Shown here piece by piece: positions 1-38,189 of a stretch of DNA of 38,189 bases (positions are counted from its first letter, which is position 1; each line of letters opens with the position of its first letter). Origin of the DNA: Bacilli bacterium (GTDB taxonomy: Bacteria; Bacillota_I; Bacilli_A; ML615J-28; CAG-698); assembly GCA_028693535.1 (NCBI GenBank), contig JAQUVC010000003.1:1-38189 (forward strand), in the 5' to 3' direction. The translations under genes and the position numbers were made by a program. The notes beneath the pieces were generated by a model. It was not told where the DNA came from. It did no database searches and worked only from the letters and a program-made list of their open reading frames with translations.

Positions 1-43
1 TTTCACTTATCGTGTTAACACCAATGATTATCGCTTTTTCCAT
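1..43 (-). CDS. N-terminus of a probable HflX-like GTPase (partial)
   Basis: Only the first 14 codons are inside the window, reading MEKAIIIGVNTISE on the minus strand. The ATG at 43-41 is preceded by an AGAGG ribosome site and a well-formed promoter. The hydrophobic 'KAIIIGVN' opening resembles the start of HflX ribosome-splitting GTPases in Gram-positive bacteria. Fourteen residues cannot prove a family; that a gene starts here is much more certain than its identity. Confidence 0.5.
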   Translation of the reverse strand, partial: MEKAIIIGVNTISE

Positions 44-68
44 GATAATAAACCTCTTTTCTATAAAT

Positions 69-97
69 ATTATACATTTTGTATTCCAAATAGTCAA
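69..97 (-). promoter_or_regulatory. Sigma-A-type promoter of the partial gene at 1-43
   Basis: On the minus strand a -35 TTGACT (97-92) and a -10 TATAAT (74-69) are separated by exactly 17 bases. The -10 lies about 26 bases upstream of the ATG, giving a short leader with an AGAGG ribosome site. Confidence 0.75.
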
Positions 98-132
98 TTA
101 ATATCATTTTCACTATGATTATGAAATCAAAT

Positions 133-161
133 AAAAAAACACAGTTGACTAAGCAACTGCG
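133..161 (-). terminator. Intrinsic terminator of the MATE gene
   Basis: Read on the minus strand, CGCAGTTG pairs with CAACTGTG around a short loop (one G-T wobble) and is followed by seven T. The 5' arm lies inside the last codons of the MATE gene. Confidence 0.8.
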
Positions 162-1534
162 TTAAGCAATTCAGCATCTTTCCTAGCAAAACTTTGTTTG
201 ATTAGTTTTATCAAAGGAACTGCAAATAGTATTAAACAAAGAGCTTCTGCAATTGGAAAGGATAACCAAACACCTTCTATTCCCATCGCTTTACCTAAGA
301 TAAAGGCCAAAGGAACAAGGAAAGCAGCTTGTCTTAATAAGGACATAATTAATGCTTTTGATCCATGGTCGATTGATTGAAAGATTGAAATCATAATTAC
401 ACCAAAAGCAGCTGGGAAAAAGGCAAAGCTGATTATTCGTAAGGCGGGTATACCTAAAGCAATCGTTTGAGGTTCGGGACCGAGAATATCTAATAGCTCT
501 TTGGGGAAGATTTGAAATAGAAGAAAGCCGATTGTCATTAGTGTCAAAGAAACAGAAATTAAAATTTTTGCACATGTTATAAATCGCTTTTTAACATTAG
601 CACCAAAATTATAAGATAAAATCGGTAAGCCACCTTGAGTTAGCCCAAAAATAGGCATAAAAACAAAACTTTGCAATTTAAAATAAATAGTTAATACAGC
701 ATTTGCTATTTCTTCTGGATTTAATGCTTTTAGAATGTTATTTAATATAATATTAGTGAAAGCAGCAACTGAATTCATCACCATTGCAGGTAAACCTGCT
801 CTTGTGATTTCTTTTACATATACACCTTTGAATTTAAAATTTTTAAAATTAAAACTAATATCAACTTTTCTAAGAATGATATAGCCAACAGCGAAAAGCA
901 TCGCTGCAGCTTGACCGATGATGGTAGCAATGGCTGCACCAGTAACACCCAAATCAAGAGTGAAAATAAAGATTGGATCAAGAATGATATTTGTGATTGC
1001 TCCAATTAATTGTGCAATCATAGGAATAAGCATTCTTCCCATTCCTTGCAACATTTTGGTAACGCTAATTTCAATAAAAATAAAGACACTAAACATCATA
1101 ATAATAGATAGATATTGAACGCCATATGTTTTAATTATTTCAATATTAGACATTAAATCTAGAAAGACTCTAGGTAAGAAAAAGGAGAAAGCTAAAAACA
1201 TTAACCCTGCAATAATAGCCATAATGATACCTGTTCGAGCGATATTGGATGCCTCGTTGGGTTTTCTTTCCCCTAATTTGCGTGAGATTAAGATGTTACA
1301 ACCAATCCCAATTCCCAGGGACAAGGCCATCATTATCATTTGCATAGGGAAAGCGTATCCTAATGCTGTGATCATGTTATCTTGACCGATATCATAACGC
1401 GAGATATACATTGTGTCAACAACATTATACATTGCTTGAACAAACATGGAAAAGATAGCTGGCAAACTCATTGCTGCTAATAACTTTCCTATCGGCATAG
1501 TTCTCATTTTGATACTTTTTACATTACTATTCAT
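149..1534 (-). CDS. MATE family multidrug/Na+ exporter (NorM/MepA-like)
   Basis: The 461-residue protein is almost entirely hydrophobic, with about twelve predicted membrane spans, the usual size and layout of a MATE exporter. The start carries the family's 'PIGKLL..MSLPAIFSMFVQAMYNVVDTMY' pattern, with the conserved proline of the first helix and the 'YNVVD' turn. Helix 2 has 'ALGYAFPMQMI', followed by 'ISRKLGERKPNEA', typical of the loop before helix 3. Such pumps use Na+ or H+ gradients to extrude cationic drugs or metabolites; substrate cannot be inferred. The ATG at 1534 has an AGGTGA ribosome site. The gene has its own promoter and terminator, so it is probably monocistronic. Confidence 0.9.
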   Translation of the reverse strand: MNSNVKSIKMRTMPIGKLLAAMSLPAIFSMFVQAMYNVVDTMYISRYDIGQDNMITALGYAFPMQMIMMALSLGIGIGCNILISRKLGERKPNEASNIARTGIIMAIIAGLMFLAFSFFLPRVFLDLMSNIEIIKTYGVQYLSIIMMFSVFIFIEISVTKMLQGMGRMLIPMIAQLIGAITNIILDPIFIFTLDLGVTGAAIATIIGQAAAMLFAVGYIILRKVDISFNFKNFKFKGVYVKEITRAGLPAMVMNSVAAFTNIILNNILKALNPEEIANAVLTIYFKLQSFVFMPIFGLTQGGLPILSYNFGANVKKRFITCAKILISVSLTLMTIGFLLFQIFPKELLDILGPEPQTIALGIPALRIISFAFFPAAFGVIMISIFQSIDHGSKALIMSLLRQAAFLVPLAFILGKAMGIEGVWLSFPIAEALCLILFAVPLIKLIKQSFARKDAELLNAVA

Positions 1535-1554
1535 ATTAATTCACCTAGTTTATT

Positions 1555-1583
1555 ATTATACCAAAAAAAGATTTTTTAGTAAA
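1555..1583 (-). promoter_or_regulatory. Promoter of the MATE gene
   Basis: On the minus strand, TTTACT (1583-1578) and TATAAT (1560-1555) are spaced by 17 bases, about 20 bases upstream of the ATG. It lies directly after the nrdJ terminator, so the two minus-strand genes appear to be separate units. Confidence 0.7.
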
Positions 1584-1610
1584 GAAAAAAAGACCTCAAA
1601 TTGAGATCTT
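1584..1610 (-). terminator. Intrinsic terminator of nrdJ
   Basis: On the minus strand AAGATCTC pairs with GAGGTCTT (one wobble) around a 5-base loop and runs into seven T. The hairpin begins at the stop codon. Confidence 0.8.
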
Positions 1611-4150
1611 TATAAACCACATTTTAATTGTGCATTACAGTTAGTACATGTGTTACAGCCACCAATGTCTTCAACAACACCTTGAAGGCAGATAGGACAA
1701 ATATCACCAACTTCAACACCAATGTTACGATTTGCTTTGGTGTTGGCAGGATTAATTTCATCTTTCTCTTTTTCAACTTTGTTCTCTTGAATTTCAATAC
1801 CCAAATCAGATAATTCAACTTGTTTTGGAAGATTATCTTCTTTCTTCAATGTTAAGACTTGAGTATCACGGCTGCCATCAACATAGACAGTTCCACCTTT
1901 GGCTTTTCCTTTGTATAAGCGTAAATATAATTTTTCAACATCTTCAACAGTGTAGCCTTTCGGGGCATTAACTGTCTTAGAAATCGAAGAATCAACCCAA
2001 CGTTGGATGATACATTGCACATCAGCATGTTCATCAGCTGATAATTCCATTGCGGAAACAAAAATATTAGGTAGATGTTCATTATCATATTCCGGATGAA
2101 GTTTGATGTAGGTATCAACAATAGGAGCATTAACTTCCATAAATTTACCTAGACGACCACTACGATAGTATTTGAAAGCAAAGTATGGTTCAAGACCTGT
2201 TGATACACCCACCATTGTTCCGGTAGAACCTGTTGGAGCAATCGTTAATAAATGGGAGTTTCTAATTCCATATTTTAAAATGTCTTCTCTAATTTGCAAT
2301 GGCATTTTTTTCATATAGCCAGTCTCTACAAACTTAGCACGAGATCCATATTGATCTAGGAAAGGAAAACTTCCTTTTTCTTTCGCTAGGTTGATAGAAG
2401 CATTGTAGGCATTTGTTGCAACAAACTCAAATAATTTATCAACAAATCGATTTGCTTTTTTGCTGCCATAAAGAAGATCGCAATAGATGATTAAATCATG
2501 TAGTCCCATAACACCAAGACCAATTCGTCTTTCTCCTAAAGCTTGCGTTTTGTTTTCTTCTAAAAAGTAGGTCGTGCGATCAATAACGTTATCTTGCAAT
2601 CTTATTGCAACATCGATAGTCTTTTTTAGTTTTTGCCAATCGACATCCTTGGTTTCAAGATTTGCCATATTAGCAAGATTAATTGCTGCTAGGTTACAAA
2701 CAGAATATGGTGCAAGTGGTTGTTCTCCACAAGGGTTTGTACATACTACTTGTTGGCCATAAGCTTTTGCGTTAGTCATATCATTGGCATTATCAATAAA
2801 GAAGATGCCTGGTTCGGCTGAATAGGTGGCACAAATATTTATTAAATTCCATAACTCTTTGGCTTTAAAAGTTTTATACACCTTAACGCCATATCCCATT
2901 TTTTCCCATACGCGTACATCACCAATGTCTGACCACTTTTGATTGTATGCTTCTTTTTGACCAGGGTTGTAATTATCAATATCTGGGAATTTTAGCTGGT
3001 ATTCTAAGTTGTTTTCAACGGCATACATAAATTCTTTTGTGATTGCAACAGAGATGTTTGCACCAGAGAGAAAATCAGGATTATTCACTTGATATTTACC
3101 ACCAATAGAAAGTACTTCTCGAGCTCTTTCTAAAGTAGCTTTGCTTACAGTACCAGGATGAGTGCTTTCAATATCAATCAAGGCCTCATATATTTCTGTT
3201 TCTTCATTTGATAACGGAATAAATTTTAACTTGTTTTTTGCTTCACGAATGATATCTTCATCTGTAAGGTTATTTATTAAGAACTGTAATATTTTTGGGT
3301 TTTGCATTTTACTAATGATAAATTCGATAATATCAGGGTGCCAATCTGCTAACATTATCATTTGTGCACCGCGGCGAGAGCCACCTTGTTCAACTAAATG
3401 AGTTAATTCTGATAAATCATGTAGCCAACTTACCGAACCACTTGATTTTCCATTAACTCCTTTCGCAAGTGAGTTTTTTGGTCTTAATGTTGAGCCATTT
3501 GTACCAACACCACCACCACGAGACATAATTTCCATAACTTGTTGACGGTGAATACTAATGCCGCCACGTGAATCATGAATAAAAGGCATTACGAAACAAT
3601 TGAAGTAAGTAACAGAGCTATTAGAACCAGCACCGAATAAGACTCTTCCTGCTGGAACAAGGTTTAACTCGGAAAGTTCATGATAAAAATCAGTTACGAC
3701 TTCCATCTTTTCTCCTTGGCCTAAATTATTTGCTAAGCGATGACAAATTTGTTCAAAAAATAGCTCTAAAGGTTTGTCAACTTCATTTAAATGACGTTTA
3801 ATAACTCTCTTTTCATCAATGTCAAGACACATTCCAGTATATTCTTGCTCGACTTCAATATATAAAAAACCAGATTCATAATCGATTTCTTTGATGTATC
3901 CAATTCCTCTAGTTGGAAATTTTGGGTCATCTTTTACAATACAGACAACAACATCACCAATTCCTATTGAACTATGATTGATATCTTTTTGGGCATAGCG
4001 ATCTAGTAAAACCAATCGCGATACTCCCGTAAAAGTCATATGCATTTTTTCTTTATCAATTAAAAATAAGTGGGGAAAAAAATTCCTTATGTCATTATTT
4101 AACTTCTCAATAATATGGTCATTATAGAAAACTCTGTCTACATTGTTCAT
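1610..4150 (-). CDS. nrdJ: Adenosylcobalamin-dependent (class II) ribonucleotide reductase
   Basis: This 846-residue protein reduces ribonucleotides to deoxyribonucleotides using a thiyl radical generated from adenosylcobalamin, so it works with or without oxygen. The signature 'TNPCGEQPLAPYSVCNLAA' places Cys474 and Cys485 eleven residues apart, the family spacing for the thiyl and one redox cysteine. The other redox cysteine is probably in 'VTYFNCFVMPF'. 'APTGSTGTMVGVSTGLEP' is the phosphate-binding loop region. The C-terminus (about 817-845) has paired CxxC motifs typical of NrdJ tails that re-reduce the active site. The start at 4150 has AGAAAGGA eight bases upstream. No riboswitch precedes it; the B12 riboswitch in this window serves the transporter at 17702 instead. 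It is divergent from the operon starting at 4367. Confidence 0.96.
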   Translation of the reverse strand: MNNVDRVFYNDHIIEKLNNDIRNFFPHLFLIDKEKMHMTFTGVSRLVLLDRYAQKDINHSSIGIGDVVVCIVKDDPKFPTRGIGYIKEIDYESGFLYIEVEQEYTGMCLDIDEKRVIKRHLNEVDKPLELFFEQICHRLANNLGQGEKMEVVTDFYHELSELNLVPAGRVLFGAGSNSSVTYFNCFVMPFIHDSRGGISIHRQQVMEIMSRGGGVGTNGSTLRPKNSLAKGVNGKSSGSVSWLHDLSELTHLVEQGGSRRGAQMIMLADWHPDIIEFIISKMQNPKILQFLINNLTDEDIIREAKNKLKFIPLSNEETEIYEALIDIESTHPGTVSKATLERAREVLSIGGKYQVNNPDFLSGANISVAITKEFMYAVENNLEYQLKFPDIDNYNPGQKEAYNQKWSDIGDVRVWEKMGYGVKVYKTFKAKELWNLINICATYSAEPGIFFIDNANDMTNAKAYGQQVVCTNPCGEQPLAPYSVCNLAAINLANMANLETKDVDWQKLKKTIDVAIRLQDNVIDRTTYFLEENKTQALGERRIGLGVMGLHDLIIYCDLLYGSKKANRFVDKLFEFVATNAYNASINLAKEKGSFPFLDQYGSRAKFVETGYMKKMPLQIREDILKYGIRNSHLLTIAPTGSTGTMVGVSTGLEPYFAFKYYRSGRLGKFMEVNAPIVDTYIKLHPEYDNEHLPNIFVSAMELSADEHADVQCIIQRWVDSSISKTVNAPKGYTVEDVEKLYLRLYKGKAKGGTVYVDGSRDTQVLTLKKEDNLPKQVELSDLGIEIQENKVEKEKDEINPANTKANRNIGVEVGDICPICLQGVVEDIGGCNTCTNCNAQLKCGL

Positions 4151-4184
4151 CGCAAAAATCCTTTCTAAAAAAAATCATTAACTA

Positions 4185-4190
4185 ATTATA
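4185..4190 (-). promoter_or_regulatory. Probable -10 element of nrdJ
   Basis: TATAAT on the minus strand lies about 35 bases upstream of the nrdJ ATG. The -35 position (TTTTAA) is poor. The 216-base divergent gap 4151-4366 is extremely A/T-rich, and I see no clear NrdR box or riboswitch in it. Confidence 0.5.
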
Positions 4191-4342
4191 CTATGAAAAA
4201 AAGCAAATTAAAAGAAGAAAAAAAATGAAAATATTTACAGCGTTTTTTTCATTTATTCAGTGAAAATATTTATTGAAAAGGCTGAAAATCATAATTTTTT
4301 TTAAAAAAGCAAAATACTATATTACTTTTGTACTTTTTTTGA

Positions 4343-4348
4343 TATAAT
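4343..4348 (+). promoter_or_regulatory. Probable -10 element of the helicase-ankyrin-cdaA operon
   Basis: TATAAT lies 18 bases before the ATG at 4367. No good -35 is visible, and the expected transcript start falls close to the GAGG ribosome site (4355-4358), so the leader would be very short. Confidence 0.45.
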
Positions 4349-4366
4349 AATAATGAGGTAATGAAT

Positions 4367-7300
4367 ATGACTAGAGACATTGTAGCCAACTTAAAACTAT
4401 CATCTAACAACCTGCATTTAAAAAGCATATTTAATACAGAAGCTTATCTCGAATTGGGTAATGTTGATTATGAAGCTCTAGAGAAGTTGCTTAATTATGA
4501 AATGATTAATATCAATGAAATTACTGATTTTGCGATTCAAAACATTGGCATCGGACGAATGAATATTCAAAATGAAGAATTAAATAATAAGATACCATAT
4601 CTATTCTTTAAAAATATTGCTGACAAAGATAAATTAAAACAACTATTTATCAGCTATGGTATTTTGAAATACGAAAACAATGACAATAAAGAAGTATTTA
4701 TGCCAATCGTTTTAATACCAGTCGATATCATCATTGTAGAAGAAAATATATATTTTCAATTGTTAAATTCACCAATTGAAAATCCCCTATTGTTATCTAC
4801 GTTAACTGAAATTACAAAAAGTAATATTATATGGAATAATAAACTAGATAGTGTTTTTGCTATTGATCAATTTTGCATGAGTTTTATGCGTAATGAAGAG
4901 TTTAGCGTGATACTAGAGAACTATCTAACCTATGGAAATGTTAGGAAGAAAGATGTTTTACTTGATTTTTCAAAACTAGAAAGAAATAAAGAAATAGAAA
5001 ATGAATTATCGGATAAATTATACTCACCCAATTTAAGTGATTTATATTATTCTTTACCGCTGAACAAAACACAAAGAGAAATTTTAATCAACTCACGTTT
5101 AGGAAAGAGTTTTTCCATTGTTGGTCGTGTTGGGACAGGAAAAACAACAGTCTTGAAGGATATTATGATAAACACGGTGAATCAAGAAAAGCGGGTTTTG
5201 TTTATTTCTGATATGGAAGATACATTAACAGATATCTTAACTTCTATGAAACAAAAAAATATGGACAACTATATTGCTAATTTGTCACAGCCGTTTGCAA
5301 GTTTATTGGCTACTAACATTGAGACGATTTCTGATAGTAATTTCTCAACAGATGAACTAAAAGATGATTTGTTGAATCATTATCAGAAATTAAAAGAGTA
5401 CGAAATTGCAATGAATGGTAGAATAGCCAATTTTCAATACTTAGAGATAATCGATGAACTTATTAAATTTCACGATTTACCATCAGAAAAAATAGAAATA
5501 GATAGACTAGATGACTTATATAAACATGAATATTTTTCTATCAAAGAGAGTTTAGAAAAGATTCAAACAGCCTTGGGAAAGATAGATAATTTTAAAGAGA
5601 GCATTTGGAAAGAAATTCCTATTCTTAATAATGTAAAATATCCAAACCAAATCATAACTTTAATTTATCAAATTGACCGCTGTTTTAGAACTTTTTTTGA
5701 AGAAAAGAATTCTTTTGAAACTAATTTTGGAATCAAGAAAATTGAAAATTATGCGATGTTGAAGAATGTTATTTATTACTTGGAAAATTTAGATATTGCA
5801 TTGATACCAGATAGTTGGGTGGAAGAAACTCTAAAGGTATTCAAAGAAGCACAAGTTGAATACAAAAATTTAAAAAGCGAAATTCATAAGATACAAGAAA
5901 TTAATTATTACATTAACCATAGATACGTTAATCTTGAAACGATTAATATTGACAATGAGATTACAACAATTTTTCAAAACTATTTTAGTGTAAATGAGTT
6001 ACATTATATTAATAATCTAAATGCTGATCGTAAGAATGTAACGATTAAAATTAACAAAGGAGCAATTCAACAGGAAATCTTTTTTAAAACGCTTGAAAAA
6101 ATCTTTACTTTTTCTAATTGGGAATTTTGGAAAACAGGTGAAGGATATGATGAAATAATTAGATTTACTGATTATATCAGCTCACACAAGATTAATCGGA
6201 AATTTGTAAATGTCATTGTCAATAATCAATATGATTCATTTATTGGTAAATTAAATAAACTTACTGATGGTATTAATGAATCAAAAGCAATTGTTGATGA
6301 TTTTCAAGTAAGATATCCAAAACTAACAATCAAAGAATGTTTTATGGCATTAAAAAGCATTAATGATGCTAAAAAAATCGAGTCTAATAAACTTAAAAAC
6401 AAGACTCTTAACAGCATTAGAAAAAGGTTTGATAATATTAAAATTGATGAATTGGTTGTTAGAATAGAAAAGTTTATTGAAGCATCACATCAGTTTAAGA
6501 CCCTAAAAGAACAATACTTTAATCTAACAAAAGTAAAATATGATAGTAGTAATGATTTATATGGAGAACTTGATGCACTAAAAGAATATTTCGTTAAGAT
6601 AGGTCGATACGAATATCGAGGATTTATCACAAAAATGCTGTATCGTCTGGCAGAAAAAGAAGTAGTTGCAAAAGAGGATTATGACCGGGTTCTAAAAACA
6701 TTTTTGATGTATAAAAAATCGTATCTAGAATTGCTAGATTTACTGAAGGATTTATTAAGATATCATTTGGTAGTTCCAGGTAACAATGTATATGAAAAAA
6801 TCGATAATTTAAACAATGTTTTTGAATATATTCAAAACTTATACTTTTCTAATGACCGTATGTTATTTCTCATTAGGACAAGAGAGCAGGATTATATTCA
6901 AGCAGAAACATATTTAGATATTCGGGATACACTAAATGAAAAGAATAAATATATCAATTACTTAAATAGTAATGAAAAGTACAAATGGCTTTTTGGTAAA
7001 CTATATAATAATGCCAATACAGATGTTCAATTGATTTCGAAAGTAATGCAGAGTTTTGATGCTTATGTAAATTGCTTTGTAAATCCCAATTTCTTTGTAA
7101 ATAGTATTAATGTAAAACGACATGCGTTGCTTGTGACACACATTAACAATTGCAAAGAGATTAGCAATGCTTTGACGGAAATATTTAAAATGTATTGTAA
7201 GATTTTTAAAGATGGTATTTCTCGTTATTATTATAGTGATTTTGAAGAGACAATAGAATATACCAATAAACTATTAAACGCGAAAGAAGAATTGTTACAT

Positions 7301-8680
7301 TACTTAGCAATAACAGATGGAATTGGTATATTAAATAAATTTAAACTTGGTAAACTGATTAAGCACGTAATAACGACAAAAAGAAAGAACAAATTAGTTG
7401 ATGATTTTTGCTCTGTTTATTTACAGGAACTAAAAAACAGATATCTTGCAACCAATCAAATACTAATTCAAATTGTGGATATAAATGCATATTTACAGGA
7501 AACAAGTCAGCTTGAAGCAAGTTTAATTGCTCATGAGGGTGAGAACATTTTAAGTGATATTTGGGAGTTTAGCCTTCATCGCCTAAATTTAAATGGAATT
7601 AAGCATTTAGATTATCAAGGCTATATTCGCCGAACAAAGGGAATAAAGCATATTTTTCTTGGTAGTACAAAGTTAGTCGACAAGTATATAAATGCAAATG
7701 ATTTCGATTTGGTTATTGTTGATGATGCGCATATTCCAAGTTCTAATTTACAGTTTTTGTCACAAATAAAAGCACAAGTTATTATCTCTGGTGAATATCA
7801 ACTACACGAGTCAATTTCAAACAACTTAATTTCGATTATTAGAAACACACAAAAGTTTTATCTTGACTATCGTTATTCATTAACTCCTAAAGGCTTAATC
7901 AATTTTATGGAAGGTCAAAGGGGGCTTTTCCACAATCATTATTCAAGAAACATCGGTCTTGAAATAATTGAGAAAAAGGTAAATGATTATATCTTGGAAT
8001 TGTTTGTTAATGATGAAAATGTAAAGATTAACTATTTTATTAAAGATATAATTAAGCAACAAGCAACTTATCAGGAATTGGCAAAAGCATTAAGCAAAAG
8101 CGGTTATAATTTCTTACAAATATATAAGTTTTTACTAACTAATCTCAATATTAGCGATCTTGCCAACGCATATCATATCAATGCTGACTATAATATTCTT
8201 GATTATGAAGACTATTATATGGTTGATGTTGATTATATTTATGACAATATGCTAGATAATCTTTTGTTGTGTAGAAAAAAGATTATTATTTACGATAGTA
8301 AAAAAATTCTACTGGAAGAACAAAACTTTAAATTTGCTATTGGCTTAAAAAAAATTCTTGATGGTCGGGATCAAATTTTCTCGCAAGAGTTTGGTGAAAG
8401 TAGTAAAGAATTACTAGTTCAAGAGATAGCAAAATATGGCTATGAGGTTTATGCAAATAATGGCAATGTAAATTTAATCTTAAGGAAAGAGGATAATTTA
8501 TATGGAGTAATGATTTTATTTGACGATATTAACCGAATAGAGGTACTGAATATTTATCGTGATAAATATTACACTAATGTTAATAAGGGTTGGAAAATAG
8601 TAGTTCTTGAAAAAGTTGTTTTTACAAAAGGCATCGATTATGCAGCGAAAAAAATTGTTGAGGCAATAAGTAATGATTAA
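4367..8680 (+). CDS. Very large degenerate SF1 (Upf1/DUF4011-like) helicase with a decayed nuclease-like C-terminus
   Basis: The protein has 1437 residues if started at ATG 4367, which is correctly spaced from GAGG at 4355; ATG 4361 is too close. A P-loop 'GRVGTGKTT' sits near residue 253. The next SF1 motifs come only near 1119: 'LVIVDDAH' (motif II), 'IISGEYQL' (motif III, usual GDxxQL) and 'LDYRYS' near 1168 (motif IV region). About 860 charged, largely helical residues separate motifs I and II. A recognisable motif V (QG-E) is missing, and motif VI survives only as 'LLLCRKKIIIY'. The last 110 residues resemble the REase-like domain (MTES_1575 type) of DUF4011 helicases ('GYEVYANNG', later 'NKGWKIVVLEK'), but the expected catalytic Asp and Glu/Asp are replaced ('NLILRKE', 'GVMILFDD'). 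ATP binding is plausible, unwinding and cleavage doubtful. It overlaps the ankyrin gene by 8 bases. Confidence 0.7.
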   Translation: MTRDIVANLKLSSNNLHLKSIFNTEAYLELGNVDYEALEKLLNYEMININEITDFAIQNIGIGRMNIQNEELNNKIPYLFFKNIADKDKLKQLFISYGILKYENNDNKEVFMPIVLIPVDIIIVEENIYFQLLNSPIENPLLLSTLTEITKSNIIWNNKLDSVFAIDQFCMSFMRNEEFSVILENYLTYGNVRKKDVLLDFSKLERNKEIENELSDKLYSPNLSDLYYSLPLNKTQREILINSRLGKSFSIVGRVGTGKTTVLKDIMINTVNQEKRVLFISDMEDTLTDILTSMKQKNMDNYIANLSQPFASLLATNIETISDSNFSTDELKDDLLNHYQKLKEYEIAMNGRIANFQYLEIIDELIKFHDLPSEKIEIDRLDDLYKHEYFSIKESLEKIQTALGKIDNFKESIWKEIPILNNVKYPNQIITLIYQIDRCFRTFFEEKNSFETNFGIKKIENYAMLKNVIYYLENLDIALIPDSWVEETLKVFKEAQVEYKNLKSEIHKIQEINYYINHRYVNLETINIDNEITTIFQNYFSVNELHYINNLNADRKNVTIKINKGAIQQEIFFKTLEKIFTFSNWEFWKTGEGYDEIIRFTDYISSHKINRKFVNVIVNNQYDSFIGKLNKLTDGINESKAIVDDFQVRYPKLTIKECFMALKSINDAKKIESNKLKNKTLNSIRKRFDNIKIDELVVRIEKFIEASHQFKTLKEQYFNLTKVKYDSSNDLYGELDALKEYFVKIGRYEYRGFITKMLYRLAEKEVVAKEDYDRVLKTFLMYKKSYLELLDLLKDLLRYHLVVPGNNVYEKIDNLNNVFEYIQNLYFSNDRMLFLIRTREQDYIQAETYLDIRDTLNEKNKYINYLNSNEKYKWLFGKLYNNANTDVQLISKVMQSFDAYVNCFVNPNFFVNSINVKRHALLVTHINNCKEISNALTEIFKMYCKIFKDGISRYYYSDFEETIEYTNKLLNAKEELLHYLAITDGIGILNKFKLGKLIKHVITTKRKNKLVDDFCSVYLQELKNRYLATNQILIQIVDINAYLQETSQLEASLIAHEGENILSDIWEFSLHRLNLNGIKHLDYQGYIRRTKGIKHIFLGSTKLVDKYINANDFDLVIVDDAHIPSSNLQFLSQIKAQVIISGEYQLHESISNNLISIIRNTQKFYLDYRYSLTPKGLINFMEGQRGLFHNHYSRNIGLEIIEKKVNDYILELFVNDENVKINYFIKDIIKQQATYQELAKALSKSGYNFLQIYKFLLTNLNISDLANAYHINADYNILDYEDYYMVDVDYIYDNMLDNLLLCRKKIIIYDSKKILLEEQNFKFAIGLKKILDGRDQIFSQEFGESSKELLVQEIAKYGYEVYANNGNVNLILRKEDNLYGVMILFDDINRIEVLNIYRDKYYTNVNKGWKIVVLEKVVFTKGIDYAAKKIVEAISND

Positions 8681-9251
8681 ACGAGGAGACAAGAAAAAAT
8701 TCAAAGAATTTGTTGATACAGTGAAACAAGATCCTCATCGTTATTTCTATATTAAAAGTACTCTTGCAAAATTGAAGGAAGAAGATATTGATGTTAGTAC
8801 ACAAGGCTATTTGGGGCAGACATTACTTCATGTGGCTTTAAAATTAAATGATATTAAGTTATTTAATCTATTTATAAAAGCTGGTGTAAATATGAACATT
8901 GCCAATGAATATGGCGATACCCCCCTCCATAAAGCAGTTAACGAAGGGAAAATAAAGTTTATTAGAAGTTTGGTGAACAGCGGGTGTGATTTAAATATTG
9001 GTGCTTCGCAAGAACAAACTCCACTTCATTTAGCAGCGTTAAATGGCAATATTGAAATAGTTAAATATTTGGTTGAACATGGTGCCGATATTGATATGTT
9101 AGATGAGGTTAATTGTTTACCTATTGATTATGCAATTGAAGAAAAAGATGAGAAAATGATTCGCTATTTTATGAATAAACAAGAACTAGATCAAGAAAGA
9201 AAAAATCAAATTGACTTGATGTTAAGTAGAGAGGGTGAAAAAAATGTTTGA
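8673..9251 (+). CDS. Ankyrin-repeat protein
   Basis: This 192-residue soluble protein has a charged N-terminal helix region (1-47) and four ankyrin repeats at about 48-80, 81-113, 114-146 and 147-172. Repeats 2 and 3 carry the classic 'TPLH.A' and 'LV..G.D' pattern; repeat 4 is degenerate ('CLPIDYAI'). Ankyrin repeats are protein-binding scaffolds, and no catalytic domain is present. It has no signal peptide. The ATG lies inside the end of the helicase gene (8-base overlap), and the stop lies inside the start of cdaA (8-base overlap), so its synthesis is probably coupled to both. A structural or regulatory partner of the helicase-like protein or of CdaA is an inference from this arrangement. 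Confidence 0.85.
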   Translation: MIKRGDKKKFKEFVDTVKQDPHRYFYIKSTLAKLKEEDIDVSTQGYLGQTLLHVALKLNDIKLFNLFIKAGVNMNIANEYGDTPLHKAVNEGKIKFIRSLVNSGCDLNIGASQEQTPLHLAALNGNIEIVKYLVEHGADIDMLDEVNCLPIDYAIEEKDEKMIRYFMNKQELDQERKNQIDLMLSREGEKNV

Positions 9252-10044
9252 TAACTTTATTGAGATTTTATCAGAATATACCAATGAGTTTAGCTTTTTG
9301 GGGATTGTTAAAGCGGTACTGGATTTATTATTAGTTGTAGGATTGTTAATTGCATTATATTTTTTAATTAAAAAGCGCATAAAACCGAAAAAAATTGTCT
9401 TTGCTCTGTTTATTTTCTTGCTTATATATCTACTTACTATTTTGTTTGATTTGAGAATGATTGGAGCATTGATTAGGGTTTTTGCCTTTTGGATGATTGG
9501 ATTATTTATCATTATTTATAGTCAAGAAATTAGAAATATTTGGGAGGCAGTTTTTGTTAAGTCAAAGGTTGACAATGCATTCTCTTCGGTTCAAGAAAAG
9601 CAAATTATTATTAATACTATTGCTCAAACCGTAGATTATTTATCAAAGCGTCATATCGGTGCTTTGATAACATTTGAAAGAGAAGATAGTTTGAATACAT
9701 TTATTGAAAAAGCAATTCCGATTAATGCGATTATTACGCAAGAATTGCTTACAACCATTTTTACTCCTGGAACAGCTTGTCATGATGGAGCGATAATCAT
9801 TCGTAAAAATAGAATAATGTGTGCGGGAGCGTATTTTCCATCCACTGATAAGTATGATATTCCCAAGTCTTTTGGAACGCGTCATCGAGCAGCGATTGGA
9901 ATTAGTGAAAAATATGATGCTTTAACTATAGTTGTATCGGAAGAAACAGGAAATGTCTCAATAACAATTTCTGGAGTAATCAACTTAGAGTTAACGAGTG
10001 AAAGGCTAAAAGAAATACTAGATCAATATTTAGTAATCAAGTGA
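9244..10044 (+). CDS. cdaA: Membrane diadenylate cyclase CdaA (c-di-AMP synthase)
   Basis: The enzyme joins two ATP into c-di-AMP at the membrane, a messenger controlling K+ and osmotic balance and wall homeostasis. ATG 9244 has GAGG nine bases upstream; the in-frame GTG at 9235 abuts the GAGG and is unlikely. The 266 residues have three N-terminal membrane helices (roughly 18-42, 48-68, 70-93), a linker helix, and a DAC domain with 'DGA' at 181-183, 'RHR' at 213-215 and 'SEETG' at 232-236, the catalytic and ATP-binding signatures. In many Bacilli cdaA is followed by cdaR and glmM. Here it follows a helicase-like and an ankyrin gene and ends in a terminator, which is unusual. Confidence 0.95.
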   Translation: MFDNFIEILSEYTNEFSFLGIVKAVLDLLLVVGLLIALYFLIKKRIKPKKIVFALFIFLLIYLLTILFDLRMIGALIRVFAFWMIGLFIIIYSQEIRNIWEAVFVKSKVDNAFSSVQEKQIIINTIAQTVDYLSKRHIGALITFEREDSLNTFIEKAIPINAIITQELLTTIFTPGTACHDGAIIIRKNRIMCAGAYFPSTDKYDIPKSFGTRHRAAIGISEKYDALTIVVSEETGNVSITISGVINLELTSERLKEILDQYLVIK

Positions 10045-10050
10045 CAATGG

Positions 10051-10079
10051 GATTTAAGGGGAACCTTAAATCTTTTTTT
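10051..10079 (+). terminator. Intrinsic terminator after cdaA
   Basis: GATTTAAGG, loop GGAA, CCTTAAATC: a perfect 9-bp stem followed by seven T. It closes the helicase-ankyrin-cdaA operon. Confidence 0.92.
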
Positions 10080-10122
10080 ATGGCAAAGGATGAATAATTG
10101 TGGCTATTTCCATAAACAATAT

Positions 10123-10150
10123 TTGTTTTATTAGAAAAACATGGTATAAT
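10123..10150 (+). promoter_or_regulatory. Promoter of the mgsA-ispF operon
   Basis: TTGTTT (10123-10128) and TATAAT (10145-10150) are spaced by 16 bases. The ATG of mgsA follows with GAGG at 10164-10167. Confidence 0.7.
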
Positions 10151-10173
10151 AATATAAAAGAAAGAGGAAATGT

Positions 10174-10527
10174 ATGAGAATAGCTTTAATTGCCCATGAT
10201 AAGAAAAAACCTGATATACTTGCTTTTGCGAAAGAAAACGAAGGCTTTCTAAGCCAACATACTTTATATGCAACAGGAACAACAGGAAAACTAATTATGG
10301 AACACACAAATTTAAAAATACATTGCCATAAGTCAGGACCTCTAGGTGGTGACCAGGAAATTGGAGCACGCGTTGCGAATGGAGAGATTGATATGGTTTT
10401 CTTTTTTCGTGATCCATTGACACCACAACCACATGAACCGGATATATCAGCTTTGTTGCGGCTTTGTGATGTTTATGAAATTCCTTTAGCTACAAACAAG
10501 AAAACAGCTACTTTATTAGTTAGATAG
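10174..10527 (+). CDS. mgsA: Methylglyoxal synthase
   Basis: The enzyme converts dihydroxyacetone phosphate to methylglyoxal and phosphate, a bypass that relieves phosphosugar build-up. At 117 residues it is slightly shorter than E. coli MgsA. Catalytic residues are recognisable by pattern: '[12 protein letters not shown]' (Asp60), 'FFRDPL' (Asp80), 'QPHEPD' (His87, Asp90) and 'IPLATN'. Start chosen for GAGG six bases upstream. It leads an operon with the degenerate-GGDEF protein (11-base gap), ispD and ispF. DHAP consumption and supply of glyceraldehyde-3-phosphate to the MEP pathway are metabolically adjacent, but a functional link is inference. Confidence 0.96.
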
Positions 10528-10538
10528 GAGGGGAAATA

Positions 10539-12110
10539 ATGTTAGAAAACATTGTAAATTTTATTATCCAAAAGCAAAATGACATAGCAATTTTAGCATT
10601 CATCATATTAGGTCTTTTGTACATATCAACAATTGTGATTTTTAAAAAGCTTCCAATTATTGAAACACTAATCATTTTATTATCGGTTGGATTGGCTTTT
10701 TTCACAAGATATTTAACTAGAGAACTAATAGTCACTTTGTTGGGAATTAATTTGATTGCTTGGGCGGTAGTCGAATTGGTTTTTGCTTGCTTATTAATAT
10801 ATGTTATCATTTTGATACGAGCACAAAATTACAAAAACAAAATGCGGTTTTATGAATTAACTCCGTCAAATATTGAAAGTAACATCTATGCTTATTTCAA
10901 TAAAAAATCAAAATTGTTAATGTTTACCGATCAATTTTATGATATGTTACCTAAAAATTATAAGAACAAGAAAAAATGGTATCGTCTGGTAAAGAGCATC
11001 GTTTGCGATGGTGAGACAATGTCATATAAGAAATTTATGAACCATTTGCGTGATTTTGGTGAAAAAACATTTAATATTGAAATCACCTTCAATGATTTTG
11101 CTTCAATAAAAGAAGAAGTTGCTAAGGCAATGATTAATGAGAATGGAAAATTACGGGGTTACTTATTATATAATCAAAAATTGACACCTGCTCAATTATA
11201 TAAAGATAGTATTATGAAGGAATATGCTTCCCATTTGTTTAATTTCTTTGATTCATTAAATGAACCATTGGCTTATTATGATAGTGCAAATGGTAATTAT
11301 ATTTTAACTGATTTAATGAAAAAAGCACTGGGAACCAGCGATGCTGTTATTACGACTGATGGCTTGTTAAATTATATTGTTGAAGAAGATGTTGCTAACT
11401 ATAAACGTATGCTAACGCAAAAAGAAGGCAGTAACACTTATTATTATCGTTTAAAAACAATAAATGGGATTGAATGGTTTGAAGAAACTAGAACAGTTGA
11501 AGGAATGTATATCTATAACATCATTCATTGGGCAAAATTTACACCGCGACAAATGAAGTATTTGCCTAAAGAAGCACTAGAAAATGAAATTAAGAACAAT
11601 CAAGAAAGCAACCGTAGTTTTATTTTAGTGTTTATAACATTAAAGAAAATAGCTAGTTATGCTGAGAAATTGGGTAAAGATGTTGCCAATGTGTTAGCAG
11701 ATCGTTATTTTGCACAATTGACATCAATTAAGATGAATCAATCTCGTGTTTATAAATTATCTAATGTTGATTATTGTTTATTATTTACTGGGATAGCTGA
11801 TTATGAAAGAATTGTTAGTGAAATTAATAGTAACGTTTCTGAACTAGTGAATACGCAGGTTGTTTTTAATGGCAACAAATATCAAATGAACAATGCTTTG
11901 GGAATTGTTAAGAGTGAAAGTGTTGTTAATCCAAGTCCAGAGAGATTTATCGTTGCTGGTTATGAAGCACTATCTTATGCAACAAATCCAGATTATGGTA
12001 GACCCTTTAGTATATATCGTGAAAAACGTGAAGAACGACCTAATTATCAGTTCGACAAGTATCGTGTAGATATCAATAACGAGTTTTTATATGACAAACG
12101 AAAGATTTGA
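10539..12110 (+). CDS. Membrane protein with PAS-like and degenerate GGDEF domains (GdpP-reminiscent, no phosphodiesterase domain)
   Basis: The 523-residue protein starts with three membrane helices (about 18-36, 39-57, 66-94), followed by a long cytoplasmic part. Residues about 230-340 ('FFDSLNEPLAYYDSANGNYILTD...') look PAS-like. Residues about 370-500 follow the GGDEF fold pattern: 'ADRYFAQL...SRVYKLSNVDYCLLFTG', then 'NALGIV' and 'AGYEALSYATNPDYGRPFSIY'. The catalytic GGDEF/GGEEF is replaced by LSNVD (407-411), so cyclase activity is not expected. The combination of N-terminal helices, PAS and degenerate GGDEF recalls GdpP/YybT, which degrades c-di-AMP, but the DHH/DHHA1 domains are absent. 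Proximity to cdaA makes a nucleotide-sensing role attractive but unproven. It overlaps ispD by 20 bases. Confidence 0.65.
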   Translation: MLENIVNFIIQKQNDIAILAFIILGLLYISTIVIFKKLPIIETLIILLSVGLAFFTRYLTRELIVTLLGINLIAWAVVELVFACLLIYVIILIRAQNYKNKMRFYELTPSNIESNIYAYFNKKSKLLMFTDQFYDMLPKNYKNKKKWYRLVKSIVCDGETMSYKKFMNHLRDFGEKTFNIEITFNDFASIKEEVAKAMINENGKLRGYLLYNQKLTPAQLYKDSIMKEYASHLFNFFDSLNEPLAYYDSANGNYILTDLMKKALGTSDAVITTDGLLNYIVEEDVANYKRMLTQKEGSNTYYYRLKTINGIEWFEETRTVEGMYIYNIIHWAKFTPRQMKYLPKEALENEIKNNQESNRSFILVFITLKKIASYAEKLGKDVANVLADRYFAQLTSIKMNQSRVYKLSNVDYCLLFTGIADYERIVSEINSNVSELVNTQVVFNGNKYQMNNALGIVKSESVVNPSPERFIVAGYEALSYATNPDYGRPFSIYREKREERPNYQFDKYRVDINNEFLYDKRKI

Positions 12111-12780
12111 TGCGGTTATTTTAATAGCAGGAAGCAGTTCTCGTTCACAGCTTTCATACAATAAAAATTTCTACGTTATCCGAGGAAAACCTGTATTTCG
12201 TTATTCGCTAGATGAGTTTTTACTAGTACCACAATGCCATAAAATTATTCTTGTTTATCGAGAAAGCGAAAAAAAGATGGTAGAAAGTTATACTTATGAT
12301 ATTCCTAAGGATAAGCTTGAATTGGTAATCGGTGGAGCTACTCGTCAAGATAGTGTTTATCAAGGATTATTGGCAGCTACAAGTGATTTGATTCTAATTC
12401 ATGATGGTGCTCGACCGATGATTAAAAAAGCTGATATAGTTACTATTTATCAGGAATTAAAAAAAGGTTACCCATGTTGCTTGGGCTATAAAGCTCAAGA
12501 TACAATCAAAGAAATGAAAGAAGAACATGTCATTACACTAGATCGTCAAAAATTGTATCTTGTACAAACACCACAAGGGGTTAATCGTAAAAAAATGATA
12601 CAAGCAATTGAAAAGGCAACAAAGGAGAACTATGTTGCTTATGATGATTTGAGTCTATTAGAAAAATATTTTGGGATGAATCCTAACATTATAGCAGGGA
12701 GTCCTTATAATTTAAAGGTGACTACCATTGAAGATATAAAGTATATTACGAAAAATTTAGGTGTAGAAAATGACTTATAG
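12091..12780 (+). CDS. ispD: 2-C-methyl-D-erythritol 4-phosphate cytidylyltransferase
   Basis: IspD transfers CMP from CTP to methylerythritol phosphate, the third MEP-pathway step. The 229-residue length is typical. The nucleotide-binding opening is diverged: 'ILIAGSSSRSQLSYNK' instead of LAAGxGxRM...K, keeping the Gly, Arg and Lys. 'IGGATRQDSVYQGL', 'LIHDGARP', 'LVQTPQGVNRKKM' and 'YDDLSLLEKYFG' match conserved IspD blocks. The start overlaps the preceding gene by 20 bases and has only a weak GAG upstream, suggesting translational coupling. It overlaps ispF by 11 bases. Confidence 0.93.
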   Translation: MTNERFDAVILIAGSSSRSQLSYNKNFYVIRGKPVFRYSLDEFLLVPQCHKIILVYRESEKKMVESYTYDIPKDKLELVIGGATRQDSVYQGLLAATSDLILIHDGARPMIKKADIVTIYQELKKGYPCCLGYKAQDTIKEMKEEHVITLDRQKLYLVQTPQGVNRKKMIQAIEKATKENYVAYDDLSLLEKYFGMNPNIIAGSPYNLKVTTIEDIKYITKNLGVENDL

Positions 12781-13267
12781 AATAGGACATGCATATGATA
12801 TACATCGTTTGGAAAGCAATCGCAAACTCATCTTAGGTGGAATAGAGATAGCTTATGCCAAAGGATTGTTGGGTCATTCTGATGCTGATTGTTTATTGCA
12901 TGCGATTGCAGAAGCAATCATAGGAGCTTTGGGACTAGGTGACTTAGGAACACATTTCTCTGACAGCGATCAACAATATAAAGATAAGCCATCGAGTTAT
13001 TTTATTAGTGAAGTTAAGAAAATGTTATTTGTGAATAACTATACTCTAGTAAATATTGATGCAACTATTTTTATTGAAGAACCAATGCTAAGGCCATATA
13101 TTTTAAACATGAAAGAAAAGATTGCTTCATTGCTCGATATTGAGGATTCACAAGTTAATATTAAAGCAACAAGAGGAGAAAAACTAGGCTATATTGGTCG
13201 TAGTGAAGGAGTTGCAGCAGAAGCGGTAGTATTAATTGCTAGGAAAAAAGAATTGAAAAAACTTTAG
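12770..13267 (+). CDS. ispF: 2-C-methyl-D-erythritol 2,4-cyclodiphosphate synthase
   Basis: IspF cyclises CDP-methylerythritol phosphate to the 2,4-cyclodiphosphate with release of CMP. The 165 residues carry 'GHAYDIHRL' (metal-binding Asp-x-His), 'LGHSDADCLLHA' (third zinc His and following Asp), 'FSDSDQQYK', and the C-terminal 'ATRGEKLGYIGRSEGV' block. Length and motifs are standard for a homotrimeric, zinc-containing IspF. It is the last gene of the mgsA operon and is followed by a short GC hairpin. Confidence 0.97.
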   Translation: MTYRIGHAYDIHRLESNRKLILGGIEIAYAKGLLGHSDADCLLHAIAEAIIGALGLGDLGTHFSDSDQQYKDKPSSYFISEVKKMLFVNNYTLVNIDATIFIEEPMLRPYILNMKEKIASLLDIEDSQVNIKATRGEKLGYIGRSEGVAAEAVVLIARKKELKKL

Positions 13268-13283
13268 GGCGAAAGCCCTTTTT
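13266..13283 (+). terminator. Short intrinsic terminator after ispF
   Basis: AGGGC, GAAA tetraloop, GCCCT followed by a T-rich run. The stem is only 5 bp but mostly G-C. Confidence 0.65.
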
Positions 13284-13302
13284 GTTTTGCTTTGCATATC
13301 AC

Positions 13303-13331
13303 TTTACATTTTTTGGGAAAATTAGTATAAT
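13303..13331 (+). promoter_or_regulatory. Promoter upstream of the NifU-like gene
   Basis: TTTACA (13303-13308) and TATAAT (13326-13331) with a 17-base spacer. Confidence 0.8.
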
Positions 13332-13359
13332 ATAATATGTATTTAGAAAGGAAATGATT

Positions 13360-13599
13360 ATGAACACAATAGAAATAGAAAACAAAGTAAAGACAATCCT
13401 TGATAAAATCCGCCCATATTTACAACGTGATGGCGGAGATGTTGAATTTGTTAAAGTTGAAGATGGAATTGTATATGTAAAAATGCTAGGTGCCTGTGTT
13501 GGATGTTCTAGTATTGACACAACATTAAAAGATGGTATTGAGGCCTTTTTACTTGAAGAAGTCCCTGGTATTATCGGCGTAGAGAATATTGCTGGTTAA
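13360..13599 (+). CDS. NifU C-terminal domain Fe-S scaffold/carrier protein
   Basis: The 79-residue protein is a stand-alone NifU C-terminal (Nfu) domain, which carries a [4Fe-4S] cluster to target proteins. 'IRPYLQRDGGDVEFV' and 'MLGACVGCSS' (the CxxC cluster ligands) are diagnostic. ATG 13360 lies seven bases after AGAAAGGA, whereas the ATG at 13354 is only one base from it. It is followed by a membrane protein and a radical SAM enzyme, the latter a plausible Fe-S client, though no specific pairing is shown. Confidence 0.93.
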   Translation: MNTIEIENKVKTILDKIRPYLQRDGGDVEFVKVEDGIVYVKMLGACVGCSSIDTTLKDGIEAFLLEEVPGIIGVENIAG

Positions 13600-13621
13600 G
13601 AAAGAGGATTGGAAATAGATA

Positions 13622-14032
13622 ATGGATAAAGTTAAATTCGGAAAAACATTTTATAATGTATGCTTAATCATTTGTGTAGTTATTTTACTAGCTGCATTTT
13701 TGCTGTTTAAGACAAAAGATTCTTCAGGGAATGTATTACCTGAAGAACAATTAATCGAAACATGGATTTACCGCTATCTAGTTTCATTTTATATGTTTAC
13801 TTTTTTGATACCTTTAGCAGCTTTAGTTAGAGAATATACAAGTGGAGCATATGTTGCGAAAAAGATGATTATGAAGATGATAATCGGTGTAGCGGCCCTT
13901 GTAATAGGTTCAGCTTTGATTTTCATCTTATGGGATTTACGAACTGCACAACTATCTATGCTTGGTGCTATGTTAAGTGCTGTATATATTTTAGCCCCTA
14001 CAACAAAAACATCAACTGTAGTTAAAAAATAA
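13622..14032 (+). CDS. Small integral membrane protein of unknown function
   Basis: I do not recognise this 136-residue protein. It has four predicted membrane spans (about 10-29, 48-67, 81-103, 109-127), with a hydrophilic loop 'KTKDSSGNVLPEEQLIE' between the first two. There is no enzyme motif or signal cleavage site. It sits 22 bases after the NifU-like gene and ends 2 bases before the radical SAM gene, so the three are likely co-transcribed. Confidence 0.7.
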   Translation: MDKVKFGKTFYNVCLIICVVILLAAFLLFKTKDSSGNVLPEEQLIETWIYRYLVSFYMFTFLIPLAALVREYTSGAYVAKKMIMKMIIGVAALVIGSALIFILWDLRTAQLSMLGAMLSAVYILAPTTKTSTVVKK

Positions 14033-14034
14033 TC

Positions 14035-14871
14035 ATGAAAAAGCAATTTAAAAAAATATATATTGAAATTTCTAATATCTGTAATTTGAAATGTCCATTT
14101 TGTTCTAAAACCAATAGAAAAAAATTAGCAATGACAGCACAAGAATTCAGTGCGATTCTCAAACAGGTAAAAGAATATAGTGATTATATCTATCTCCATG
14201 TTAAAGGTGAACCAATCATTCATCCCCAATTTATGGAGATTTTATCAATAGCAGCAGCAAACAATATTAAAGTAAACATAACAACAAACGGAGTTGATAT
14301 AAATAAAGTGAAGGAAGGACTACTAAATTGTCCAGCGATTCATCAAGTTAATATATCTCTTCATTCCTTGGTGTGTTTAAGTGCTAATGAAAAAGACAAA
14401 TATTTAGACGATATATATGAATTTATTGATAACGTATCACATTTAAAAAGCTTTTTTGTTTCTTTAAGACTATGGATTAAAAACGAAGAATTAAATAAAT
14501 ATATCTTGAATTATCTTGAAATGAAATTAGCCAAAAAAATAATTATCGGTGATAAGAGTATCATTGATAATGTTTATATTTCCAGCGATGAGGAATTTGT
14601 TTGGCCGAGTATGGATTTGCCATATCTTTCTGATGTTGGTCGTTGTTTAGGAACAAGAGATCAAATAGCAATTCTTACCAATGGAGATGTCGTTCCTTGC
14701 TGTTTAGATGCTGAAGGAATCATTAAATTTGGGAACATATTTGATGAAAGTTTAACAAATATTCTCGCAAAACCACGGTTTTTAGAAATGAAAAAAGGGT
14801 TTGAAAATGGGAAAATTGTTGAAGAACTGTGCCAAAAGTGTAGCTATCGTCTTCGTTTTGAAAAAAATTGA
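14035..14871 (+). CDS. Radical SAM/SPASM-domain protein
   Basis: The 278-residue protein has the radical SAM cluster motif 'CNLKCPFC' (Cys16, 20, 23) near its start, followed by 'HVKGEPIIHP', which corresponds to the SAM-binding GGEP region. The C-terminal part, 'GDVVPCCLDAEG..KFGNIFDESL' and 'EELCQKCSYR', is a SPASM-like region that would hold an auxiliary Fe-S cluster. SPASM proteins commonly modify peptides or proteins, but I see no small precursor peptide gene beside it, so the substrate is unknown. The gene directly follows the membrane protein (2-base gap). It is shorter than many SPASM maturases, suggesting a minimal architecture. Confidence 0.88.
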   Translation: MKKQFKKIYIEISNICNLKCPFCSKTNRKKLAMTAQEFSAILKQVKEYSDYIYLHVKGEPIIHPQFMEILSIAAANNIKVNITTNGVDINKVKEGLLNCPAIHQVNISLHSLVCLSANEKDKYLDDIYEFIDNVSHLKSFFVSLRLWIKNEELNKYILNYLEMKLAKKIIIGDKSIIDNVYISSDEEFVWPSMDLPYLSDVGRCLGTRDQIAILTNGDVVPCCLDAEGIIKFGNIFDESLTNILAKPRFLEMKKGFENGKIVEELCQKCSYRLRFEKN

Positions 14872-14872
14872 C

Positions 14873-14901
14873 TTAACAAAAAAAATCTTTTATGCTATAA
14901 T
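14873..14901 (+). promoter_or_regulatory. Promoter of the S1-protein/pgi unit
   Basis: TTAACA (14873-14878), 17-base spacer, and an extended -10 TGCTATAAT (TATAAT at 14896-14901). The -35 begins two bases after the radical SAM stop codon. Confidence 0.8.
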
Positions 14902-14926
14902 ACAATTAAGATAAAAGGTGAGTAAA

Positions 14927-15262
14927 ATGATTAAAAAGGGAGAAATTGTTTACGGGAAAATAACAAACATCTTAGGCTATGGTGCTTTTGTTACTGTTGA
15001 TGATTATGATGGCCTAATTCACATTTCAGAATTCTCTGACAATTTTGTACGAAGTATCAACGATTATGTAGCTATCGGTCAACAAGTAAAACTAAAAGTT
15101 TTAGAAGTAGATGAAGAAGAGAAGAAGTTGCGACTTAGCTATAAAGCATTAAACAAATCTCGAGGAGTGAAGGGAGAAATTCCTAAATACACGATTGGTT
15201 TTACATCTTTGGAAAAAGTAATGCCAGAATTTATATCTCGACAATTTAGGAAAAACGAATAA
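14927..15262 (+). CDS. S1 RNA-binding domain protein (YugI/GSP13-like)
   Basis: The 111-residue protein is a single S1 domain (about residues 3-75: 'KGEIVYGKITNILGYGAFV', 'GLIHISEFSD', 'VKLKVLEVDEEEKKLRLSYK') with a basic C-terminal tail. It resembles the ribosome-associated general stress protein 13 of Bacillus. ATG 14927 is preferred; the in-frame GTG at 14918 lies within the AAAGGTGAG ribosome site. It ends one base before pgi starts, so the two are co-transcribed. In B. subtilis yugI also lies near pgi, which supports the assignment. Confidence 0.85.
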   Translation: MIKKGEIVYGKITNILGYGAFVTVDDYDGLIHISEFSDNFVRSINDYVAIGQQVKLKVLEVDEEEKKLRLSYKALNKSRGVKGEIPKYTIGFTSLEKVMPEFISRQFRKNE

Positions 15263-15263
15263 T

Positions 15264-16556
15264 ATGAGTATTGTGAAAATTGATTATACAAATGTATTAA
15301 AATTTGTAAGTAAAGAAAAAATTGATGAACATCAAAAAGATGCTTTGTCTGCATTAGACAAATTAATTCATAAATCAGGTGAAGGAAATGACTTTGTTGG
15401 CTGGATTGATTGGCCAGTTTTAATTAGTCCTGGTGAAATTCAAGATATTCGAGAAACAGCAGATATGATTAATGAGCAAAGTGAATGCTTGTTAGTTATA
15501 GGTATTGGAGGATCCTATTTAGGTGCTAAAGCTGTAATTTCTATGTTAGATAATTATTATCCAGCAAAAAAAGGTTTGGAAATTATTTTTGCTGGTCATA
15601 CTCTTTCATCAACTTACACCGCAGAATTGCTGGAGTACTTGCAACATCGCAGTTTTTCCATCAATGTCATTTCTAAATCAGGAACAACAACAGAACCAGC
15701 TATCGCTTTTCGTCTAGCAAAAGAGTTGTTAGAGAAAAAATATGGTGATGAAGCGAGTAAACGAATTTTTGTTACAACAACTGCAGATAATAGTGTTTTA
15801 CATAGCATTGCTAAGGCAAGTGGATACAAAGAATTTTTTATACCTAAAGATATAGGTGGCCGTTATTCTGTCTTAACATCGGTTGGATTGTTACCAATTG
15901 CATGTGCTGGATATGATATTTATGAAATTCTTAAAGGAGCTATGGATGCGCGACAAATATATAGCAATGCTCCATTTTGGGAAAATGATGCATTATTATA
16001 TGCAACAATTAGAAATATTCTTTATAAAAATGGTAAAGATATTGAGTTGCTTGTCTCTCATGAACCAAAGTTAAAATATTTTGCAGAGTGGTGGAAACAA
16101 TTATATGGAGAAAGCGAAGGGAAAGAGCACAAAGGATTATTCCCTGCTAGTGTAATTTATTCTACTGATCTTCATTCTTTGGGTCAATATGTGCAAGATG
16201 GCCAAAGAAAATTGTTTGAGACGGTCATTAATATAGTAAAACCAGAAAAAAATTTGCTTTTAAATAAAGATATTAATAATTATGATGGACTTAATTTTAT
16301 TGCTGATAAGTCATTAGATTATATTGCAAAAAAGGCAATGGAAGGGACAATTCAAGCCCATGTTGAAGGAGATGTTCCTAATATCTTGATTCATTTAGAA
16401 AAGATTGATCAACATGATATCGGTTTTCTTTTATATTTCTTTATGTTTGCTTGTGGAATTAGTGGATATTTATTAGGGGTTAATCCTTTTAATCAAGAAG
16501 GAGTAGAAGCTTATAAAAAGAAGATGTTCGAATTGCTAGGAAAACCAGGATATTAA
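15264..16556 (+). CDS. pgi: Glucose-6-phosphate isomerase
   Basis: This enzyme interconverts glucose-6-phosphate and fructose-6-phosphate. The 430-residue length is close to the shorter Gram-positive form (about 450). Conserved blocks include 'LVIGIGGSYLGAKA', 'VISKSGTTTEPAIAFR' (phosphate-binding SKSGTT), 'PKDIGGRYSVLTSVGLLP' and, near the C-terminus, 'MFACGISGYLLGVNPFNQEGVEAYKKKMF' (given here in two conserved halves, GISGYLLGVNPFNQ and GVEAYK). It lies one base after the S1 gene and ends in a terminator. Confidence 0.97.
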   Translation: MSIVKIDYTNVLKFVSKEKIDEHQKDALSALDKLIHKSGEGNDFVGWIDWPVLISPGEIQDIRETADMINEQSECLLVIGIGGSYLGAKAVISMLDNYYPAKKGLEIIFAGHTLSSTYTAELLEYLQHRSFSINVISKSGTTTEPAIAFRLAKELLEKKYGDEASKRIFVTTTADNSVLHSIAKASGYKEFFIPKDIGGRYSVLTSVGLLPIACAGYDIYEILKGAMDARQIYSNAPFWENDALLYATIRNILYKNGKDIELLVSHEPKLKYFAEWWKQLYGESEGKEHKGLFPASVIYSTDLHSLGQYVQDGQRKLFETVINIVKPEKNLLLNKDINNYDGLNFIADKSLDYIAKKAMEGTIQAHVEGDVPNILIHLEKIDQHDIGFLLYFFMFACGISGYLLGVNPFNQEGVEAYKKKMFELLGKPGY

Positions 16557-16579
16557 AAGCGAAGAAATTCGCTTTTTTT
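16555..16579 (+). terminator. Intrinsic terminator after pgi
   Basis: AAAAGCGAA, loop GAAA, TTCGCTTTT with a continuing T run. The stem begins at the stop codon. Confidence 0.88.
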
Positions 16580-16669
16580 AAGGAATGATTAAGATAAATG
16601 AGTATAATAATAAGTGTAAGATACAATATTTAAAAATATAATTAAATACAAAAAAATACAAAACGATTA

Positions 16670-16698
16670 TTGACAATTCAAAAGAATTGTGATAATAT
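16670..16698 (+). promoter_or_regulatory. Promoter of the TetR-family gene
   Basis: A perfect TTGACA (16670-16675) is followed after 17 bases by TAATAT (16693-16698); a TATAAT also lies at 16698-16703. The spacer is filled by an inverted repeat described separately. Confidence 0.7.
16673..16690. promoter_or_regulatory. Likely TetR operator (inverted repeat between -35 and -10)
   Basis: ACAATTC-AAAA-GAATTGT is a perfect 7+7 inverted repeat filling the promoter spacer. A repressor bound here would exclude RNA polymerase. TetR proteins commonly bind such palindromes in their own promoters, so autoregulation by the downstream gene is inferred. Confidence 0.65.
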
Positions 16699-16757
16699 AT
16701 AATAGTAACAGTGTAATTGAATGGAGTAATCCTATTTTATTGTAAAGGAGGAACAAA

Positions 16758-17366
16758 ATGCCTACAAGAACATTTACAAACTTACCTAAAGAAAAAAGAG
16801 TAAGAATTTTGCGTGCCGCAAAAAAAGAGTTTTCTAGAGTTCCTTTAGAAAAAGCTGTTATTGCAAACATTGTTAAAGATGCTGAAATACCTCGGGGTAG
16901 TTTTTATCAGTATTTTGAGAATGTAGATGATCTATTCATATATTTAATTAATTATATGTATGGTATTGATCAAAAGAGGTTTATCAAATATGTAGAAGAA
17001 AAAAATGGCGATGTTTATGAAGCTTTAAAGCTGAAATTTTCAAACGAAATTGATAAGTTAACTAGTGAAGAAAATCGTCAATTTAGAATTAATGTTTTTT
17101 CAACATTATTTAATGATTCCAAGAAATCCAGAATGCATCCCGGCATGATGGAAAAACAAAATCCTGTAGGAATCATTAACTTTCCTGAAGCACAGCAAAA
17201 GTCTAAAAATGTCAATGGCTTCGCAGAAATCATTAAAATGATTGGATTTTTCTGCTTGCAAAAATACCTAGCTAACCAAGCTAGTGAAAAAGAAATTAAA
17301 TCATATTATAATAGTTGTATTGATTTTATTAAAATGGGATTTAATGGCCCTCAAGCTGCTTTTTAA
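16758..17366 (+). CDS. TetR/AcrR family transcriptional regulator
   Basis: The 202-residue protein has an N-terminal helix-turn-helix domain: 'RVRILRAAKKEFSR' then 'VIANIVKDAEIPRGSFYQYF' (about 36-55) and 'VDDLFIYL'. The C-terminal ligand domain is not assignable. The ribosome site AAAGGAGG is strong, so translation should be efficient once transcription is relieved. A palindrome sits in its promoter. The gene ends in its own terminator before the B12 riboswitch, so it probably does not control the ECF genes by read-through; its target could be itself and a distant transporter. Confidence 0.93.
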   Translation: MPTRTFTNLPKEKRVRILRAAKKEFSRVPLEKAVIANIVKDAEIPRGSFYQYFENVDDLFIYLINYMYGIDQKRFIKYVEEKNGDVYEALKLKFSNEIDKLTSEENRQFRINVFSTLFNDSKKSRMHPGMMEKQNPVGIINFPEAQQKSKNVNGFAEIIKMIGFFCLQKYLANQASEKEIKSYYNSCIDFIKMGFNGPQAAF

Positions 17367-17382
17367 AAAGCAGCTTTTTTTA
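17353..17382 (+). terminator. Terminator overlapping the end of the TetR gene
   Basis: AAGCTGCTTTTT directly abuts AAAAAGCAGCTT, a 24-base perfect palindrome followed by T residues. It contains the last codons and stop of the TetR gene. The palindrome could also act in reverse, but no minus-strand gene needs it. Confidence 0.9.
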
Positions 17383-17390
17383 TATTTATA

Positions 17391-17419
17391 TGGTAAATTT
17401 TATACTTATATGATAGAAT
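17391..17419 (+). promoter_or_regulatory. Probable promoter of the B12 riboswitch transcript
   Basis: An extended -10 TGATAGAAT (TAGAAT at 17414-17419) lies about 25 bases before the riboswitch. The -35 (TGGTAA, 17391-17396) is a poor match, consistent with reliance on the TGn extension. Confidence 0.5.
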
Positions 17420-17444
17420 GTCAGTATAAGAAAATTTATAACTA

Positions 17445-17648
17445 TCGGTTGCATTTGATGCATTAATAGGGAATATGGTGAAAAACCATAGCAGCCCCCG
17501 CTACTGTAAGAGAAGAGCATAAATCAATGATAAAGTCACCATGTTTTGGGAAGACGAGATTGTATGCGATGACGCTTGAGCCAGGAGACCTGCCAATAGT
17601 GATGAATAAACTCGTTTCGGTGGGAAATGACGGTTGACAGGCAATTGT
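17445..17648 (+). ncRNA. Adenosylcobalamin riboswitch (B12 aptamer)
   Basis: The leader contains the conserved cobalamin core: 'CGGTTGCATTTGATGCATTA' near its start, 'AGCAGCCCCCGCTACTGTAA' at about 17490-17509, and the B12 box 'GAGCCAGGAGACCTGCC' at 17578-17594. Adenosylcobalamin binding to this RNA class represses downstream transporter or biosynthesis genes. An intrinsic terminator follows at 17653, so control is probably at transcription. It is the only leader between the TetR terminator and EcfT. Confidence 0.93.
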
Positions 17649-17652
17649 TACA

Positions 17653-17678
17653 TATCTACCGTTAGGTGGGTATTTTTT
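17653..17678 (+). terminator. Riboswitch-controlled terminator
   Basis: TATCTACC, loop GTTA, GGTGGGTA forms an 8-bp stem with two to three G-T wobbles, followed by six T. It lies between the B12 aptamer and the EcfT ribosome site, as expected for an expression platform. Confidence 0.75.
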
Positions 17679-17701
17679 ATTTTACAAAGGAGGTCGTGTC
17701 A

Positions 17702-18580
17702 ATGCAAAGAATGATAAAATTTCATCCAACAGTGATTGCTATATTTTTTATCTGCTCAATTTTTTATACAATGTACACGAATAACCCCCTAGCAATTATG
17801 TTATCTTTGTTTTGTTCTCTACTCTTCTATTTGGTAATAGAAGAAAAAAAGAAATTTTTAGAACATCTTTTATTTATATTATTTATTATTATTATTATTA
17901 CATTTACAAACCCACTATTTGTTTCCCAAGGCGAGACTATTTTGTTTACTGTGGGCAAAAAGATTATAACCAAAGAAAGTTTGGTTTATGGAGCGGTAAT
18001 GGCAATGATGTTAGGATCTATCATTACTTGGTTTAAATGTTATAACAAAATAATGACAATGGATAAGTTTACTTATTTATTTGGAAAAGCATTACCTAAC
18101 ATTTCAACAATAATATCAATGGGCATAGCTTTTATTCCTCGTTTTATAGAAAAGGGAAAAGCAATCTCTTTGGCACAAAGAAACCTAGGTTTATATAATC
18201 AAAAAATAGCAGGAAAAATTAAGCTAAACTTACGAGTTTTTTCATCATTAATCACATGGGCATTAGAAAATTCATTAGATACAGCAGATTCAATGAATGC
18301 TCGCGGATATGGATTGAAGCAAAAAACAAGATTTTCTGTCTTTAGATATAAGATAGAGGACCTTTTACTGACATTTATCATGATATCACTAATGACATTT
18401 ATTATGGCTGGTAGTATTTTGAACTACTTGGATTATCAATATTATCCACATTTAACTCCATTAAGTTTTAGTTTAATTAATAGTTTACTTTATCTCGCAT
18501 TAGGATTGCTAATGTTAATTCCAACAATAATTGAAGTAAAGGAGAATGCAAAATGGAACTTTTTCAAATCAAAAATTTAA
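17702..18580 (+). CDS. ECF transporter transmembrane component (EcfT)
   Basis: EcfT is the membrane scaffold that couples the ATPases to a substrate-binding S protein. The 292-residue protein has about five to six membrane spans and the cytoplasmic coupling region with 'AISLAQRNLG' and the conserved Ala-Arg-Gly in 'ADSMNARGYG', which contacts the ATPases. ATG 17702 follows AAAGGAGG; an upstream in-frame GTG at 17666 lies in the terminator stem and is rejected. The B12 riboswitch makes this a dedicated (group I) ECF system for cobalamin or a precursor. The gene overlaps the ATPase gene by 28 bases. Confidence 0.92.
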   Translation: MQRMIKFHPTVIAIFFICSIFYTMYTNNPLAIMLSLFCSLLFYLVIEEKKKFLEHLLFILFIIIIITFTNPLFVSQGETILFTVGKKIITKESLVYGAVMAMMLGSIITWFKCYNKIMTMDKFTYLFGKALPNISTIISMGIAFIPRFIEKGKAISLAQRNLGLYNQKIAGKIKLNLRVFSSLITWALENSLDTADSMNARGYGLKQKTRFSVFRYKIEDLLLTFIMISLMTFIMAGSILNYLDYQYYPHLTPLSFSLINSLLYLALGLLMLIPTIIEVKENAKWNFFKSKI

Positions 18581-20226
18581 CATTTACGTATGCTGGTGAA
18601 AAAAATCCAGCTCTAAAAGATATCAATATGACAATTGAAAAAGGCTCCTTTACTGTTATTTGTGGTAAGACAGGTTGTGGTAAGACAACATTATTGAAAA
18701 TGTTGAAGAACGAATTACGACCTCATGGTAAGTTAGAAGGAGAAATTCTTTATAATGGAGTTTCATTCATCGATATTGATAAGAATAAATCAGTGAAAGA
18801 AATAGGATTTGTTTTCCAAAATCCCAACAATCAAATTGTTGCTGATAAGGTTTGGAATGAATTAGCATTTGGATTAGAAAATCTAGGTGTTCCTACTATG
18901 CAAATAAGACAGAAAATAGCAGAAATGGCGAGTTTCTTCAATATTGAAGATCTATTTCGAAGAAATACTTCTAATTTATCAGGGGGAGAAAAACAGCTTC
19001 TAAACTTAGCTTCCGTGATGGTTATGCAACCGAAAGTATTGTTGCTAGATGAACCTACTGCTCAACTAGACCCGATTTCACGTGATAATTTTCTTAGATT
19101 ATTGCAAAAAATAAACGATGAACTAGGGACTACTATTATTCTTGTTGAACATCATTTAGAAGATGTGTTGATTTTGGCTGATAAAATTATAGTAATGGGT
19201 ATGAACAATATTTTTTCTCAAGATACTGTCAAAAAAACATGTCAAATTATCAAAGAAAACTACAATAATTTTCCTTTGATTTCCAATTTCCCAACATCAG
19301 TGCAATTATATAGTGCAGTTGATTGCGAGGGAGAATGCCCTTTAAACGTTAGGCAAGGAAAGCGATTTGTTGAGAGTAATTTTACAAATAAAATTAAAAG
19401 CCTTGAATCGAGAAAACAAATACTATCTTCAGAGAAAATGATTTCTTTGAAAAATGTAGCTTTTAGATATCGTAAAAACGATGCTGATATCATTGATGAC
19501 CTATCGTTGGATATTTATAGAGGAGAGATTTTGGCAGTGGTAGGAAGTAATGGTGCTGGAAAATCAACACTCCTTCATTTGATTGCTGGTAATTTAAAAC
19601 CTTATCAAGGGAAAATCATTATCGATGGCAAGGATGTTAATAAATATAAAAACAATGAATTATATCGTGACAATTTAGTTTTATTGCCTCAAAATCCTGA
19701 CGACTTATTTGTTTTTGATACTGTAAGAGAAGAACTTATGGAAATGAAAAACAATAATAGTAATCAAGATGAAGACTTTGCAATACGACTAGATGAAGTT
19801 TCTCAGGATTTAAAGTTAGAAGAATTGTATAACAAACATCCCTTTGACCTAAGTGGTGGTCAGAAGCAAAAGTTAGCACTAGCAAAAATCCTTTTGTTGA
19901 ATCCTAAAATAATTTTACTAGATGAACCGACAAAAGGAATTGATGGAATGTTTAAAATTCATTTAGCAGGAATTATTAAAAAATTGCAAACAAAAGGGAT
20001 TACCATTGTCCTTGTAACCCATGATATTGAATTTTCAGCAATGATTTGTGATGAGTGTGCTCTACTTTTTGATAATAGTATTATCAATAAAGCGATAAGA
20101 GACGAATTTTTTCTCAATAATAGCTTTTATACAACAGCAGCTAATCGTATTACAAGAGATATGTATGACAATATAATTACAGTTGATGATGCAATAAGTA
20201 TCATCAGAAAGAATCAAGTTTTATGA
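18553..20226 (+). CDS. ECF transporter ATPase with two fused ABC domains
   Basis: The 557-residue protein contains two complete ABC ATPase domains, equivalent to fused EcfA1 and EcfA2. Domain 1 has Walker A 'GKTGCGKTT' (38-46), signature 'LSGGEKQ' and 'LLLDEPTAQLDP'. Domain 2 has 'GSNGAGKST', 'LSGGQKQ' and 'ILLDEPTKGIDG'. Between them (about 230-295) is a linker with two cysteines ('DCEGECPLN'). Both catalytic sites look intact. The ATG follows a GGAG site inside the end of ecfT, and the stop overlaps the S-component start (ATGA). ATP hydrolysis would drive toppling of the S component for vitamin uptake. Confidence 0.93.
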   Translation: MELFQIKNLTFTYAGEKNPALKDINMTIEKGSFTVICGKTGCGKTTLLKMLKNELRPHGKLEGEILYNGVSFIDIDKNKSVKEIGFVFQNPNNQIVADKVWNELAFGLENLGVPTMQIRQKIAEMASFFNIEDLFRRNTSNLSGGEKQLLNLASVMVMQPKVLLLDEPTAQLDPISRDNFLRLLQKINDELGTTIILVEHHLEDVLILADKIIVMGMNNIFSQDTVKKTCQIIKENYNNFPLISNFPTSVQLYSAVDCEGECPLNVRQGKRFVESNFTNKIKSLESRKQILSSEKMISLKNVAFRYRKNDADIIDDLSLDIYRGEILAVVGSNGAGKSTLLHLIAGNLKPYQGKIIIDGKDVNKYKNNELYRDNLVLLPQNPDDLFVFDTVREELMEMKNNNSNQDEDFAIRLDEVSQDLKLEELYNKHPFDLSGGQKQKLALAKILLLNPKIILLDEPTKGIDGMFKIHLAGIIKKLQTKGITIVLVTHDIEFSAMICDECALLFDNSIINKAIRDEFFLNNSFYTTAANRITRDMYDNIITVDDAISIIRKNQVL

Positions 20227-20918
20227 AGAAGTATTTAATTTATTTAATCGCTTTTGTCATAGTGCCAGCATTGGTGTTAATCGGAGTTTTTGTTTTTGAT
20301 GATCAACAATACGATATCATTTATATTGCGATTGCAATTTGTAGTTTGCTTCCTTTCTTTCTTGCTTTTGAGAACCGGGTTCCACAAGCAAGAGAAATAG
20401 TTTTAATTGCAGTTATTACTGCAATTGCTGTTGCTTCAAGAATAGTTTTTGCTTGGGCTCCTAGTTTTAAGCCAGTAGCGGCAGTTATTATCATTACTGC
20501 AATTGCTTTTGGAAAAGAAACTGGATTTATGGTTGGGGCTTTAACAGCATTGTTATCAAACATCTATTTTGGACAAGGGCCATGGACTCCTTTTCAAATG
20601 TTTGCTTGGGGCTTTATCGGTTTTGTTTCAGGTATGCTACGCAAGACATTTCTTATGAAAAATGTAGTTTTTCTAACAGTCTTTGGTGTGCTAGCTGGAT
20701 TGATATATTCTTTAATTCTAGATATTCAAACAATGCTCCTTATTGATAACGGTTTTAATTTTTCTCGATATTTAGCAATCATCGCTAGTAGTTTTCCCAT
20801 TACGTTAATATATATGATATCAAATGCCATTTTTCTCATTCTTTTAGGAAAACCTCTTTTAAAAAAGTTTGCACGGGTGAAAGAAAAGTATGGAATATTT
20901 ATAGAAAAACAAAAATAG
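20223..20918 (+). CDS. ECF S component, probable cobalamin-specific (CbrT-like)
   Basis: The 231-residue hydrophobic protein has about seven membrane spans and the S-component pattern 'IVLIAVITAIAVASRIVFAWAPSFKPVAA..IITAIAFG..TGFMVG', with the two-helix plus extra N-terminal helices seen in CbrT-type B12 transporters. It overlaps the ATPase gene by ATGA and lies under a cobalamin riboswitch, so cobalamin or cobinamide is the probable substrate. The family call is from sequence pattern; the substrate is inferred from the riboswitch. A terminator follows immediately. Confidence 0.85.
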   Translation: MKKYLIYLIAFVIVPALVLIGVFVFDDQQYDIIYIAIAICSLLPFFLAFENRVPQAREIVLIAVITAIAVASRIVFAWAPSFKPVAAVIIITAIAFGKETGFMVGALTALLSNIYFGQGPWTPFQMFAWGFIGFVSGMLRKTFLMKNVVFLTVFGVLAGLIYSLILDIQTMLLIDNGFNFSRYLAIIASSFPITLIYMISNAIFLILLGKPLLKKFARVKEKYGIFIEKQK

Positions 20919-20942
20919 CTTTACCAGCTATTTTTTTGTTTT
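20911..20942 (+). terminator. Intrinsic terminator of the ECF operon
   Basis: AAAAATAGCT, loop TTACC, AGCTATTTTT with further T. The stem covers the stop codon of the S-component gene. Confidence 0.88.
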
Positions 20943-20947
20943 TCGAA

Positions 20948-20961
20948 TGAAAGCGCTTTAC
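20948..20961. promoter_or_regulatory. Candidate cre (CcpA-binding) site
   Basis: TGAAAGCGCTTTAC has the central AAAGCGCTTT palindrome of the catabolite responsive element and matches the consensus at all but its last two positions. It lies about 45 bases upstream of the T-box promoter -35, a position compatible with either activation or repression. Confidence 0.55.
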
Positions 20962-21005
20962 ACTACGGAAGAATGAAAAATATTTAAATATAAAACGTTT
21001 ACATA

Positions 21006-21033
21006 TGGACAATGCTATTTTTTTTGTTATAAT
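21006..21033 (+). promoter_or_regulatory. Promoter of the T-box/liv operon
   Basis: TGGACA (21006-21011), 16-base spacer, and TATAAT (21028-21033) preceded by TGT, an extended -10. Confidence 0.8.
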
Positions 21034-21055
21034 GGTTACAATAATATAAGTAAAT

Positions 21056-21330
21056 GCCATGAGCAGAAACAAGTAGCTAATGATTTAGTTTCTAGAGAGT
21101 TATCATTTGGTGTAAGATAATGACTAAGTATTTGTGAAAATCATTCTGTTAGCAGTCGTCTGAAAAGAAAAGATTTCTATTAAGATGGAACGTTTGGTAA
21201 GCGTTAAAATACCGATAGTGTGTTTGCACTATCGCCAAGCCGATTGTTCAAGAAGGACAATAAGAAGAGTGGTACCGCAGAAGCTTTAAGCCTTTGTCTC
21301 TTATAAAGATGGGGCTTTTTATTTTTTCTC
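21056..21330 (+). ncRNA. T-box leader (branched-chain amino acid tRNA sensor) of the liv operon
   Basis: The T-box sequence 'GAAGAGTGGTACCGCAG' (21264-21280) is unmistakable. Stem I starts with the ATGA k-turn element and the loop-E AGTA at 21072-21075. GCTAA (21076-21080) pairs with TTAGC (21149-21153) and CAGA (21064-21067) with TCTG (21159-21162). This leaves AGTCG (21154-21158) as the specifier side, best read as GUC (Val) followed by a purine. AUC (Ile) at 21140-21142 is the alternative reading. GGACAA (21255-21260) can pair with TTGTCT (21294-21299) in the antiterminator. Binding of uncharged tRNA would prevent termination and turn on uptake. Confidence 0.93.
21288..21330 (+). terminator. 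T-box attenuator terminator
   Basis: AAGCCTT pairs with GGGGCTT (with wobbles), an inner TCTT pairs with AAGA, and a T-rich run follows. The left arm includes the bases needed by the antiterminator, so the two structures exclude each other. Confidence 0.8.
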
Positions 21331-21365
21331 TAGCATACTTATATTAAAAAAAAAGGAGAGAATTT

Positions 21366-22499
21366 ATGAAAAAATTATTTAGCTTTTTAGTTTTATTAGT
21401 TGCTGCGTTAGTATTTACTGCTTGTGGCAAAAATGATGAAAAAGAAACAGTTGACTTTGGTATGTTGGGCCCTTTCACAGGGAGTTTAAGTCAATATGGG
21501 GAACCTGCTCGTAAAGGAGTAGCGTTAGCAGTTGAAGAAATCAATGCAGCAGGAGGAATTTTAGGGAAACAAGTGGTACTTCATGATGAAGATGACGAAG
21601 GCGATGCTCAAAAAGCACTTAATGCGTATAACAAATTGGTTGATTCCATTGATTTTCTAATTGGTGAAATTACTTCAGGTACTTCAGAAGTTATTGCTGC
21701 TGAAGCCCAAAAAGATGGCTTACCAATGTTGACTCCATCAGCAACAGCTGCAGGTGTTACATTAAATAGAAGTTATGTTTTTAGAGTTTGCTTCTTAGAT
21801 CCTGACCAAGGTGTATCGATGGCAAACTTTGCATCTGAAACTTTAAAAGTTACTAAAGTGGCAGTTGCTTATGATAATAGCGATGACTACTCAAAAGGTG
21901 TTGCTGCAGCATTTAAAGCTCAAGCTGAAGCAAACGGAATGACAGTTGTATTTTATGACGGAGGAGTTGTTGCTGATTCTGCAGATTACAAAGCACTAGC
22001 AACAAAGATTAAAAATAGCGATGCCCAAGCAGTATTTATTCCTGTTTATGCAGGTAGTATTGCTACACTTACTAAAGATGTTAGAGCTGCTGGTTATACA
22101 CTTCCATTGCTAGGTGCTGATGGTTGGGATGGCGCTTCAACAATATTAGCTGGTGAAGATGGCGAAGGCGATGTCACTCCACTTAATAATACATATTTTT
22201 CTAATCACTACGCTGCAGATGAAGTAAATGCAAAAGCATTTGTTGCTGCATATAAAGCAAAATATAATGAAACTCCAAATGCATTTGCTGCATTAGGCTA
22301 TGATGCAGCATATCTTGCCAAAGCTGCTATCGAAAAAGCAGGAACAACTGATAAAGCGGCTGTAGCAGCTGCTCTTGCCCAAGTAACATATTTAGGTGTT
22401 ACAGGAGAATTTACTTACAATGAAACAGGAAATCCTGTTAAGAAGATTGTTATTTGCCAATATATTGATGGTAAGGTTACATTTAAAGAAAGCAAATAA
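21366..22499 (+). CDS. livK: Branched-chain amino acid ABC transporter, substrate-binding lipoprotein
   Basis: The 377-residue protein has a lipoprotein signal ending 'ALVFTAC' with the lipidated Cys at 20, so it is anchored outside the membrane. The mature part is a type I periplasmic-binding fold: 'GMLGPFTGSLSQYG', 'GVALAVEEINAAGGILGK', 'GEITSGTSEVIAAEAQKDGL' and 'PSATAAGVT' are typical of Leu/Ile/Val-binding proteins. It is first in livKHMGF under T-box control. A stem-loop without a T tract follows, likely separating its expression level from that of the membrane genes. Its codon use is more GC- and Ala-rich than its neighbours, as common for abundant binding proteins. Confidence 0.95.
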   Translation: MKKLFSFLVLLVAALVFTACGKNDEKETVDFGMLGPFTGSLSQYGEPARKGVALAVEEINAAGGILGKQVVLHDEDDEGDAQKALNAYNKLVDSIDFLIGEITSGTSEVIAAEAQKDGLPMLTPSATAAGVTLNRSYVFRVCFLDPDQGVSMANFASETLKVTKVAVAYDNSDDYSKGVAAAFKAQAEANGMTVVFYDGGVVADSADYKALATKIKNSDAQAVFIPVYAGSIATLTKDVRAAGYTLPLLGADGWDGASTILAGEDGEGDVTPLNNTYFSNHYAADEVNAKAFVAAYKAKYNETPNAFAALGYDAAYLAKAAIEKAGTTDKAAVAAALAQVTYLGVTGEFTYNETGNPVKKIVICQYIDGKVTFKESK

Positions 22500-22520
22500 A
22501 TTAAGATAATTAGATGATGA

Positions 22521-22549
22521 ATTAGGAATCACGAATAGTGATTCCTAAT
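22521..22549 (+). promoter_or_regulatory. Intercistronic stem-loop between livK and livH
   Basis: ATTAGGAATCAC, loop GAATA, GTGATTCCTAAT is a perfect 12-bp hairpin with no T run after it. It probably stabilises the livK 3' end or partly slows polymerase, giving more binding protein than permease. Confidence 0.75.
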
Positions 22550-22568
22550 GCTATGAGGAGGTAAAATA

Positions 22569-23450
22569 ATGAGTAATATCATTAATCAGCTAATAAATGG
22601 CATTCAAAAAGGCAGTATTTATGCTTTAGTGGCGCTTGGTTATACGATGGTATATGGAATAATAAAGTTAATTAATTTTGCTCATGGCGATTTCATTATG
22701 GTGGCTTGTTTTGTAACTTATTCGGGAATAATATTATTTGGATTACCAATATGGCTGTCACTAATCTTAGCTTTAGTTTTTGCAGTAGTTCTCGGCATTA
22801 TAACAGAAAAAGTTGCTTATAAGCCTTTGCGAAATTCACCGCGAATAACAGCTCTTATTACTGCGATTGCCATTAGTCTTTTATTTCAAAATGTTTCACA
22901 AAAGATATTCACTAGCAATCCCAAAATTGCTCGTGAAATTATTGAATTAAAAATTTATCATATTGGTGATGTTGTTATAAACAACATCGCAATTATCACT
23001 ATTTGTGTTTCCATTGCATCGATGATATTGTTGGCAGTATTTGTTAATAAAACAAGAACAGGTAAAGCAATGCGAGCAGTAAGTGAAAATCCCGATGCAG
23101 CTCGTTTGATGGGAATAAATAATAATAAAACAATAACAATTACATTTGCAATAGGTACTTTTTTAGCAGGAATAGCAGCAATCATGTATTATGCTTATTC
23201 TGGTTATTTAACACCAACACTAGGGGGAAAACTTGGTCTGTATGCATTTGTAGCTGCGGTTGTGGGGGGAATTGGTATCATACCAGGAGCCATGCTCGGT
23301 GGATTTTTGATTGGTATTATTGAAGTATTGCCATATATGGTTGGCATAGCTCCTGAATATTCTGATATTATTTTATTTGGTACATTGATCTTAATATTAT
23401 TATTCAAGCCGACAGGAATTTTAGGTAAGAATATTGGAGAGAAGGTGTAA
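22569..23450 (+). CDS. livH: Branched-chain amino acid ABC transporter permease LivH
   Basis: The 293-residue integral membrane protein has about eight spans. 'GIQKGSIYALVALGYTMVYGI' (GSIYALVALGYTMVYGI) and 'KLINFAHGDFIMV' are diagnostic of LivH, as is 'RAVSENPDAARLMGINNNKT', the coupling region that touches the ATPases. It would form the heterodimeric channel with LivM. The ribosome site GAGGAGG is strong. Its stop overlaps the LivM start by one base. Confidence 0.95.
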   Translation: MSNIINQLINGIQKGSIYALVALGYTMVYGIIKLINFAHGDFIMVACFVTYSGIILFGLPIWLSLILALVFAVVLGIITEKVAYKPLRNSPRITALITAIAISLLFQNVSQKIFTSNPKIAREIIELKIYHIGDVVINNIAIITICVSIASMILLAVFVNKTRTGKAMRAVSENPDAARLMGINNNKTITITFAIGTFLAGIAAIMYYAYSGYLTPTLGGKLGLYAFVAAVVGGIGIIPGAMLGGFLIGIIEVLPYMVGIAPEYSDIILFGTLILILLFKPTGILGKNIGEKV

Positions 23451-24643
23451 TGATGGAAAAGCAAATCATTTATCGCTCTATGGTTAATCCTAATCTAAAG
23501 AAAAAGCGTTGGCTTGTTAATCTTGTATCATTGATATTATTACTTGCCTTGATTTATGTAGTCTTTGGTGCTTCATTTTCGAAAGATATCTTTAAAACGA
23601 TTCTTGGAATGAATTATCGACAATTTGTTTCGATCTTTATTTCTATTCTATATACAATTATTCTTGCTGTGTCCTTAAATTTATCAACAGGTTGCCTGGG
23701 AGAAATGGTTCTTGGGCATGCTGGTTTTATGGCAGTTGGCGCTTATGCAGGTAGTTTATTCTTGAAGTATTCAGGTGCAGCTGCTGATGATAATATAGCA
23801 ACAATCATTGCTATTTTAATAGGCTTTGGTTCTGCAGGAATGATTGGCTTTTTAGTAGGAATACCAGTATTAAGACTAAGAGGAGATTACTTAGCCATTA
23901 TTACCTTAGGGTTTGGTCAGATTATTAGCACTATTATTAAACTGCTCAATTTTGATGGATCAGGAAAACTAACAGGAATTCCTCTGAATCGAAATATTAT
24001 GCTATATGCAATTGTAGTTATTATAATAGTAACAATTATTTTTACATTTATGAAATCACGGCATGGTAGGGCAATTCTATCAATTCGCGAAGATGCCATT
24101 GCTGCTGAAGCAAGTGGAATTCCCGTAACAAAATATAAAGTAGGAACATTTACATTCTCAGCTGCATTAGCAGGAATTGCAGGTGTTTTGTTTGCTCAAA
24201 ACATTGGGGTTTTACAACCAATAAAATTTGAATTTAACTATTCAATTGAAATTTTAGTAATTGTTGTTTTAGGAGGATTGGGTTCATTTACTGGTTCCAT
24301 TGTAGCAACAATTGTATTATTGCTGTTACCTGAAGTATTACGATTTCTTCAAGATTACCGTTTAATCATATATTCAACATTATTAATCATCATTATGTTA
24401 ACCAAACCAAATGGTTTATTGGGTAGATATGAATTTTCTGCCTATACGGCTTACAAAAAAATGATCAGATTTTTCAAAATGTTACCACAAAATATTAAAA
24501 ACTTGCCACAAAATCTGAAAAAAATGGCAATTAAATTTAAGGATTTTTTTAAACATTTTCGTCCTAACATGAAAAAGGTTTTTATAAAGATGGGAAACAA
24601 TATTAAAACTTTCTTTAGACGAGGAGGGACTTCAGATGAATAA
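23450..24643 (+). CDS. livM: Branched-chain amino acid ABC transporter permease LivM with basic C-terminal tail
   Basis: The 397-residue permease pairs with LivH. Conserved blocks are 'LGHAGFMAVGAYAG', 'GIPVLRLRGDYLAIITLGFG', the coupling motif 'SIREDAIAAEASGIPVTKYK' and 'VVLGGLGSFTGSIV'. The membrane domain ends near residue 330 ('LTKPNGLLGRYEF'). A further 60 residues follow, strongly basic and rich in FF and KK ('MIRFFKMLPQNIKNLPQN', 'FKDFFKHFRPNMKK'), probably an amphipathic cytoplasmic tail that is unusual for LivM. Start is ATG 23450 or 23453; both follow AAGGTG. It overlaps livG by 8 bases. Confidence 0.94.
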   Translation: MMEKQIIYRSMVNPNLKKKRWLVNLVSLILLLALIYVVFGASFSKDIFKTILGMNYRQFVSIFISILYTIILAVSLNLSTGCLGEMVLGHAGFMAVGAYAGSLFLKYSGAAADDNIATIIAILIGFGSAGMIGFLVGIPVLRLRGDYLAIITLGFGQIISTIIKLLNFDGSGKLTGIPLNRNIMLYAIVVIIIVTIIFTFMKSRHGRAILSIREDAIAAEASGIPVTKYKVGTFTFSAALAGIAGVLFAQNIGVLQPIKFEFNYSIEILVIVVLGGLGSFTGSIVATIVLLLLPEVLRFLQDYRLIIYSTLLIIIMLTKPNGLLGRYEFSAYTAYKKMIRFFKMLPQNIKNLPQNLKKMAIKFKDFFKHFRPNMKKVFIKMGNNIKTFFRRGGTSDE

Positions 24644-25427
24644 AACACTTAATCCTGAAGAATTTGTCTTAAGGGGAGAGAACCTAGGAATTGTTTTTGG
24701 GGGTCTGCATGCTGTTGAAGACTTTAATATTAGCATTAAAAAGGGAGAATTAGTGGGGCTAATCGGTCCTAATGGAGCAGGTAAGACAACAGCCTTTAAT
24801 CTATTGACTGGTGTATATAAACCTACATTTGGCGATATTTATTTACATGGCGAAAAAGTTACGAGGATGTCTCCTCACCTTCGCGTTACAAAAGGAATTG
24901 CTAGAACATTTCAAAACATTCGACTATTTAAAAAATTGTCAGTTTTGGATAATGTGAAAGTAGCTTTTAATAGCAATATGAAATATTCTCCATTGACTGC
25001 TATTTTCCGCTTACCGAGATTTTGGCAAGAAGAGCAAGCAATTGATCAAAAAGCAAAAGACATCTTAGAAGTGTTCAAACTTAATGAGGTCGAAGAGGAA
25101 TATGCATGCAATCTTCCTTATGGAAAGCAAAGAAAATTAGAGATTGCACGTGCGATTGCAACAAATCCCCAAATAATTTTACTAGATGAACCTGCAGCAG
25201 GAATGAACCCCACAGAAACGGAAGAATTGATGGACACCATTCAACTCGTTAAGGAAAAATATCATGTTTCCATCTTATTAATAGAACATGACATGAAACT
25301 GGTAATGGGTATTTGTGAGAGAATTGTCGTGCTAAATTATGGTAAAATTATTGCTTCGGGAAATCCTCAAGAAATTCAAAGTAATAAAGATGTCATTGCA
25401 GCTTACCTTGGAGAAGAGGTGGAATGA
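24636..25427 (+). CDS. livG: Branched-chain amino acid ABC transporter ATPase LivG
   Basis: The 263-residue ABC ATPase has Walker A 'GPNGAGKTT', the LivG-type 'GIARTFQNIRLFKKLSVLDN' region, the atypical signature 'LPYGKQRKLEIARA' that is characteristic of LivG, and Walker B 'IILLDEPAAGMNP'. It would hydrolyse ATP together with LivF. The start lies after GAGGAGG within the end of livM, and the stop overlaps livF by ATGA. Confidence 0.96.
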   Translation: MNKTLNPEEFVLRGENLGIVFGGLHAVEDFNISIKKGELVGLIGPNGAGKTTAFNLLTGVYKPTFGDIYLHGEKVTRMSPHLRVTKGIARTFQNIRLFKKLSVLDNVKVAFNSNMKYSPLTAIFRLPRFWQEEQAIDQKAKDILEVFKLNEVEEEYACNLPYGKQRKLEIARAIATNPQIILLDEPAAGMNPTETEELMDTIQLVKEKYHVSILLIEHDMKLVMGICERIVVLNYGKIIASGNPQEIQSNKDVIAAYLGEEVE

Positions 25428-26137
25428 TGGAAGGATTGGTTGTTGAAAAATTAAATGTTAGTTATGGAATGATTCATGCTATCCATGATGTCAGTTTGAA
25501 AGTTGCTAAAGGAACCATTGTTGCTTTTATTGGTGCCAATGGTGCGGGTAAAACAACAATTCTACGAACAATATCTCGTCTAAAAAAAGCCGATAGTGGT
25601 AAGATTATGCTTGATGGGGTAGATTTATTAGCAAAAGAAGCACATATGATTATTGATTTAGGAATGTCACATGTTCCCGAAGGAAGACAAGTTTTCGCAA
25701 CGATGACGGTTGAAGAAAACCTCGAAATGGGAGCATATCCTTTGAAGGATAAAAAGAGCATAAAAGAAAATCTACGAAAAACATATCAAAAATTTCCACG
25801 TTTAAAAGAAAGACGTAAGCAACCAGCAGGCACTTTATCTGGTGGAGAACAACAAATGCTAGCCACAGCTAGAGCATTGATGACGAATCCACGCATTATT
25901 TTAATGGATGAACCTTCAATGGGATTATCACCAATTCTTGTAAACGAGATTTTTTCAATAATTAAAGAGATTAAACAAATGGGAACAACGGTTTTACTTG
26001 TTGAGCAAAATGCAAAAATGGCATTATCAATAGCTGACTATGCATATGTTATTGAAACAGGTCGAATTGTTTTAGAAGGAGAAGCAAAAAAACTTCTAGA
26101 AAATAATGCAATTAAGAAAGCCTATCTTGGTGGGTAA
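25424..26137 (+). CDS. livF: Branched-chain amino acid ABC transporter ATPase LivF
   Basis: The 237-residue ATPase has Walker A 'GANGAGKTT', the LivF hallmark 'GMSHVPEGRQVFATMTVEENL', signature 'LSGGEQQML' and Walker B 'IILMDEPSMGLSP'. All catalytic motifs are intact. It is the last gene of the operon and is followed by a terminator at its stop codon. Confidence 0.96.
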   Translation: MMEGLVVEKLNVSYGMIHAIHDVSLKVAKGTIVAFIGANGAGKTTILRTISRLKKADSGKIMLDGVDLLAKEAHMIIDLGMSHVPEGRQVFATMTVEENLEMGAYPLKDKKSIKENLRKTYQKFPRLKERRKQPAGTLSGGEQQMLATARALMTNPRIILMDEPSMGLSPILVNEIFSIIKEIKQMGTTVLLVEQNAKMALSIADYAYVIETGRIVLEGEAKKLLENNAIKKAYLGG

Positions 26138-26165
26138 AGAAAACGAGAATTCGTTTTCTTTTTTT
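26136..26165 (+). terminator. Intrinsic terminator of the liv operon
   Basis: AAAGAAAACGA, loop GAAT, TCGTTTTCTTT: a perfect 11-bp stem followed by T residues. Confidence 0.92.
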
Positions 26166-26203
26166 ATTTTTCAAATAGTATAGATTTATTTATTGAAACA
26201 TGA

Positions 26204-26209
26204 TATAAT
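26204..26209 (+). promoter_or_regulatory. Extended -10 promoter of queT
   Basis: TGATATAAT (TATAAT 26204-26209) lies about 12 bases before the riboswitch stem. No good -35 is visible. Confidence 0.65.
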
Positions 26210-26220
26210 ACTAAAACTAT

Positions 26221-26261
26221 GAGGTGTTCCTTGCATAACCATCTCTTAAAAAAACAAGGAG
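26221..26261 (+). ncRNA. preQ1-I riboswitch, translational
   Basis: GAGGTG (26221-26226) pairs with CATCTC (26240-26245) to form P1. The loop TTCCTTGCATAAC carries CCTTG (26229-26233), which pairs with CAAGG (26255-26259) after an A-rich tail. This is the H-type pseudoknot of preQ1-I riboswitches. The CAAGGAG strand is the ribosome site of queT, so preQ1 binding should hide it and block translation. Confidence 0.9.
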
Positions 26262-26269
26262 TAATTAAA

Positions 26270-26767
26270 ATGAATAAAAGAAGTAGAATACACCAAATTA
26301 TTCGGTTGGCTATTATTACAGCGTTATATGTTACCTTAACAATTGTCCTTAGTTTTATGTCATATGGAAATATTCAATTTAGAATCGCAGAAATATTAAT
26401 CTTACTATGCTTTTTTAGAAAAGATTATAGTATAGCTCTTATTTTAGGTTGCGCCATTGCCAATTTTTTTAGTCCTCTTGGTATTGTTGATGTAATCTTT
26501 GGTACCTTAGCAACGGCTATTTCGGTTTTGTTCGTTATGAAATCAAAGAATTTAGTCGTAGCCAGTATTTTTCCTGTTATCTTTAATGGAATTATAATCG
26601 GTTTAGAGTTGTATTATGTTTTGAGCTTACCACTTTTATTATCAATGGCATCTGTTGCTATTGGTGAAGCGGTAGTGGTAATGGTATTAGGAAATTTAAT
26701 CTTTTTTAAACTCAAGAAAAACGCCAATTTTTTAGAGCTGATTGAAGCTAATCAAAATTGTGAATAG
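26270..26767 (+). CDS. queT: QueT family queuosine-precursor transporter (ECF S component)
   Basis: The 165-residue membrane protein has about five to six spans. 'RLAIITALYVTLTIVLS' and 'GNIQFRIAEILILLCFF' match the QueT family, which imports preQ1 or a related precursor and is thought to use the shared ECF energising module. ATG 26270 follows AAGGAG; an in-frame ATG at 26219 lies in the riboswitch stem and is not a real start. The preQ1 riboswitch confirms the substrate class. No dedicated EcfT or EcfA genes are adjacent, so it would borrow an ECF module encoded elsewhere. Confidence 0.93.
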   Translation: MNKRSRIHQIIRLAIITALYVTLTIVLSFMSYGNIQFRIAEILILLCFFRKDYSIALILGCAIANFFSPLGIVDVIFGTLATAISVLFVMKSKNLVVASIFPVIFNGIIIGLELYYVLSLPLLLSMASVAIGEAVVVMVLGNLIFFKLKKNANFLELIEANQNCE

Positions 26768-26791
26768 AACTACTTGTTAGTTCTATTTTTT
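26763..26791 (+). terminator. Intrinsic terminator after queT
   Basis: AATAGAACTA, loop CTTGT, TAGTTCTATT followed by a T run. The stem begins at the stop codon. Confidence 0.88.
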
Positions 26792-26815
26792 ATTCTAATT
26801 GTTACACAAATATGA

Positions 26816-26821
26816 TATAAT
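26816..26821 (+). promoter_or_regulatory. Extended -10 promoter of the first ABC-F gene
   Basis: TGATATAAT with TATAAT at 26816-26821, 22 bases before the ATG at 26843. The -35 is not convincing. Confidence 0.6.
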
Positions 26822-26842
26822 ATTTAAGAAAGCGGTGGAATA

Positions 26843-28600
26843 ATGTTACTAATTGCTGAAAACATTAAAAAAACTTATAGTGATAAAATCCTTTTAGATG
26901 GTGTTACATTAAACATTGATCAGAAAGATAAAATAGGAATCATAGGCGTCAATGGTTGTGGGAAAAGCACACTTTTAAAAATAATCTCTGGTCATCTTGA
27001 AGGTGAAACAGGAGAAGTAACCTTAATAGGTGAAGCAAAAGTAAGTTATTTGTCACAAGATATTGATTTAGATGAGGAAATGTATCCACTTGAATGGATA
27101 ATGAAAGACAGTGGTAGTAAGAACCAAGAATATCTTGAACATGAAGCCAAAGCATTATTAACAAAATTGGAGTTTTTTGATTATGACCGTAAAATTGCTT
27201 TATTATCAGGAGGCGAAAAGAAAAAAGTTGCACTGGCAAAAACACTAGTTAAGCCATCAAGTGTTCTTATTCTTGATGAACCAACCAATCATTTAGACAG
27301 TGATATCATCACATGGTTGGAGAAATACTTGATTCGATATACTGGAGCAATTATCATGGTAACGCATGATCGTTATTTTTTAGATAGAGTAACAAATCAG
27401 ATTATTGAACTCAATTATGGTAAACTTACAACGTTTGAAGCCAATTATTCACAATATCTTTTAATGAAAGCTAGCATTGCTGAGCAAGAAATGTCTAAGG
27501 AGAGAAAACTTCAAGGACTTATTCGTAAAGAATATGAATGGATTAGCCGTGGAGCCATGGCAAGGACAAGTAAAGATAAAAAAAGAGTTGAAAATTTTGA
27601 AAGTCTCGTGAGTCAAAAAAAGATTATTGAAAAAAAACTTGTACTTGAAAGTGCAAAAACAAGATTAGGAAAGAAAACAATTGAATTAATTCATGTTAGT
27701 AAAAGTTATCAAGAAGAAGTTTTTCGTGACTTTTCGTTGCTGCTGGATCGTGAAGATCGAATTGGTATTATTGGTAAAAATGGGAGTGGTAAAACAACAC
27801 TCTTAAAAATTATTATGGGGGAAGAAATACCTAATCAAGGAGAAGTTATTATTGGTGAAACGGTAAAAATTGGTTATTTTTCTCAAGATAATGAAAAACT
27901 AGATGATAATAAGAAAGCAATTGACTATATTAAAGATATTTCTGAAGTAGTTAAAACAAAAAAAGGATATATCACAGCGAGTCAAATGTTGGAAAACTTC
28001 CTCTTTGACAATCCATATAGTTATATTGGTAATTTATCGGGGGGAGAAAAAAGAAGATTGTATTTATTGGGAATACTAATGTCAGCACCCAATGTTTTAC
28101 TTCTTGATGAACCAACCAATGATTTAGATATTACAACACTTACCATTTTAGAAGATTATTTGGAAAATTTTTCAGGTGCTATTATTATTGTTAGTCATGA
28201 TCGTTATTTTTTAGATCGCGTTGTAAATAGAGTCTTTGTTTTAAGAGAGGATAAAATCTTTCATCAGTATCTAGGTGGATATAGTGATTATCTTGACTTG
28301 GTGAAAGATGAGGTTAAAAAAGAAGAAAAGAAAAGTTATTTTTCTCGTGAAAATAAAACGGGTCCAATTAAACTAACCTATAATGAGCAAAAAGAGTTAG
28401 ACACTATAGAAGATCACATTACTGAAATGGAGTATGCTATAAAAGAGATTGATCATCAAATAAAGTTAATTTCTGATGATTATTTGGCTGTAAAAGCTTT
28501 GTATGAACAAAGAAGTTTCATTGAGAAAACGTTAAATGAAAAACTTGATCGATGGACTTACTTGACAGAAATTAAAGAGAACAGTAGAAGGAATCAATAA
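26843..28600 (+). CDS. ABC-F ATPase, Uup/YfmR-like
   Basis: The 585-residue soluble protein has two ABC domains and no membrane spans. Domain 1: 'GVNGCGKST', 'LSGGEKKK', 'LILDEPTNHLD'. Domain 2: 'GKNGSGKTT', 'LSGGEKRR', 'LLLDEPTNDLD'. The basic inter-domain linker (about 215-265, 'RGAMARTSKDKKRVENF') is the P-site-tRNA interaction motif of ABC-F factors. The C-terminus (about 505-585, 'LTYNEQKELDTIEDHITEME') is a coiled coil typical of Uup/YfmR. Such proteins act on stalled ribosomes rather than in transport. Antibiotic resistance is possible for ABC-F proteins but not indicated here. The GNAT gene starts at the base after its stop. Confidence 0.92.
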   Translation: MLLIAENIKKTYSDKILLDGVTLNIDQKDKIGIIGVNGCGKSTLLKIISGHLEGETGEVTLIGEAKVSYLSQDIDLDEEMYPLEWIMKDSGSKNQEYLEHEAKALLTKLEFFDYDRKIALLSGGEKKKVALAKTLVKPSSVLILDEPTNHLDSDIITWLEKYLIRYTGAIIMVTHDRYFLDRVTNQIIELNYGKLTTFEANYSQYLLMKASIAEQEMSKERKLQGLIRKEYEWISRGAMARTSKDKKRVENFESLVSQKKIIEKKLVLESAKTRLGKKTIELIHVSKSYQEEVFRDFSLLLDREDRIGIIGKNGSGKTTLLKIIMGEEIPNQGEVIIGETVKIGYFSQDNEKLDDNKKAIDYIKDISEVVKTKKGYITASQMLENFLFDNPYSYIGNLSGGEKRRLYLLGILMSAPNVLLLDEPTNDLDITTLTILEDYLENFSGAIIIVSHDRYFLDRVVNRVFVLREDKIFHQYLGGYSDYLDLVKDEVKKEEKKSYFSRENKTGPIKLTYNEQKELDTIEDHITEMEYAIKEIDHQIKLISDDYLAVKALYEQRSFIEKTLNEKLDRWTYLTEIKENSRRNQ

Positions 28601-29092
28601 ATGGAACAAGGTAGTAATGTGCGAAGAGCCCAAGAAAAAGATTTGCTTGAGATTGTAAAACTATGTGAATTCGTCAAGAAAACTTATCCATTGTGGAATG
28701 AGTATTATCCGATATATGATAATTTTTTCGAAGATTATCAAAAAAATCTACTTTTCATTCTTACTATTGGAGAAGAAATTATTGGTTCAATAGGAGCAGA
28801 AAAATCGGATTGGCATGAAAATACTTTGACGCTGCATATGTTTATGGTTCATCCAGACTATCGCAATCAAGGCTATGGAGCATTGATTTTTCAAGAAGTT
28901 GAAAAAATTCTTGCCGATGAAGGGTGGAAAAGATTAGATTTATTGGTTAGAAATGATAATTTAAAAGCAATAAAGATGTACGATAAATTTCACTACCAAA
29001 ATTTAGGAGCAGTTAAAACACCATGGGATTTTGAAGAGGGGAAATTTTATTTTCTTTTTGTTAAGAAAATTACACAAATAGGAAAAAATTAG
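28601..29092 (+). CDS. GNAT family N-acetyltransferase
   Basis: The 163-residue protein is a single GNAT domain: 'HMFMVHPDYRNQGYGALIFQEVEKIL' contains the acetyl-CoA-binding Arg/Gln-x-x-Gly-x-Gly pattern (RNQGYG), followed by 'LDLLVRNDNLKAIKMYDKFHYQNLG', the usual last strand-helix. The substrate is unknown. It begins at the base after the ABC-F stop, so the two are co-expressed. A terminator follows. Confidence 0.9.
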   Translation: MEQGSNVRRAQEKDLLEIVKLCEFVKKTYPLWNEYYPIYDNFFEDYQKNLLFILTIGEEIIGSIGAEKSDWHENTLTLHMFMVHPDYRNQGYGALIFQEVEKILADEGWKRLDLLVRNDNLKAIKMYDKFHYQNLGAVKTPWDFEEGKFYFLFVKKITQIGKN

Positions 29093-29098
29093 TTAATA

Positions 29099-29124
29099 AA
29101 ACGGGATTTATTCTCGTTTTTTTT
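29099..29124 (+). terminator. Intrinsic terminator after the GNAT gene
   Basis: AAACGGGA pairs with TCTCGTTT (one wobble) around a TTTAT loop and is followed by T residues. Confidence 0.8.
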
Positions 29125-29145
29125 ATAAATAGCGTTTCCATAATC

Positions 29146-29174
29146 TTGTAATTTCAATTAATTTATGCTATAAT
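29146..29174 (+). promoter_or_regulatory. Promoter of the second ABC-F gene
   Basis: TTGTAA (29146-29151), 17-base spacer, and extended -10 TGCTATAAT (TATAAT 29169-29174). Confidence 0.75.
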
Positions 29175-29202
29175 AATCAACTAGGCGATTGGGGTATACA
29201 TC

Positions 29203-30735
29203 ATGAGTATTCTAGAAATTACAAACCTAGTGTTTGGGTACAATGAAATAACGCTATTTAGCAATCTTGAGATGAACCTATATCATGAGGATCATATGGG
29301 TTTAATAGGAGCTAATGGCGTGGGAAAAACGACGCTTTTAAATATGATTGCTCATCGTATTGACCCTGACGAAGGAAAAATATCTTGGATAAACGGGATT
29401 GATTTTAGTTACCTTGATCAGCATTTAAAAGTGTATGATACATTGACGATTAAAGATTATTTATATAAAGTGTATGAAGAACTTTTTCAAAAAGAAAGAG
29501 AAATGAACCATTTATATAAAAGTTTGGTATCGGCTCCTGAAAGCGAATATGATCGAATTTTAAATAAAGCATATAATATTCAAGTCTATTTAGAACAACA
29601 TGGTTTTTATATGATTCAATCGCGAATTGCCAATGTTATAAATGGCTTAGGGATTCATTATGATGAAAATTGGATTTTAAAAAATCTTAGTAGTGGTCAA
29701 AGGGGAAAAGTTTTTCTAGCGAAGATGCTTTTAGAAGAAAAAGATGTTTTATTGTTAGATGAACCGACAAACTTTCTGGATGCTGTTCATGTTGAATGGC
29801 TGACCAAATATTTGTCTACTTATCCTCATGCTTTTATTGTGATATCGCATAATACTGATTTTTTAAATGGTGTTTGTAATGTTATTTGCGCACTAGACAA
29901 CAAGAAAATCGTGCGTTATCGAGGTAATTATGATGCCTATTTATTACAAAAAGATATGCGTGATAAGCAATATGAGGCAGAATATAGTGCTCAGCAAAAA
30001 TTTATTAAGAAAACGCAAGAGTTTATTGACAAAAATATTGTGCGAGCATCAACAACAAAGCGCGCTCAAAGTAGAAGAAAAATGCTAGATAAAATTGAAG
30101 TGCTAGCCAAACCCACCGGTGAAAAAAAGGTGAAATTTGTTTTTCCTTTTACACACACCTTTAATAGCGAAGCTTTAATTGTTAGGAAGTTGTTGATTGG
30201 CTATACCAAACCAATCTTAAAAGAAATTGATGTTAAAATCATGTTTGGGGAAAAGGTAGTCATTACTGGTAAGAACGGAATTGGTAAAACAACGTTCTTA
30301 AAAACAATTTTGGGGTTACTTCCTGCCTTAGGGGGAGCTATTAAAATGCCAAAATATAATAAAGTTGTTTATTATTCACAGGAAATGTCAGAAAAAACAG
30401 AAATCACACCATTTGAATATATAAAAGATACATACCCAAAAATGGAAGACAAAAATGTTAGAAGTTTGTTGAATCGGTATGGAATCACTAGTGATTTGGC
30501 TATCAAGCCACTTAGTAAATTAAGCGGTGGAGAAATTTCCAAAGTAAGGTTTGCGAAACTTAGTCTGGAAGAGTCCAATTTATTAATTCTAGATGAGCCA
30601 ACAAATCATCTTGATAAAATAGCGAAAGAATCTTTGTTTGAAAGTATTGAATGTTATCCAGGAACAGTAATTTTAGTATCGCATGAAAAAGAGTTTTATA
30701 GAAAGTTGAAAATGAAGGAAATTCATTTTAGTTAG
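29203..30735 (+). CDS. ABC-F ATPase, second paralogue (YkpA/YbiT-like)
   Basis: The 510-residue protein again has two ABC domains without membrane spans, but is clearly different from the copy at 26843. Domain 1 has 'GANGVGKTT', signature 'LSSGQRGK' and 'LLLDEPTNFLD'; domain 2 has 'GKNGIGKTT', 'LSGGEISK' and 'LILDEPTNHLD'. The SSGQR signature and lack of a C-terminal coiled coil fit the YbiT/YkpA branch. The linker 'FIDKNIVRASTTKRAQSRRK' (about 275-294) is the basic P-site-tRNA segment. Probably a translation factor. typA follows within 9 bases of its stop, so both ribosome-acting genes may share a transcript. Confidence 0.85.
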   Translation: MSILEITNLVFGYNEITLFSNLEMNLYHEDHMGLIGANGVGKTTLLNMIAHRIDPDEGKISWINGIDFSYLDQHLKVYDTLTIKDYLYKVYEELFQKEREMNHLYKSLVSAPESEYDRILNKAYNIQVYLEQHGFYMIQSRIANVINGLGIHYDENWILKNLSSGQRGKVFLAKMLLEEKDVLLLDEPTNFLDAVHVEWLTKYLSTYPHAFIVISHNTDFLNGVCNVICALDNKKIVRYRGNYDAYLLQKDMRDKQYEAEYSAQQKFIKKTQEFIDKNIVRASTTKRAQSRRKMLDKIEVLAKPTGEKKVKFVFPFTHTFNSEALIVRKLLIGYTKPILKEIDVKIMFGEKVVITGKNGIGKTTFLKTILGLLPALGGAIKMPKYNKVVYYSQEMSEKTEITPFEYIKDTYPKMEDKNVRSLLNRYGITSDLAIKPLSKLSGGEISKVRFAKLSLEESNLLILDEPTNHLDKIAKESLFESIECYPGTVILVSHEKEFYRKLKMKEIHFS

Positions 30736-30743
30736 GAAAAATA

Positions 30744-32561
30744 ATGGAAATTAGAAATGTAGCAATTATTGCTCACGTTGATCATGGTAAAACTACTTTG
30801 GTTGACCAATTATTAAAAAAATCGGAGACATTGACCATTCGCGAAACAATCGAAGAGCGTGCAATGGATAGTAATGATCTTGAAAGAGAAAGAGGAATAA
30901 CAATTCTTGCGAAAAACACTGCTGTTATGTATAAGGGATATAAAATAAATATTCTTGATACGCCTGGCCATGCTGATTTTAGTGGTGAAGTTCAACGGAT
31001 TATGAAAATGGTAGATGGTGTGGTTCTTGTGGTAGATGCGTATGAAGGAGCAATGCCACAAACGCGATTCGTTTTAAAAGAAGCACTGGAAAACAATCTA
31101 AAACCAATAGTAGTTATTAATAAAGTGGATAAAGATTCTGCTCGTCCAGATGAGGTTGTTGATGAATTACTTGATTTGTTTATCGAATTAGGGGCAACTG
31201 ATGATCAATTAGATTTTAAAGTGGCTTTTGCAAGTGCTACACATGGTACTTCAAGTCTATCTAGTGATATTACAACACAAGAAGAAACAATGAACCCGAT
31301 TTTAGATTTGATTGTTTCTGAGATTCCTGCACCTAGTGTTGAAAGAGAAGGTTATCTGCAATTTCAAGGTGCATTACTTGACTACAATGAATATGTTGGA
31401 AGAATGGCTATTGGTAGAATAAAAAGAGGAACGATTAAAACAAATACGATTGTTTCTTGCATGCGTACAGATGGGTCATTAAAAAGCTTTAGAATACAAA
31501 AATTATATAGCTTCTTAGGTCTTCATCGTACCGAAATTTTAGAAGCATATGCTGGTGATATCGTCGCTGTTGCTGGTTTGGTTGATATCAATGTTGGTGA
31601 AACAATCTGTGAAGTAGGTTATGAAGAAGCATTACCTCCTATTAAGATTAGCGAACCAACAGTTGAAATGTATTTTTCAGTTAACAATTCACCTTTTGCT
31701 GGAAAAGAAGGAAAATTTGTCACTTCAACAAAACTAGAAGAACGATTGCTTCGTGAAACACAGAAAGATGTTAGCCTAAGGGTTAATAGAAGTGGTTATC
31801 ACGATGAATGGATAGTATCAGGTAGAGGAGAACTACACCTTGGTATTTTGATTGAAAACATGCGTCGTGAGGGATATGAATTTCAAGTAGCTAAGCCCAA
31901 ACCAATTATTAAAGAAATAGAAGGGAAAAAATGCGAACCATTTGAATTTGTACAAATAGATTTACCAAATGAGTACACAGGATCAACAATTGAGTTAATT
32001 GGGCGTTTAGGGGGAATATTGGAATCAATGACCAATGATATTTCGCAAACACGCTTAATATATACAATGCCTTCAAGAGGATTGATTGGTCTAACGACTG
32101 ATTTTATGACATGTACAAAGGGCTATGGAACAATGAGTCATATTTTTTTAGATTATCGCCCCCTAGAAAGTGGGCTTGTAGGCAATCGAAAACTAGGAGT
32201 TTTAGTTGCTACAAATGAAGGCAAGACAACGGCTTATGGAATAGGACAAATTGAAGATCGTGGTGTACTATTTGTTGAGCCAAATGAAAATGTGTATGAA
32301 GGACAAATAGTTGGTGAGTGTAACAAAGAGGATGATTTAGCGGTTAATGTGATAAAAGCAAAACAACAAACAAATCAAAGGAGCTCATCAAAAGACACGA
32401 CTGTAGTTTTAAAACGACCAAGAATTATGCCACTTGAAGTATGTATGGAGTATATTAATGATGACGAGTTAGTAGAAATCACTCCAAAAAATATTCGTTT
32501 ACGTAAAAAAATTCTTAATACCAATCAAAGAAAGAAATTTGATAGCCGAAAGGAAGGATAA
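30744..32561 (+). CDS. typA: Translational GTPase TypA/BipA
   Basis: The 605-residue length is standard. G motifs are intact: 'AHVDHGKTTL' (G1), 'ERGITI' (G2), 'DTPGHADF' (G3), 'NKVDKD' (G4). The later blocks 'VNNSPFAGKEGKFVTS', 'SGRGELHLGILIENMRREG' and 'MPSRGLIGLTTDFMT' are diagnostic of TypA. It acts on the ribosome in 50S assembly, cold and stress adaptation. The ribosome site TTAGGA overlaps the preceding stop codon. The 5'-nucleotidase gene follows 2 bases later, suggesting co-transcription. Confidence 0.97.
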   Translation: MEIRNVAIIAHVDHGKTTLVDQLLKKSETLTIRETIEERAMDSNDLERERGITILAKNTAVMYKGYKINILDTPGHADFSGEVQRIMKMVDGVVLVVDAYEGAMPQTRFVLKEALENNLKPIVVINKVDKDSARPDEVVDELLDLFIELGATDDQLDFKVAFASATHGTSSLSSDITTQEETMNPILDLIVSEIPAPSVEREGYLQFQGALLDYNEYVGRMAIGRIKRGTIKTNTIVSCMRTDGSLKSFRIQKLYSFLGLHRTEILEAYAGDIVAVAGLVDINVGETICEVGYEEALPPIKISEPTVEMYFSVNNSPFAGKEGKFVTSTKLEERLLRETQKDVSLRVNRSGYHDEWIVSGRGELHLGILIENMRREGYEFQVAKPKPIIKEIEGKKCEPFEFVQIDLPNEYTGSTIELIGRLGGILESMTNDISQTRLIYTMPSRGLIGLTTDFMTCTKGYGTMSHIFLDYRPLESGLVGNRKLGVLVATNEGKTTAYGIGQIEDRGVLFVEPNENVYEGQIVGECNKEDDLAVNVIKAKQQTNQRSSSKDTTVVLKRPRIMPLEVCMEYINDDELVEITPKNIRLRKKILNTNQRKKFDSRKEG

Positions 32562-32563
32562 TA

Positions 32564-34036
32564 ATGAAAAAACTAATCACATTTGTATTACTGGCTGTTG
32601 TTGCTATTATACTAGTAGGTTGCGAAGATATCATTATTGAAGATCCTATCATTGATGAATTGACTATCTATTCTATTAATGATTTTCATGGTGCTTTATT
32701 AGAAGATGGAGATAAAGTAGGGATTTCAAAAATTGGCGCTTATTTAAGCAGCGAAAAAACTGCAAATCCCGATTCAACCATTATAATTTCGGCTGGAGAT
32801 ATGTTTCAAGGTACAGCAGTATCTTCCATGACACGTGGAAAAGTTGTTGTTGAAGCAATGAATATGATTGGCTTTGATGCTATGACACTAGGCAATCATG
32901 AGTTTGATTGGGGAGTTGACCAAATAAAAGTATTTTTCGATGGCAAGGATGAAAATGGTGAAGCTTCTTTTCCCTTTTTATCAGCTAACGTTAATTATAA
33001 AACTAATAATGAATTAGCAGAGTGGGCTAAACCATATACAATAATCGATAGAGGAAATCTAAAAATTGGTATTATTGGTTTGCTAGGAAGTGATCAAACA
33101 AATGATATTCTTGCATCCCATGTAAAAGACTATGTTTTCACTGATGAATTTTCTGCAATTAAAAAATATGCAAAAATCTTAAGAAGTGAAGAAAATTGTG
33201 ATATCGTTATTGTTTCAGCGCATCTTGATACTGCAGATATTAATTATCAGTTATCATCTTTAATTGGTGATGAGAAGATTGATGCATTGATTAATGGTCA
33301 TACACACCAACAGTATTATGGTGAATTAAAATATAATCGTGATGTACCACTACCCTATGTTCAATCTGGATCAAGTGGTCAATATATAGGAAAAATTACT
33401 TTAGAAATCAACGGAGAAACCAAAGAAATTGTTGATGCTTCTAGTGAAAACATCAAGGCTACAAGAATTTGCAACCAAGAAAGTATTGAGATAAACAACT
33501 TATTAAGTAAATATCAAGACTATATTGATGAATCTAATTCGGTCCTGGGAGTAGCTGGAGAAAACATATATAAAAATATTGCTGGAATATGGATGGCGAC
33601 AGCGATTCAGGAAAAGATGCAGGTTGATCTCGGAGTTGTTAATTCTGGTGGTGTTCGTGGTAGCGCTTTTCCAATCTACGCCAATGACAATGTCAGTTAT
33701 GGTGATATTTTTGAAATTATGCCATTTGAAAATATGATTTGCAGTTCGAAGATATCAGGTAACCAATTGTTAAGAATATTGCAATATATGAATGATGGTA
33801 TGTATTTTAGTAGTAATGTTACTAAGAGTGGACAATCATATTATATCAGTGGTGTTCTTGTTGAAAACGATGGCGTGTATAGTGTAGGAACAATTGATTA
33901 TTTATTTGAGAAAGACTATTATCCATTTATGTATGGACAAGATATAATTAAAACATCTATCTTACTTCGTGAAATCATGGTAGATTCAGTTTATGAAAAG
34001 GTAGCTCTATATCAAAAGTTTTATGTGACAAAATAA
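32564..34036 (+). CDS. Surface lipoprotein 5'-nucleotidase (UshA/YfkN family)
   Basis: The 490-residue protein has a lipoprotein signal ending 'AIILVGC' (Cys20). The metallophosphatase domain (about 30-270) has metal ligands in 'SINDFHGALL', 'SAGDMFQGT', 'LGNHEFDWG', 'VSAHLD' and 'INGHTHQ'. The C-terminal 5'-nucleotidase domain (about 320-490) has 'VNSGGVRGS' and 'IMPFENMICSS'. It would dephosphorylate extracellular nucleotides so that nucleosides and phosphate can be taken up. No LPXTG anchor or membrane helix is present at the C-terminus; lipid anchoring is expected. It ends with a long hairpin. Confidence 0.94.
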   Translation: MKKLITFVLLAVVAIILVGCEDIIIEDPIIDELTIYSINDFHGALLEDGDKVGISKIGAYLSSEKTANPDSTIIISAGDMFQGTAVSSMTRGKVVVEAMNMIGFDAMTLGNHEFDWGVDQIKVFFDGKDENGEASFPFLSANVNYKTNNELAEWAKPYTIIDRGNLKIGIIGLLGSDQTNDILASHVKDYVFTDEFSAIKKYAKILRSEENCDIVIVSAHLDTADINYQLSSLIGDEKIDALINGHTHQQYYGELKYNRDVPLPYVQSGSSGQYIGKITLEINGETKEIVDASSENIKATRICNQESIEINNLLSKYQDYIDESNSVLGVAGENIYKNIAGIWMATAIQEKMQVDLGVVNSGGVRGSAFPIYANDNVSYGDIFEIMPFENMICSSKISGNQLLRILQYMNDGMYFSSNVTKSGQSYYISGVLVENDGVYSVGTIDYLFEKDYYPFMYGQDIIKTSILLREIMVDSVYEKVALYQKFYVTK

Positions 34037-34044
34037 AGACAAGA

Positions 34045-34085
34045 AAAACATTATTATAAATGATTTCATTTTAATGATGTTTTTT
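34045..34085 (+). terminator. Long intrinsic terminator after the 5'-nucleotidase gene
   Basis: AAAACATTATTA pairs with TAATGATGTTTT (one wobble), and inside it AAATGA pairs with TCATTT around a TT loop, followed by T residues. The stem of about 18 bp is longer than the others in this window. Confidence 0.88.
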
Positions 34086-34115
34086 ATTTTGAATGAAAAA
34101 AGAATAAAAATATGT

Positions 34116-34121
34116 TATAAT
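34116..34121 (+). promoter_or_regulatory. Extended -10 promoter of the tsaE-tsaD operon
   Basis: TGTTATAAT (TATAAT 34116-34121) precedes the tsaE ATG by 17 bases. The -35 is weak, and the leader contains only a GGTGTAGGT ribosome site. Confidence 0.6.
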
Positions 34122-34138
34122 ATCAAAATGGTGTAGGT

Positions 34139-34591
34139 ATGAAAAAAGAATTTAGAATTAAAAATCCAGAACAAATGATTGAATTAGGAAAGAAAATAGG
34201 AACGCTTGTTGGAGAAAACATGATAATCACACTTGAAGGTGATTTGGGGGCCGGAAAAACAACTCTAACAAAAGGAATTGCTTTAGGCCTAGATATCACA
34301 ACAATAATAAATAGTCCTACTTTTACTATCATGAAAATTCATTATGGCCGCTTAACACTATTTCATATGGATGTGTATCGTCTAAATAATGATAGTGGTG
34401 ATGATTACTTAGAGGAATATTTTGAAGCAAAGGGAGTGTGTGTCATTGAATGGGCTAACAATATCAGTTCCATTTTGCCACAAGAAGCTTTGAAAGTAAT
34501 GATAAAAAGACACAGTGATACAGTAAGAATAGTAGAGATTGAAGCAGAAACACCACAATATATTGATTTGTTACAAGAGGTTATAGTATGA
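34139..34591 (+). CDS. tsaE: tRNA t6A synthesis ATPase TsaE
   Basis: The 150-residue ATPase has the P-loop 'GDLGAGKTTLTKGIA', then 'SPTFTIMKIHYG' and 'HMDVYRL', the TsaE signature. It energises the TsaB-TsaD complex that makes the threonylcarbamoyl-adenosine at position 37 of ANN-decoding tRNAs. It starts the operon tsaE-tsaB-rimI-tsaD and overlaps tsaB by ATGA. Confidence 0.96.
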   Translation: MKKEFRIKNPEQMIELGKKIGTLVGENMIITLEGDLGAGKTTLTKGIALGLDITTIINSPTFTIMKIHYGRLTLFHMDVYRLNNDSGDDYLEEYFEAKGVCVIEWANNISSILPQEALKVMIKRHSDTVRIVEIEAETPQYIDLLQEVIV

Positions 34592-35175
34592 AAACAATGA
34601 TTATTGATACTTCAACAAGTTTTTTATATGTTTCTTTCGTTGATAATAACAAAGAATTTTTTCAAAAGATATTAAAAACTCCCAATAATCATTCAGAAAA
34701 TCTTTTGAATGCCATTCGCGAAGGCTTAAGTACTCATCATTTAGAAGTAAAAGATTTCACTAAAATTATTATTGGTATTGGCCCTGGATCTTATACAGGA
34801 TTAAGAGTGAGTACAATTATTGCAAAAATGTTTGCATGGACTTCAAATATTCCATTATATACAATTAGCAGTTTAGATGTAATTGCCAGTGGATATTATA
34901 GTACTGATGGAGAATATGCTGTTACTAGTATTGCTAAAAAAGACTATTTGTATACACGAATTGTAAAAATTGAAAATGGCAAGTATTCTCTAATTGCAGA
35001 TGACCGTTTTGTTTTGGCTGAACAGTTTAATCAAGAGATTGCATCAAGCAAATATCATATCATTGATGAGAACTGCTTTAAATTTTCCGCTTCAACAATT
35101 GTTGAATTAGCAAAAAATGAAATTACAGATGTAAAAGCATTGGTTCCTAATTATTTACGAAAGGCAAACACATGA
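34588..35175 (+). CDS. tsaB: tRNA t6A synthesis scaffold TsaB
   Basis: The 195-residue protein opens with 'MIIDTSTSFLYVSFVD' and has 'IGIGPGSYTGLRVSTIIAKMFA', the TsaB hallmark; it is an ASKHA-fold paralogue of TsaD lacking metal-binding histidines. It is somewhat shorter than many TsaB proteins (about 230), with a reduced C-terminal part, as often seen in small genomes. It overlaps both neighbours by ATGA, so stoichiometric translation with TsaE and RimI is likely. Confidence 0.95.
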   Translation: MKTMIIDTSTSFLYVSFVDNNKEFFQKILKTPNNHSENLLNAIREGLSTHHLEVKDFTKIIIGIGPGSYTGLRVSTIIAKMFAWTSNIPLYTISSLDVIASGYYSTDGEYAVTSIAKKDYLYTRIVKIENGKYSLIADDRFVLAEQFNQEIASSKYHIIDENCFKFSASTIVELAKNEITDVKALVPNYLRKANT

Positions 35176-35615
35176 GATACCAAATTCGTGAAATGAAAAT
35201 TTCTGACATCCCTTTTGTTATTGAGGGTGAAAAGAGAATATTCAAAGAAACATTAGGATATGATATGTTTTATTCAGAATTGACACTTAATCCTTACGCA
35301 TACTATTTTATCCTTGATATTGATAATCAGGTAAGGGGATATATTGGTCTATGGATTGAAAGTGAACGAGCTGAAATAGTGAATTTTTATATTGACAAAG
35401 AATATCAACAACAAGGATACGGCTCAATGATTTTGGAGTTTGCAATTAATTTGTGTACAATGTCAAAAGTCCCAACAATCAGTTTAGAAGTTAGGGAGCA
35501 TAATTTAATAGCAATTAGTCTTTATGAAAAATATGGATTTAAATTTGCTTATCGGAGAGAAAAATATTACAAAGATCTAGAAGATGCTTTGGTAATGATA
35601 AAAGAAATGAGGTGA
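35172..35615 (+). CDS. rimI: Ribosomal-protein-alanine N-acetyltransferase-like GNAT (RimI)
   Basis: The 147-residue GNAT domain has 'VNFYIDKEYQQQGYGSMILEFAI' with the acetyl-CoA loop QQQGYG, then 'ISLEVREHNLIAISLYEKYGF', the RimI-type 'LEVRxxNxxAixLYexxGF' block. RimI acetylates the N-terminal alanine of a ribosomal protein in E. coli; the substrate here is unknown. Its place between tsaB and tsaD is the common Gram-positive arrangement and supports the name. Confidence 0.88.
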   Translation: MRYQIREMKISDIPFVIEGEKRIFKETLGYDMFYSELTLNPYAYYFILDIDNQVRGYIGLWIESERAEIVNFYIDKEYQQQGYGSMILEFAINLCTMSKVPTISLEVREHNLIAISLYEKYGFKFAYRREKYYKDLEDALVMIKEMR

Positions 35616-35619
35616 TGAG

Positions 35620-36579
35620 ATGTTAGTATTGGGTGTAGAAAGTAGTTGTGATGAAACTAGCGTTGCCCTTGTAAAAGATGGAAAAGAAGTACTAGCAAAC
35701 ATTGTTTATTCACAAATTGATACTCATAAAGTGTTTGGTGGTGTAGTCCCTGAAGTTGCTAGTAGAGAACATGTAAAAAAGATAATTTATGTTTTTGAAC
35801 AAGCACTTCAAGAAGCTAACGTTATCCCTCAAGATATTGATTTAGTCGCTGTAACAACGACTCCAGGTTTAATTGGCTCATTGCTAGTTGGAATTAATGC
35901 TGCTAAAGCATTTGCTTTGGCACATAATATTCGCTATGTAGATGTTAATCATATCGATGGACATATTTATGCAAATTATATTGAAAGTGATTTTGATTTT
36001 CCTATATTAGCGTTGGTTGTTTCTGGTGGACATACTGAATTGATTTTAATGAAAGATCATTATCAATTCGAAGTTTTAGGACAAACCCTAGATGATGCTG
36101 TTGGTGAAGCATATGATAAAGTGGGTAGAGTTATGGGACTTGATTATCCAGCGGGAATGTATGTTGATAGATTGGCACAAACAGGGAATACGACTTATAA
36201 ATTACCATTTGTTTATTTGGATAAAGATAGCTATAATTTTTCTTTTTCTGGATTAAAATCGGCGGTGTTAAATATCATCAATAAATGTAATATGAAAAAA
36301 GAAGCAATTAATATTGCTGATTTAGCTGCTTCTTTTCAAAATAGTGTTGTAACTGTTTTGGTTGATAAGACTATTCAAGCAGCAAAAGCACATAAAGTAA
36401 ATCAAATCGTTGTTGCAGGAGGTGTGGCAGCAAACCAAGGCTTGCGTAAAGCATTGAGTGAAGCTGTAAATAAGTTAGAAAATGTTAAGTTAACATTTCC
36501 AAAAATGAAATATTGTACCGACAATGCAGCGATGATTGCTGTTGCTGGCTATTTTAAAGATGTTTTGAAAACGATTTAA
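35620..36579 (+). CDS. tsaD: tRNA N6-adenosine threonylcarbamoyltransferase TsaD
   Basis: The 319-residue enzyme transfers threonylcarbamoyl from TC-AMP to A37 of tRNA. 'LGVESSCDETSVALV' opens the ASKHA fold; metal-binding histidines are in 'NHIDGHIYA' (His111, His115). 'VSGGHTELI', 'LDDAVGEAYDKVGR' and the C-terminal 'VAGGVAANQGLR' and 'YCTDNAAMIA' are diagnostic. Length is slightly short of the usual 335-340. No clear terminator follows; the next promoter starts within 10 bases of the stop. Confidence 0.97.
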   Translation: MLVLGVESSCDETSVALVKDGKEVLANIVYSQIDTHKVFGGVVPEVASREHVKKIIYVFEQALQEANVIPQDIDLVAVTTTPGLIGSLLVGINAAKAFALAHNIRYVDVNHIDGHIYANYIESDFDFPILALVVSGGHTELILMKDHYQFEVLGQTLDDAVGEAYDKVGRVMGLDYPAGMYVDRLAQTGNTTYKLPFVYLDKDSYNFSFSGLKSAVLNIINKCNMKKEAINIADLAASFQNSVVTVLVDKTIQAAKAHKVNQIVVAGGVAANQGLRKALSEAVNKLENVKLTFPKMKYCTDNAAMIAVAGYFKDVLKTI

Positions 36580-36586
36580 AAAAGTG

Positions 36587-36615
36587 TTGATTTAGTAGCC
36601 CTTTTATTGTATAAT
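36587..36615 (+). promoter_or_regulatory. Promoter of the LRR/Big_2 lipoprotein gene
   Basis: TTGATT (36587-36592), 17-base spacer, TATAAT (36610-36615). Confidence 0.78.
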
Positions 36616-36678
36616 TACATATAGTAATCAAATAAAAAGTTGTATTTAAGGCCTAAAAAATATATGGAGGAATCAAAA

Positions 36679-38043
36679 ATGAAAAAAATATTATTATTAT
36701 TGTTCGTTATGGTTTTCACTTTAGCTTTTTCATCTGGATGTAGTGAAGAAGTAGGAGCCAAAGATTTGTGGGATGCTTATGTTGAGGCAATAAACAACAA
36801 AGATTTGGATGGCGTTGCTCGTGCATTTTATTCTACATCAAGCACAGCATATCCAAGATTTATTAGTGAAAATACAGATGAAGAAGGTAATACAACATAT
36901 TTTGATGGAATAGTATCATTAAAGACGGATTCCTTTGAATATTCATTACAAAGCGATGTAACTACTAATAAAAAATGGGAAAAATATGCCAGTGCTCATA
37001 TAAAAGCAACATTGGTCACTGATGATGGTCCTGAAGCAAAAGAATTTGATGTTTACTTTTTGTCAGGGGAAGAAGATGCATGGAATTTTACTGCACCAGT
37101 AAACATTACTTCTTATGAAGAAGAGGAACTAGGTAATAAACCTAATGATACGTGGATTCAAAGAGTAATTAGAATTTATGGTGATTTTAAGTATAAGTAT
37201 GTTTATGATGTAGCAAATGGGGATTATGTTACTATCGTTCAATATACAGGCAATGATAAAAATGTTGAAATCCCTACTGAAATTGATGGAGTACCTGTTA
37301 AAGTTATTAAAAGCTATGCTTTTTATAAATATATTAGATTTCTAAATATTAGTATTGCAACAAGTAACGTTCAAAAGGTTACAATTCCTTATACTATTGA
37401 AACAATAGAAGATTATGCATTTTACCAATGTAAGAAATTGCAAACAGTAATCATCCCTAATAGTGTTAAGACAATTGGGGGGAATACAGGATTATCATTT
37501 GCTAGTTGTCGTAGTTTAAAAACCATTACCATTAATGTTGATGATAGCGAAATGTATGGTGATAGTCAAGAGACAATTGCTTCAACATCTACTGATGATA
37601 TTGAAATTCTTGGTGCAAGAAATATGTATGTTGGTGATATTATTCAATTAAGCGAAGCTAGTGGAAAACTTATATACTGGACAGTAAATAATCCAGATGT
37701 TGTTTCAGTTGACCGTGACAAAGGAATCGTAACAGCGATTAAAAATGGTTCAGCAACAATAACTGCTTCCTTAGCAGCTGACCCAACTAAAAAAGCAACA
37801 GTTAAAATTACTATTTCTGCTTGTCCAGTTTTGTTGGTTGCAAGTTCTAATTCTTTTGATAGATGCTCTGGCTTGGAAAAATTGATCCTAAATGTCGTTA
37901 ATCCAAATTGCATTAACACATCAGTTACTAAATTTAGATTATCAACAAAAGTTATGATTTATGTTCCCAAAGGTAGTGCAGAAATGTATAAAAATAATTC
38001 TGTTTGGTCAACTTATGCAGAACAGATTTATGAATTAGATTAA
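36679..38043 (+). CDS. Surface lipoprotein with BspA-like leucine-rich repeats and an inserted Big_2 domain
   Basis: Started at ATG 36679, behind GGAGG, the protein has 454 residues; an upstream in-frame TTG at 36640 lacks a ribosome site. The signal ends 'LAFSSGC' (Cys21). Residues about 25-150 form an NTF2-like or DUF4878-like domain ('DLWDAYVEAINNKDLDGVARAFY'). Residues about 175-300 are BspA-type repeats ('VPVKVIKSYAFYKY', 'ETIEDYAFYQCKKLQTVIIP', 'SFASCRSLKTITI'). Residues about 305-380 are a bacterial Ig-like Big_2 domain ('MYVGDIIQLS', 'WTVNNPDVVSVD', 'GIVTAIKNGSATITA'). The repeats then resume and end in 'IYVPKGSAEMYKNNSVWSTY', the usual BspA cap. These domains bind proteins or polysaccharides, so adhesion or scaffolding at the surface is likely. 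Confidence 0.85.
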   Translation: MKKILLLLFVMVFTLAFSSGCSEEVGAKDLWDAYVEAINNKDLDGVARAFYSTSSTAYPRFISENTDEEGNTTYFDGIVSLKTDSFEYSLQSDVTTNKKWEKYASAHIKATLVTDDGPEAKEFDVYFLSGEEDAWNFTAPVNITSYEEEELGNKPNDTWIQRVIRIYGDFKYKYVYDVANGDYVTIVQYTGNDKNVEIPTEIDGVPVKVIKSYAFYKYIRFLNISIATSNVQKVTIPYTIETIEDYAFYQCKKLQTVIIPNSVKTIGGNTGLSFASCRSLKTITINVDDSEMYGDSQETIASTSTDDIEILGARNMYVGDIIQLSEASGKLIYWTVNNPDVVSVDRDKGIVTAIKNGSATITASLAADPTKKATVKITISACPVLLVASSNSFDRCSGLEKLILNVVNPNCINTSVTKFRLSTKVMIYVPKGSAEMYKNNSVWSTYAEQIYELD

Positions 38044-38060
38044 AATGCTTGATAAAAATC

Positions 38061-38090
38061 AAAAGCTGAATTTAAAATTCAGCTTTTTTT
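38061..38090 (+). terminator. Intrinsic terminator after the lipoprotein gene
   Basis: AAAAGCTGAAT, loop TTAA, ATTCAGCTTTT: perfect stem followed by T residues. Confidence 0.9.
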
Positions 38091-38117
38091 GTTGCCTTTT
38101 CTAAATTAATAAAAGGA

Positions 38118-38146
38118 TTGTAAAAAAAGATTATAAATGATATAAT
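38118..38146 (+). promoter_or_regulatory. Promoter of the next gene, beyond the window
   Basis: TTGTAA (38118-38123), 17-base spacer, and extended -10 TGATATAAT (TATAAT 38141-38146). A GGAGG ribosome site at 38179-38183 stands 6 bases from the end of the window, so the start codon should lie at or just after 38190. Confidence 0.75.
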
Positions 38147-38189
38147 AAAAAAAAGATAGTATAAAAAAAGATGTTTTTGGAGGCAAAAA

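Follow-up and report, generated by a model that had tools for sequence, protein, structure and literature searches.

In Bacillota, CdaR and GlmM are encoded together with the diadenylate cyclase CdaA, form a complex with it and regulate it; GlmM inhibits CdaA by blocking the active head-to-head oligomers of the diadenylate cyclase (DAC) domain (PMC8573169). Another diadenylate cyclase, DisA, is bound by RadA/Sms, which blocks its activity (PMC8645862). What is known of the control of CdaA comes largely from Bacillus-like hosts, and the locus described here carries another fixed gene set, in an order of Bacilli where CdaR is nearly absent. This order includes metagenome-assembled genomes (MAGs) labelled Acholeplasmataceae, Acholeplasmatales and Anaeroplasma bactoclasticum. 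The Anaeroplasmataceae and their related families have been described as mostly peptidoglycan-deficient, albeit with mixed predictions (PMC10868615).

The window, i.e. the whole stretch of 38,189 nucleotides that was analysed, comes from a MAG of 1.24 Mb. It contains three genes arranged head to tail on the plus strand (Table 1), encoding a large helicase-like protein (HEL), an ankyrin-repeat protein (ANK) and CdaA. An earlier reading of the sequence alone had described an overlap of exactly 8 bases at each junction and a single terminator closing the three genes, and both features could be confirmed. The second overlap has this length given the ATG start of cdaA, which is preceded by a good Shine-Dalgarno sequence (AGAGAGG); with the longer reading frame from the GTG it would be 17 bases. 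Among relatives an overlap of 8 bases recurs often without being fixed, and some junctions overlap by tens of bases whereas others leave a short gap. HEL, ANK and CdaA are probably co-translated. The evidential value of the terminator lies in its position rather than in its occurrence, since about one terminator per 6 kb is expected by chance; the next gene, mgsA (10174), is preceded by a separate TATAAT-like box.

Table 1. Features of the HEL-ANK-cdaA locus (positions in the window)
Feature	Position	Strand	Basis
HEL, 1439 aa, degenerate SF1 (Upf1-like) helicase-nuclease homologue	4361..8680	+	ORF; alternative start 4367
DUF4011-like N-terminal segment of HEL, aa 90-170	4628..4870	+	hhalign block; weak Pfam match PF13195, aa 69-128
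HEL Walker A GRVGTGKT, aa 255-262	5123..5146	+	motif census; present in 36/36 order members
HEL insertion, all helical, separating Walker A from Walker B (aa ~330-1085, about 750 aa)	5348..7615	+	AlphaFold2 secondary structure
HEL Walker-B-like DLVIVDD, aa 1116-1122	7706..7726	+	motif census; DE in the canonical family
HEL degenerate RecA2 and REase (MTES_1575)-like C-terminus	7928..8677	+	alignment, motif census; AlphaFold2 pLDDT 90.5
ATGATTAA, HEL stop / ANK start, 8-base overlap	8673..8680	+	sequence; relatives compared
ANK, 192-aa ankyrin-repeat protein	8673..9251	+	Pfam Ank; one orthologue per genome
ATGTTTGA, ANK stop / CdaA start, 8-base overlap	9244..9251	+	sequence
CdaA, membrane diadenylate cyclase	9244..10044	+	TIGR00159, PF02457; ORF open from GTG 9235, ATG 9244 the likely start
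DAC catalytic domain with DGA and RHR motifs	9625..9975	+	motif alignment
Intrinsic-terminator-like hairpin and T-run, 5 bases past the cdaA stop	10049..10074	+	

As had also been noted from the sequence, cdaA lacks its usual neighbours cdaR and glmM here. No glmM could be found in the cdaA operon at this locus, where mgsA and the genes for a GGDEF-like protein, IspD and IspF follow downstream, and searches for CdaR (PF07949) came back empty for the window genome and for 41 of the 43 genomes of the order. The matches in the remaining two (G017 and G039, both MAGs of higher contamination) lie on other contigs than cdaA. Since CdaR is lacking in the order but for these two MAGs, HEL and ANK are the best candidates for the control of CdaA there. 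The narrower idea that they have replaced CdaR is weakened by other families of the class, which lack CdaR as well as HEL and ANK.

The ordered trio is strongly conserved. HEL was found in all 43 genomes of the window's order and ANK in 41 of them; in a second order of the class ANK was present in four of four genomes, with HEL adjoining in each (4/4). A total of 44 loci were read, 41 from the window's order and three from the second, and HEL, ANK and cdaA lie on one strand and in that order in 41 of the 44. The exceptions are two loci without ANK (genus g14) and one where the contig ends after ANK. HEL identity at the conserved loci goes down to about 16%. This conservation is far beyond chance, and it is virtually certain that the chain is real and conserved. 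At a single locus (L054, genome G012) HEL is in two pieces of 773 and 562 aa, reflecting a frameshift or an assembly error.

In a class-wide sample of 247 genomes, 222 of which contain a DAC protein, full-length HEL matches were confined to three families from these two orders, and ANK orthologues to the same three families (score gap of 146 versus 110 bits). Neither HEL nor ANK orthologues were found away from cdaA in this sample or among the loci read, contig ends aside. The sequence-only reading had proposed a functional link of both proteins to CdaA, which would fail if the trio were not conserved. As the trio is order-wide and recurs in a second order, and as the orthologues are not found apart from cdaA, a functional tie is likely; the accompanying suggestion that damaged or foreign nucleic acid is sensed is not supported in the form proposed, as discussed below.

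Other families of the class have cdaA without HEL or ANK (20 loci), and two of these loci (L164 and L166) show the same nrdJ-cdaA neighbourhood as the trio loci, which looks like the state without the HEL-ANK insertion. Large genes upstream of cdaA in families f18 and f22 were considered as HEL candidates and rejected, as they encode YfhO membrane proteins. The neighbours nrdJ, mgsA, ispDF and the gene for the GGDEF protein come and go while the order of the trio persists. Family tree analysis of CdaA places the trio cyclases of the window's order in a single clade (support 100), and groups the cyclases of the second order with trio-less ones (support 80), which calls for either an early gain that was later lost in places or an independent acquisition.

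At 19 of the 44 loci, the gene immediately preceding HEL, in the same orientation, encodes a ClpC-like protein of 550-660 residues (8, 9 and 2 in the three families; e.g. L035:12694-14649, L055:8042-9982 and L123:11872-13794, and 16 further loci). It has a Clp_N domain and two AAA modules, the first intact and the second without Walker A in nearly all proteins checked. The gene is likely a fourth member of the module, and is absent from this place in the window's genus. The ancestral order was likely nrdJ (opposite strand), clp, HEL, ANK, cdaA, mgsA, the gene for the GGDEF-like protein, ispD and ispF. In the window nrdJ, encoding a B12-dependent ribonucleotide reductase, lies at 1610-4150 on the minus strand, divergent from HEL; roughly one third of the related loci have it close to the trio, and in other families it also stands beside trio-less cdaA. 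A membrane protein with a weak GGDEF match is encoded at 10539-12110, downstream of cdaA with mgsA in between. In several further families of the class, cdaA is followed by similar proteins of about 500 residues, of the PAS-GGDEF type, and this type of protein could be a more widespread neighbour of CdaA than HEL and ANK. Elsewhere in the window, a cobalamin riboswitch (17429-17611; 112.5 bits) and a T-box leader (21050-21304; 110.8 bits) could be identified.

The cyclase of the window scores 202.4 bits against TIGR00159 (cut-off 188.8), which covers residues 17-263 of 269 (model positions 3-247 of 254) and thus the N-terminal transmembrane part, where three hydrophobic stretches can be seen by eye within residues 17-100. 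It matches PF02457 with an E-value of 3e-39. With only 28 bits against the DisA model (cut-off 201) it is not of the DisA type, and it is the only DAC protein of the window genome. In an alignment of 38 CdaA sequences D184-G185 and R216-H217-R218 are invariant, and A186 is present in at least 90%; CdaA is apparently an active cyclase. A c-di-AMP riboswitch was found in nine of the 43 genomes of the order, one of them in the window's genus, which suggests that the c-di-AMP signal is used. DHHA1 matches are also present in the window genome.

A surface on CdaA specific to the trio was sought, and only six alignment columns differ, without a clear patch. Among these, R139 corresponds in the alignment to the leading arginine of the KRRIGAL stretch of Bacillus subtilis CdaA, by count the GlmM-contacting R126 (PMC8573169). 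Most trio cyclases of the window's order retain this arginine and those of the second order do not, a pattern that as yet proves nothing about a partner surface. Covariation of evolutionary rates amounted to 0.6 for ANK and CdaA, 0.3 for HEL and ANK, and about 0 for HEL and CdaA. This series was considered as evidence for interaction in the chain order HEL-ANK-CdaA, and was set aside as unspecific, the control pair CdaA and IspF being nearly as strong (0.5).

Searches with single HEL sequences yielded only weak matches, to DUF4011 (Pfam), PDC-S37 (PADLOC) and ProA (NCBIfam). Comparison of a profile of 36 HELs with one of 12 DUF4011-type reference proteins (hhalign) gave a probability of 100 and an E-value of 3.9e-42 over residues 90-1438. 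Two of the reference proteins were scanned and have the domain order DUF4011-AAA_11-AAA_12-MTES_1575, with PADLOC PDC-S37 scores of at least 1000 bits. Judged from these profiles, HEL is a full-length degenerate relative of the DUF4011-SF1-REase (MTES_1575) helicase-nucleases known in PADLOC as PDC-S37/Hhe. An AlphaFold2 model of residues 240-1439 (pLDDT 85.7) resembles Upf1-like SF1 helicases, i.e. senataxin, Aquarius and IGHMBP2, in Foldseek searches. The C-terminal 250 residues retrieve mainly helicase-type RecA folds, all of them weak and none with an E-value below 0.001. The long insertion between Walker A and Walker B is also a property of the canonical DUF4011 family.

The motif census shows which parts have been lost. 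Walker A is intact in all 36 full-length HELs of the window's order, and Walker B carries DD throughout except for DE in one; D1116 and D1121 are invariant. Motif V (QGDERD) and motif VI (TRAK; TRA[KR]) are absent from all 36. Among the 12 reference proteins nine have all four motifs, one has TRAK without motif V and two are degenerate. The acidic nuclease residue is also lost, as IDLA...IExDG of the family aligns with VNLI...MILFDD of HEL. In the four HELs of the second order (1285-1367 residues where complete) Walker A has gone as well, with the gene slot unchanged. We are highly confident that HEL has degenerated. From what is known of the family, loss of these motifs would mean loss of activity. 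As motifs V and VI and the nuclease site are absent in all, and the ATP-binding motif in the second order too, HEL is unlikely to be a conventional translocating helicase. An active-helicase reading was rejected on this census, and a nuclease reading on the missing active acid together with the mainly RecA-type matches of the C-terminus. The simplest reading of the motif loss is that HEL would be a scaffold or switch and not a motor, and loss of motifs with retention of the gene fits a scaffold role. A 1380-residue DUF4011-type protein without Walker A also occurs in MAGs labelled Thermotogae and Petrotoga (L101:4677-8819 and L103:2224-6366), with no DAC gene adjoining; it is an independent degenerate member of the helicase family.

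ANK is characterized by several invariant residues (P84, H86 and A88; L118-H119; E145; D152-Y153-A154). Its last repeats carry a conserved signature of E145, N147, DYA 152-154 and E157, which could be a contact face. ANK is not indispensable, because two genomes of one genus (G015 and G024) have lost it and keep HEL beside cdaA. At the loci L049 and L050 (genus g14) a spacer of 57-60 bases between HEL and cdaA stands in place of ANK, and the sequence ahead of cdaA is promoter-like (TTGCAA...GATACGAT), as though the gene had acquired a promoter of its own. Among the papers searched, none combined 'ankyrin' with 'diadenylate cyclase'.

We give about even weight to the proposal that CdaA is regulated by a lineage-specific complex of its partners HEL and ANK, much as it is by CdaR and GlmM in Bacillus. 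HEL would be descended from a DUF4011-SF1-REase helicase-nuclease, most likely being neither helicase nor nuclease now: in the window's order it could at most bind ATP as a scaffold or switch, and in the second not even that. ANK would likely link HEL, as an adaptor, to the cytoplasmic DAC domain of CdaA. Such a physical complex, with ANK as bridge, may affect cyclase activity and set the output of c-di-AMP by favouring or preventing the association of DAC domains head to head, which GlmM blocks in Bacillus. The adjacency of the trio, its restriction to these families while cdaA is far more widespread, the loss of motifs with the gene kept, the invariant motifs of CdaA, the near-absence of CdaR, the precedents of CdaR, GlmM and RadA/Sms, and the c-di-AMP riboswitch speak for this regulation; against it stand the loss of ANK in G015 and G024, the unspecific covariation, the position of the second-order cyclases in the CdaA tree and the missing surface on CdaA. 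More tentatively, a tamed defence-type helicase-nuclease, dead or reduced to an ATP-only switch, might with its ankyrin adaptor (and a half-dead ClpC-like ATPase in many relatives) control the sole diadenylate cyclase of two orders.

Regulation of CdaA has to be weighed against the rather unlikely alternative that HEL and ANK are a separate housekeeping pair, e.g. an ATP-dependent scaffold in nucleic-acid or membrane biology, co-transcribed with cdaA without contacting the cyclase. The metabolic genes mgsA and ispDF share the neighbourhood, direct covariation between HEL and CdaA is lacking, and HEL evolves fast for a protein found in every genome (its mean distance in the tree is 3.1, that of CdaA 1.8); yet the adjacency of the trio outlives all others in the region, down to the lowest HEL identities and in two orders, and the orthologues do not occur without an adjoining cdaA, contig ends aside. 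The sensor of the sequence-only reading, in which an active helicase detects damaged or foreign nucleic acid and signals through ANK to CdaA, could draw on the SF1 ancestry of HEL, the retained Walker A in the window's order and the precedent of RadA/Sms and DisA, a helicase controlling a diadenylate cyclase (PMC8645862). Given the missing motifs V and VI, the lost nuclease acid and a second order without Walker A, it has become improbable; HEL may bind nucleic acid without translocation. An anti-phage module with c-di-AMP as alarm signal is more improbable still. Its attraction is that the closest canonical relatives of HEL are listed defence candidates (PDC-S37, Hhe), but HEL occurs in every genome of the order in a housekeeping-like rather than patchy manner, no evident effector gene adjoins, and CdaA is the sole DAC protein of its genome and so probably a housekeeping enzyme. 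Nor is the ancestral family all defence, as one of the core flanking genes of Pseudomonas aeruginosa is of the DUF4011 type (PMC10250203).

The trio suggests a new mode of c-di-AMP control in little-studied, mostly wall-less bacteria, and whether HEL and ANK control CdaA is a question that can be reduced to three purified proteins. If they do, this would be a clear case of a helicase-nuclease family turned signalling scaffold and a pseudoenzyme relay for c-di-AMP, of which two stages are extant in related lineages, one half-degenerate with the ATP site retained, the other more degenerate with that site lost.

Among known systems, the PDC-S37/Hhe helicase-nucleases (DUF4011-AAA_11-AAA_12-MTES_1575) share with HEL their domain order, a similar size (about 1,450-1,500 residues) and the long insertion that separates Walker A from Walker B. 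HEL differs in having lost motif V, motif VI and the nuclease acid, in having DD and not DE in Walker B, and in being fixed beside cdaA and universal in its lineage. Helicase-related proteins without working helicase motifs are known elsewhere, i.e. PriA of Deinococcus radiodurans (PMC4504706) and Utp25 (PMC9539457), from families that are unrelated to HEL and have no link to a cyclase. The pair of RadA/Sms and DisA likewise joins a helicase-type protein to a diadenylate cyclase (PMC8645862), but DisA is soluble and DNA-binding whereas CdaA is membrane-bound without a DNA-binding domain, and RadA is an active RecA-type helicase whereas HEL, a relative of SF1, has neither motif V nor motif VI. 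The cdaA-cdaR-glmM operon differs from the locus in the window, where CdaR is lacking and the neighbours, a degenerate helicase and an ankyrin protein, lie upstream and not downstream; the likeness is that of a housekeeping membrane CdaA with dedicated, co-encoded regulatory partners (PMC8573169).
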